DNA from: Sphingobacteriales bacterium
GTDB lineage: Bacteria; Bacteroidota; Bacteroidia; Sphingobacteriales; Sphingobacteriaceae
Direction of reading: 5' to 3'
DNA: 44,194 nucleotides
NCBI GenBank assembly: GCA_004293485.1
Contig: RDYW01000049.1
Location: 1 to 44,194 of the forward strand
Shown: piece by piece, positions 1-44,194 of the stretch
Numbering within the stretch: the first letter of the stretch is position 1
How the letters are laid out: each line of letters opens with the position of its first letter
Translations under genes and position numbers: made by a program
Notes under the pieces: generated by a model
What the model was told of the DNA's origin: nothing
The model's input: the letters and a program-made list of their open reading frames with translations, nothing else
The model's database searches: none

Positions 1-52
1 TTTTTTGTTATTATCTTTACTTTGCATATCGTTCATTTGCGTTCACAATAAC

Positions 53-65
53 ACAGAATATCTGT
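53..65. promoter_or_regulatory. Candidate operator upstream of the S24 repressor
   Basis: ACAGA and TCTGT form a perfect 5-bp inverted repeat separated by ATA, 50 bases before the TTG start of the repressor gene. LexA- and CI-type repressors bind short dyads of this kind, often near their own promoter. A promoter-like stretch (TATCTTTA and TACTTTG at 12-24, close to TAnnTTTG) lies just upstream, and GTTCA is directly repeated at 31-45. The arms are short and the region is AT-rich, so chance is possible. Confidence 0.35.
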
Positions 66-114
66 ATAAAACAAAATAATATTTCAGAATAAATGAATAA
101 ATATTTTTAAAAGA

Positions 115-1005
115 TTGGAAAATACTGTTAATCAAACATTTAATTTAGCACTAAACTACCTACTTGAACGTAAAATCGTATCAAATAAGAAGGAGTTTGC
201 TATTTCTATGGACTTGAAACCGTCTTATCTTTCAGAAATACTGAATAACAGAATTAAAATAAGTGGCGACTTTTTACAGATATTCTTTAGTAAGTATCAA
301 ATTAGCCCAGCTTTTATATTTGGGTTGGATAGTGAAATTGTAGCCAATACCCCTACTTCAACTCCCGATATTGCTTACAAAAACAGTTCAGAAAAGATAA
401 TACCCCAAAACCCACAGGGGGGTAAACTACACCCAAAACTACACCCAACACTACACCCAACTCAAAAAAACGCTATACCAGCGGTTGTTACCATAGATGG
501 TTCGGGTAACAATAATATTGCCTTAGTAGGGGTAAAAACAAGGGCTGGCTACTTAAATGGCTACGCAGATACAGAGTTTATACAAAACCTACCTGTATAT
601 GCCGTACCGGGTTTAAGCAACGCCACCTTTAGGGCCTTTGAGGTAGAGGGTAACAGTATGTTTCCAACTCTTAATAATAAAGATATTGTGTTTGCCCAAT
701 GGGTAGAGGGCCTAACAGATATTAAAGATAACCACTTATACATTATAGTTACCAAAAATGATGGTATAGTGGTTAAAAGGCTATTAAACCGCATAAATGA
801 GTATGGTTACCTCATAGCAAAATCAGATGCTCACCGCTTAAATGAGTACCCAAATTTTAATATTTTACCGCAAGATATACTGGAGGTGTGGCACCCAAAA
901 CAGCTACTAAGCACACACTTTAAAAGCCCAGTAGAGTACCAACAACGTTTAAATAATTTAGAAGCAGATGTACAAGAGTTAAAACGTTTAATAGGTATTA
1001 AATAG
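115..1005 (+). CDS. LexA/CI-like repressor, HTH plus S24 peptidase domain
   Basis: A 296-residue transcriptional repressor of the self-cleaving S24 family. Residues 1-75 look like a helix-turn-helix domain of the XRE kind (YLSEILNNR in the recognition region). A linker with three LHP units follows. The C-terminal half is a signal-peptidase-like domain: a candidate Ala144-Gly145 cleavage bond, nucleophile Ser181 in GNSMFPTL, and general base Lys221 in IVVKRLL. Such proteins respond to DNA damage through RecA-stimulated self-cleavage; in Bacteroidota they often guard prophages, integrative elements or SOS genes. The start is TTG with no ATG nearby upstream in frame. The gene is the first in the window, so any divergent target gene lies outside. 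The last 25 residues are predicted coiled coil (leucine/glutamate-rich). The family call is secure; the regulated target is unknown. Confidence 0.85.
   Translation: MENTVNQTFNLALNYLLERKIVSNKKEFAISMDLKPSYLSEILNNRIKISGDFLQIFFSKYQISPAFIFGLDSEIVANTPTSTPDIAYKNSSEKIIPQNPQGGKLHPKLHPTLHPTQKNAIPAVVTIDGSGNNNIALVGVKTRAGYLNGYADTEFIQNLPVYAVPGLSNATFRAFEVEGNSMFPTLNNKDIVFAQWVEGLTDIKDNHLYIIVTKNDGIVVKRLLNRINEYGYLIAKSDAHRLNEYPNFNILPQDILEVWHPKQLLSTHFKSPVEYQQRLNNLEADVQELKRLIGIK
426..461 (+). repeat. Three tandem 12-bp repeats in the repressor linker
   Basis: Three near-identical copies of ACTACACCCAAA (last bases vary) encode the tetrapeptide LHP(K/T) three times. They fall in the flexible linker between the DNA-binding and peptidase domains, so copy number could change without breaking the frame. 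Confidence 0.8.
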
Positions 1006-1033
1006 GTTTTTAATAGGTTGTAAGCAGGTTGTA
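990..1033 (+). repeat. Four tandem 11-bp direct repeats (iteron-like) across the repressor stop codon
   Basis: Four consecutive 11-mers read AATAGGTATTA, AATAGGTTTTT, AATAGGTTGTA and AGCAGGTTGTA, sharing the core AGGT. The period is one helical turn, so a protein binding each copy would sit on one face of the DNA. Degenerate relatives (AGTTGTAAG) recur at 1070-1078. The repeats start inside the last codons of the repressor gene and extend into the intergenic region. Function is not evident from the sequence. Confidence 0.65.
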
Positions 1034-1080
1034 AGTAAATGCCCCAAATGTTTTAAGTAAGTTATAATCAGTTGTAAGAT

Positions 1081-1112
1081 AAAAGTGCGTGTGGTTTTAT
1101 TCGCACTTTTTT
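1081..1112 (+). terminator. Rho-independent terminator after the S24 repressor
   Basis: AAAAGTGCG (1081-1089) pairs perfectly with CGCACTTTT (1102-1110) around a 12-base loop, with two further T. A second copy of the right arm, CGCACTTTT followed by four T, lies at 1149-1157, so the left arm could also pair there. This duplication may be a remnant of rearrangement. Confidence 0.65.
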
Positions 1113-1163
1113 AAAAATGCCGTTTGCGGTATCGTAATGCACAATTTTCGCACTTTTTTTTAA

Positions 1164-1466
1164 TGTGGTATTGGTACGTTTGGTTTTGATGCCCTTAAAT
1201 CCGCCCCAAGCGATGAACTACATAAACAATTAAAAAAACTAAACCAACAATTACTTGAATTAGAAAACCAAATTTCGGAAAAAGAAAAAATGGTTAAAAC
1301 CATTGAAACTGAACTAGCAAACGAAGACGTTTACAGCGATGCCATTAAATTAAAAGAGGTAAACGTACGTTACGCTACCTTTAAAGAAACTTTGGGGGCT
1401 TTGCAATTGCATTGGGAACAGGTAGCCAATGAGGTAGATAGCTTATCAAAATCAATAACTAAATAA
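1164..1466 (+). pseudogene. C-terminal remnant of an ABC-F ATPase (Uup/EttA type)
   Basis: An open frame of 100 codons with no start codon at its beginning encodes a charged coiled coil. It contains LENQISEKEKMV, ELANEDVYSD and LQLHWEQVANEV. This pattern (paired heptad helices, then LA-x-x-x-x-Y-x-D, then a final W-E) is the C-terminal domain that follows the second nucleotide-binding domain in ABC-F translation factors. The nucleotide-binding domains are absent: a stop at 1161-1163 closes the frame upstream, and the preceding sequence holds the repressor terminator. The first in-frame ATG (1290) would leave only 58 residues. I infer that a rearrangement which brought in the repressor removed the 5' end of the gene. 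A functional free-standing small protein cannot be excluded. Confidence 0.6.
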
Positions 1467-1564
1467 AATAAACCCAACTGATAAGGTAATTTATTTAAAA
1501 AGTGCTCAAATTTATCGAGTTAGTGATAAAAGAACATATAATTTAGGGTAAAATATAGCTAATA

Positions 1565-3034
1565 CTATAGCTCTTTTCGTAACCTTGCTACGGGTATGCC
1601 CATTTGTTCGCGGTATTTTGCTACTGTACGGCGGGCAATGCTGTAGCCCTTTTCTTTTAATATTTCGGTTAGTTTTTCGTCGGCCAGGGGGTTATGTTTG
1701 TTTTCGTTTCCTATACATTCTTCCAATATTTTTTTAACTTCTTTGTTTGATACTTCTTCGCCATCATCCATTTGTATAGCTTCAGAAAAAAAAGATTTTA
1801 GCAAAAAAGTACCAAAATCTGTTTGCACATACTTAGAATTGGCTACCCTCGACACCGTAGAAATATCCATATCTATAGTATCGGCAATATCTTTTAATAT
1901 CATTGGGCGTAAGTATTTTTCGTTGCCTTCGTTTAAAAAATAATCGTATTGATAGTGCATAATGGCATTCATTGTTTTTAGCAATGTTTGCTGGCGTTGT
2001 TTTATAGCATCAATAAACCACTTGGCTGTATCAAGTTTTTGTTTTACAAATTGTACTGCTTCCTTTAGTTTTTTATCTTTAATGCTAGCCTTATCGTAAT
2101 GTTGAAACATCTCTTGGTACGATTTGCTTACCCTTAATTCGGGCGCATTTTTAGCATTTAAAGTAAGCAGTAAAACCCCATTGTTGTTGGCAATATGAAA
2201 ATCGGGAATAACCTGCAATTGTTTTATGTTTGAGGCTCCCGAATTGCCTGGCTTGGGGTTAAGTTTTAGTATTTCGTTTATGGCATCACGCAGTTGGGTA
2301 GCACTTATGTTTAATAGTTTTTCTAATTTATCGTAGTGTTTTTTGGTAAATTCATCCAAATAATCTTTTACAATAATACATGCCAGCGCAATCGCTTTGG
2401 TTTTTAGCTTTTTTTTAAGCTGTATTAGTAAGCACTCTTGCAAATTTCGGGCGCCTATACCGGCGGGTTCAAAGTTTTGTATGTTTAATAGTATTTCTTC
2501 TACTTCGTTTTCGTTGGTTGTAATATTTTGCGAAAAAGCCAAATCATCTATTATCGATGTAATGGGGCGGCGCAAATAGCCATCATCATCTAATGAACCA
2601 ATTAGTTGCTGGGCTATTAAGTATTGCTTATCATCTAAAATAAGTAAGTTTAATTGCGTTTGTAAATTTTCAAAAAATGTATTTGCAACCGCTAAAGGAA
2701 ATTCTTTTTTATCGTCTTCGTCGTCGTTATTGCTATCGTACTTGCTGCTGTAATCGTTTACATTTTCGTATTGTAGGTAATCATCTACATTAAATTCATC
2801 GTATGGTTCGTTGTTATCTTCGGTGTTATAGTCTTCGGGGTCTTTATCAGGATATTCTTCTTCAGGTTCGTTCATATCGGCTAAACTGATATCTTCTAAA
2901 GCAGGGTTTTCTTCTAACTCTTCTTTAATGCGAGCGTCTAACGCAACAGTGGGCACTTGCAAAAGTTTTATAAACTGTATTTGCTGGGGAGATAGTTTTT
3001 GTAATAATCGTTGTTGTAAACTTTGGCTAAGCAT
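1565..3034 (-). CDS. rpoN: RNA polymerase sigma-54 factor
   Basis: A 489-residue sigma-54 factor, which directs RNA polymerase to -24/-12 promoters and needs an ATP-dependent activator. Region I is the Q/L-rich N-terminus (QSLQQRLLQKLSPQQIQFIKLLQ, split here as QSLQQRLLQ and SPQQIQFIKLLQ) carrying the activator-interacting helices. Residues 45-110 form an acidic linker rich in D, E, N and Y, typical of region II. The core-binding domain follows (FEPAGIGARNLQECL), and the RpoN box ARRTVAKYR begins at residue 467, with the usual end VARLRKEL. Length is normal for the family. It is divergent from mscL and has a TACCTTTG promoter. No enhancer-binding activator gene is in the window, so its targets cannot be inferred here. 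Confidence 0.97.
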   Translation of the reverse strand: MLSQSLQQRLLQKLSPQQIQFIKLLQVPTVALDARIKEELEENPALEDISLADMNEPEEEYPDKDPEDYNTEDNNEPYDEFNVDDYLQYENVNDYSSKYDSNNDDEDDKKEFPLAVANTFFENLQTQLNLLILDDKQYLIAQQLIGSLDDDGYLRRPITSIIDDLAFSQNITTNENEVEEILLNIQNFEPAGIGARNLQECLLIQLKKKLKTKAIALACIIVKDYLDEFTKKHYDKLEKLLNISATQLRDAINEILKLNPKPGNSGASNIKQLQVIPDFHIANNNGVLLLTLNAKNAPELRVSKSYQEMFQHYDKASIKDKKLKEAVQFVKQKLDTAKWFIDAIKQRQQTLLKTMNAIMHYQYDYFLNEGNEKYLRPMILKDIADTIDMDISTVSRVANSKYVQTDFGTFLLKSFFSEAIQMDDGEEVSNKEVKKILEECIGNENKHNPLADEKLTEILKEKGYSIARRTVAKYREQMGIPVARLRKEL

Positions 3035-3050
3035 AGTTAAAAATAGAAAG

Positions 3051-3058
3051 CAAAGGTA
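3051..3058 (-). promoter_or_regulatory. Promoter -7 element of rpoN
   Basis: On the minus strand the sequence reads TACCTTTG, an exact match to the Bacteroidota TAnnTTTG element, 17 bases before the rpoN start. No clear TTTG -33 element lies at the usual distance. Confidence 0.6.
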
Positions 3059-3175
3059 TAAAAAAAACGTTGTTGAATATGAAAGTGCTAAAAACCATAA
3101 TTTTTAAATTGTATAAAATTTGTAAAAAAATATAATTAGTTTTAACAAAAAATATAAACCAAAAATTTTAAAATC

Positions 3176-3601
3176 ATGAGTTTCGTTAAAGAGTTTAAAG
3201 AATTTGCCGTAAAAGGCAACGTAATTGACTTAGCCGTAGGGGTAATTATTGGTGCTGCTTTTGGTAAAATAGTTAATTCGGTGGTCGAAGATTTGATAAT
3301 GCCCGTAGTAGGTATTTTTTTTAATGCCGATTTTAGAAACCTATATGTGCCACTATCAAGTTCGGTACAATCGGGTTTGGCATTGGCCGATGCTAAAAAA
3401 CTAGGTCCAGTATTTGCGTACGGAAATTTTGTTACCGAGGTTATTAATTTTACCATACTTGCCTTTATTATTTTCTTATTAATTAAAGGCGTAAATAGTA
3501 TGAAACGTAAAGATGAAACTAAAGAAGCTGCGCCAGCTGCACCTGTATTATCAAACGAGGAAGTGCTATTGGCCGAAATTAGAGATTTATTAAAAAAATA
3601 A
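3176..3601 (+). CDS. mscL: Large-conductance mechanosensitive channel
   Basis: A 141-residue MscL subunit, the homopentameric inner-membrane valve that opens under high membrane tension and releases solutes during osmotic downshock. The N-terminal amphipathic helix [20 protein letters not shown] leads into TM1 (about 16-45, with the pore-lining [12 protein letters not shown]). A periplasmic loop follows, then TM2 (about 80-105, [16 protein letters not shown]) and a cytoplasmic charged helix ending [11 protein letters not shown]. Length and motif order match the family. It is a single-gene unit divergent from rpoN and closed by a strong terminator. Confidence 0.97.
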
Positions 3602-3620
3602 TTCGGTTATTGTTTATTTA

Positions 3621-3659
3621 AAAGCCAACTCAACGTATTTGTTGAGTTGGCTTTTTTTT
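3621..3659 (+). terminator. Strong Rho-independent terminator after mscL
   Basis: A perfect 14-bp stem (AAAGCCAACTCAAC with GTTGAGTTGGCTTT), 6-base loop GTATTT, then a run of T. The stem could also act in the reverse direction for the minus-strand operon ending at 3733. Confidence 0.9.
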
Positions 3660-3732
3660 CATGAACAAATTATTATTGTTTTGGTTAATTATTAAGTTTC
3701 GCAACATGGTAAATTAGCAACTAAGGATGGCA

Positions 3733-4377
3733 TTAGTGCTTATTTAAATTTTTAATTGCTAAAATATGGCTTAAAAACACCACAGGAACAATAAATGCTG
3801 GTAATAAAATAAAAGGAAACTTTAACACGGCAACATTAGGTTGCTCGAAACCTAAAAGTTGTATGGGCAACGGTGCCGAAATAATTGCAATTACAACTAT
3901 GGTGGTTAATAAAAATATCCCAACAAAATTCCATAACAAAAAAAATATTTTATAGATACTTTTTTGAGTTAAATGCACATAAGCAAATAGTAATATTGCC
4001 GAAATTCCTATTAAAATATCAAAGTTGTACCCTTCAAAAGTCATTACCCTGGGTATTTGTTTTTGTAAAAATAGTTGGTACAAACCAATTTCTACGGGCA
4101 ACCTTAATGCATGTACAAGTAGCAAAAAATTGGTATTTATGTTTACTTTTTTTAAGAATTTTAGTGCAAAAAAAACAAATACTATATTGCCTAATATTAC
4201 AATCAAAAACCTTGGAGGTGTGGTGTTTATTTTTTTAAAAAAGCCAAAAATTGCTAATGCAGTTACAATGCTTATCCATAGTAAACTTATGGTTAAAAAC
4301 CTTTTATCACTTTCCGATGCCATATAAAAAAACAGCAGCGATAAAAGGGTTATGAGTATAAATGTAAAGGCTAGCAT
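3733..4377 (-). CDS. Integral membrane protein, function unknown
   Basis: A 214-residue, very hydrophobic protein that I do not recognise. It shows about six membrane segments: residues 1-18, 28-46, 57-73, 118-136, 141-165 and 180-206. Charged residues are confined to short loops. There is no signal peptide separate from the first segment and no catalytic motif that I can see. It is the last gene of a minus-strand operon: its start lies 2 bases after the stop of the SRPBCC gene, which implies translational coupling. The four-gene context (Crp-type regulator, YCII-domain protein, SRPBCC protein, this one) offers no clear substrate. Confidence 0.75.
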   Translation of the reverse strand: MLAFTFILITLLSLLFFYMASESDKRFLTISLLWISIVTALAIFGFFKKINTTPPRFLIVILGNIVFVFFALKFLKKVNINTNFLLLVHALRLPVEIGLYQLFLQKQIPRVMTFEGYNFDILIGISAILLFAYVHLTQKSIYKIFFLLWNFVGIFLLTTIVVIAIISAPLPIQLLGFEQPNVAVLKFPFILLPAFIVPVVFLSHILAIKNLNKH

Positions 4378-4379
4378 AG

Positions 4380-4931
4380 TTATTTTTCTACAGCTGCTTT
4401 AAGTAAATTTAACCCTTGCATGTTGGTTTTTTCCATTTCGGCTTTTGCACCAAATAGCCACATAAAAAAAGCATCTACTAAACCCGATTGTACTTTAAAA
4501 TCTTGGGTAACTGTAATGCCGTTGCTAGTTTCGTTAAAGGTGTAATCAAAAGTGGGTTTAGCAACAAAAGGTTTTTGAATATCGCATTGCATGCTTACAA
4601 AAGTAAAGGTATCAATCTTTACAATTTCTTGATAACCTAAATCTTTACCCTCGTTGCCATCCCAGTGGTACTGTGCCCCCACGGTACCGTCGGTTCCTTT
4701 TACTTCGTACTTTTGTTTAGGGTCTAGCGCTAAAAATGGCGACCATTTTGGGAAGTTTTTTAAATATCGTACCATATCAAAAACTTCGGTTTTAGTGCCT
4801 TTTATGGTTACCGATTTTACGATTTGAATACTTTGAAGCTCGCTCGCTTTGTACAACCCAAATCCAATAAATGCTACAAGGGCAATGGCTACTGTTGTTA
4901 AAATCATTTTCTTTTTCATTTTCATTTTCAT
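4380..4931 (-). CDS. SRPBCC (START/polyketide-cyclase-like) family protein, membrane-anchored
   Basis: A 183-residue protein with one N-terminal membrane helix (about residues 9-26, ILTTVAIALVAFIGFGLY) and a helix-grip SRPBCC domain. Recognisable segments are TEVFDMVRYLKNFPKWSPF near the domain start, a central VGAQYHWDGNEG, and a long C-terminal helix ending LNLLKAAVEK. SRPBCC proteins bind hydrophobic ligands in a deep cavity; the ligand here is unknown. The start is ambiguous because ATGAAAATGAAAATG offers three in-frame ATGs (4931, 4925, 4919); all leave the membrane helix intact. It sits 18 bases after the YCII-domain gene and is almost joined to the downstream membrane gene. Confidence 0.8.
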   Translation of the reverse strand: MKMKMKKKMILTTVAIALVAFIGFGLYKASELQSIQIVKSVTIKGTKTEVFDMVRYLKNFPKWSPFLALDPKQKYEVKGTDGTVGAQYHWDGNEGKDLGYQEIVKIDTFTFVSMQCDIQKPFVAKPTFDYTFNETSNGITVTQDFKVQSGLVDAFFMWLFGAKAEMEKTNMQGLNLLKAAVEK

Positions 4932-4949
4932 TTTTTAATTGTTAGTTTT

Positions 4950-5297
4950 TTACATGGGTTGTATTTCACGCACTTCAACCGTACCACCCATTATAAGTAT
5001 GGGACATTTTTTAGCCAAATTAACGGCTTGGTTAGTACTAATGGCCTTTAAAACCATATTGCCAGCCAGTATTTGGTTGTTGGCAACATACATACCTTGG
5101 GTGGTACTTTGGTTGGCAGTAATTTGTACGCCTTCAAAACCTAACTGGTGGGTACTTACCAATTTGCCTTGCATTGCAATGTTGGCAATAAAATCGCCCC
5201 ATTGTTGGTGCATTTCGTTTAACTGCTCTTGTGTAGGCTGTTGGTTAATGGGTTCCATTCTAAACAGCAACATAAATTCTTTTAACTTTTCCATCAT
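4950..5297 (-). CDS. YCII-domain (YciI/DGPF-like) protein
   Basis: A 115-residue protein resembling the YCII-related ferredoxin-like fold family. Visible features are EFMLLFRMEP near the N-terminus, a central helix (EQLNEMHQQWGDFIANI), GKLVSTHQLG and a terminal strand TVEVREIQPM. In Bacteroidota and Actinobacteria such proteins often neighbour SRPBCC proteins or ECF sigma factors, and their biochemical role is poorly known. Two adjacent ATGs (5297 and 5294) could start it. It lies 76 bases after the Crp-type regulator and 18 before the SRPBCC gene, so I take the four genes as one operon. Confidence 0.75.
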   Translation of the reverse strand: MMEKLKEFMLLFRMEPINQQPTQEQLNEMHQQWGDFIANIAMQGKLVSTHQLGFEGVQITANQSTTQGMYVANNQILAGNMVLKAISTNQAVNLAKKCPILIMGGTVEVREIQPM

Positions 5298-5373
5298 TTT
5301 TTTAATTGTTTAATTTGTATGATGCAAATATGCAAGCATCTAATTAAATAAAACTTGCCATAAGGCAAGAAAA

Positions 5374-5955
5374 CTATTTGATAGCAATTTCTTTTCTTAT
5401 GCGGCTAAGCGATGTATCGGTAATGCCCAAATAAGTGGCAATTTGTTTTAAAGAAATATTTTGTACAATATGTGGTTTTTGTTTTAACAGCCTTAAATAA
5501 CGGTCTTTTGCTTCATCGGCAATCATTGAAATGTTGTGGTTTTTTAAAGCAAAATAATTGCTCACAAGCGTGGTACGGCCTTGTTCTCTAAAACTTTTAA
5601 TGTTATGAAAAAGTTGCTGAAAGGTGTCAAAATCTAATTGCCAACACACGCATTCGCTAAGGGCTTGTATGTTTTCGCGGGTAGGATTTCTTAAAAAAAA
5701 CGACGACCAGTCAATCACAATATCTCCCACCGAATAAAAATTAGTGCTAATATCGTTACCCTCGATATCAACTACATACGAGCGAACAAAACCACTTTGC
5801 ACAAACCAGTATTTACTAGCCGTTTGCCCTTCGTGTAAAAGAAAATCGTTTTTATTAAATTTTACTTGTTTAAATTTTGGTATGATGGCCTCTAATTCAT
5901 CTTTTGTAAACTCGGTTGCTTTAAATACGTGGTTAAGAAAATGCTGTTCGATCAT
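5374..5955 (-). CDS. Crp/Fnr family transcriptional regulator
   Basis: A 193-residue regulator with an N-terminal cyclic-nucleotide-binding-type beta-roll (about 20-115; LLHEGQTASKYWFVQSGFVR and the split segment SVGDIVIDW) and a C-terminal winged helix. The recognition region is ISLKQIATYLGITDTSLSRIRKE (about 168-190, given here as its two parts ISLKQIATYLGI and TDTSLSRIRKE). There is no N-terminal cysteine cluster, so it is not an oxygen-sensing Fnr; the phosphate-binding motif of true CRP is also not evident, so the ligand is unknown. It heads an operon with YCII, SRPBCC and membrane-protein genes, which are its most likely targets. Confidence 0.88.
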   Translation of the reverse strand: MIEQHFLNHVFKATEFTKDELEAIIPKFKQVKFNKNDFLLHEGQTASKYWFVQSGFVRSYVVDIEGNDISTNFYSVGDIVIDWSSFFLRNPTRENIQALSECVCWQLDFDTFQQLFHNIKSFREQGRTTLVSNYFALKNHNISMIADEAKDRYLRLLKQKPHIVQNISLKQIATYLGITDTSLSRIRKEIAIK

Positions 5956-6181
5956 TTTGGATTATTTTTAAATTTTAAAATATCTTAATTTAACACCAAC
6001 TAAAATTGAAAAGCAATATATTTAATTTAAATCAAATTAAGTACACAAAAGTGGCGTTTGATTATAGTTTTGTTAATGTCGAGATATTAAAAAAGAAAAA
6101 ACAACTTGTTATAATAACAGCACAAACCAATACCGATGGCATAAAGTTAACCGAACAAGGCTAAAAAAAATATCATCAAAA

Positions 6182-7222
6182 TTATTGGGTAACTACTTTG
6201 GGATGATACTTTGCCAGCCTTAACACCTTTTGTTCATCACGCTCTAGCATCAGTTGCTGTAAAGTTACATCGGGGTTTTGGGCCATATATTTTTTTACTA
6301 TTTGCCAGCCTATAAATATACCCAGTTTAGGTGCCGATTCGTTTTGGCTACCCATACCTGGCGTAAACGGTGCTTCGGATAGGTAGCGTTGTATTTTAAA
6401 ATAATCGGATTGGTACAGTAAATTTTCTTCTAAAAAAAAGCCCCAAATATCGGGTTCGTTTTGTGTAGCCCATTTTATTTGTGTGGCGTTAAAACCTATT
6501 TTGGTGCTATCGGCTAAGTTGGGGCACACCTTATCCATAAAATACATAATTTTTCCGTTATATATCATTTTGGAAAGCAGGGTTTTATCTTTATCTAACT
6601 CAGGAAACATATCTTCCCTAGCTACCAGTTCTACCACCCGTGGGGCAATGTTATCGGGGGTAAATCGTTTTGAAATATAGCTGGGTACGCTCTCAACCAA
6701 TGCAGGGTAAAACTTAGAATTAGCACCCAAAAACATATCTAAACCTATGCCTATATAACCCACACCAATAGGGTTTTGCACCTGAAAACCAGATATGTAA
6801 GTAATAAACTTAGGCACTTTAGTTTGTGGGTAATAGTATAATATATGCTTGTAGGCTTGTGTAATTTCGCTTTCTATTTTTTGCGTATTGGTGTAAACCG
6901 AATCTGTTTCGTGTTGTAAATCTAAAAATGCTTGTCCTTTAATTATTTCCCTTACTTGTTTATAATAACTGGTATCGGCTAGTGGGCCAAGGTTTAAAAT
7001 TTTTTCGAAGTAATCGGTATAAAATGCGCCATATTTTTTTTGCATTAAAGGTAATTGGGCGGTTAATTTATTGGGTTCTAGTTTTGCAAAATCTTGGTCG
7101 AAACGCAATAGTTCGGGGTTAACTTTTACATGGCTTACATCTATATTTTTATCATTATTACAAGCAAATAATATGGTAAGGGCTAAAAAAAAAAGAGTAA
7201 TTTTGGTTTTTATTTTGTTCAT
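6182..7222 (-). CDS. gldB: Gliding motility lipoprotein GldB
   Basis: A 346-residue lipoprotein needed for gliding in Flavobacterium and conserved in many Bacteroidota, including non-gliders. The signal peptide ends in the lipobox LFAC, with lipidated Cys21. The mature part begins VNPELLRFDQDFAKL and contains the family segments IGVGYIGIGLDMFLG, YISKRFTPDNIAPRVV and FTPGMGSQNESAPKLG, with G-WQIVKKYM near the end. Length is as expected. It is divergent from a barrel protein-nadE pair with only 31 bases between starts. The link of gldB to nadE is common in the phylum, but gldC, often next to gldB, is absent here. GldB is thought to act at the cell envelope beside the T9SS and gliding machinery; its exact role is unsettled. 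Confidence 0.93.
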   Translation of the reverse strand: MNKIKTKITLFFLALTILFACNNDKNIDVSHVKVNPELLRFDQDFAKLEPNKLTAQLPLMQKKYGAFYTDYFEKILNLGPLADTSYYKQVREIIKGQAFLDLQHETDSVYTNTQKIESEITQAYKHILYYYPQTKVPKFITYISGFQVQNPIGVGYIGIGLDMFLGANSKFYPALVESVPSYISKRFTPDNIAPRVVELVAREDMFPELDKDKTLLSKMIYNGKIMYFMDKVCPNLADSTKIGFNATQIKWATQNEPDIWGFFLEENLLYQSDYFKIQRYLSEAPFTPGMGSQNESAPKLGIFIGWQIVKKYMAQNPDVTLQQLMLERDEQKVLRLAKYHPKVVTQ

Positions 7223-7253
7223 TGTTTAATAGTCTTTTTAAAAATTCAAAATT

Positions 7254-7904
7254 ATGAAAAAGTTAGTATTCGGTTTATTTTTTATTTGCACATCGGTTTT
7301 AATATTTGCGCAAGAGGGCGATACCTTTAAAGGCTTTAAATTAGGTATTGCTGCACACCCCACTTTTGGCTACTTAAAAATTAATGGCGAAAATGCGGCT
7401 GTAAAATCCGATGGCTTGCGGGCTGGTTTTTCTTATGGCCTTTTGGGCGATTTTGCCTTTGCCGATAACTACACTTTTAGTACGGGTATTTTATTAACTA
7501 CGTTAAATGGGCAAAGTATTACGGTTAACAATCCTATCGAAACCAAAACGATATATAAACTGCAATACATAGAAATCCCACTTAAATTAAAATTATTTAC
7601 CAACCAAAAAAACGATATGCGCTTTTATGGCGAGGTGGGTTTAGGTAATGGCATTAACATTGGTGCAAAAAACGATGTTAAATCATCAAACAATACCGAA
7701 CAAAAAGATGTAAATATTTCGAGCAGTATTGCGGCCTACCGTGGCAGTGTAATTATAGGTGGTGGTGCCGAGTTTGCTATTTCGGGCAAAACAAAAGCGA
7801 GTGCAGGCCTAGCATTTAATAATGGCTTTACCAATATTCAAAATACGGCTGGTGTTACCACTAAAAATACGTATATAGGTCTAAACTTGGCGGTATTTTT
7901 TTAA
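7254..7904 (+). CDS. Outer-membrane beta-barrel protein (PorT-like family)
   Basis: A 216-residue secreted protein. The signal peptide covers residues 1-19 (VLIFAQ cleavage region). The remainder alternates hydrophobic and polar residues, with glycine-rich turns at regular spacing (FKLGIAAHPTFGYL, FSYGLLGDFAF, YTFSTGILLT, LQYIEIPLKLKLF, FYGEVGLGNGI). It ends in a phenylalanine pair (NLAVFF), the outer-membrane insertion signal. The pattern QYIEIPLKLK is typical of the porin/PorT-like barrel group in Bacteroidota. The specific cargo is unknown. It is separated from nadE by 9 bases and probably co-transcribed with it. Confidence 0.82.
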   Translation: MKKLVFGLFFICTSVLIFAQEGDTFKGFKLGIAAHPTFGYLKINGENAAVKSDGLRAGFSYGLLGDFAFADNYTFSTGILLTTLNGQSITVNNPIETKTIYKLQYIEIPLKLKLFTNQKNDMRFYGEVGLGNGINIGAKNDVKSSNNTEQKDVNISSSIAAYRGSVIIGGGAEFAISGKTKASAGLAFNNGFTNIQNTAGVTTKNTYIGLNLAVFF

Positions 7905-7913
7905 ATTATATGC

Positions 7914-9551
7914 ATGAAAATTGCTTTAGCACAATTAAACTACCACATTGGTAATTTCGATTACAATACCAATAAAATAATTGAGGTATTAAACCAGCAA
8001 AAAAAACTGGGTACACATTTGGTGGTTTTTGCCGAGTTAAGTGTGTGTGGCTACCCGCCTCGCGATTTTTTAGAATATCCATCGTTTGTAGAAATGTGCG
8101 ATAAAGCGGTGCAAAAAATTGCATTGGCAAGCACTGGTATTGCCTGTATTATTGGTTCGCCCGCTAAAAATCCCCTGCCAAAGGGAAAAAATTTATTTAA
8201 CGCTGCTTACTTTATAGCTAACGGCAAAATCAGGGCAACCGTAAAAAAAGCCTTGCTGCCCACTTACGATGTTTTCGACGAATACCGCTATTTCGAACCC
8301 GCACAACAATTTGATTGCGTGGATTTTATGGGTTATAAAATTGCCCTTACCGTATGCGAAGATTTATGGAACATGGGCGATAACCCACTGTACACCACCT
8401 GCCCTATGGACGAGTTGATAAAACAACAACCCCATTTAATGATAAACATTGCGGCATCGCCCTTTAATTATACCCAGCAAAAAACCCGCAAAGCCATACT
8501 ACAACAAAATTGCCAAAAATATAATTTACCCCTATTTTACGTAAACCAAGTAGGTGCCCAAACCGAATTAATTTTTGATGGCGGCTCAACAGTTTTAGAT
8601 AAAAACGGTAAAACCCTAGCCCAATTAAATTATTTTGAAGAGCAAATTCAGGTTTTTGATTTCGAAAATATGGGTTTGGCTTTCGCCGATGTTACCGAAA
8701 CACCTACCACCGCTACCGAGCAAATTTACCACGCTTTGGTATTGGGCATTAGAGATTATTTTCAAAAATCGGGCTTTACAAAAGCAACTTTAGGTTTATC
8801 GGGCGGTATAGATTCGGCCTTGGTATGTGCCTTAGCGGCCGAAGCTTTGGGTGCCGATAATGTGCTGGCGGTTTTAATGCCTTCAAAACATTCCTCAAAT
8901 CACTCTATAAAAGATGCCGAAGATTTGGTAAAAAACCTAGGCTGTAAAAGTATAACCTTACCCATTGCCAGCATTGCCCAAACTTTCGAAGATATTTTAA
9001 AACCCGCTTTTAACAACCTACCGCAAAACATTGCCGAAGAAAACCTACAAGCCCGCAGCCGTGGCGTGTTGTTAATGGCGTTATCAAACAAGCTGGGTTA
9101 TGTACTTTTAAATACCTCAAACAAAAGCGAAACCGCCGTAGGTTACGGCACTTTATACGGCGATATGTGTGGTGCCATTGCCGTAATAGGCGATTGTTAC
9201 AAAACCCAAGTGTATCAGTTATGCGATTTTATAAACCGTGATAAAGAAATTATCCCACAAAATACCATCACAAAACCACCATCGGCCGAGTTGCGCCCTA
9301 ACCAAAAAGACAGCGACAGCCTTCCCGATTACGATTTGCTAGATAAAGTTTTGTTCCACTATATCGAAGAAAGCAAAAGTGCCCAAGAAATTATGGCTTT
9401 GGGTTACCCCGAAGCTACCGTTAGCCGCATTTTAAACCTAGTTAACAATGCCGAATTTAAACGTTACCAAACCCCGCCAATATTACGGGTTTCGCCCAAG
9501 GCATTTGGTATGGGCAGGCGAATGCCTATTGTGTGTAAATATTTGGTTTAG
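7914..9551 (+). CDS. nadE: Glutamine-dependent NAD+ synthetase
   Basis: A 545-residue two-domain enzyme that makes NAD+ from deamido-NAD+, ATP and glutamine-derived ammonia. Residues 1-250 are a nitrilase-type glutaminase with the triad Glu41 (VVFAELS), Lys112 (VKKALLP) and Cys148 (TVCEDLW). The C-terminal synthetase holds the pyrophosphate loop SGGIDS at 296-301, NLQARSRGVLLMALSN and GYGTLYGDMCGA, and ends KAFGMGRRMPIV. Length and motif order fit the bacterial glutamine-hydrolysing form. It follows the barrel protein gene by 9 bases. The 360 bases after it carry no gene. Confidence 0.97.
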   Translation: MKIALAQLNYHIGNFDYNTNKIIEVLNQQKKLGTHLVVFAELSVCGYPPRDFLEYPSFVEMCDKAVQKIALASTGIACIIGSPAKNPLPKGKNLFNAAYFIANGKIRATVKKALLPTYDVFDEYRYFEPAQQFDCVDFMGYKIALTVCEDLWNMGDNPLYTTCPMDELIKQQPHLMINIAASPFNYTQQKTRKAILQQNCQKYNLPLFYVNQVGAQTELIFDGGSTVLDKNGKTLAQLNYFEEQIQVFDFENMGLAFADVTETPTTATEQIYHALVLGIRDYFQKSGFTKATLGLSGGIDSALVCALAAEALGADNVLAVLMPSKHSSNHSIKDAEDLVKNLGCKSITLPIASIAQTFEDILKPAFNNLPQNIAEENLQARSRGVLLMALSNKLGYVLLNTSNKSETAVGYGTLYGDMCGAIAVIGDCYKTQVYQLCDFINRDKEIIPQNTITKPPSAELRPNQKDSDSLPDYDLLDKVLFHYIEESKSAQEIMALGYPEATVSRILNLVNNAEFKRYQTPPILRVSPKAFGMGRRMPIVCKYLV

Positions 9552-9911
9552 GTGGAGGATGGTGAAGTAAGGATTTATTAATTTCCGCTAGATTTTAAAA
9601 AATTATTTTAAAAATTTGATTTGAGCGTAAACTAACCCCAACATTGGCATCATCAATATCTCAAACTAAAAAAATCTCTTTATATTTAACTGAATGAGGA
9701 TACTATTTTAGCTTTTTACGTAATCTCAGGAATAAAAACAGGCTAAAAATGGCCAAATAAAGTTGTTAAACGAGGTATAAATATTGGCAAATAGGTAGGT
9801 TTAAAGCATCATCGGGCCTTTATGATGGGTTTAAGCTTGTGGGTACAATATTTAAAGGTTACGGTCTTAAAATGTATTTTTTGTTCGTTGTAATCTTTTT
9901 ATAGCATAAAA
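9552..9911. other. Gene-free interval after nadE
   Basis: AT-rich sequence between the convergent nadE and doxX-like genes. I see no recognisable coding remnant. A weak dyad (CATCAT at 9808-9813 against ATGATG at 9823-9828) lies inside it, with no T run, so I do not call a terminator. Confidence 0.5.
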
Positions 9912-10340
9912 TTATTTTTGATTCAACCATTTTTTATCTATCGAAATATGCCCTCCGCCAACTATTAAAATAAAAATACTTCCTAATAACATTGCCCAAT
10001 CTGTTCTGCTTGCATGAAATAATTCCCAAAAACCTTTTTCATTAAATACCTCTACTTTGGTAGTGGCAATAGCTACAAGCATAATTATTATTAATGGTAT
10101 TGCTGCTAAACGGGTAATAAAGCCAATTAAAACTAATATAGCGCATATTATTTCAAAGCATCCAACAAAATTTGCTAAAAATATAGGCATACTTAAGCCT
10201 ATTTTTTCGAACCGACCAGCACCTAACGAGTCTGGGAATAAAAATTTCTGAGTTCCTTCCGAAAGAAAAACTGCACCAACCATAAGTCGAATAATAATTG
10301 TTGACTTGGTATTATCTGTTTGAATAATTTTTTGAAACAT
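9912..10340 (-). CDS. DoxX family membrane protein
   Basis: A 142-residue protein with four membrane helices, typical of DoxX. Helix 1 carries RLMVGAVFLSEGTQKFLFP, followed by GAGRFEKIGL and the second helix with NFVGCFEIICAILVLIGF; the third is LAAIPLIIIMLVAIATT and the fourth WAMLLGSIFILIVGGG. The position of ARFEKIGLP-like and EIxxG motifs matches the family. DoxX proteins are linked to thiosulfate oxidation or to redox and thiol stress, but the activity here is open. It follows chrA by 29 bases on the same strand, so it is probably the last gene of the chromate operon. Confidence 0.88.
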   Translation of the reverse strand: MFQKIIQTDNTKSTIIIRLMVGAVFLSEGTQKFLFPDSLGAGRFEKIGLSMPIFLANFVGCFEIICAILVLIGFITRLAAIPLIIIMLVAIATTKVEVFNEKGFWELFHASRTDWAMLLGSIFILIVGGGHISIDKKWLNQK

Positions 10341-10369
10341 TTGTTATAGTTTTTAAAATAATATTTTGG

Positions 10370-11536
10370 TTATATCATTAGTTTTATAAAGATGCCTAAA
10401 ACTGCTGCTGCCCCTATTATATACGGCTCTTGTAGTTTTTTACTATAAAATAAAGCTAAAATAGTTGCAATAGCAATTAATGCCGTTGGGATGTCTAAAA
10501 TGCTTCTTGTTGCAATTACAATTACTGCACCAACCAATGCGCCAACAACTGCAGCTGTAATGCCGTTTACAAATGCTTTGATAGATGTGTTTTTGGATAT
10601 TTTTTTAAAGTATGGAGCTGGTATAACTGTAAATAAATAACAAGGAAAAAACGTAGCCAAAGCTGCAACGCTTGCACCCGGAAAACCAGCGACTAAATAT
10701 CCAATAAAACCAACTGTAATTACAACCGGTCCTGGGGTTATCATCGCAACAGCAACTGCATCTACAAACTGTTGTTCTGTAAGCCAGTTATTTTCTGTTA
10801 CAACTCCGGCATGCAAAAAAGGAACTATAGCCAAACCACTACCAAAAACAAATGCACCTGCTTTAGTAAAAAAGATGGCAATTTTAGTAAGCGTAGAACT
10901 TTCGAAATTCCAAAAGCCGATTTGCAATAAAACAAAACCGTTTGCTGTGGTTTTGTTAAGCCATTTTGGGGGTGCTTTAACAAGCATATATAAAAGCCCT
11001 GCAAAAACGAATAACATAACTTGTTCATGTTTTGTTAAAAAAGTGATGGCTGCCGCTGTAAAAAAGAACAACCAAAGTATCCAATTTTCTTTAAAGGATT
11101 GAAGATTAAATTTGCCGATTGATTTTGTAGTGAGTTTGTAAGAACTGTTAGCAATAATGCCAATAACGGCTGCACCTACACCGTAAAAAACCGCTTGCAT
11201 CCATGGAAGTCCTCCATACAGTTTGTAAGCCATGCCTAACAACACAACCATTATAAAAGAAGGAATTACAAAAGCAAGCCCTACCAAAGTTGCTCCTAAT
11301 ATGCGGTAATGAACAAAGCCAATATAAATACCCAATTGTGCTGCCAAAGGCCCTGGCGCTAACTGTGCCAAAGCCAATCCTTGTTTATATTCTTCATCAG
11401 AAATCCATTTTCGTTTTTCAACTAAATCTTTGTGTATATAACTTACTAAAGCTACGGGTCCACCAAAACCTGTTGATCCTAACTTTAGGAAGTAAAAAAT
11501 GAGTTGTTGTAAAGTATATATTGGCTTACTGTGCAT
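10370..11536 (-). CDS. chrA: Chromate efflux transporter ChrA
   Basis: A 388-residue long-chain CHR family transporter, which exports chromate from the cytoplasm. It has two homologous halves of about 190 residues. The N-half shows LGSTGFGGPVALVSYIH, KQGLALAQLAPGPLAAQLG and IYIGFVHYRILGA. The C-half repeats the plan with GAFVFGSGLAIVPFL, VDAVAVAMITPGPVVITVG and FIGYLVAGFPGA. About ten membrane segments are visible. The GFGG and PGP motifs in both halves are the conserved CHR signature. It lies 11 bases after the barrel protein gene and 29 before the DoxX gene; a ChrB-domain regulator two genes upstream supports the chromate role. Confidence 0.95.
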   Translation of the reverse strand: MHSKPIYTLQQLIFYFLKLGSTGFGGPVALVSYIHKDLVEKRKWISDEEYKQGLALAQLAPGPLAAQLGIYIGFVHYRILGATLVGLAFVIPSFIMVVLLGMAYKLYGGLPWMQAVFYGVGAAVIGIIANSSYKLTTKSIGKFNLQSFKENWILWLFFFTAAAITFLTKHEQVMLFVFAGLLYMLVKAPPKWLNKTTANGFVLLQIGFWNFESSTLTKIAIFFTKAGAFVFGSGLAIVPFLHAGVVTENNWLTEQQFVDAVAVAMITPGPVVITVGFIGYLVAGFPGASVAALATFFPCYLFTVIPAPYFKKISKNTSIKAFVNGITAAVVGALVGAVIVIATRSILDIPTALIAIATILALFYSKKLQEPYIIGAAAVLGIFIKLMI

Positions 11537-11547
11537 GGTTATAAATT

Positions 11548-12048
11548 TTAAAAAGCAATGCCAAACTGGAATGCAAAGGTTAAAGATGTTGGTTTGCTGT
11601 TGCCAAATCTAACAGGAATTGGCATAGCTATAAAGTAGCTGCTGTTTTTGTTTTTAATTACAGTTTTGTTTAAAACAGGGGTAAAGCCATACCTGCCTGA
11701 TGTTTCAAAAGCCGCCCTGCCAGCAAATGTAAACCCTTTACCTAACGCTAATAATATACCTGGGTGAAACAAAAGTTTGTTTGTTTTGCTGGTACCGTTT
11801 TCTGCTTTAATGATTGGTACAAATTCCATCGAAAACCCAATCTTGGGATTTTTCCAAATATTAATACCTGTAGGCAATCCTACAACATAATGCCCATCAA
11901 AATTATAGTTTGGCTCTTGCTCACTAAATGTAACTATGGGGTGCAAAATGCCAACATAACCCTTTACTTGTGGATAATTGGTTTGTGAAAATGCTGCTAT
12001 ATGGTAAGATAAAAAAAATATAAAAATTAGGTAACGAATGTGCTTCAT
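11548..12048 (-). CDS. Secreted barrel-like protein in the chromate operon
   Basis: A 166-residue protein with a signal peptide (residues 1-21, AAFSQ cleavage region). The rest has beta-rich alternating segments (YVGILHPIVTFSE, HYVVGLPTGINIW, KIGFSMEFVPII, FTFAGRAAFETSG, SLTFAFQFGIAF) and a C-terminal Phe, as in outer-membrane barrels. I do not recognise the family. Its place between the ChrB-AraC regulator and chrA, 11 bases before chrA, suggests a role in metal or oxyanion passage across the outer membrane, or in sensing. That is inference from position only. Confidence 0.65.
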   Translation of the reverse strand: MKHIRYLIFIFFLSYHIAAFSQTNYPQVKGYVGILHPIVTFSEQEPNYNFDGHYVVGLPTGINIWKNPKIGFSMEFVPIIKAENGTSKTNKLLFHPGILLALGKGFTFAGRAAFETSGRYGFTPVLNKTVIKNKNSSYFIAMPIPVRFGNSKPTSLTFAFQFGIAF

Positions 12049-12070
12049 AATATATTTACTTAGTACTATG

Positions 12071-12078
12071 CAAAGGTA
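12071..12078 (-). promoter_or_regulatory. Promoter -7 element of the barrel-chrA-doxX unit
   Basis: The minus strand reads TACCTTTG, an exact TAnnTTTG match, 23-30 bases before the barrel protein start and inside the 58-base gap after the ChrB-AraC gene. It would let the transport genes be expressed separately from the regulator. Confidence 0.55.
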
Positions 12079-12106
12079 TTTATGAAAACATTAAATGAAT
12101 AGCAGG

Positions 12107-12976
12107 TTAATTACCTTTTGTATTTTGTTTACTTTTTTTCAAATTTTTTCTGAATGCCGATGGATTTTTGCCTGTATGTTGTTTAAATATTCTTGTAAAA
12201 TGACTTTGGTCTGAAAAGCCTGTGAGATAAGCAATTTCTGTTAGCGAGTAGGTAGAAGTTTGTATTAATTTTATCGCTTTGTTAATGCGAATTTTTCTAA
12301 TGTAGTCGCCAAAGTTTAGGTCTTCAAAATATTTTGAAAACTCTCTTGATAAATAAGAAGGGTTTATTTCTAAAGTGTTAGAAATTTTTTTTAAGTCGAA
12401 TGTAAATTGAGTGTCTATCTGGTCTTGAATAATTTCTTTTAGGTTTTTAACCCAGTTAGGTATTTTCTGTTTGTTCGTTTTCTGATCTTTCAAAAACTTG
12501 TTATACACTTCATGCAGTAAATTTTCAAAAGGACTATTTTGTAAATGTTTTTGCTTTTGAAAATGTGTAGCCCAACTGTACAAGGCATCGTAAATAAGCA
12601 TTCCTATTTCTAATAACTTGTAGTCGTTAGTTATGTTATAGCAAAGCCCTGATGAAATTGCTAAAAGACCTGCAGCTTCCTTTGCTATATCGTGTTTGTC
12701 GGTGTCGGCACCACGAACAATAACTGCCATAACCAATACTGCGGGGTTGTTTATTTTATATTTTTTTATGATGTAGTCAAAAGTACATTCGTTGTTGTAA
12801 TGCGTATACTCTACATCAGGAATGTCAAATGGAATAGCGTCAAACTTTTTTGCATTAGTAAGCACTTCGGCGAATGGAACGTATATAAATTCGGCATCTT
12901 CATCAACAAATTTTTTTATAAGCCATGGGCAAGCTAATCTGTCAATTTTGGGTCGTTCTCTTGTAATCCATTTCAT
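12107..12976 (-). CDS. Chromate-sensing regulator: ChrB domain fused to AraC-type HTH
   Basis: A 289-residue protein joining two known domains. Residues 1-140 match the ChrB C-terminal (chromate resistance) domain: WITRERPKIDRLACPWLI, FIYVPFAEVLTNAKKFDAIP, CTFDYIIKKY and VRGADTDKHD are its conserved blocks. After a charged linker (about 140-190), residues 195-280 form an AraC/XylS double helix-turn-helix: INPSYLSREFSKYFE, IRKIRINKAIKLI, LTEIAYLTGFSDQSHFTRIF and TGKNPSAFRK. In Proteobacteria ChrB regulates chrA, with an unrelated N-terminal DNA-binding part. Here the AraC domain probably takes over DNA binding while the ChrB domain senses chromate. It is the first gene of the chromate module and has its own promoter and an upstream palindrome. 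Confidence 0.9.
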   Translation of the reverse strand: MKWITRERPKIDRLACPWLIKKFVDEDAEFIYVPFAEVLTNAKKFDAIPFDIPDVEYTHYNNECTFDYIIKKYKINNPAVLVMAVIVRGADTDKHDIAKEAAGLLAISSGLCYNITNDYKLLEIGMLIYDALYSWATHFQKQKHLQNSPFENLLHEVYNKFLKDQKTNKQKIPNWVKNLKEIIQDQIDTQFTFDLKKISNTLEINPSYLSREFSKYFEDLNFGDYIRKIRINKAIKLIQTSTYSLTEIAYLTGFSDQSHFTRIFKQHTGKNPSAFRKNLKKSKQNTKGN

Positions 12977-13003
12977 TTTTCCTTTGTGTTTTTTTTATAT
13001 ACT

Positions 13004-13011
13004 CAAAGGTA
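13004..13011 (-). promoter_or_regulatory. Promoter -7 element of the ChrB-AraC gene
   Basis: The minus strand reads TACCTTTG, an exact Bacteroidota -7 match, 28 bases before the ATG at 12976. A clear -33 TTTG is missing, as is common for promoters needing an activator. Confidence 0.6.
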
Positions 13012-13048
13012 ACAATAGATTTTATTTTTGTATATTCTTGCTGGCTAG

Positions 13049-13065
13049 TTAAGCAAGATGCTTAA
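13049..13065. promoter_or_regulatory. Candidate operator of the chromate regulator
   Basis: TTAAGCA and TGCTTAA form a perfect 7-bp inverted repeat with a 3-base spacer, centred about 50 bases upstream of the -7 element of the ChrB-AraC gene. An overlapping weaker dyad (TTGCT at 13038-13042 with AGCAA at 13052-13056) adds to the symmetry. The place is right for autoregulation, but AraC proteins usually bind direct repeats, so the binding protein is uncertain. Confidence 0.45.
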
Positions 13066-13605
13066 AATTAGAATTTTATACTTATAAAAAATAGATTGGT
13101 AATTAATTTTAGTATGGTAAAATTTAAAACGGTATTATATTTTTTTTCGTTTAGAATTACCGCGACATCTTTTTTTAGCCAAAGCTTCCTGTAAAAGGAT
13201 AGAGTAAATAATAAAAATAAAAATATATGATTTTAGTTTGTTGGGGTAAACTTAAAGTGAATTAAAACGGTCGATTATTCTCATAAAATATTTTAACTAT
13301 CTAACTTTATTGTTAAAAAAAATAATTTTTAATTTTATTTATCGGCATTATCGTAAGTAATTTTACTTAAGCTTATAAACTTTTACAGTTATAAAATAAC
13401 TATAACACTCAAAAAAAAACATAAAATTATTTTACCAATTTTATATTAACTATAAATGTTGTGAGCATTCGGCAAGCTTATTTAATATGAATTGGCAAAT
13501 AAGGTAAAAAAACCATAAGATTTAAAAAAGCAGAAACAGTGTAATACATTTATTCTTCAAAACATAATCATATAATGCTATATTTTATTATTCAACATAA
13601 TAAGT
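13066..13605. other. AT-rich gene-free interval
   Basis: About 540 bases of very AT-rich sequence upstream of the ChrB-AraC gene and downstream of nirD. No open frame of note, no hairpin with a T run and no repeat longer than about ten bases was seen. Confidence 0.5.
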
Positions 13606-13944
13606 TTAAACACCTATCCACACTTTTCCATCAATAACTTTTACAGAATAAGTTTTTATGGCACATTCATCGCCGCTAAGGCACTCGCCAGTTAGTAAAG
13701 AGAAAGTTTTTTTATGAAATGGGCAGGCTACTTTTGGTTCGCAAGTATCGCCTACGCTACCTATCATACCTCGCGATAAGGCCATTTGTTTCTTGTGTGG
13801 GCAAAGGTTTTGCGTAGCATACCACTCGCCACGGCGGGTAAAATTAAATACAGCTATTTGCTCGTCGTTTATTTTTACGCAAGCACCGCCGTTTTCGGGT
13901 ATATCGGTAGTGTTGCAGGCTAAAATCCATTGTGTTTGTGTCAT
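13606..13944 (-). CDS. nirD: Nitrite reductase small subunit, Rieske type
   Basis: A 112-residue partner of NirB in assimilatory NADH-dependent nitrite reduction to ammonium in the cytoplasm. It is a single Rieske domain with the complete [2Fe-2S] ligand set: Cys48-Pro-His50 in LCPHK and Cys74-x-x-His77 in ACPFHKKTF. The enterobacterial NirD lacks these ligands, so this one is of the iron-sulfur-binding kind seen in other bacteria. The gene starts 202 bases after the nirB stop, with a GC-rich repeat between, and has no promoter of its own that I can see; co-transcription with nirB is likely. Confidence 0.92.
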   Translation of the reverse strand: MTQTQWILACNTTDIPENGGACVKINDEQIAVFNFTRRGEWYATQNLCPHKKQMALSRGMIGSVGDTCEPKVACPFHKKTFSLLTGECLSGDECAIKTYSVKVIDGKVWIGV

Positions 13945-13954
13945 ATTTTTTTTT

Positions 13955-14141
13955 GGCCTCGGGCTTTTGGGCTTCGGGCAACGGGTTTCTAGTTTGTTGT
14001 GTTAGTTGCTTCGGGCTTCGGGCAACGGGCTTCTAGTTTGTTGTATTAGTTGCTTCGGGCTACGGGCTACGGGCTTCTTTTTTAATGTGTTAATGGCTGT
14101 GGAAGCCCGAGGCCCGAGGCTCAAAAGCCCGAAGCTCGCGG
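13955..14141. repeat. GC-rich repeat cluster between nirB and nirD
   Basis: Two tandem 44-bp copies (13972-14015 and 14016-14059) differ at two positions, and a degenerate third begins at 14060. Each is built on the short motif CGGGCTTCGGGC. The segment 13955-13979 recurs inverted at 14111-14135 with few mismatches, so the transcript could fold into a long hairpin. Base composition is far more GC-rich than its surroundings. The open frames that cross it on either strand are only products of the repeat. Confidence 0.8.
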
Positions 14142-14146
14142 CTATC

Positions 14147-16642
14147 TTACCATGCTGCTGCTTGTTTCTGTTCTCGCAAAGGCTCAAACTTTATGCTTGG
14201 GTCTTTTTCGTTGGGGGCGTTTACAAAATGGTTAAATTTCTTTTTTAAATTTTGGTTGTCCACTACTTCTTTCCACTCGCATACATAACCCTTAATTAAA
14301 CCTGCTATTTCTTCTTCTAAACTTTGGCAAATACCTAAGCTATCGTTTACAATTACGTTTTTAAGGTAAGCCATGCCGCCATCCATTTTGTTTAACCAAG
14401 TGGCGGTACGGGTAAGGGTATCGGCGGTTTTAATGTAAAACATTAAAAACCTATCGAGGTATTGTATGCAAGTAGCCTCATCAATATCGGTAGCCAGTAG
14501 TTGAGCGTGTTGTGGTTTGCTTCCTCCGTTACCGCAGATATAGAGGTTCCAACCTTTTTCGGTGGCTATTATACCAAAATCTTTTGCTTGGGCTTCGGCA
14601 CACTCACGCACACAACCACTTACGCCGCCTTTTAATTTATGTGGCGAGCGCAACCCTTTGTACCTGTTTTCAATTTCAATAGCAAACGATACGCTATCGT
14701 GTAAACCAAACCTGCACCAAGTGCTGCCTACACAGCTTTTTACGGTACGTAACGATTTTCCGTAAGCGTGACCACTTTCGAAACCAGCATCAATTAGTTT
14801 CTCCCATATTGCAGGTAAATCCATTACGTGAGCACCAAACAAATCTATACGTTGGCCGCCTGTAATTTTGGTATAAAGGTTATATTCTTTGGCTACTTGG
14901 CCTATAACAATGAGTTTATCGGCGGTAATTTCGCCGCCTGGTATGCGTGGCACTACCGAGTAGGTGCCTCCTTTTTGTATGTTGGCCAAATACCTATCGT
15001 TGCTATCTTGTATGGTATCTTGTTTTAAAATTACTTCGTTCCATAATCCAGCTAACATACTGGCAATAGGTGGTTTGCAATTTTCGCAACCATCGCCTTT
15101 GCCAAAGGTATCTAAAACTTGGTCGTAGGTTTTTATTTTATTAATGCGTATTAAATCTAATAATTCCTGACGAGAATAATCAAAATGTTCGCATATTACA
15201 TTTTTAATATATTTACCGTTTTCTTTTAACGTACCTGTAATAATATCTTTAACCATAGGTATGCAACCGCCACAACCTGTACCTGCTTTGGTACATTTTT
15301 TCATCCCATCAATGGTGGTAATATCTTGTTCAATTACGGCACTGCAAATATCGCCTTTGGTAACGGCTTCGCAGCTACACACTAGGGCTTCATCGGGTAG
15401 GTTCATTACGCCAGCACCTTCGGCGGCGGCTCCGCCTCGGCTACCTAAAATAAGGTCTTCGGGGTTGGGTGGCAATACAATTTTGTTGTTAACGGTTTGC
15501 AAAAGCATACTGTATGCTTCGGCATCGCCAATTAAAATCCCACCTAAAAGCTGTTTCCCATCGTTACTTATGTTTATGCGTTTGTAAACGCCTTTGTGTG
15601 TATCTTCAAAAATTATGGTGCGGCAATCGGGTTCGGTAATAAAAGCATCGCCAAAGCTGGCTACATCTACCCCAATTAGTTTTAGTTTGGTGCTCATATC
15701 AAAACCATTAAACTGTTTTTGGGCATTGCACAAATTAGCGGCAACTACTTCGGCCATTTCGTAACCTGGGGCAATAAGGCCGTAAATCATTTGGTCGTAA
15801 AGGGCGCACTCGCCTATGGCATAAATACTTGGGTCGCTGGTTTGTAAACTCTGGTTTACCACAATACCACCACGTAGGCCTACTTCAAGCCCACAAAGTT
15901 TAGCAAGTTCGTCTCTGGGCCTAATACCTGCCGAAATCACCAACATATCAAGCGGTAATTCGGTATCGTCGTTAAACTTTAAGGCTTCAATTTTATGGTC
16001 GCCTGCTATGTAGCTTGTGTTTTTGTTTAGGTGTACGGTTAAGCCAAATGTTGCTAGTTTTTGTTGTAAAATAGCACTTCCAGCACTATCTATTTGCCTA
16101 GGCATTAGCCTTGGTGCAAACTCTATAACATGGGTTTCTTTAATTCCTAAATCTATTAATGCTTTTGCGGCTTCGAGGCCTAATAGGCCACCGCCCATGA
16201 TGGCTCCCGATGTAGATTTTGCAGCCCAAGCTTTCATTAAATCTAAATCTTCGATGGTGCGGTACACAAAAACGCCATCTTTTTCTACGCCTGGTAAATT
16301 GGGTACAAACGCAGCCGACCCTGTAGCCATAATTAAATAATCGTATTTTAAAACGATTCCTTTTTGAGAATTTATGGTTTTTGTTGAACGTATAATTTCT
16401 GTAATTGGGTCGCCAAGGTGCAGGGTAATGTTGTTTTCGGCATACCAAGTGGCGGTACTCATAGATAGGTCTTCGGCGGTTTTGCCTGCAAAATATTCGC
16501 TTAAATGTACACGGTCGTAAGCTCTACGCGGTTCTTCACCAAAAACTATGATTTCAAAATCGGCTGATTTTGCTCTTAGTTTTTCGCAAAACTTATAGCC
16601 TACCATACCGTTTCCTACTACTATTACAACTGGCTTTATCAT
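14147..16642 (-). CDS. nirB: NADH-dependent nitrite reductase large subunit
   Basis: An 831-residue enzyme that reduces nitrite to ammonium with NADH. Residues 1-400 are an FAD/NAD(P)-binding reductase (VVVGNGMVGYKF near the start, GGGLLGLEAA for the second nucleotide fold). A BFD-like [2Fe-2S] domain follows (CSCEAV, then GTGCGGC around residue 450), with a second Cys pair in GCENC. The C-terminal siroheme/[4Fe-4S] domain carries Cys637, Cys643, Cys677 and Cys681 in SCVGSTWC and SGCVREC, the standard C-x5-C-x33-C-x3-C ligand set, followed by NLYICGNGG. Length is normal. It lies first in a nirB-nirD unit; a Crp/Fnr-like site is upstream. Siroheme would come from the CobA product encoded nearby. 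Confidence 0.97.
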   Translation of the reverse strand: MIKPVVIVVGNGMVGYKFCEKLRAKSADFEIIVFGEEPRRAYDRVHLSEYFAGKTAEDLSMSTATWYAENNITLHLGDPITEIIRSTKTINSQKGIVLKYDYLIMATGSAAFVPNLPGVEKDGVFVYRTIEDLDLMKAWAAKSTSGAIMGGGLLGLEAAKALIDLGIKETHVIEFAPRLMPRQIDSAGSAILQQKLATFGLTVHLNKNTSYIAGDHKIEALKFNDDTELPLDMLVISAGIRPRDELAKLCGLEVGLRGGIVVNQSLQTSDPSIYAIGECALYDQMIYGLIAPGYEMAEVVAANLCNAQKQFNGFDMSTKLKLIGVDVASFGDAFITEPDCRTIIFEDTHKGVYKRINISNDGKQLLGGILIGDAEAYSMLLQTVNNKIVLPPNPEDLILGSRGGAAAEGAGVMNLPDEALVCSCEAVTKGDICSAVIEQDITTIDGMKKCTKAGTGCGGCIPMVKDIITGTLKENGKYIKNVICEHFDYSRQELLDLIRINKIKTYDQVLDTFGKGDGCENCKPPIASMLAGLWNEVILKQDTIQDSNDRYLANIQKGGTYSVVPRIPGGEITADKLIVIGQVAKEYNLYTKITGGQRIDLFGAHVMDLPAIWEKLIDAGFESGHAYGKSLRTVKSCVGSTWCRFGLHDSVSFAIEIENRYKGLRSPHKLKGGVSGCVRECAEAQAKDFGIIATEKGWNLYICGNGGSKPQHAQLLATDIDEATCIQYLDRFLMFYIKTADTLTRTATWLNKMDGGMAYLKNVIVNDSLGICQSLEEEIAGLIKGYVCEWKEVVDNQNLKKKFNHFVNAPNEKDPSIKFEPLREQKQAAAW

Positions 16643-16710
16643 AATTAAATTTTTATATATGTGCTATTTATAATAAATATTAAAAAAATAATATTTATGA
16701 AACAATTATA

Positions 16711-16755
16711 CAAAAATTAGAATATAAACGAGAATTTATGTGATTAAAATCATAT
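16711..16755 (-). promoter_or_regulatory. nirB promoter region with Crp/Fnr-like site
   Basis: The dyad ATGTGAT-TAAA-ATCATAT (16738-16755) has one mismatch between its halves and resembles the GTGAT-N4-ATCAC/ATCAA sites of the Crp/Fnr superfamily. On the minus strand TAATTTTTG (16719-16711) is near the Bacteroidota -7 consensus with one extra T. The dyad centre would then fall about 40 bases upstream of the transcription start, the usual position for activation by this family. The start site itself is inferred. Confidence 0.45.
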
Positions 16756-16840
16756 AATATATATATTTTTATTAAATTAGTAATTTAAAACCTTAAACAA
16801 ATCATAAAATAACGAAATTTTGGAAAAAAAATTATCATTA

Positions 16841-17908
16841 TTATAACATACGTAGTTTATCTAATAAATTTTTATCCCAATTTAGCCCATTTTTTAAAGA
16901 AAAACAGTTATATATTCCTATTTTTTTACAAAAACTTACAGCTTTTTTGCTCCTTAATCCTTTTTGGCAGTAAAAAATATAAAAACTGGAGGACGAAAAC
17001 GTTAATGTATTATTTTTAATAAAGTCATCTAAAATAAAATGAGCACCACCGATATTAAAAACTTCTCGTTCGACCAAAGTACGTACATCAAATAACCTTA
17101 TTTTTTGATTTTTTGCTCTGGCAATAATTTCGAGGGGCGTTAATTCGCTTTGGGCGGATTTTAATGTAAATTTTTTACTGCTTTTAACCCTATTGGATAG
17201 GTTTAGGGTGTATAAAAATGTATTGGATGTTGCCGATAGCGCATTTATACATACCAGTTTATTGCTGGCTACTTCGTGGTTTTCGAGGATAATTTTAAGC
17301 ACTTCGCCCGCCATAAAATTACCTATTAAGCTGGTGGTAATGTTATATGCGCCAATATCGGCACAGCTTTGCAGCGTGTTTTGGCTTTCGGTTTCGGGGA
17401 ATAAACAACGTAAAGTTGCCGAGCCATTGTAATTAAAAACAGTAAAATGCCCTTCGGTTTTGTGTATAGCCCCGTAAACCAATGGTTTATTTAGTACTAC
17501 ACAAGCATCATTGATGAGATAGCGGGTTTCAAAATTATCGGTAGCATCAACAATTATATCGTAAGGTTTTAGCAGTTCTAAAATATTTTGTTCGTCAACT
17601 AAAATTTGGTGCCATTGTATCTCAATAAAAGGGTTTAGCTTACGCAAATGGTTTACGGCAGTTATCGCTTTTTGGTTACCTATATCGTTAAAAGAGTATA
17701 ATTGCTGGCGGTGTAGGTTGCTTAGGCTTATGGTATCAAAATCGGCCACAGCCAAATTACCCACACCTGCACCCGCCAGTGCCTGTAAACAAGGGCAACC
17801 TAAACCGCCTGCACCAACAACCAATACTTTGGCCGTATTAATTTTTTGTTGCCCAGCGTGGGCAATAAATGGGAGTTTTTGGTGGCTTTGGTAGTAGGGG
17901 TTTTTCAT
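16841..17908 (-). CDS. ThiF/MoeB-type adenylyltransferase with C-terminal rhodanese domain
   Basis: A 355-residue fusion. Residues 1-245 are an E1-like adenylating enzyme: nucleotide loop VVGAGGLGCP, DFDTISLSNLHRQ and DATDNFETRYLIND, with a Cys in LQSCADIGAY at the place of the MoeB/ThiF active Cys. Residues 260-355 are a rhodanese domain with RLFDVRTLVEREVF and the persulfide loop YCQKGLRS. Such enzymes adenylate the C-terminal glycine of a MoaD- or ThiS-like protein and pass sulfur to it, for molybdopterin or thiamine. The two CxxC zinc pairs of Escherichia coli MoeB are missing (only one Cys in ATLRCLFP), so the zinc site appears lost. The gene is upstream of nirB on the same strand. Confidence 0.85.
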   Translation of the reverse strand: MKNPYYQSHQKLPFIAHAGQQKINTAKVLVVGAGGLGCPCLQALAGAGVGNLAVADFDTISLSNLHRQQLYSFNDIGNQKAITAVNHLRKLNPFIEIQWHQILVDEQNILELLKPYDIIVDATDNFETRYLINDACVVLNKPLVYGAIHKTEGHFTVFNYNGSATLRCLFPETESQNTLQSCADIGAYNITTSLIGNFMAGEVLKIILENHEVASNKLVCINALSATSNTFLYTLNLSNRVKSSKKFTLKSAQSELTPLEIIARAKNQKIRLFDVRTLVEREVFNIGGAHFILDDFIKNNTLTFSSSSFYIFYCQKGLRSKKAVSFCKKIGIYNCFSLKNGLNWDKNLLDKLRML

Positions 17909-17943
17909 AATTAAGTTTTGTATCCATAAAGAAGATAAAAAAT

Positions 17944-18378
17944 TTAACCCTGTTTGGCTTCCTCTGTTTTACGTTTGGTTATAAATAAAGCAGCTGCGTA
18001 AGTTATAGTTAAACCACTAAAAATTGTACCCGTAATTAAATGCTCTAAATAAATTAAAAAGGTTGAGAAACCCATACCCGAAATTATAATCAAAAAAGCA
18101 TACGTTAAACCAAGTTTATTAATAGAAATTTCGCCTTTAATATTTCTATCAATAATCTCATTTTGTTTACTATGTGCTTGATGTCTAAATTCTTGCTCTT
18201 TTTCTGCTCTGATTTTTAGCCACTCTAAAATATTAGGGTCGATGGCAGATAAGGCTTGAATTTCGGATGCTTCGGGTAGTAAATTATCATCAAAAACTTC
18301 TGTTTGCTCTTGTTGAATCCCTCTGCCGTTTGGGTGATTAATTTGAGTGTTTTTTTTAGATAATGTTTGCTTTGCCAT
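17944..18378 (-). CDS. DUF2335 family small membrane protein
   Basis: A 144-residue protein with a polar N-terminal part and two C-terminal membrane helices (about 88-111 and 114-135). The conserved stretch LPEASEIQALSAIDPNILEWL, with EKEQEFRHQAHSKQ after it, matches DUF2335, a family of small phage- or island-associated membrane proteins of unknown function. The charged helix 50-85 ends just before the membrane. Its ATG overlaps the stop of the upstream 78-residue gene (TAATG), so the two are translated together. Together they sit inside the nitrite/siroheme cluster without an obvious metabolic link, which suggests insertion. Confidence 0.75.
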   Translation of the reverse strand: MAKQTLSKKNTQINHPNGRGIQQEQTEVFDDNLLPEASEIQALSAIDPNILEWLKIRAEKEQEFRHQAHSKQNEIIDRNIKGEISINKLGLTYAFLIIISGMGFSTFLIYLEHLITGTIFSGLTITYAAALFITKRKTEEAKQG

Positions 18379-18614
18379 TAATAAGCTTGCTTTTTTAATT
18401 CAAAGGCTTTTTTATAATCAGAGGCAACATTAGAACCATCTTTTTTTAAATTAATTCTGTCATTTCTTAACGTAGGGATTTCATTATTATACAATTCATT
18501 AATACTTTTTTTAATCTCTACATTACCTGTACGATAATTTCCTGCAAAAGAGTGACCAACATTTTTAAATAAATTGGTTAGAAGCATTTCTATTGAAAAA
18601 ATTAAATTACTCAT
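18378..18614 (-). CDS. Small hypothetical protein coupled to DUF2335 gene
   Basis: A 78-residue protein that I do not recognise. The N-terminus is mildly hydrophobic (LIFSIEMLLTNLFKNVGHSF), the remainder is polar and helix-prone, with many Lys and Asn residues (IKKSINELYNNEIPTLRNDR). No metal or catalytic motif is seen. Its stop overlaps the start of the DUF2335 gene by one base. An upstream 6-bp dyad and the tight coupling suggest a two-gene unit, possibly a toxin-antitoxin or phage-defence pair. That reading is speculative. Confidence 0.6.
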   Translation of the reverse strand: MSNLIFSIEMLLTNLFKNVGHSFAGNYRTGNVEIKKSINELYNNEIPTLRNDRINLKKDGSNVASDYKKAFELKKQAY

Positions 18615-18646
18615 ACTGTTTTATTAATTAATTTTAAAACCATATT

Positions 18647-18665
18647 AACCACAACGTTAGTGGTT
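18647..18665. promoter_or_regulatory. Dyad upstream of the DUF2335 gene pair
   Basis: AACCAC (18647-18652) and GTGGTT (18660-18665) form an inverted repeat around AACGTTA, about 33-51 bases before the small gene start. It could be an operator. No T run follows on either strand, so it is not a terminator. Confidence 0.35.
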
Positions 18666-18795
18666 TAATTTTCAGAAAATCTTAAAACCTTAGAGTCCAT
18701 TAAAAATTATTTATGAAAAACACTCCTTTTAGGTAGTTTTTTTATAAACGAAAATTTTACTTTTTACATCAGGCTGTTCCATTTTTAAAATTCCG

Positions 18796-18820
18796 TTTCA
18801 AATATATGTAATATTTGAGA
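18796..18820. promoter_or_regulatory. Dyad upstream of cobA
   Basis: TTTCAAATAT (18796-18805) is followed after ATGTA by ATATTTGAGA (18811-18820), matching as an inverted repeat at nine of ten positions. A further half, TTTCAAATATA, is at about 18842-18852. The interval 18615-18967 carries no gene. Whether the dyad serves cobA or the DUF2335 pair is open; AT-rich sequence gives such dyads by chance. Confidence 0.3.
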
Positions 18821-18967
18821 CGAAATAAACTAAAATTATTATTTCAAATATACCATTGTTAGCAATTAATAGCTACACAAAATATTTTGATCATGCTATT
18901 TCATAATCACTATTATAAAATTTATAGCAAATATTAGGCAAATTCCTTTTATGTTTATACTCACAAA

Positions 18968-19696
18968 ATGAATACACATAAAATTATACCCCAATTATAC
19001 GTGGTGGGTGCTGGCCCAGGCGACCCTGAACTGATTACTGTAAAAGCCTATAAAATTTTACAAATAGCCGATGTAGTATTGTACGATAACCTAGCCAATA
19101 AAGAACTGTTAAACCTTTGCCCGCCTAATTGCGAGCATATTTATGTAGGCAAGCAGCCTTATGGCGAATACACCCCACAAGAAAAAATACAGGAATTAAT
19201 AAAAGAAAAAGCTTTTGAAAAAGGCTTGGTAGTGCGTTTAAAGGGTGGCGACCCTTTTATTTTTGGCCGTGGTTTTGAAGAGATTTTGTACGCTCGCAAA
19301 CATGCTATTACCACCCATTTTATACCAGGCATTAGCAGTATGCAAGCCATAGGTTTTGAGGATATTCCGCTTACACACAGGGCAGTAAGCGAAAGCGTAT
19401 GGATAGTTACTGGCACCAAAAAAGATGGTTCGCTATCTAACGATTTAAAATTAGCTATGCAAAGCAACGCCACTGTAGTAATTTATATGGGGATGAAAAA
19501 AATGGCAGAAATTATGGCCACTTACCTTGAAGCTGGCCGTGGCGATATGCCTGCTGCTATTATACAACATGCATCGTTACCGCATAGTAAAAATGTGAAA
19601 GGTAAAGTTAAAGATTTGCTGGCCTTGGCCGAAAGCAAAAAAATTACTTACCCTGCTTTAATAGTTATAGGCAATGTGGTGGATGTGGGGAAGTAA
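18968..19696 (+). CDS. cobA: Uroporphyrinogen-III C-methyltransferase
   Basis: A 242-residue SUMT, which methylates uroporphyrinogen III twice with S-adenosylmethionine to give precorrin-2, the precursor of siroheme and B12. Signature blocks: VVGAGPGDPELITVKAYKIL near residue 12, DVVLYDNLAN, VVRLKGGDPFIFGRGFEE and ITTHFIPGISS. It has only the methyltransferase domain, without the dehydrogenase/ferrochelatase of CysG. It lies in divergent orientation to the nitrite cluster and most likely supplies siroheme for NirB. The dehydrogenase/chelatase gene is not in the window. Confidence 0.95.
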   Translation: MNTHKIIPQLYVVGAGPGDPELITVKAYKILQIADVVLYDNLANKELLNLCPPNCEHIYVGKQPYGEYTPQEKIQELIKEKAFEKGLVVRLKGGDPFIFGRGFEEILYARKHAITTHFIPGISSMQAIGFEDIPLTHRAVSESVWIVTGTKKDGSLSNDLKLAMQSNATVVIYMGMKKMAEIMATYLEAGRGDMPAAIIQHASLPHSKNVKGKVKDLLALAESKKITYPALIVIGNVVDVGK

Positions 19697-20001
19697 AAAT
19701 TATTTAATAAATAGTTTAGGGCATACCAAACGCTAATTATTAGTGCTTAAAGCCATCAAAATGGGGGTACTAAAAAATGCCATTTTTCTTATTTAAAAGC
19801 TTTAAACTATTGCCAACATAAGTAATTATTTCGATATTAATATTGGAAGGTTTTACACAATAAGTTATTTAAACATATTTAATAATTTAGCCAATATGCA
19901 TAGTTATGTGCAAGCTTAGCGAAAACCTACACCGATATACAATCCGAAAAATAACAAAAATTAAAATCGTAAATTTGAAACTTAACGAACTAACAAAATA
20001 A
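19697..20001. other. Interval between cobA and the restriction enzyme gene
   Basis: 305 AT-rich bases without a gene. The only clear element is TAAATTTG at 19970-19977, an exact TAnnTTTG promoter match, 25-32 bases before the start of the restriction-modification gene. No terminator for cobA is visible. Confidence 0.45.
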
Positions 20002-22944
20002 ATGGCATTAAGTTGGAACGAAATAAAAGATAGGGCATTAAATTTCTCAAAAGAATGGGCCAATACTTCAAACGAAGAGGCCGACGCAAAACCTTTTTTA
20101 GTTGAGTTTTTTAATGTGTTTGGCATTAACAGTAAGCGTGTTTCGACCTTTGAACACAGAGTAAAAAAACTGGACGACAAAGACGGTTACATTGACTTGC
20201 TTTGGAAAGGCACCATTTTAATTGAAATGAAAAGTAGAGGCAAAAACCTCGACAAAGCCTACCAACAAGCCAAAGATTATACATACGGGCTAAAACAACA
20301 CGAATTACCCAAATATATTCTCGTTTGCGATTTCGAAAACTTTATACTTTACGACCTTGAAGACCTGTCTGCCGGACAGGCAGGAGATAAAACCGTAGCG
20401 TTTAAATTAAATGATTTGTATAAAAATGTAAATCAATTTGGCCAGCTATTAGGCTATCCTAAAAAGATTTACGCAGCACAAGACCCTGCAAACATTAAAG
20501 CTGCCGAGTTGATGGGTAAGCTTCACGATAGGTTAGAAGAAATTGGCTATAAAGGCCATCCGTTAGAAGTTTACTTGGTTCGTATTCTGTTTTTATTGTT
20601 TGCCGAAGATACTACCATTTTTAACAAACAACAGTTTCAAGAATATGTAGAACAACGAACCACCGAAAACGGCAGCGACCTTGCCGCAAAATTGCAAGAA
20701 GTTTTTCAAGTATTGAACACCCCAAAAGAAAAACGCTTTAAAAATCTTGACGAGCAATTAATTGATTTTCCGTATGTAAACGGGAAACTTTTTGAGGAAA
20801 TATTACCAACAGCAAGTTTTGATGCTAAAATGCGCCAAGCTTTATTGGATTGTTGCTATATGGATTGGAGCAAAATATCGCCAGCCATATTTGGCTCGAT
20901 GTTTCAAAGTGCAATGAACCCCAAAGAACGCAGAAACTTGGGCGCACATTATACCAGCGAAACCAATATCTTAAAATTAATTAAACCAATTTTTTTGGAT
21001 GAGCTTTGGGCCGAGTTTGAGAAAGTAAACAATGACCCAAAAAAACTCACACACTTTCACAATAAAATTTCTTCCCTTCGTTTTTTGGACCCAGCTTGTG
21101 GTTGTGGCAATTTTTTAATTATTACTTATAGAGAAATAAGGCTTTTAGAATTACAAGTTTTAAAAACTTTGAACAAGCTTAATAAGCGAATTCATCAAAT
21201 GGAGTTTATCGATATATCCTTGTTTTTTAAAGTTAACGTTGATAAATTTTACGGCATAGAGTACGAAGAGTTTCCTGCTAGAATTGCAGAAGTGGCAATG
21301 TGGTTGATAGACCATCAAATGAATTTGCATTGCAGCATAGAAACTGGCGAAAAACTTTTTAGAATTCCGCTAGTAAAATCTGCAAAAATTGTACACGGCG
21401 ATGCCTTAAAAACCAATTGGAACAGCTTATTAACAGAAGAAAATACCATAAAAATAAATGCTTATGATGCAGAAATAATAGTGAGTTCGATGGTGCAAGA
21501 GCCTATTGTTAAATATGGTAAAGTAAATTTATTGGTTGACCATTATCAAATTGTAGATGAGTTTTCGGAAACTAAACCCGATACAAATTTTGATTATATT
21601 TTAGGTAATCCTCCTTTTATAGGGTCTAAAATTATGGCACAATCGCAACGCAATTCGGTTGTAAAGGAGTTTGATAACATACAAGGTGCTGGTATTTTAG
21701 ATTATGTAACCGCTTGGTATATTAAAGCGGCAAAATACATACAAAACACAAAAATTAAAGTTGCATTTGTTTCTACAAATTCTATTGTACAAGGCGAGCA
21801 AACCAGCATTCTTTGGGGGCAAATGTTGAACAAATACAAAATCAAAATCCATTTTGCCCACCGCACTTTTAAATGGAGCAACGAAGCAAAAGGTAATGCA
21901 GCAGTATTTTGTATAATAATTGGTTTTGCAAATTTTGATACCCCAAATAAAATTATTTTTGATTACGAAAACATTAAAGGCGAAGCCCACGAAATAAAAG
22001 CAAAAAATATTAATCCGTACCTGGTTGATGCAAAAGATATTTTGATTGTTAAAAAATCTAACCCAATATGCAATGTACCTCAAATTTTTAAAGGAAACCA
22101 ACCAACAGAAGGAGGGTATTTAATTTTGACAGAAGAAGAAAAAATAGAATACTTAAAAAATGAGCCTAAAGGTGAAAAATTTATTAAAAATTTAGTAAGC
22201 GGTAAAGAGTTTTTAAATGGACAAAACAGGTATTGTTTTTGGATAATTGATTCTTTTAATGAATTAAAGCAGTTACCATTATTACAAGATAGAATTAAAA
22301 ATGTAGCAAAAATGAGGCTCGAAAGTACTTTCGAGGATACACGAAAACTTGCAGAAAGACCATTTCAATTTAGAGATTTAAAAAACCCAAAATCGTTTAT
22401 AGTTATACCTGCTACTACCTCTGAAAACAGAAAATATATTCCTTTCGCATTTTTAAATCAAGACTATATACCTAGCAATAGTGTTTACATAATTTCGGAT
22501 GCAAATTTATATCATTTCGGAATTTTAATGTCCTATATGCATATGGCTTGGGTAAAAACAGTTTGTGGTCGTTTAAAAAGTGATTATCGTTACTCAAAAG
22601 ATATTGTTTACAACAATTATCCTTGGCCAGAAAACCCAAATGAGAAACAAGTAAAAGCCATTGAAACAGCTGCACAAAAAGTATTAGATACTAGAATTGA
22701 ATACAAAAGTTACACACTTGCAGAACTTTACAAACATAACGCTATGCCACCAGTTTTAGTAAAAGCACACAACGAGTTAGACAAAGCAGTTGACTTGGCT
22801 TACAGGCCTCAAGCTTTTACAAGCGAAGCCAACCGAATGGTGTTTTTATTTGAACTATACGAAAAATATACAGCAAATTTATTTACTAAATATAAACCAA
22901 ACAAAACGAAAAAAACCATAGCCACAAAAATCGCAAGCACTTAA
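20002..22944 (+). CDS. MmeI-like type II (IIG/IIL) restriction-modification enzyme
   Basis: A 980-residue single-chain endonuclease and adenine methyltransferase. The N-terminal nuclease has the PD-(D/E)xK pattern: Asp65 in GYIDLLW, then Glu75-Met-Lys77 in LIEMKSRGK. A helical connector follows (about 170-320). The methyltransferase has motif I at DPACGCGNF (Asp363) and motif IV NPPF (Asn536) for N6-adenine methylation. The C-terminal target-recognition part ends with SDYRYSKDIVYNNYPWP. No separate methylase or specificity subunit is near, as expected for this class, in which methylation of one strand protects the host. The target site cannot be read from sequence. A palindromic repeat at 20364-20384 adds residues after the LYDLED stretch. 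A plausible defence gene beside the DUF2335 pair. Confidence 0.92.
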   Translation: MALSWNEIKDRALNFSKEWANTSNEEADAKPFLVEFFNVFGINSKRVSTFEHRVKKLDDKDGYIDLLWKGTILIEMKSRGKNLDKAYQQAKDYTYGLKQHELPKYILVCDFENFILYDLEDLSAGQAGDKTVAFKLNDLYKNVNQFGQLLGYPKKIYAAQDPANIKAAELMGKLHDRLEEIGYKGHPLEVYLVRILFLLFAEDTTIFNKQQFQEYVEQRTTENGSDLAAKLQEVFQVLNTPKEKRFKNLDEQLIDFPYVNGKLFEEILPTASFDAKMRQALLDCCYMDWSKISPAIFGSMFQSAMNPKERRNLGAHYTSETNILKLIKPIFLDELWAEFEKVNNDPKKLTHFHNKISSLRFLDPACGCGNFLIITYREIRLLELQVLKTLNKLNKRIHQMEFIDISLFFKVNVDKFYGIEYEEFPARIAEVAMWLIDHQMNLHCSIETGEKLFRIPLVKSAKIVHGDALKTNWNSLLTEENTIKINAYDAEIIVSSMVQEPIVKYGKVNLLVDHYQIVDEFSETKPDTNFDYILGNPPFIGSKIMAQSQRNSVVKEFDNIQGAGILDYVTAWYIKAAKYIQNTKIKVAFVSTNSIVQGEQTSILWGQMLNKYKIKIHFAHRTFKWSNEAKGNAAVFCIIIGFANFDTPNKIIFDYENIKGEAHEIKAKNINPYLVDAKDILIVKKSNPICNVPQIFKGNQPTEGGYLILTEEEKIEYLKNEPKGEKFIKNLVSGKEFLNGQNRYCFWIIDSFNELKQLPLLQDRIKNVAKMRLESTFEDTRKLAERPFQFRDLKNPKSFIVIPATTSENRKYIPFAFLNQDYIPSNSVYIISDANLYHFGILMSYMHMAWVKTVCGRLKSDYRYSKDIVYNNYPWPENPNEKQVKAIETAAQKVLDTRIEYKSYTLAELYKHNAMPPVLVKAHNELDKAVDLAYRPQAFTSEANRMVFLFELYEKYTANLFTKYKPNKTKKTIATKIAST
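20364..20384. repeat. Palindromic repeat inside the restriction-modification gene
   Basis: CCTGTCTGCC followed by GGACAGGCAGG is a near-perfect GC-rich palindrome in an AT-rich gene. It encodes LSAGQAG (about residues 121-128) between LYDLED and DKTVAF, a place where relatives, as I remember them, pass from the strand to the next without such an insert. Similar CCTG...CAGG palindromes occur as dispersed repeats in Bacteroidota; that statement is from memory. Confidence 0.6.
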
Positions 22945-23655
22945 AACAGGTTTGGCAATAATGGCGGTTTAGTGCTAACATAAACATTTGTGCTTTTAAT
23001 TCTCAGCCTTAGAAAGCCCAAAAACTATATGTTTTAAAAAATAGGGTTTACTTCATATTTGTGGCTATTTAGGTAAAGTATTTAAGTATTAGTGATTACG
23101 ATTAGTGAAATAAAATAACCTATAATAAGTATTTTTACTTCTTTCGATGTAAATAAATTAACCCTACTTTGTAGGCAAAACTAAATTTAATTTAGGCTTT
23201 GTTTGAAAGTAATTTTACAAATTTGATACAGTTTTTTTAAATCCCTAAATTTTTTTATTCAAAAAAGTTTTTAAAATTACTAGCCCTACCTGGCTCTTTT
23301 TCTTTTAGCGTTTACAATTCCGATTACCTAAGTTGTTATCCTACTTTCAATCTTCAAATAAAAATTGATTTTTTTTTTGATGTTTTTGTAATTATTGTAG
23401 CTAGATGTATTAATAAAGTGTTTGTTTTGATAAAATTGCAAATAATTATCTATTTTATTAATAATATGTTAGTATAAATTATAAATACTTGCTATAATCA
23501 CATTGCTCTTTGTTTAAAATTTAAGCACTTGTTTTTTAATGACACTTTGATGACAATTAAATGGTAGCTTAGTGTTACTTTTACACTATGTAAAAACAAA
23601 CAAAGTTTCTACAGTTAAAATAGTCCCACACATAATTGGTTTATAATTGGTTAGT
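22945..23655. other. Long gene-free interval after the restriction enzyme gene
   Basis: About 710 AT-rich bases with no convincing frame on either strand. A weak hairpin (AGCC/GGCT at 23281-23294 followed by a T-rich stretch) could end the restriction gene transcript. TACTTTTA at about 23577-23584 resembles a -7 element and could start the transcript that ends in the terminator at 23656-23690. Confidence 0.5.
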
Positions 23656-23690
23656 TTAAGCTCCTTCTCCCCGTTGGAGCTTAACTTTTT
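23656..23690 (+). terminator. Strong plus-strand terminator, possible 3' end of a small RNA
   Basis: TTAAGCTCC (23656-23664) pairs with GGAGCTTAA (23676-23684) around an 11-base C-rich loop, followed by CTTTTTT. The orientation is plus, while gapA ends on the minus strand at 23770 and the reverse reading lacks a T run, so it does not serve gapA. The restriction gene stop is 710 bases upstream. A short independent transcript of roughly 70-110 bases from near 23590 is the simplest explanation. Confidence 0.7.
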
Positions 23691-23769
23691 TATAAGCTTT
23701 TTGTAATCAATACTTTAAGGCAATATTGTATTAAATTAAGATATAAATTTGCTACGCACTAACAATAAC

Positions 23770-24783
23770 TTAATATTTATTGCTGTAATTTTTTTGCATC
23801 AAAATCTCTATAACATCGGCTAAGCGGTTAGCGTAACCAAACTCGTTATCGTACCAACCTACCACTTTAACCAAGCCACCTACAATAGAGGTTAATTGAG
23901 CATCAAATATGCAGGAATGGGGGTTATCAATAATATCCACAGATACAATCGGATCTTCGGTGTATTGCAAAATATCTTTTAAATTTGTTTTGGAGGCAAT
24001 TTTAAAGGCTAAATTTATTTCGGCAATTGTAATAGGGGGTTTTTTAAGAATGCAAGTAAAATCGGTTAACGAACCGTTTAATACTGGCACACGAATACCT
24101 GCTCCGCCCAAGCGGCCTACCAATTGCGGAAAAATATGCGTAATGGCTTTTGCTGCCCCAGTGCTTGTAGGGATAATAGATGCCGACGCTGCCCTTGCTC
24201 GGCGCAAATCGCGGTGTGGTGCATCATGCAAGTTTTGGTCGCCAGTCATCGAGTGTATGGTGGTAATATAGCCATCTTTTATTCCCCAATTATCATCCAA
24301 AATTTTTATTAATGGGGCCACATTATTGGTAGTACACGACGCATTTGAAATTATAGGCTTTTGCCAATCAAAATTTTGGCTATTAATGCCTAGTACAAGG
24401 GTGGGTATATTTTTATCGGCCGATGGTGCGGTAAGTAGTACCTGTTTGGTTCCGGCTATAATATGTTTATGCGCTTGGGTAGTATCTAAAAATTTACCTG
24501 TTGCTTCTATCACAACATCAATTTCTTTTAATTTCCAAGGCAGGTTTTCGGGCTTAGTTTCCGAAAAAACTTCGATAATTTGATTGTTTACAATAAGCGA
24601 TTGATTATCGAATTGTATATCGCCTTTAAAATTACCATGCACACTATCGTATTTTAACAAGTGCGCAAGGGTAGCCGTATTGCAAACATCATTAATAGCC
24701 ACTATACGTATATTTTTTTTTGTTAAAAGGGTGCGCAACACCATTCTTCCTATTCTACCAAAACCATTAATTGCAACTTTCAT
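23770..24783 (-). CDS. gapA: Glyceraldehyde-3-phosphate dehydrogenase, type I
   Basis: A 337-residue NAD-dependent enzyme of glycolysis and gluconeogenesis. The nucleotide loop is NGFGRIGRMV (6-15), with Asp32 in AINDVC favouring NAD. Catalytic Cys150 lies in SNASCTTN, followed by HSMTGDQNLHDAPHRDLRRARAA (split as HSMTGDQNLHD and APHRDLRRARAA) and the substrate loop STGAAKA. The C-terminus has WYDNEFGYANRLAD. After the active site it reads TTNNVAP rather than the more usual TTNCLAP, a harmless variation. It stands alone, 130 bases after the DUF2520 gene. Confidence 0.96.
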   Translation of the reverse strand: MKVAINGFGRIGRMVLRTLLTKKNIRIVAINDVCNTATLAHLLKYDSVHGNFKGDIQFDNQSLIVNNQIIEVFSETKPENLPWKLKEIDVVIEATGKFLDTTQAHKHIIAGTKQVLLTAPSADKNIPTLVLGINSQNFDWQKPIISNASCTTNNVAPLIKILDDNWGIKDGYITTIHSMTGDQNLHDAPHRDLRRARAASASIIPTSTGAAKAITHIFPQLVGRLGGAGIRVPVLNGSLTDFTCILKKPPITIAEINLAFKIASKTNLKDILQYTEDPIVSVDIIDNPHSCIFDAQLTSIVGGLVKVVGWYDNEFGYANRLADVIEILMQKNYSNKY

Positions 24784-24913
24784 GGTACAAAATTATAATA
24801 TTATTGGGTTTACTCAATTTTAACCTATATATAAAGTAAAGTTAAATTTGGTAAATTGTCGTATTTAATTACTCACTTAGTACTAAAAACTACAAAAAAA
24901 GGAAATATAAATT

Positions 24914-25693
24914 TTAATCATTTTTATGCTTTTCTACAATACTATCGCTAATTAGTTTGTATAATAACCGGTAATTGGGTTGTTGGCTTAATGCCGATAG
25001 ATGACTGTTTATAGTACCTGTATCATTTCGTTTTGCGGGGCCAGTTTGCCCTTTATGGGGGGTGTTTGCTAGTATTTTATTGGCTGTTTCGGTTATTAAT
25101 GGTTTTAGCATATCAAAACTTAGCTGGTTTTGTTGCAATAAATCATCCGCAATAGCGTAAAAATAATTGGTAAAATTACACGCAAAAACGGCGGCTATGT
25201 GCAGCACTTTACGTTGGTGCGAGTTTATGGTATATACCAAATTGCTTATGCTATTTGCTATTTTTAATAATGCTTGTTTGGTTTTTTTGTTATTGGCTTC
25301 AACGCAAAGCGGAACGTTTAAAAAATTTATTTCAACGTTTTTTGAAAAAGTTTGTAGCGGGTACAAAACGCCGTATTGGGTGGCTATGGCCGATAAAACC
25401 GCGATAGGCAAGGTGCCAGAGGTGTGTATGATGATGGGATTGTGCGGGTGTATAAAACTTAGTTCTTTTAAAACCACCGAAACCGCATCATCGCTAACTG
25501 CCAAAATAATAGCTTCTACACTTTGGTGGATTTGGGATAAACTACTAATTGCCTTTGCATTAATTTTTGAAGCAAGCGTTTGTGCATTACTAAAATTACG
25601 GCTATACACTTGCAAAATGCTATGCCCATTTTTACTTAAAGCTAATGATACATGTGTGGCAACATTGCCCGAGCCTATGATTGCGAATATCAT
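24914..25693 (-). CDS. Rossmann-fold and DUF2520 domain protein
   Basis: A 259-residue putative oxidoreductase. The N-terminal NAD(P)-binding fold has the loop IGSGNVATHV (7-16) and resembles pyrroline-5-carboxylate reductase or 6-phosphogluconate dehydrogenase-like proteins. The C-terminal half is the helical DUF2520 domain with HIAAVFACNFTNY and the conserved TGPAKRND. Substrate and pathway are unknown; the family is usual in Bacteroidota. It starts 16 bases after the ccmF stop, so it may be transcribed with the cytochrome c maturation genes. Confidence 0.88.
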   Translation of the reverse strand: MIFAIIGSGNVATHVSLALSKNGHSILQVYSRNFSNAQTLASKINAKAISSLSQIHQSVEAIILAVSDDAVSVVLKELSFIHPHNPIIIHTSGTLPIAVLSAIATQYGVLYPLQTFSKNVEINFLNVPLCVEANNKKTKQALLKIANSISNLVYTINSHQRKVLHIAAVFACNFTNYFYAIADDLLQQNQLSFDMLKPLITETANKILANTPHKGQTGPAKRNDTGTINSHLSALSQQPNYRLLYKLISDSIVEKHKND

Positions 25694-25709
25694 TTTTTAT
25701 AATTTGCCT

Positions 25710-28151
25710 TTAGGCAGATTTTAATTCTTTAGCCCGTCTAAAAATTGATAGCAAAAACCCAATTACCATAATGATAGTGCCGCCCCACAGTAAATTTATA
25801 TAGGGGAAAACAATGGCTTTCATTACTATCCAATCTTTACGCTCGGTTTTTTGCTTTTGGTAAACGGTAAGTTCTAGCTTGTTTTGGTTGGGTAAAATGT
25901 TCGAAAAACGTAGTTTTAAGCCTTGTTCGTCTAGTTTTTTGCCAAAATCAAGTTTGTTATTTCCTTTAATTAAAAATATAGGTTCGGCTTGTGTTTTGCC
26001 TTGCGGCGTAACCACTTCTAGCTGTAAGCCTATGGCTACATCGCTGGCGCTTAATGGTAGGTTTTGTATTTTAACGTTTTTGTTTATACCTTTTACTACA
26101 ATAAATCCTTCTCTATATTTTACGGTATCGCCTATAACTACTTGGTGGGTAATGGGTTCGTCGTAATTTTCATCATCGGAGTGCCCATCGTGGTTATGCT
26201 CTTCTTCTTTTAGGGGTACGCTGCTTACGTGGGTATAAATATCGTGTAGTAGGTAATGTTTGGTATCGGGCGAAGCTACAATTTGCTTCATTTTTAGGTT
26301 TTGTTGTGCATTGGGATACAAATTAAAATCCTCTTTTAAAGCTCCTTTAGCATCTAAAACTTGGTAATTAACTTTATAATATGTGTTTACACCCGAAGTA
26401 GAATCGCCTTTATAGGTAACCATGTACTCGTTCATTTTTACGGGTGTGTTTTTGTATAAAATAATGTTTTCTTGTGGGTTGTTGGCTTTTGCAAACTCAT
26501 CGCCAAAGCCCACGCCTGTATTGTTTATAGATATTACTTTATTGGTGGCTGCGGCTATTAATGCGCCTACCAAAATCAGCGCAAAGCCAATATGTGCCAC
26601 TGCCGAGCCTGCCAATTTCCATTTACCTTTTACAGCATCGCCCAATAATTTACCATTGGCTATAATCGAAAACAAGGCAGAAAAGGTTAGTAAAATGTAC
26701 ATAAAATTGGTGTAAATGCCTGTTAAGTAAACTGCTACACCTGTTAATAAGGCGGCAACTAGCATACAAACCACTACGCTAATGTAAAATTTGCGCATAT
26801 CGGTTTTTTTGTATTTTAAAAATTGCGAAAATGCCGATATACAAGCTATAATTACGGCAATAGCAATTTGCCATTTGTTATAATGGGCAATGGGATTGGT
26901 AGGTGGTGCTATTTTTGAACCAAAAACGACATTAAATACAGGTATTGATGTTGTTACGATAATTTGTATGCATGATATGCCTAAAGTTAAAGCACCAATA
27001 AACAACCAAAATTCGCGGCTATAGGTATCTTCATCTTTTTTGGTAATGGGCAAGTTTTTCCAGTTTATTACAATTAAAATAATTGCCAAAACCACAAAAG
27101 CCAACATATAAAACAACAATTGGCCGCTCATACCTAAATCGGTAAAGGCGTGTACCGATGTTTCGCCCAATATACCACTACGGGTTAAAAACGATGCGTA
27201 CAGTACCAGTATAAAACTAATTAGAATTAAGAAAATAGCTGTAAAATACGAATGACCACTGTTTTTATACGCTATTAAAACATGTACGCTCGCTACTAAA
27301 GTTATCCAAGGAATAATAGATGCGTTTTCTACAGGGTCCCAAGCCCAAAAACCGCCAAAGTTTAAGGCTTCGTAAGCCCAAAACGAACCCATAATAATGC
27401 CTGTGCCTAATATCATTACGGCAAATAAACTCCAAGCTATGGCTGGCTTTACCATTTCGGCGTAACGTTTGGTGTATAAACCCGCTATGCCATAAGCAAA
27501 TGGTACTACCATCGATGCAAAACCTAAAAACAAAGTTGGCGGATGAATTACCATCCAATAGTTTTGTAATAGTGGGTTTAAGCCGTTACCATCGGGTATT
27601 AAACTTAAATAATTGGCTCGTGAAAATATGGGTGCTTCTATGGCATTTCGCAATAAAATAAATGGCGATGAACCAATTTTTAGGCCCCCAATCTCTACGC
27701 CTAAAAGCATCGAAGCTAAAAAAACTTGCGATAGCGATATGGTTACCATTACCGACCGCTCCCAACTACGGGCTGTAAAAATTAAAATCATACCCAAAAC
27801 TCCTTGCCAAAATGTCCATAACCAAAAACTTCCTTCTTGCCCTTCCCAAAAGCAAGAAATAATATAATATACTGGTAATGTGGTGCTAGAGTGCGCCCAA
27901 GCGTAATGATACTCGAAATAATGATTGTAAATAATATAAAAAAGGCAGCAACCTGTTGCTACAACGCTAGCCATATTTATAAAGTAGGCTATCCTACCTA
28001 AATTACGCCACGAGGTGTCTAATTTATTATTAATGGTGCTGGCATAGTAATAGCTTATTAGCGATAACATTGCCGAACCAAATGAAAGTACTACAAAAAA
28101 CTGGCCTATTTTGCCAGGAAGCAGGTGTTCGCCTGCAAAAACTGTATTCAT
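25710..28151 (-). CDS. ccmF: Cytochrome c heme lyase subunit CcmF
   Basis: An 813-residue multi-pass inner-membrane protein which attaches heme to apocytochrome c in system I. It has about 14-15 membrane segments. The heme-handling WWD motif reads FGGFWAWDPVENAS, and the P-His regions include WMVIHPPTLFLGFA and EGQEGSFWLWTFWQG. A large periplasmic domain (about 560-760, with a His-rich EEEHNHDGHSDDENY) precedes the last helix. Length is longer than the usual 650 residues because of this domain. It begins 9 bases after ccmE. The other Ccm proteins (CcmABC) are not in the window. Confidence 0.94.
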   Translation of the reverse strand: MNTVFAGEHLLPGKIGQFFVVLSFGSAMLSLISYYYASTINNKLDTSWRNLGRIAYFINMASVVATGCCLFYIIYNHYFEYHYAWAHSSTTLPVYYIISCFWEGQEGSFWLWTFWQGVLGMILIFTARSWERSVMVTISLSQVFLASMLLGVEIGGLKIGSSPFILLRNAIEAPIFSRANYLSLIPDGNGLNPLLQNYWMVIHPPTLFLGFASMVVPFAYGIAGLYTKRYAEMVKPAIAWSLFAVMILGTGIIMGSFWAYEALNFGGFWAWDPVENASIIPWITLVASVHVLIAYKNSGHSYFTAIFLILISFILVLYASFLTRSGILGETSVHAFTDLGMSGQLLFYMLAFVVLAIILIVINWKNLPITKKDEDTYSREFWLFIGALTLGISCIQIIVTTSIPVFNVVFGSKIAPPTNPIAHYNKWQIAIAVIIACISAFSQFLKYKKTDMRKFYISVVVCMLVAALLTGVAVYLTGIYTNFMYILLTFSALFSIIANGKLLGDAVKGKWKLAGSAVAHIGFALILVGALIAAATNKVISINNTGVGFGDEFAKANNPQENIILYKNTPVKMNEYMVTYKGDSTSGVNTYYKVNYQVLDAKGALKEDFNLYPNAQQNLKMKQIVASPDTKHYLLHDIYTHVSSVPLKEEEHNHDGHSDDENYDEPITHQVVIGDTVKYREGFIVVKGINKNVKIQNLPLSASDVAIGLQLEVVTPQGKTQAEPIFLIKGNNKLDFGKKLDEQGLKLRFSNILPNQNKLELTVYQKQKTERKDWIVMKAIVFPYINLLWGGTIIMVIGFLLSIFRRAKELKSA

Positions 28152-28160
28152 TAAATTTTT

Positions 28161-28568
28161 TTAAATATTGGCTTGTGCCTTTGTTTGGGTAACTTCTACC
28201 TTATCTTGAGTGTATTTTGATGGGCACTTCATCAGTATTTTATTAGCATAAAACTCGCCATTTCGCATCTCGCCAGTTAAAACTATTTGTTCCGATTTTT
28301 CAAAATCTTGCGGTTTTGTGCCGTTAAATATCACTTTACACTCTGTACCTTTATTATCCACCAAGTAAAACGAAAAGTAATTGGCATTTTTTTGTGGCTC
28401 ATAATACATTTCTTTTGCTTTATTTAATTTGCCTACTACGTGTAATTCTTTTTGCATTTCTTTGGCTTCGGCAAACGAACCATAAGTGCTGCTATCGGCA
28501 TAAGTGCTTACAATTACGCCAATAGCAATGGCAATAATAACTATTCCGATTATCGAACCTCTTTTCAT
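28161..28568 (-). CDS. ccmE: Cytochrome c maturation heme chaperone CcmE, CxxxY type
   Basis: A 135-residue periplasmic heme chaperone anchored by one N-terminal helix (5-21) and carrying an OB-fold domain (VVGKLNK, YFSFYLVDNKGTECKVIFNG, VLTGEMRNGEFYANKILMKC, the last one split at residue 100). The usual heme-binding histidine of HxxxY is replaced: the motif reads Cys115-Pro-Ser-Lys-Tyr119. This Cys form is known from Desulfovibrio and archaea. I chose the ATG at 28568; an upstream in-frame ATG at 28613 would add 15 residues but lies across a good promoter (28589-28621) and would spoil the membrane anchor. It leads the ccmE-ccmF-DUF2520 unit. Confidence 0.9.
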   Translation of the reverse strand: MKRGSIIGIVIIAIAIGVIVSTYADSSTYGSFAEAKEMQKELHVVGKLNKAKEMYYEPQKNANYFSFYLVDNKGTECKVIFNGTKPQDFEKSEQIVLTGEMRNGEFYANKILMKCPSKYTQDKVEVTQTKAQANI

Positions 28569-28588
28569 TTTTAAAACTTTTAGTAAGG

Positions 28589-28621
28589 CAAAAATACAAA
28601 ACCTAATTAGCAAAGCACAAA
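28589..28621 (-). promoter_or_regulatory. Promoter of ccmE
   Basis: On the minus strand TTTG (28621-28618) is followed after 21 bases by TATTTTTG (28596-28589), which fits the Bacteroidota -33/-7 pattern. It places the transcription start before the ATG at 28568. Confidence 0.55.
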
Positions 28622-29027
28622 TTTAGTAAGAATGTTTTTATTAAGAATTAATCTAAATAATTTTACCTAAGCATTAGTTGCTTTATCATTTTTTTTAAAC
28701 GAAAAAAAATTTGGTAATTAAAGTGAAAATATGGAGTTATAAATATTTGCTTTGCATTTGTGGTAAATAATTTAATGATATTTTACCCCACTAATGGTAA
28801 ACCTTATTTGTGTATTACCTACGTTAACGTATATTTTTAAATAAATGATGTATATTTTTTCATACACTATTGTAAACCAACAAATAGATTAGTTATTTTT
28901 TTTTATTTATAAGCTATAATAATTGTAAAACTGTAAAACAATTTTTAGCAAAGTTAAGTTTAACATGAATAAAATTGCTACTTTTTTTAACCTAAAATTT
29001 ATAAATTAGGAATTTATTTTACGATAT
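28622..29027. other. Divergent interval between ccmE and the response regulator
   Basis: About 400 AT-rich bases without a gene. CCTAA (28991-28995) and TTAGG (29006-29010) enclose an AT palindrome ATTTATAAAT, giving an imperfect 20-bp dyad 18 bases before the response regulator start, a possible autoregulatory operator. Confidence 0.4.
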
Positions 29028-29648
29028 ATGATTGAAAAGCAAGTAATATTGATAGAAGATGATGATGTTATGGCTAAATCTTTACTGTATATCATCGAAA
29101 AAAGAAGTAAAAAAAAACCTCTTCATTTTTTAAATGCCGAATTGGTATTAACAAGCAAAGTACTACGTACCGAATGTGTAATATTAATGGATATACACTT
29201 GCCTGGTATTAATGGTATTGAGGCAACCCGAAAAATTAAAAATAAGTTTCCCAAAGCTGATATTATTATGGTTAGTTCATCAGATAGCTCGGAAATAGTG
29301 TTCGAATCGTTAAAGGCTGGTGCTGTGGGGTATATTGTTAAAGATAATATACATCAATGCATTATACCATCAATTATAGAGTGTATACATGGAGGTGCAC
29401 CAATGAGTGCTAGTATAGCCCGCATGGTAGCTACTTCATTTAATCAAACGCAATCATCAGTATTATCAGATAGGGAAACAGATGTTATTAAATTGCTAAG
29501 CGAAGGACAAACGTACACACAAATAGCTACCGAACTTTTTATTGCGCCCAATACTGTACGCTCGCACATTAAAAATATTTACATCAAACTATTTGCAACC
29601 AATAAATCCGAAGCAATAAAAGCCGCCAAAAATCAGCGTATTATATAA
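29028..29648 (+). CDS. NarL/FixJ family response regulator, orphan
   Basis: A 206-residue two-domain regulator. The receiver domain (1-125) has the acidic pocket EDDD (10-13), phosphorylated Asp55 in LMDIHLPG, Ser83 and Lys105 in GYIVKDN. The C-terminal LuxR-type HTH (142-206) begins LSDRETDVIKLLSEGQTYTQ and continues with IATELFIAPNTVRSHIKNIY. No histidine kinase gene is adjacent, so the partner is elsewhere. It ends 3 bases before the convergent rhodanese gene. A dyad just upstream may be its own operator. Confidence 0.93.
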   Translation: MIEKQVILIEDDDVMAKSLLYIIEKRSKKKPLHFLNAELVLTSKVLRTECVILMDIHLPGINGIEATRKIKNKFPKADIIMVSSSDSSEIVFESLKAGAVGYIVKDNIHQCIIPSIIECIHGGAPMSASIARMVATSFNQTQSSVLSDRETDVIKLLSEGQTYTQIATELFIAPNTVRSHIKNIYIKLFATNKSEAIKAAKNQRII

Positions 29649-29651
29649 ATA

Positions 29652-30149
29652 TTAATATACTTTGGTTCCTTTAATTACCCATTTAGCCCAGTCTTTTGTG
29701 TAGGTATGAATTTCAGATGTTTGTATGCCATTGCTTTTATATACAGGATTTCCTTGGTTAAACCATTCAAAAATACTACCGTATAAATTATATACATGCT
29801 GGTATCCAGCTGAAATAAGTTTATGGCAAATTTTTTGGCTACGTAACCCTACCGAACAATAAATTACAACCGTTGCATTTTTAGGAATATCGTAAATATT
29901 GCGCATATCAAACCATATATAACCTACATTGCGGGCATTTTTTAAATGGCTAACCTCATATTCTTCTATTTCGCGTGTATCCAAAACATATACATTTTTA
30001 ATATGCTTAAACGAATCGATGGTTACTTTAGGGGTAACTAAAGTACACAAACTATCTACCAATGCTTTAAAATTAGGGTTTTTTATTTGACCAATCGCAG
30101 CAAAAGGCAGTAACCAAAAAAACACAAAACAACTCTTTTTTAAATTCAT
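29652..30149 (-). CDS. Exported rhodanese-like protein
   Basis: A 165-residue protein with a signal peptide (1-20, ending AAIGQ) and one rhodanese domain. Conserved elements are VLDTREIEEYEVSHLKNARN and the active-site loop Cys98 in IYCSVGLRSQ. Rhodaneses carry a persulfide on this Cys and move sulfane sulfur; a periplasmic location is predicted here. Its substrate is unknown. The gene is convergent with the response regulator and has no clear promoter match. Confidence 0.88.
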   Translation of the reverse strand: MNLKKSCFVFFWLLPFAAIGQIKNPNFKALVDSLCTLVTPKVTIDSFKHIKNVYVLDTREIEEYEVSHLKNARNVGYIWFDMRNIYDIPKNATVVIYCSVGLRSQKICHKLISAGYQHVYNLYGSIFEWFNQGNPVYKSNGIQTSEIHTYTKDWAKWVIKGTKVY

Positions 30150-30271
30150 TACCTATAAAATTTATATTTTAATATTACTGCCAATATTTGTGGTAAAAAT
30201 ACTAAATACAATAATATTGGATAAAATTTTAAATTCAATTTACTTGTTTAATTATAAATTTATATTTTTTA

Positions 30272-30305
30272 TTTGTCAATAAATATTAAAACACTATCTT
30301 AGTGT
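30272..30305 (+). promoter_or_regulatory. Promoter of eno with overlapping inverted repeat
   Basis: TTTG (30272-30275), a 19-base spacer and TATCTTAG (30295-30302), one mismatch from TAnnTTTG. ACACT (30291-30295) and AGTGT (30301-30305) form an inverted repeat across the -7 element, with another ACACT at 30313-30317. Such a dyad would let a repressor block the promoter. Confidence 0.6.
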
Positions 30306-30337
30306 GAAATTAACACTAACCATAAATAAGCTAATAA

Positions 30338-31645
<1,308 letters not shown>

Positions 31646-31660
31646 CTTGAGCATCATTTC

Positions 31661-31706
31661 AAAATATCAAAAGGCTAATTTTAATTAATTAGCCTTTTGA
31701 TATTTT
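31661..31706 (+). terminator. Terminator after eno
   Basis: A perfect 20-bp stem (31661-31680 with 31687-31706; core AAAAGGCTAATT) around the loop TTAATT. The arm itself ends in TTTT, then ATTT. The rest of the interval up to 31960, about 255 bases, carries nothing that I can recognise. Confidence 0.85.
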
Positions 31707-31960
31707 ATTTAAAGGTTAATGGATATTTATGATGTTAAAATAATAGCAACCATTTAATAACCATACATTTGGGTAAATTAAAAATTATCAATAAAAAAGC
31801 TACTTTTGTTGTAATTACATATCATCGGCTCCGGCCAAAATTTTACCTAATTTTAAACTTTCTTTTTAGTTTTTGCTAAGAGCCAAATTCTGGCTTGGTA
31901 CAAAGGCTATAGTTTGTTCATCTTACCAGTAGGTTTCATTTTTTTTTAGAAACTAAAAAT

Positions 31961-34375
31961 TTAGGGATACTTTTGTGGCATATATTCTTGAATTATTTGA
32001 TATACTGTTTCAATCACATCATCTACGCTTGGTTTGCCAAAATAATCGCCGTCGGTACCGTAAGGAGTTCGGTGTTCTTTTGCCGTTAACGTTTGTGGTG
32101 CGGCATCTAAAAAGTTATAAGCTTTTTGGTTTTCTAAAATTTGTTGCAAAATATATGCACTGCCACCGCCGGGTACATCTTCATCAATCACTAAAAGTTT
32201 ATTGGTTTTTTTTATAGATTTCAGGCAATCATTATTTAAATCGAATGGTATTAAGGTTTGTAAATCAATTACCTCAGCATCAATATCCATTTTAAGCAGT
32301 TCGTTTGCAGCCTCGTTTACAATGCGAAGCGTAGAACCGTAACTTACCAAAGTGATATCGTTGCCTGTTCTTATAATTTCGGCTATGCCTAGCGGTACTT
32401 TAAATTGGCCAACGTTTTCGGGCAATCGTTCTTTTATACGGTATCCGTTTAGGCATTCGATAAGTAGTGCGGGTTCATCGCCTTGCAAAAGGGTATTGTA
32501 CATACCAGCGGCTTGTACCATATTTCGGGGTACGCATATATGCATTCCTTTAAGCGCATTCACAAGCATACCCATGGGCGAACCAGCATGCCATATACCT
32601 TCAAGCCTATGCCCTCGGGTACGTATAATTAAAGGTGCTTTTTGCCCACCTTTGGTACGGTAACTTAGGGTGGCAATATCATCGCTTAATACGCTCATGG
32701 CATAGGTTATATAATCTAAATACTGTATTTCGGCAATGGGTTTAAATCCTCGTAAGGCTAAGCCCATTGCTTGGCCTACAATGGTAATTTCTCTTATACC
32801 TGTATCGCAAATGCGGTTTTCGCCGTATTTTTGTTGCAAACCAGCAAAGCCTTGGTTTACATCGCCTATGGCACCTAAATCTTCACCAAAAGCAATAACC
32901 AATGGGTCGCGGGTAAAATTAGCATCAAAGCAAGCGTTTAGCACTTCTCGGCCATCAACCATGGGCGAATTTTCGGTATACACAGGCGCAATACTTTTTG
33001 CTTTTAAGGGCGATTGTACGCTATTTGTATATAAACAGGTATGATATAATTCGTTATTTTTGAGTTGTTGATTGCTGTACCATTGCACTAAATTATCTCT
33101 TTCAATAGTTTTGGTTTTTCGACTTATGCGTATGGCTTTTCGTACTGTAGAAATGAGTTCTTTTCTTAAAGGATCAACCTCTGAGCGTAACATAAGTGTA
33201 ATTTGTTTTACTTCTTCGTGATGAAGTGCTAAGGCATCAAGCAATGTAAGAGCCTGTTCTTTATCAATTTGTATATCTTCTATAAAATCGGCCCAGGCCT
33301 CTTTTTGGATTCTCTTTACTTCGTTTTTGGATATATTTTCGAGTATATTTAGTTCTTCTTCGGTGGCTATGGCCGATTGTAGCATCCATTCTCGCATTTT
33401 TAAAATACAATCGTAATTTTTTTCCCAAGCTAGGCGATGTTGGGGTTTATAACGTTCGTGTGAACCCGAAGTAGAGTGCCCTTGTGGCTGCGTAAGTTCG
33501 GTAACGTGTATTAAAACTGGTACTTGCTGTGTTCGGCATATTTGTATAGCTTTTTCGTAAGTTTCGCACAAGGCCACATAATCCCACCCTTTTACCCTAA
33601 AAATTTCAAATCCTTCGTTGTGTTCATCTCGCTGAAATCCTTTTAAAATTTCCGAAATATTTTCTTTAGTGGTTTGATATTTGGAAGGTACCGATATGCC
33701 GTAGGCGTCGTCCCATACCGAAACAGCCATGGGTATTTGTAGTACACCAGCAGCATTAATAGACTCGAAAAATACACCTTCGGAGGTAGAAGCGTTACCA
33801 ATGGTACCAAAAGCCACTTCGTTTCCGTTGTTTGAAAACTGTGTAAATTTATGTAAATCTTTATTTTGCCTAAAAAGTTTTGAGGCATAGGCTAGGCCAA
33901 CCAGTTTTTGCATTTGCGATGCTGTGGGCGATACATCGGCCGAAGTGTTTTTTATAGTGCTTAAGTTTTTCCACTGGCCTTTATCATCTAACAATCTAGT
34001 GGCAAAATGGTTATTCATTTGCCTTCCAGCAGATGAGGGCTCCATGGCTACATCGGTATTGGCATATAATTGTGCAAATAATTGCCGCTTGGTAACCATA
34101 CCTGTGGCAAGCATAAAAGTTTGGTCGCGGTAATATCCTGCCCGCCAATCGCCAGGGTTAAATACTTTTGCCATTGCTAATTGTGCAACCTCTTTTCCAT
34201 CGCCAAAAATGCCAAATTTGGCTTTGCCTGTTAGTACTTCGCGGCGGCCAAGCAAGCTAATTTGCCTACTTTCGTAAGCAATTTTGTAATCGTTGATAAC
34301 AATGTTTTTAAAATCATCGAAACTTATTTCGCTTTGGCTATTGAACTGTAAAGTGTTTGGGTTATTTTTAGTCAT
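31961..34375 (-). CDS. 2-oxoacid dehydrogenase E1, fused alpha and beta subunits
   Basis: An 804-residue thiamine-diphosphate enzyme of the branched-chain 2-oxoacid (or pyruvate) dehydrogenase type. Residues 1-400 are the alpha part with FGDGKEVAQLAMAKVF, the cofactor site GNASTSEGVFFESINAAG and WDDAYGIS. The beta part follows from about 480: VIAFGEDLGAIGDVNQGFAG, RICDTGIREITIVGQAMGLA, RTRGHRLEGIWHAGSPMG and GGGSAYILQQIL. Fused E1 chains are usual in Bacteroidota. I take ATG 34375 as the start: the upstream TTG at 34402 falls inside the promoter element TATATTTG. E2 and E3 are not in the window. Confidence 0.93.
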   Translation of the reverse strand: MTKNNPNTLQFNSQSEISFDDFKNIVINDYKIAYESRQISLLGRREVLTGKAKFGIFGDGKEVAQLAMAKVFNPGDWRAGYYRDQTFMLATGMVTKRQLFAQLYANTDVAMEPSSAGRQMNNHFATRLLDDKGQWKNLSTIKNTSADVSPTASQMQKLVGLAYASKLFRQNKDLHKFTQFSNNGNEVAFGTIGNASTSEGVFFESINAAGVLQIPMAVSVWDDAYGISVPSKYQTTKENISEILKGFQRDEHNEGFEIFRVKGWDYVALCETYEKAIQICRTQQVPVLIHVTELTQPQGHSTSGSHERYKPQHRLAWEKNYDCILKMREWMLQSAIATEEELNILENISKNEVKRIQKEAWADFIEDIQIDKEQALTLLDALALHHEEVKQITLMLRSEVDPLRKELISTVRKAIRISRKTKTIERDNLVQWYSNQQLKNNELYHTCLYTNSVQSPLKAKSIAPVYTENSPMVDGREVLNACFDANFTRDPLVIAFGEDLGAIGDVNQGFAGLQQKYGENRICDTGIREITIVGQAMGLALRGFKPIAEIQYLDYITYAMSVLSDDIATLSYRTKGGQKAPLIIRTRGHRLEGIWHAGSPMGMLVNALKGMHICVPRNMVQAAGMYNTLLQGDEPALLIECLNGYRIKERLPENVGQFKVPLGIAEIIRTGNDITLVSYGSTLRIVNEAANELLKMDIDAEVIDLQTLIPFDLNNDCLKSIKKTNKLLVIDEDVPGGGSAYILQQILENQKAYNFLDAAPQTLTAKEHRTPYGTDGDYFGKPSVDDVIETVYQIIQEYMPQKYP

Positions 34376-34399
34376 TGGGTAATTGGCAAACAATATTTT

Positions 34400-34407
34400 C
34401 AAATATA
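34400..34407 (-). promoter_or_regulatory. Promoter -7 element of the E1 gene
   Basis: The minus strand reads TATATTTG, an exact TAnnTTTG match, 25-32 bases before the ATG at 34375. No good -33 element is seen. Confidence 0.5.
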
Positions 34408-34452
34408 TTCAAAAAAACTTTAGCTTGTAATGATGAAAAAAATATCTTATTG

Positions 34453-34483
34453 TTTGTTACATTAAATAGAATAATTACCTTTG
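34453..34483 (+). promoter_or_regulatory. Promoter of the DUF1573 gene
   Basis: TTTG (34453-34456), a 19-base spacer and TACCTTTG (34476-34483): both elements match the Bacteroidota consensus exactly, 20 bases before the ATG. This is the clearest promoter in the window. Confidence 0.8.
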
Positions 34484-34502
34484 AATTTCAAACTAAAAAA
34501 AA

Positions 34503-34901
34503 ATGAAAAAAATATTTTTATTTTGTTTTGTTGCAATAGCTATTGTAAGCTTAACTTCTTTTCAAGAAAAAACAGCCGAGTTTAAATTTGTAGAAGAAAC
34601 TCACGATTTTGGTAAAATTCCGCAAGGAAAGCCCGTGTCTTATGTTTTTAAATACACCAATGTAGGCGAAGAGCCAATTATTATTTCGGCTGTTGAGTCA
34701 ACCTGTGGTTGCACTGTACCAAGTGTAGAACCCAAACAAGGTACGCCGATATTAAAAGGACAAGGTGGTGCAATTACCATAACTTTTAATGCTGCTGTTG
34801 CTACACCATTTACAAAATTTGTTAAAATAACATCTAATTCAAAAACTCCTTTGAAAATGTTATATATTAAAGGAGAGGTAGTTGCGGCTGCTGCAAATTA
34901 A
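34503..34901 (+). CDS. DUF1573 domain exported protein
   Basis: A 132-residue protein with a signal peptide (1-20, SLTSFQE region) and one immunoglobulin-like DUF1573 domain. The family pattern is clear: ETHDFGKIPQGKPVSYVFKY, then TNVGEEPIIISAVESTCGCT (split after 20) with the conserved CGC, and FTKFVKITSNSKTPL. Such proteins are abundant in Bacteroidota envelopes; the molecular function is unknown. It is a single-gene unit with an excellent promoter and a strong terminator, which suggests good expression. Confidence 0.92.
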   Translation: MKKIFLFCFVAIAIVSLTSFQEKTAEFKFVEETHDFGKIPQGKPVSYVFKYTNVGEEPIIISAVESTCGCTVPSVEPKQGTPILKGQGGAITITFNAAVATPFTKFVKITSNSKTPLKMLYIKGEVVAAAAN

Positions 34902-34917
34902 ATATCCCACATTCTTG

Positions 34918-34955
34918 AAAGCCTTTCTCGAATAAAAGAGGAAGGCTTTTTTTTT
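34918..34955 (+). terminator. Terminator after the DUF1573 gene
   Basis: A 12-bp stem with one U-G pair (AAAGCCTTTCTC with GAGGAAGGCTTT), an 8-base loop and a run of nine T. Confidence 0.9.
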
Positions 34956-34977
34956 AATTAAAAATTTATAAAATACC

Positions 34978-36177
34978 ATGCCTAAAATTTCTAATAAAGG
35001 ATTAAACATGCCAGCTTCGCCTATACGCAAGCTAAGTCCTTTTGCCGAACAGGCTAAACAAAATGGCAAAAAAGTATATCATTTAAACATTGGCCAGCCC
35101 GATATAGAAACGCCCGAAAATGTAATTTCTGCTATTAAAAACATTGATTTTAAAATATGGGCTTATACTGCATCAGAAGGTACAATAGCTTATCGAAAAA
35201 AGCTAGTTAGCTACTACAATAAATTTGATTACAATATACATATTAACGATATTATTGTTACTACAGGCGCATCCGAAGCTATAAATATAGCCATGATGGC
35301 ATGCCTAGATGCTGGTGATGAGATTATAGTTCCCGAGCCTTTTTACGCCAATTATAACGGCTTTGCCCACCAAAGCAATGGTGTTATAGTGCCTGTGCTA
35401 TCGGTAATAGAAAATAATTTTGCTTTGCCTCCAATTGCCGAGTTCGAAAAATTAATAACTTCAAAAACCAAAGCTATATTTATATGCAACCCCAATAACC
35501 CTACAGGTTATTTGTATAGTATGCAAGAGATGCTAGATTTAAAGGCTTTGGCATTAAAATACGATTTGTTTATATTTTCGGATGAGGCATACCGAGAGTT
35601 TTGCTACGATGGTAAAACTTTTATTTCGCCTTTAAATATACCTGGCTTAGAGGAAAATGTAGTTATTATGGATACTGTATCAAAAAGATACAGTGCTTGT
35701 GGTGCTAGGTTAGGTTGCTTAATTACCAAAAACAAAAGCGTTATAGCATCGGCATTAAAATTTGCCCAAATCCGCCTAAGCGCAGGCATGGTTGAACAAA
35801 TTGCAGGTGAGGCAGCCGTGGAAACGCCCGACAGCTATTTTAGCAATGTAATTACCGAATATACCCAAAGGCGAAATTTACTTGTAGATAGCCTAAATAA
35901 AATTGAAGGTGTAGTTTGCCCAAACCCTGGTGGTTCGTTTTACGTTGTAGCAAAGTTGCCTGTTGATGATGCCGAAAAATTTTGCCAATGGATTTTAGAA
36001 GAATTTGATTACCAAAACCAAACCGTAATGATGGCACCTGCAGCTGGTTTTTATTCGAAAGGTACAGCAGGTAAACAGCAAGTAAGGTTGGCCTATGTGC
36101 TTAATGTTAGCGATTTAACAAAAGCTATGCTTTGCCTAAAAGAAGCCTTAAAAGTTTACCCAGGTAAAACAACGTAG
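34978..36177 (+). CDS. Class I/II pyridoxal-phosphate aminotransferase
   Basis: A 399-residue fold-type I aminotransferase close to the aspartate aminotransferase group. Visible motifs: LNIGQPDIETPENV, VTTGASEAINIAMMA, FICNPNNPTGYLYS, FSDEAYREFCYDG and the cofactor lysine Lys236 in DTVSKRYSACGARLG. The C-terminus has MMAPAAGFYSKG and VRLAYVLN with the substrate-binding Arg. The exact amino acid cannot be fixed from sequence; aspartate or an aromatic/branched acid are possible. It starts 23 bases after the DUF1573 terminator T run. Confidence 0.93.
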   Translation: MPKISNKGLNMPASPIRKLSPFAEQAKQNGKKVYHLNIGQPDIETPENVISAIKNIDFKIWAYTASEGTIAYRKKLVSYYNKFDYNIHINDIIVTTGASEAINIAMMACLDAGDEIIVPEPFYANYNGFAHQSNGVIVPVLSVIENNFALPPIAEFEKLITSKTKAIFICNPNNPTGYLYSMQEMLDLKALALKYDLFIFSDEAYREFCYDGKTFISPLNIPGLEENVVIMDTVSKRYSACGARLGCLITKNKSVIASALKFAQIRLSAGMVEQIAGEAAVETPDSYFSNVITEYTQRRNLLVDSLNKIEGVVCPNPGGSFYVVAKLPVDDAEKFCQWILEEFDYQNQTVMMAPAAGFYSKGTAGKQQVRLAYVLNVSDLTKAMLCLKEALKVYPGKTT

Positions 36178-36212
36178 CCGTACATTTAAAAAAAAAATTT
36201 AAAATAATATTA

Positions 36213-36220
36213 TACATTTG
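36213..36220 (+). promoter_or_regulatory. Promoter -7 element of the tmRNA
   Basis: TACATTTG matches TAnnTTTG exactly, 31-38 bases before the mature 5' end of the tmRNA, leaving a short leader for processing. Confidence 0.6.
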
Positions 36221-36250
36221 TTTTTTAATATTGAAAGCAAACCCTTATAC

Positions 36251-36646
36251 GGGCCCGACCGGAATTGACAGGATGGCCGATAAGTGTGTAAGCATGCAGC
36301 GCACTGACGATACAGCGCTTAAATATTGGTCTTCAAAAAAACAACAGGCGAAAATAACTACGCTCTTGCTGCTTAATCTCAACCAAGTTGATGTTAGCTT
36401 AATTGCACTTTAGAAGTGTAAGCGAGATGTTTCCCAAAAGCCACGTTTGGCGGCAGTTGATACGGAAGCACAGAAAAGCCAAAATAAGGGTAAAATGGTT
36501 TTGCTTTTACCTCGAAAACCAAAAAAACTAAGGATTAAACAGGCTGTTTGTGGCCAATTTAATCACTAAAACCAAGCACAAAATAGGCATGTAGAAAGCG
36601 CAACTAATCCCATGTTTGGACGAGAGTTCGAATCTCTCCGGGTCCA
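36251..36646 (+). ncRNA. ssrA: Transfer-messenger RNA
   Basis: A one-piece tmRNA for rescue of stalled ribosomes. The 5' end GGGCCCGACCGG and the 3' end CGGGTCCA pair as the acceptor stem (one G-U). The T arm is GAGAGTTCGAATCTCTC. CCA is not encoded; CTC follows. The tag frame at 36347-36376 reads GGC GAA AAT AAC TAC GCT CTT GCT GCT TAA, that is GENNYALAA, ending in the ALAA degradation signal of Bacteroidota tags. Pseudoknot-rich sequence fills the middle. The tag frame and both ends agree, so the call is firm. ClpS, also encoded here, works in a related proteolysis route. Confidence 0.96.
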
Positions 36647-36666
36647 CTCCGTTTTTAAAACCAAAG

Positions 36667-36699
36667 TTTGTCGGTAGGTTAAAACAACCAACTGACAAA
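36667..36699. other. Hairpin downstream of the tmRNA
   Basis: TTTGTCGGTAGGTT (36667-36680) pairs with AACCAACTGACAAA (36686-36699) with one wobble and one mismatch. No T run follows on plus. On the minus strand it is followed by CTTTGGTTTT, so it could end the VOC gene transcript. Confidence 0.4.
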
Positions 36700-36773
36700 C
36701 CAACGGTATTACAACCAAAAAAAGTAAAAAAATTAAAATAGGTATTTTTGCTAGTTTTTTGGCAAAATATCTG

Positions 36774-37142
36774 CTAACTAGTAGGCTCCCATAATTGTAT
36801 TTTATTTCCTTCAAGATCAATAATGTGTACAAATTTTCCGTAGTGGTATTTCTCAATTTCATCAACAATAATCACACCCTCTTTTTTTAATTCTTCTACA
36901 AGTTTTACTAGGTTTTCTACCCGGTAGTTAATCATAAAATCTTTGTCGAAATAGTCGGTGTTTTGTGCAAAGGGTGTCCATTGCGTTTGGGCTTTTTTAG
37001 TATTATCGTTGGCCTCAAACCATTCAAAACTTGCACCGTAAGGGTTTGTATTTAGACCTAGGTGTTTTTTATACCATTCGGTAGTAGCTTTGGTGTCTTT
37101 ACATTTAAAAAAAATACCACCAATACCTGTTACTTTTTTCAT
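36774..37142 (-). CDS. VOC (glyoxalase/bleomycin resistance) family protein
   Basis: A 122-residue protein with the paired beta-alpha-beta-beta-beta modules of the vicinal oxygen chelate fold. Typical elements are GIGGIFFKCKDTKATTEWY, LGLNTNPYGASFEWFE in the first module, and FMINYRVENLVKLVEELKKE, FVHIIDLEGNKIQLWEP in the second. The Glu near the end (LWEP) is in the usual metal-ligand place. The substrate is unknown. It is a single-gene unit converging with the tmRNA, with a TATATTTG promoter match at 37209-37216 on the minus strand. Confidence 0.88.
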   Translation of the reverse strand: MKKVTGIGGIFFKCKDTKATTEWYKKHLGLNTNPYGASFEWFEANDNTKKAQTQWTPFAQNTDYFDKDFMINYRVENLVKLVEELKKEGVIIVDEIEKYHYGKFVHIIDLEGNKIQLWEPTS

Positions 37143-37489
37143 CGTATTTATTTTTAGTTGGTGTAAAAAATGTTGATATATTCAATAAAATAATGTTGTA
37201 TCAATAATCAAATATATTAAAAATGATTTTCTATAAAATTAAGTAAAAGGTTAGTGAATAATTTTTTAAGGTTTCAATATTATTTACAAGATATTAAAAA
37301 CTAAAATTAGGTAAATATTTTTAGTTGAATTTTTGTGCAGTTAGATATGTATTGTATTTTTTACTCCTAAGTGTAAAAACAACTAGCTATTTCATTTTTG
37401 TAGTTAAATTAAGTTTTTAGAAATTTAAGATCGAGATAAAAAAAAATCCTAACCCAGGCGGGTTAGGATTTTTTGTTTATTTGGTTAGT
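37143..37489. other. Interval between VOC gene and YfhO-like gene
   Basis: About 350 AT-rich bases holding the VOC promoter element (TATATTTG on minus, 37216-37209) and the terminator at 37441-37472. I see nothing else. Confidence 0.5.
37441..37472 (-). terminator. Bidirectional terminator after the YfhO-like gene
   Basis: A perfect 14-bp stem (AAAAATCCTAACCC with GGGTTAGGATTTTT) around AGGC. T runs flank it on both strands. It stands 18 bases after the minus-strand YfhO-like gene stop. Confidence 0.9.
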
Positions 37490-39949
37490 TTAAGCTAATT
37501 TCTTGTTTTTAATTTCATGATATATTAATAAACAGAACGCTAAAAGTAATATTATAGATCCAAATAAAGAAATTTTTTCGCCAAAATAATACGATTTTGG
37601 TTCAAATTTCCATTCAATAATATGATTTCCAGCAGGTAATTCGGCAGCTCGCAAAAGGTAGTCGGCTCTAAAATATGATTTTTCTACATTGTCAACGTAC
37701 ATTTTCCAGCCTTTGGGGTACCATATCTCCGAAAAAACAGCTACCGCATTTTTATCGGTAGAATATTCATATTTTAAATCATCGGGCTTGTAGCTCGTTA
37801 GTTTTATCATCCCGTTAAGGGGAACACCAGTATTTTTTGAAATTTGTTTCTCAAATTCTTGGTTAATAATTGCTTCTTTTAGCGGGTTAAAAGAGCTAAT
37901 AGCCAGCATTTCTTCGTCGTTATTTTTAGCAAATTTTATACTATTTACAAACCAAGCATTACCGCAAGCTGTATTGTTTCGTTGCATTGATGCCGATTGC
38001 CCATCTTTACCTGTGGTAATAAAATAGCGTGTGTTTAGCATATCCAGCACATCTTGGTTAATGCTATTGGTAAATTGTTTATCAATTACTTCGTTAAATC
38101 GTTTAAGTTTGGCAGCATGATAGCCACCAATATTTTTATGAAAATAGGATGCGTTGGCGTTTGAAAATGGCGAGCTAGTCATATCAAAAACCCTAAAATT
38201 AGGGTCTTTATCTTGTAAAATAAAAGCATCTACTTCGCGTGGTTGTCTATTTTGGCTTATTTCGCTTTTAACTACAAATTTTTTGTCGTTTAAGTAGCGT
38301 TTATTCACCAGCCACATATCTCCTAGTATCAAAATTCCTATTAAAATGTAGGTAATTTTGTTGCTTAATTTTTTGCTTATGGTAGCCCATATTAACCCAA
38401 TACCTACCACAATTATAATTAACGACCGTAGGGCATCGGCTTTAAATAAGCTAATTCTATCGCTTATGAGGGCATTAGCAACGGTGTTAGCAAAGCCATC
38501 ATCGCCGCCAAGGCCCTGCTTTAACATACCTACAAGTTCTTGATGTTGTGTTGTTTTAAAACTAAAAAACAAGTTAGGCATTAATATCAATACCAAAATA
38601 AAACCTATAACTATGTAAGCCGAAGTTTTTAAGTGTTTGATAATTTGTTTCTCGTCTGTTTTGCTTTTTGTAGCTTCATAAATGGCCAAGCAGGCTAAAA
38701 TAGGTACACATAAACTTGCCACCACAAGGGTTGATTCTACGGCTCTAAATTTATTGTATAGCGGAAAATAGTTAAAAAATAAGTCGGAAACGAGGGTAAA
38801 ATTTTTACCAAACGATAAGGCAATGCTTAACAATGTGGCGCTTAATAGCCACCATTTTAGTTTTCCTTTTACTACAAATAACCCAAATATGAATAAAAAA
38901 ATTACAAATGCTCCAAAGTACCAAGGGCCTGATGTAAATGCTTTTTCGCCCCAATATACGGGCATTTGCTGGGCAAACTGTGTAGCTTGTGAGGCATCGG
39001 CACCTTTATTAGTAATTACTTTTGCTACTTCCGATTTTTCGTTTAACATTGGGCCCGATGCACCACCGTAAGCGTTAGGTATTAAAAAGGTAATGCACTC
39101 GCCTATGCCTTGGCTCCAGCCGTAGGCATAGTCTTTATCTAAACCGTTGCTGGGCTGTGCGGTATCAGTTGTTAAGTTTGATTTTCCTCGGGTTGATAAT
39201 TGGCCATACTCGTAGGTAGTCCACAGCATCGAAGCATTAAGGGCTAAGGCCAATGTTAAGCTAGTGGCTAAATAAGCTACCGACTTTGCAAATGAGGGTA
39301 ACGTTTTGTTTTTAAAAGCGTTATAAAGCTCAAACCCTGCAAGTAAAATCAATGCCAAAAACAAATAATACGTCATTTGTATATGGTTACTTCGTATTTC
39401 GAGCGATAAAAATAATGCTGTTATAAAAGCACCCCACCCATATTTACCCCTAAAAGTTAAAATAATACCCGCTACAATAGGTGCAAAAAATGCCAGGGCA
39501 ACAGCCTTATTAGTATGGCCGGCTTCTATAATAATAAAATTGTAGGAGGAAAAAGCAAATGCTATTGCACCTGCTGCGGCTAACCAGGGGCTTAATCCTA
39601 AAACGCAAAACAATAAGTAGGCGCCCAACAAATACAACAATAATGTATCGGCTGGGTGGGGCAATGCCCATTTTAAGGCTTCTAAAATGTAGGTGCTTAT
39701 GTTGTTGGGGTATTGTGTCCATATTTGGTAAGCGGGCATTCCGCCAAACATGCTATTGGTCCAAAGTGGGGCTTTGCCGTCTTCAGCTCGGTATTTCATA
39801 ATTTCCGACTGGCCAGATTGCGCCTGCTGTACATCGCTTTGAAACAATACCTTACCCGAAAATGCTGGCGCAAAGTATATAAAACATAAGGTAATAAAAA
39901 TTGCTATTATACCCAAGTGGATACCATTTTGCTTAAACCAGTTGTTCAT
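37490..39949 (-). CDS. YfhO-like multi-pass membrane protein
   Basis: An 819-residue membrane protein with about a dozen helices and large external loops, resembling the YfhO/GT-C glycosyltransferase-like group widespread in Bacteroidota. The N-terminal part has FQSDVQQAQSGQSEIMKYR, GMPAYQIWTQYPNN and FAFSSYNFIIIEAGHTNKAV, where a polar loop follows the first helix as in GT-C enzymes. The C-terminal loop (about 560-780) includes NASYFHKNIGGYHAAKLKRF and SEIWYPKGWKMYVD, typical of the family. Function is likely lipid-linked glycan transfer, inferred from fold. A single-gene unit with promoter TACTTTTG (39969-39976, minus). Confidence 0.85.
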   Translation of the reverse strand: MNNWFKQNGIHLGIIAIFITLCFIYFAPAFSGKVLFQSDVQQAQSGQSEIMKYRAEDGKAPLWTNSMFGGMPAYQIWTQYPNNISTYILEALKWALPHPADTLLLYLLGAYLLFCVLGLSPWLAAAGAIAFAFSSYNFIIIEAGHTNKAVALAFFAPIVAGIILTFRGKYGWGAFITALFLSLEIRSNHIQMTYYLFLALILLAGFELYNAFKNKTLPSFAKSVAYLATSLTLALALNASMLWTTYEYGQLSTRGKSNLTTDTAQPSNGLDKDYAYGWSQGIGECITFLIPNAYGGASGPMLNEKSEVAKVITNKGADASQATQFAQQMPVYWGEKAFTSGPWYFGAFVIFLFIFGLFVVKGKLKWWLLSATLLSIALSFGKNFTLVSDLFFNYFPLYNKFRAVESTLVVASLCVPILACLAIYEATKSKTDEKQIIKHLKTSAYIVIGFILVLILMPNLFFSFKTTQHQELVGMLKQGLGGDDGFANTVANALISDRISLFKADALRSLIIIVVGIGLIWATISKKLSNKITYILIGILILGDMWLVNKRYLNDKKFVVKSEISQNRQPREVDAFILQDKDPNFRVFDMTSSPFSNANASYFHKNIGGYHAAKLKRFNEVIDKQFTNSINQDVLDMLNTRYFITTGKDGQSASMQRNNTACGNAWFVNSIKFAKNNDEEMLAISSFNPLKEAIINQEFEKQISKNTGVPLNGMIKLTSYKPDDLKYEYSTDKNAVAVFSEIWYPKGWKMYVDNVEKSYFRADYLLRAAELPAGNHIIEWKFEPKSYYFGEKISLFGSIILLLAFCLLIYHEIKNKKLA

Positions 39950-39968
39950 TTTTTAATAATTTTTGCTT

Positions 39969-39976
39969 CAAAAGTA
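39969..39976 (-). promoter_or_regulatory. Promoter -7 element of the YfhO-like gene
   Basis: The minus strand reads TACTTTTG, an exact TAnnTTTG match, 20-27 bases before the start. TTTC stands 19 bases upstream in place of TTTG. Confidence 0.5.
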
Positions 39977-40085
39977 TGAATATCTTATTTTAAAAGAAAT
40001 ACTATTTTTAATACACCAAGCATAATATGCTTTTAATTTTAAAAGCATGACTAGGTAGAGAATATTTTAATTTAAAAAATATCCA

Positions 40086-40121
40086 TTTGTAACAAATTTG
40101 TTACAAAAAGAATTATATTTG
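40086..40121 (+). promoter_or_regulatory. Promoter with a perfect 22-bp palindrome, before the T9SS cargo gene
   Basis: TTTGTAACAAA (40086-40096) and TTTGTTACAAA (40097-40107) are exact reverse complements, so the 22 bp are a perfect palindrome. Seven bases further, TATATTTG (40114-40121) is an exact -7 match. The palindrome covers the -33 region, a position suited to repression or to activation by a dimeric regulator such as a Crp/Fnr or MarR type. Confidence 0.7.
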
Positions 40122-40199
40122 CTACACATAAAATAAAATTGTGGTGCCTTAAAATTTTAAGCTTCATGTTTTTCTACAAAAACTTAATCTAAATTTAAT

Positions 40200-43100
40200 A
40201 TGAAATTTTTTTTATTTCTTATGCTATTAAGCAGCCAAAGTTTGCTTGCAGCTACTTATTATGTAAGTGCTAGCGGTAACGATTCCCAAAGTGGTACATC
40301 AACCAATACCCCATGGAAAACAATTGATAAAGTAAACCAGGGCGACTACAATGATGGCGATATTATTTTATTTAGGCGTGGCGATACATTTAGGGGAGCT
40401 TTAGATGTACCTAAAGCTGCTTGCCAATACGGAGCTTATGGATTAGGAGCAAACCCTATTATTAGCGGAGCTACAGTGGTAACAGGCTGGACGCAACATA
40501 ACGGTAATATTTACAAAGCCACATTAAACGGTACAAAAGTACCTAACCATTTGTTTGTAAATGGCAACTTAATAACAATTGCCCGTTATCCTAATACTGG
40601 TTGGTTAAAAAACAGTGCATTAAGCCCTGATAAAAAATCACTTTCAAGCACAGTGTTAGCTAGTCTTGGTAAGCCAAACAATTATTGGGCCGGAGCCAAC
40701 ATACATGTACGTAGCTTTAGCTGGCTTTTCGAAAATCGTACCATAAATAGCAGTAATGGCGCAAATGTGGTTATGGATAACGATTTAACCGAAACTGCAT
40801 CGGGTACCATAAACCCTGGTTGGGGTTTTTATATCGATAATAAACTAAGCGAATTAGATGCCCCAGGCGAATGGTTTTTTGAACCCAATACCCGAACTGT
40901 TTACTTATATGGTTTAAATGGAGGTAATCCTTCATCACAACTGGTGGAAGCCAGTGTTGAAGATATTGGTATAAAAATATTTTTTAAAAATAATGTTAAA
41001 GTCGAAAATCTTACCATTACCATGCAAAAAGAAACCAGCATACAAGCCTGGTTAAGCGATGGTGTAACTATAAACAATTGCTTGATAGAAAAATCGGGAG
41101 GTACAGGTATTGAGCAACCTTGGAATTGTAAAGACCTTAAAATAACAAATAACCAAATAAAAAATTGTTTAAACTACGGTATTTTTTGGAACGAAGCCGA
41201 TGATTTTAATAACGGTGCAAATTTAATTCGAGGTAACCATATAGGTAGTATTGGCATGGTAGCAGGTTACGGCGGAAGCGGCGTAGTGCAATACTGTGGG
41301 GTACGTACCCGTGGTAAAAATATAAACTTTATAAAAAACACCATTGATAGTACAGGATATGTATGTATGCTTACCGAGGCCAACAATAGCTTGATTGAAA
41401 AAAATGTATTTAAAAACTCGCAGTTACTTTTAGATGATGGTGGTGCATTGTACATTAACGCAAACAATAACACCATTCGAAACAATTTCTTTTTAAACAG
41501 TTTTGGTAACCGCAATGAAAGTAGTGGGCTTTTTAACGGTAGCTCTTTTGCAATTATGGGGATGGGTATTTTTTCGCAAGGGGGATACAGTGGCAGCGTG
41601 ATTGAAAACAATGTATTTGCCCACAACCGCAGTACTGGTTTATATTTAGATAATCATACCAATGCAACCATAAGTAATAATTTAATGTTTAATAATAAAA
41701 CACAAATGTACATTACCAATACCAGCGGCACTAAATCAAATGTAAATAACAATATTTTATACAGCCTATTACCCAGCCAAATTGCTTTAGAAATGGATAA
41801 CAAGCCGTTAGATTATGCAAACGTATTTAACAACGCTTTTTACGGCAATGCCTATAACACCAATAATTTAATAAAAGCCGAAAACAATGCCTATACATTT
41901 ACTACCTGGAAAACAGCTTTCCCAGGTGTAGATGCAGCCGCGGGTACTTCAACAGTTAATTTCACTTACGTGGATAGTTTAACTGCCATTGCTAAACATT
42001 TATTTATAACCAACCCATCCGATGTTGCTACTACGGTTGATTTACAAAACAAAACCTACCGCCAGCTTGATGGCAGCTATGTATGTGGTAATAGCCTAAC
42101 TGTTGCCCCTTGGACAGCTAAATTAATACTATGGGATGATGAACCAGATAACCTTATTTACAACACCGCCACAGCACAGGGCGAAACAGCCGCCAATGTA
42201 AACAGTTGCAAATGGTACACTATTAAAAAAAGCAACCAAAATTTAGTTTCGATAAACCCAAATAACAATAACCTTGCTACTGTAACTGCAGATACTTACT
42301 TAAACCCTACTAACCCCCTCGTATTAGGCAGCAAAAGCCTCGGACGAAGCTGGGTTATAAAATCGGGCAATGCACCCATTAGCAATGTAATGGTTCGTTT
42401 TTACTTCACTACAGCCGAGTTTAATACTTTAAAAGCATTAGATGCTACCATTAATACCGTTAACGATTTAAAAATTGTAAAATACAGTGGCCCCAACGAA
42501 GACAATATATTTACTAACAATACCAGCGAAACTGCCACTACGCTTGATGGTGTAACTTTTACTGCCTACCAAAATGGTTTTTATGCACAATGTGAGGTGG
42601 CAACATTTTCGGAATTTTGGATAGTAAGTAAAATTAGCGGTACCTTACCCGTTAGCCTAACCAATTTTACAGCTGTTGCCCAGCAAAATAAAATACGCCT
42701 AAACTGGCAAACAATTAAAGAAAAAAATAGTAGCCATTTCGAAATAGAAAGAGCTACCGATAATGTAAATTTCGAGAAAATAGAAACCATTGAAGCTGCA
42801 AAATACAGTACAGTTTTACAAAAATATAGTTATAGCGACAGCGATATACAAACCCTAACTGGCAATGTTTACTATCGTTTAAAAATGTTTGACAGAGATG
42901 GAAAATCAGAAAATTCGGAAACAAAAGTGGTTAAACTTTCTTTTGCACCATTGCTAGATATAAAAATTTATCCTAACCCTGCTATTAATTCAATTACTAT
43001 CGAATTAATAAATAGTATACCTAGCCCTATAAATTATTCAATTTGCAATGCACTGGGCATAATAGTATTGAAAGGAAAATATGAACACATTGACTTAAAA

Positions 43101-43202
43101 TCGCACCAAAGTTTGGATATTTCGGCTATATTGCCAGGCATATATTTTATTAAAATTGTAACAAACAATACCCAAAAAGTATTAAAATTTATAAAACTAT
43201 AA
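40200..43202 (+). CDS. Secreted right-handed beta-helix protein with T9SS sorting domain
   Basis: A 1000-residue protein with a signal peptide (1-17, LLAA end). The beginning YYVSASGNDSQSGTSTNTPW and GDIILFRRGDTFRG are typical of parallel beta-helix proteins of the pectate-lyase-like group. Many Asn-rich coils follow (about 260-560, such as NCLIEKSGGTGIEQ and NNTIRNNFFLN). Residues about 820-905 form a fibronectin-like module (LTNFTAVAQQNKIRLNWQTI). The end is a type A T9SS C-terminal domain: IKIYPNPAINSITIEL to GIYFIKIVTNNTQKVLKFIKL (split at 20). It is secreted across the outer membrane by the type IX system. A polysaccharide target is likely but not identifiable. It has a palindromic promoter and own terminator. 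Confidence 0.92.
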   Translation: MKFFLFLMLLSSQSLLAATYYVSASGNDSQSGTSTNTPWKTIDKVNQGDYNDGDIILFRRGDTFRGALDVPKAACQYGAYGLGANPIISGATVVTGWTQHNGNIYKATLNGTKVPNHLFVNGNLITIARYPNTGWLKNSALSPDKKSLSSTVLASLGKPNNYWAGANIHVRSFSWLFENRTINSSNGANVVMDNDLTETASGTINPGWGFYIDNKLSELDAPGEWFFEPNTRTVYLYGLNGGNPSSQLVEASVEDIGIKIFFKNNVKVENLTITMQKETSIQAWLSDGVTINNCLIEKSGGTGIEQPWNCKDLKITNNQIKNCLNYGIFWNEADDFNNGANLIRGNHIGSIGMVAGYGGSGVVQYCGVRTRGKNINFIKNTIDSTGYVCMLTEANNSLIEKNVFKNSQLLLDDGGALYINANNNTIRNNFFLNSFGNRNESSGLFNGSSFAIMGMGIFSQGGYSGSVIENNVFAHNRSTGLYLDNHTNATISNNLMFNNKTQMYITNTSGTKSNVNNNILYSLLPSQIALEMDNKPLDYANVFNNAFYGNAYNTNNLIKAENNAYTFTTWKTAFPGVDAAAGTSTVNFTYVDSLTAIAKHLFITNPSDVATTVDLQNKTYRQLDGSYVCGNSLTVAPWTAKLILWDDEPDNLIYNTATAQGETAANVNSCKWYTIKKSNQNLVSINPNNNNLATVTADTYLNPTNPLVLGSKSLGRSWVIKSGNAPISNVMVRFYFTTAEFNTLKALDATINTVNDLKIVKYSGPNEDNIFTNNTSETATTLDGVTFTAYQNGFYAQCEVATFSEFWIVSKISGTLPVSLTNFTAVAQQNKIRLNWQTIKEKNSSHFEIERATDNVNFEKIETIEAAKYSTVLQKYSYSDSDIQTLTGNVYYRLKMFDRDGKSENSETKVVKLSFAPLLDIKIYPNPAINSITIELINSIPSPINYSICNALGIIVLKGKYEHIDLKSHQSLDISAILPGIYFIKIVTNNTQKVLKFIKL

Positions 43203-43230
43203 ATGTTAATTTTTGGGGCTATGGTTATAA

Positions 43231-43263
43231 AAAAACCGATTATAAAAATAATCGGTTTTTTTT
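43231..43263 (+). terminator. Terminator after the beta-helix gene
   Basis: A perfect 13-bp stem (AAAAACCGATTAT with ATAATCGGTTTTT), a 4-base loop and three more T. Confidence 0.9.
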
Positions 43264-43308
43264 ATGCCTAGTTTGAAATACTTATAGGCAATTGATTATT
43301 TTTGAAAA

Positions 43309-43605
43309 ATGATGCATATAAACTCCGGTACATACACACAAGAAGAAACCTTTACCCTAGAAGATATTTTAAATTCGATAAAAACGATACATCGTTTGAT
43401 ACTGTGGAACGATGAAGTAAACACTTTTGAACATGTAATTTATTGCTTGGTAAAATATGTAGATTATAGTACAAAACAAGCACAAAGCATTGCTAATAAA
43501 GTACATAACGAAGGAAAATGCGCTATACTCGAAGGTTCGTTTACCGAAATGGAAGTATATCGCAAAATATTGCAACAAGAAAAATTAACCGTTTCTATTG
43601 AATAA
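43309..43605 (+). CDS. clpS: ATP-dependent Clp protease adaptor ClpS
   Basis: A 98-residue adaptor that brings N-degron substrates to ClpAP-type proteases. Core motifs are LILWNDEVNTFEHVIYCLVK (residues 30-49, with the Asn-Asp pair that contacts the N-terminal residue) and the helix AQSIANKVHNEGKCAILEG with the substrate-gating region. The N-terminal tail is 29 residues, as usual. ATGs at 43309 and 43312 are both possible. TTTG (43272) and TATTTTTG (43297-43304) with a 21-base spacer could be its promoter, but the leader would then be almost absent. Confidence 0.95.
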   Translation: MMHINSGTYTQEETFTLEDILNSIKTIHRLILWNDEVNTFEHVIYCLVKYVDYSTKQAQSIANKVHNEGKCAILEGSFTEMEVYRKILQQEKLTVSIE

Positions 43606-43644
43606 AAAACCAATAGCTTAAAACTTTTTTTTAAAACCATAAAC

Positions 43645-44040
43645 ATGAAAAAAATTAGCGCATTATTACTTTTAGGCATTGTTTTAATTTTTACGGGTAC
43701 TGTATATTTTCGAAATTTTTATGTGTTTGGAGAAGGCGTAAAATCGGGCGAACTTAATTACCTAGTAAAAAAAGGAAATATTTTTAAAACTTTTGAAGGT
43801 AAATTAATACAAAACGGTTTTAAATCTAAAAATGTTGGAACACTACAGTCATACGATTTCGAGTTTTCTGTAGTAAATAATAAAATAGCCAATAGCTTAA
43901 TGCAAAACTCGGGTAAATACTTTGATTTACATTACAAAGAATACCATCATGCCTTAGCTTGGAGGGGCTATAGCGTATATGTTGTAGATTCGGTGTACGC
44001 CATGCGTAACACGCCCGATGGGGCTAATTTGTGGAAATAG
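43645..44040 (+). CDS. Conserved membrane-anchored hypothetical protein
   Basis: A 131-residue protein that I recognise as a conserved Bacteroidota family of unknown function, with no catalytic motif. One N-terminal membrane helix (5-22, ALLLLGIVLIFTGTVYF) is followed by a small soluble domain with GEGVKSGELNYLVKKGNIFK, TFEGKLIQNGF and YFDLHYKEYHHALAWRGYS. The family has been given misleading enzyme names in some annotations; the size and lack of nucleotide motif argue against an enzyme. It follows clpS by 39 bases on the same strand and may be co-transcribed. Confidence 0.75.
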   Translation: MKKISALLLLGIVLIFTGTVYFRNFYVFGEGVKSGELNYLVKKGNIFKTFEGKLIQNGFKSKNVGTLQSYDFEFSVVNNKIANSLMQNSGKYFDLHYKEYHHALAWRGYSVYVVDSVYAMRNTPDGANLWK

Positions 44041-44125
44041 GCATTAAGGCTAACAAAAATAAATACAAAAATATAAGTACAATCAACTTTTTACTGTTTG
44101 TAAGTTCAATTGATAAGTGCAACAG

Positions 44126-44186
44126 GCATAAATCCTATGGGAACAAAGTTGAGCGTAGCGAAACGAAGTTCCCATAGGATTTATGC
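44126..44186. repeat. Inverted repeat at the window end
   Basis: GCATAAATCCTATGGGAAC (44126-44144) and GTTCCCATAGGATTTATGC (44168-44186) are exact reverse complements, 19 bp, enclosing AAAGTTGAGCGTAGCGAAACGAA cut here as AAAGTTGAGCG and TAGCGAAACGAA. No T run follows. It resembles a small mobile palindrome (REP-like) of Bacteroidota intergenic regions rather than a terminator. Confidence 0.75.
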
Positions 44187-44194
44187 TGACAATA

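Follow-up and report, generated by a model that had tools for sequence, protein, structure and literature searches.

A ChrB_C–AraC fusion protein as the probable chromate activator of a conserved direct-repeat regulon in Bacteroidota

Introduction

Classical ChrB consists of ChrB_N and ChrB_C, whereas a gene in the stretch of DNA analysed here (44,194 nucleotides, hereafter called the window) encodes a protein without ChrB_N, in which an AraC-type double HTH behind ChrB_C is the putative DNA binder. The genes for a barrel protein, ChrA and DoxX follow it (Table 1). This raises the question of whether such a fusion is a genuine regulator, and if so, which DNA element it would bind and which genes it would control. 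A preliminary description of the locus, made from the sequence alone, had proposed an AraC-style activator that responds to chromate, separate promoters for the regulator and its targets, an outer-membrane component new to chromate systems and DoxX as part of the module, and had named an assembly error, with the two domains split in relatives, as one possible objection.

Table 1. Features of the chromate locus in the window
Feature	Position	Strand	Remarks
DoxX gene	9912..10340	-	PF07681, E 4e-17; after chrA here only
chrA, chromate efflux transporter	10370..11536	-	388 aa; TIGR00937 above cut-off
Predicted small outer-membrane barrel protein	11548..12048	-	166 aa; predicted signal helix and eight strands
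TACCTTTG, -7 element of target promoter, before barrel gene	12071..12078	-	18 nt after last operator box
Candidate operator, two 18-bp direct repeats, GTAA..ATACAAA / GGTAA..TGCTATTC	12097..12136	-	R1 match 12067-12138, E 8.8e-10
Regulator gene, ChrB_C and AraC double HTH	12107..12976	-	289 aa; full length in 98/399 same-family genomes
HTH_18 domain, AraC-type	12146..12382	-	Residues 199-277; coordinates derived from residue numbers
ChrB_C domain PF09828, presumed chromate sensor	12572..12970	-	Residues 3-135; DHH-like fold predicted only
TACCTTTG, -7 element of regulator's own promoter	13004..13011	-	No operator-like element adjoining

Domain architecture and distribution of the regulator

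The regulator gene is a single open frame. Pfam matches of the window regulator to ChrB_C (PF09828; E 5e-48, 163.2 bits against a cut-off of 25) and, behind it, to HTH_18 (PF12833; E 1.5e-20, 73.7 bits against a cut-off of 33.6) lie within this frame, bearing out the proposed order of ChrB_C ahead of a complete AraC HTH. In agreement with this, the predicted model of the regulator matches AraC-type HTH structures with Z scores of up to 12.5. A Pfam search of the window regulator up to E 1 gave no match to ChrB_N (PF20229), which was found in two classical ChrBs run as comparison. The intact fusion is present in about a quarter of the same-family genomes (matches sorted by eye and then counted; Table 1), and so an assembly fusion was rejected. 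The ChrB_C–AraC architecture is common in Bacteroidota and is no local oddity. It was not found reported in the titles and abstract openings of the papers listed by searches of an open-licence library. In a Spirosoma plasmid record, one fused protein, in which the HTH is present, carries the name "chromate resistance protein ChrB domain-containing protein".

Both halves of the fusion have known counterparts. AraC/XylS proteins with a cupin-type N domain, such as a paralogue in L216, are alike in the HTH and the linker, with profile matches at about positions 148–280, and in three genomes (G108, G380 and G430) the operator model described below matches in part about 5–11 nt behind the HTH match or gene of the paralogue; these proteins carry an AraC_binding-type ligand domain where the fusion has ChrB_C. 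In the chromate determinant of Arthrobacter FB24, separate genes encode ChrB-Nterm and ChrB-Cterm, so that ChrB_C is likewise a separate module beside chrA, but AraC does not occur in that paper, and the accessory genes there are chrJ, chrK and chrL (PMC2751784).

Properties of the ChrB_C domain

The fusion shares with classical ChrB of Ochrobactrum tritici the ChrB_C sensor domain and a linked chrA. In O. tritici ChrB, R180, R187 and H229 are needed for the chromate response, and R182, R195, R196 and C213 are dispensable (PMC3817168). Judged by their spacing, and by comparison with ChrBs other than that of O. tritici in an alignment, the three needed residues correspond to R6, R13 and approximately H59. 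None of the three varies among the 58 fused proteins compared, which come from the window and from 57 of the 80 loci of a genome-contig search, whereas positions 8, 21 and 22 do. Hence, as far as sequence comparison can tell, the three chromate-response residues seem to be kept in the fusion.

The predicted model of ChrB_C (residues 1–143) has its best structural match in 6mtz (Z 12.0), and the other DHH-type structures (PAP phosphatase, PggH and family II pyrophosphatase) match with Z scores of at most 7.9, a range that the tool calls common. The matched structures are members of the DHH superfamily, and the fold of ChrB_C is predicted to be DHH-phosphoesterase-like. DHH phosphoesterases differ from ChrB_C, however, in sequence: there is no PF01368 or other Pfam DHH match in the window regulator and no DHH motif was seen, and hhalign comparison of ChrB_C with NrnA and RecJ of relatives gave probabilities of at most 0.1% with a ChrB_C alignment of low diversity. 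Sequence homology to DHH proteins was not found in these comparisons, and an open-licence literature search yielded no paper joining chromate, ChrB and DHH. No solved ChrB_C structure was found among the 27 PDB sequences matched by a profile of the fused protein (E ≤ 0.01), which cover the HTH part only.

The candidate operator and its promoter

The 40-bp direct-repeat element behind the regulator is new here. It spans the regulator stop codon (12107–12109) and sits behind the regulator whichever gene comes next. The repeat period is 18 bp, and a TAnn[A/T]TTG box follows 18–19 nt beyond the repeats, with the spacing fixed in 50 of 78 sites. Bacteroidota promoters have TAnnTTTG as their -7 consensus. 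TAHHTTTG alone occurs in the window no more often than chance predicts (68 seen, 65.4 expected), so the meaning of TACCTTTG rests on its conserved spacing to the candidate operator. Copies of TACCTTTG precede both the regulator gene and the barrel gene (Table 1), as expected if the regulator and its targets have separate promoters. The regulator's own promoter carries no such element: the best PWM score upstream of the window regulator is -4.1, and among the regulator upstream stretches of up to 200 nt each the top score is 7.4 bits (L082) and the next -0.1; no start was obtained for L068 and L076. Autoregulation through the same element thus has no support. The O. tritici operator is of another kind, an inverted repeat overlapping the -10 (PMC3817168), whereas the candidate operator of the fusion consists of direct repeats upstream of the -7 box.

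A PWM that was trained on the same 87 loci, and compared with shuffles that keep base content only, places the element downstream of the regulator gene in 82 of them; L103, a copy of L024, was left out. The PWM score is below 5 bits at the remaining loci, L098, L070, L065, L076 and L108. Inspection by eye shows the element with an indel in L098 and L065 and further downstream in L108; L070 has none beside the regulator and two elsewhere in its genome. An operator model, R1, built from 48 sites (the window and 47 loci), matches 99 of the 399 same-family genomes at E ≤ 1e-6, 97 of which have a ChrB_C regulator, and at E ≤ 1e-5 a site is found in every one of the 98 genomes with a full-length regulator gene. 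The 42 strongest sites in 32 chosen genomes (E ≤ 1.3e-7) comprise 30 at regulator genes and 12 unlinked ones, and the latter precede chrA (seven), barrel–chrA (one), barrel (one) and DUF1259 genes (three).

Genes associated with the regulator

Gene neighbourhoods were compared in 88 stretches, namely the window, seven loci of relatives and 80 loci from the genome-contig search. ChrA of the window scores 395.9 bits against TIGR00937, well above the curated cut-off of 171.7. A match to TIGR00937 at E ≤ 1e-40 is missing in three of the 98 genomes with the full-length regulator, and a further 16 have only a more distant match (by eye). SOD, DUF1259/LpqO and lone ChrB_C genes are accessory genes common to the fused-regulator loci and classical chromate clusters. 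In a few loci, RND, MacB-type or TonB-receptor-type genes follow the regulator.

The barrel gene is a recurrent neighbour, present in 43 of the 88 stretches, and occurs without the regulator in 30 of 111 genomes. The predicted model of its product has a signal-peptide-like helix and eight barrel strands (mean pLDDT 91.5), resembling OmpA/OmpX/Ail-type barrels (Foldseek TM about 0.5) but with only about 10% identity to them. No family match was obtained in Pfam and NCBIfam up to E 1, and an alignment of the window protein with 34 of 36 clustered barrel genes from loci of the genome-contig search shows conserved motifs of the family's own, such as AFETSGRYG and PVRFGN. The barrel gene is probably a member of the regulon, and its product would have its task at the outer membrane. 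As for the suggestion of the preliminary description that this component is new to chromate systems, the partnership stands and no outer-membrane component of a chromate system was found in the titles and abstract openings of the papers listed by a search of an open-licence library, with the location itself being predicted. The proposed membership of DoxX found no support. Among the 88 stretches, DoxX was found only in the window and in L094, there about 3 kb upstream of the regulator and away from the cluster, and so it is probably a passenger here.

Proposed mechanism and alternative explanations

These observations are probably best explained by a chromate activator of the AraC type that works as a one-component system and has a defined operator and regulon, as the conserved direct repeats abut the target promoter and turn up again before chrA, barrel and DUF1259 genes far from the regulator gene. 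The N-terminal ChrB_C domain would bind the chromate oxyanion in the cytoplasm, and the C-terminal AraC double HTH would bind the two direct repeats, the last box of which lies at the place of the -33 element in a Bacteroidota promoter, an arrangement that presumably corresponds to class II activation. The ligand-bound regulator may then recruit RNA polymerase to the TACCTTTG promoter to turn on the barrel gene and chrA, and in other genomes it may act in trans on distant chrA, barrel and DUF1259 genes. ChrA would export chromate across the inner membrane, and the barrel protein would act at the outer membrane.

Activation is favoured over repression by this geometry, in which a fixed interval separates the end of the candidate operator from the -7 box downstream, and by the habit of the family, AraC-type proteins being mostly activators. 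The reverse mode, a repressor released from the same operator when it binds chromate, as reported for O. tritici ChrB, appears improbable. It would fit the higher reporter level of O. tritici cells without chrB in the absence of chromate, but the O. tritici operator overlaps the -10 and is bound by the part of ChrB that is absent here (PMC3817168). There is a very slight chance that the conserved element is no operator but an RNA element or a trace of the regulator's own C terminus, as its overlap with the regulator gene's 3' end might suggest; however, consensus base pairs are absent in the 48 element sequences, the window has no Rfam match between 9000 and 14000, the distance of the element to the stop codon and its frame vary between loci, and the element is present at 12 unlinked genes.

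A somewhat more serious alternative, though still an unlikely one, keeps the same regulator and operator and changes the inducer, which would be a different oxyanion or a signal that chromate also causes, be it redox or sulfur starvation; the regulon would then be a general oxyanion or efflux response. In line with this, there are loci with no ChrA adjoining in which RND pump genes (L052, L054 and L092), MacB-type genes (L082 and L107) or a TonB-receptor-type gene (L070) lie by the regulator; in L025 TauE-type genes lie close to the cluster and in L272 close to barrel–chrA, and the three regulator genomes that lack a ChrA match point the same way. Against this, the unlinked sites mostly belong to chrA (8 of 12, counting barrel–chrA), the residues needed for the chromate response of O. 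tritici ChrB seem to be kept, and the accessory genes match those of classical chromate clusters.

Implications

It is conceivable, though rather less likely than the activator model itself, that Bacteroidota made their own chromate response by joining a DHH-like oxyanion domain that has lost catalysis to an AraC HTH, with one type of operator tying together ChrA, the barrel protein and periplasmic helpers, also in trans. If so, chromate would be handled across both membranes, and the barrel protein would be the outer-membrane part of a chromate system. A DHH-like fold of ChrB_C would point to a former phosphate pocket as the site of oxyanion sensing. If the activator model is right, it would provide a defined chromate regulon and operator for a phylum that is common in soil and sediment, predict the responding genes, open an unnamed family of outer-membrane proteins to testing and offer a chromate biosensor part for Bacteroidota.

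Gene neighborhoods of the fused regulator

The ChrA protein of the window widely exceeds the TIGR00937 cut-off. The barrel protein has no match in Pfam or NCBIfam, and its AlphaFold model (pLDDT 91.5) consists of an N-terminal helix and eight barrel strands, for which Foldseek returns OmpA/OmpX/Ail-type and designed barrels with a TM score of about 0.5. The genes upstream of the regulator (13606-16642), probably nirD and nirB, encode proteins of the Rieske type and of the nitrite/sulfite-reductase type.

Features of the window, and genomes with close ChrA lacking the regulator or with genes after unlinked sites
Feature	Position or genomes	Strand	Remark
Regulator gene	12107-12976	(-)	289 aa; first in transcription order
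Barrel gene	11548-12048	(-)	166 aa; second in transcription order
chrA	10370-11536	(-)	388 aa; third in transcription order
DoxX gene	9912-10340	(-)	142 aa; fourth in transcription order
Element	12097-12136	(-)	encloses regulator stop codon 12107-12109
TACCTTTG	18 nt past window element	(-)	putative -7 element of the target promoter
Close ChrA without ChrB_C regulator	G073, G112, G004, G403, G008, G167, G006, G016, G252		
chrA after unlinked site	G441, G443, G431, G433, G437, G436, G439		
barrel-chrA after unlinked site	G430		
Barrel after unlinked site	G429		adjoins another AraC-family gene
DUF1259 gene after unlinked site	G441, G443, G439		

We compared 88 stretches with at most 6-7 kb per side, namely the best 80 loci listed, 7 loci of relatives and the window, with L103 and L024 representing one locus. 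The preliminary description had placed the barrel beside chrA; clustered neighbors include ChrA in 54 and the barrel in 43 of the 88 stretches. Superoxide dismutase (14), a lone ChrB_C protein (12), a DUF1259 protein (11), RND pumps (10) and DUF2490 (7) follow, each cluster being named after one representative and some diverged members being missed by the clustering. DoxX, which had been counted as part of the module, follows ChrA only in the window. LpqO (DUF1259) and SOD lie beside chrB-chrA in Novosphingobium, and SOD, ChrE and a lone ChrB_C protein do so in Cupriavidus sp. USMAA2-4. The accessory genes thus point to chromate.

In a few loci, pump or TonB-receptor-type genes come after the regulator. 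Outer-membrane efflux and RND pump genes are located immediately 3' of the regulator in L052, L054 and L092 and 3' of chrA in L073; such a pump may belong to this response. A TauE/SafE-type permease gene is found near regulator-barrel-chrA in L025 (10399-11370) and near barrel-chrA in L272 (7395-7997), with large TonB-receptor-like genes in between.

Domain architecture, spread and origin

A domain search assigns residues 3-135 of the window regulator to ChrB_C and residues 199-277 to HTH_18, with no match to ChrB_N, whereas two classical ChrB proteins from sphingomonad plasmids consist of ChrB_N and ChrB_C. Judged by its domain content, the regulator is not a classical ChrB because ChrB_N is missing. 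The fusion of ChrB_C to an AraC HTH, as originally proposed, is real and common. A near full-length match is present in 7 of 59 relatives, the window itself not counted, and the regulator profile (E<=1e-30) matches 115 of 399 same-family genomes, divided by eye into 98 full-length, 5 partial and 12 HTH-only cases. A protein identical to that of G018 is assigned to Hufsiella; if this assignment applies to G018 as well, the family of the 399 genomes is Sphingobacteriaceae. The best 80 loci among the matches listed in a genome-contig search come from Flavobacterium, Chitinophaga, Dyadobacter, Mucilaginibacter, Pedobacter, Algoriphagus, Larkinella, Saprospiraceae and others. A Spirosoma plasmid carries a fused gene, annotated as a ChrB-domain protein, followed by a gene for a 197-aa hypothetical protein.

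The window's own genome has one ChrB_C gene. In the tree, its product shares a group with seven proteins from Flavobacterium (support 99/88, the bootstrap not having settled), apart from the four same-genus proteins included. Since the regulator groups in this way, with 79% identity to the nearest of the seven versus 58-65% to same-genus proteins, the cassette was probably acquired horizontally.

ChrB_C as a putative chromate sensor

The regulator model has pLDDT blocks of 90-98 in ChrB_C, about 50 in the linker and mostly 70-85 in the HTH. The best VIA-align match of the ChrB_C part is 6mtz, titled 'uncharacterized' (Z 12.0, 136 residues, rmsd 2.8), followed by PAP phosphatase 8a8k (Z 7.9), PggH 7d62 (7.3), NrN (6.9 to 6.4), Cdc45/RecJ-Cdc45 (6.3 to 5.2) and family II pyrophosphatases (5.1 to 4.8), Z values below 8 being common according to the tool's own note. 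Presumably these matches form one superfamily; domain and profile comparisons gave no support for membership of ChrB_C. We hypothesize that a phosphate-type pocket may have been reused for chromate.

According to a study of O. tritici ChrB, the R180A, R187A and H229A substitutions abolish chromate induction, R175A, R182A, R195A, R196A and C213A have no effect on it, and R18A and R23A result in constitutive expression (PMC3817168). The spacing of residues 180, 182, 187, 195 and 196 fits positions 6, 8, 13, 21 and 22 of the window regulator, and H229 would lie close to H59, the sole invariant histidine in nine aligned ChrB_C proteins. R6, R13 and H59 are invariant in 58 fused proteins, and positions 8, 21 and 22 are variable. 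From the spacing and the alignment of other ChrB_C proteins, rather than from the O. tritici sequence, we infer that R6, R13 and H59 are equivalent to R180, R187 and H229. In Arthrobacter FB24, the N- and C-terminal parts of ChrB are on separate genes, both reported to be chromate-induced (PMC2751784).

A conserved element behind the regulator gene

Reading of the loci reveals the same element in the gap 3' of the regulator gene regardless of the next gene. Of 87 loci, 82 score above 5 bits with a 40-bp PWM (shuffling of the bases gives a mean of -14, a 99th percentile of 1.3 and a maximum of 20.5), a score that describes rather than tests, as the PWM was trained on the very loci scored. The element starts from 42 nt before to 33 nt after the stop codon end in those 82 loci, and its frame varies, which argues that conservation acts on the DNA and not on an encoded peptide. 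The column pattern has a period of 18 bp (0.148; second best 0.061). Among 78 sites, the distance from the last box to a downstream TAnn[A/T]TTG is 18 nt in 43 and 19 nt in 7, and 28 lack the motif within 12-24 nt; 2.7% of shuffled tails contain it. The PWM scan found no such element upstream of the regulator gene itself.

Some AraC paralogues share the HTH but have another N domain (L216 2011-2817 on contig C21 of G430, G108 C8, G380 C63 and G295 C1). A site partly resembling the candidate operator lies about 5-11 nt past their gene or HTH match, or 140 nt in G295. The N domain of the L216 paralogue has a weak AraC_binding match below its cut-off. The HTH family may keep a candidate operator behind its own gene.

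R1, a sequence-only model built from 48 sites, was applied to the 399 genomes already searched with the regulator profile and found sites in 111 genomes at E<=1e-4 and in 99 at E<=1e-6. The ChrB_C regulator is present in 97 of these 99 (93 full length, 4 partial), and the other two (G252, G295) have an HTH-part match only. Conversely, 6 of 103 regulator genomes have no site at 1e-6, and all 98 genomes with a full-length gene have one at E<=1e-5. A weaker site (1.6e-6 to 7.9e-5) is also present in five genomes that lack both genes. The Fisher p of 1e-82 for this co-occurrence is overstated, given the relatedness of the genomes and the apparent use of a few of them as sources of training sites. 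All 30 best sites lie at the 3' end of a regulator gene (two genes partial).

Sites away from the regulator

R1 was also used to scan 32 genomes, chosen mostly for a regulator without adjacent chrA. It gave 42 sites at E<=1.3e-7, followed by a gap to 4.9e-5. Thirty of these are at regulator genes, including L203, L207 and L214, and 12 are unlinked to them (see the table). A family search confirmed eight ChrA proteins (including L204) and three DUF1259 proteins at unlinked sites, and the G429 barrel was identified by a profile match (E 2.6e-91). Sites weaker than the gap occur at the G451 regulator, at a lone ChrB_C gene of the G440 cluster (7.4e-5), at a G430 AraC paralogue of the cupin type (1.5e-4) and at chrA of G442 (9.2e-4). 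In the genome of the window itself, R1 finds one strong site. In G439 (Dyadobacter psychrophilus), strong sites precede unlinked chrA-DUF2490 and DUF1259 genes, and no candidate operator lies 3' of its regulator gene (L070).

The unlinked sites could also be explained by a promoter inherited along with its gene, and some R1 training sites did precede chrA; however, the sites are maintained away from the regulator. Linked and unlinked copies differ in the sequence between the boxes.

The association of the regulator with ChrA and with the barrel is not strict in either case. Since ChrA of any kind occurs in 304 of 399 genomes, only the close kind (E<=1e-107) is informative; by eye, it is found in 88 genomes, 79 with the ChrB_C regulator and 9 without. 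The 98 full-length-regulator genomes comprise 77 with close ChrA, 2 with it split over two frames (G009, G018), 16 with more distant ChrA only and 3 with none at E<=1e-40 (G075, G193, G220). The barrel is present in 111 of 399 genomes, 30 of them without the regulator; among ten of the 30 that were inspected, L271 and L272 have barrel-chrA without the element and the rest have other surroundings. A small HTH_1 protein gene lies beside a distant barrel relative in L277 (2586-2972, (-)) and beside the barrel-chrA pair in L272 (2294-2551, (-); HTH_1 below cut-off). Both proteins look ModE-like, Pfam giving HTH_1 only, and the role of the barrel family may extend to other oxyanions. The inducer of the regulator could be wider than chromate.

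Implications for chromate regulation

With its candidate operator, which is conserved, and a predicted regulon of small size, the fused regulator probably constitutes a widespread variant of chromate regulation, which, as far as our searches of open-licence papers reach, is unnamed in the literature. The regulator would be an AraC-type activator in action and ChrB-like in sensing.
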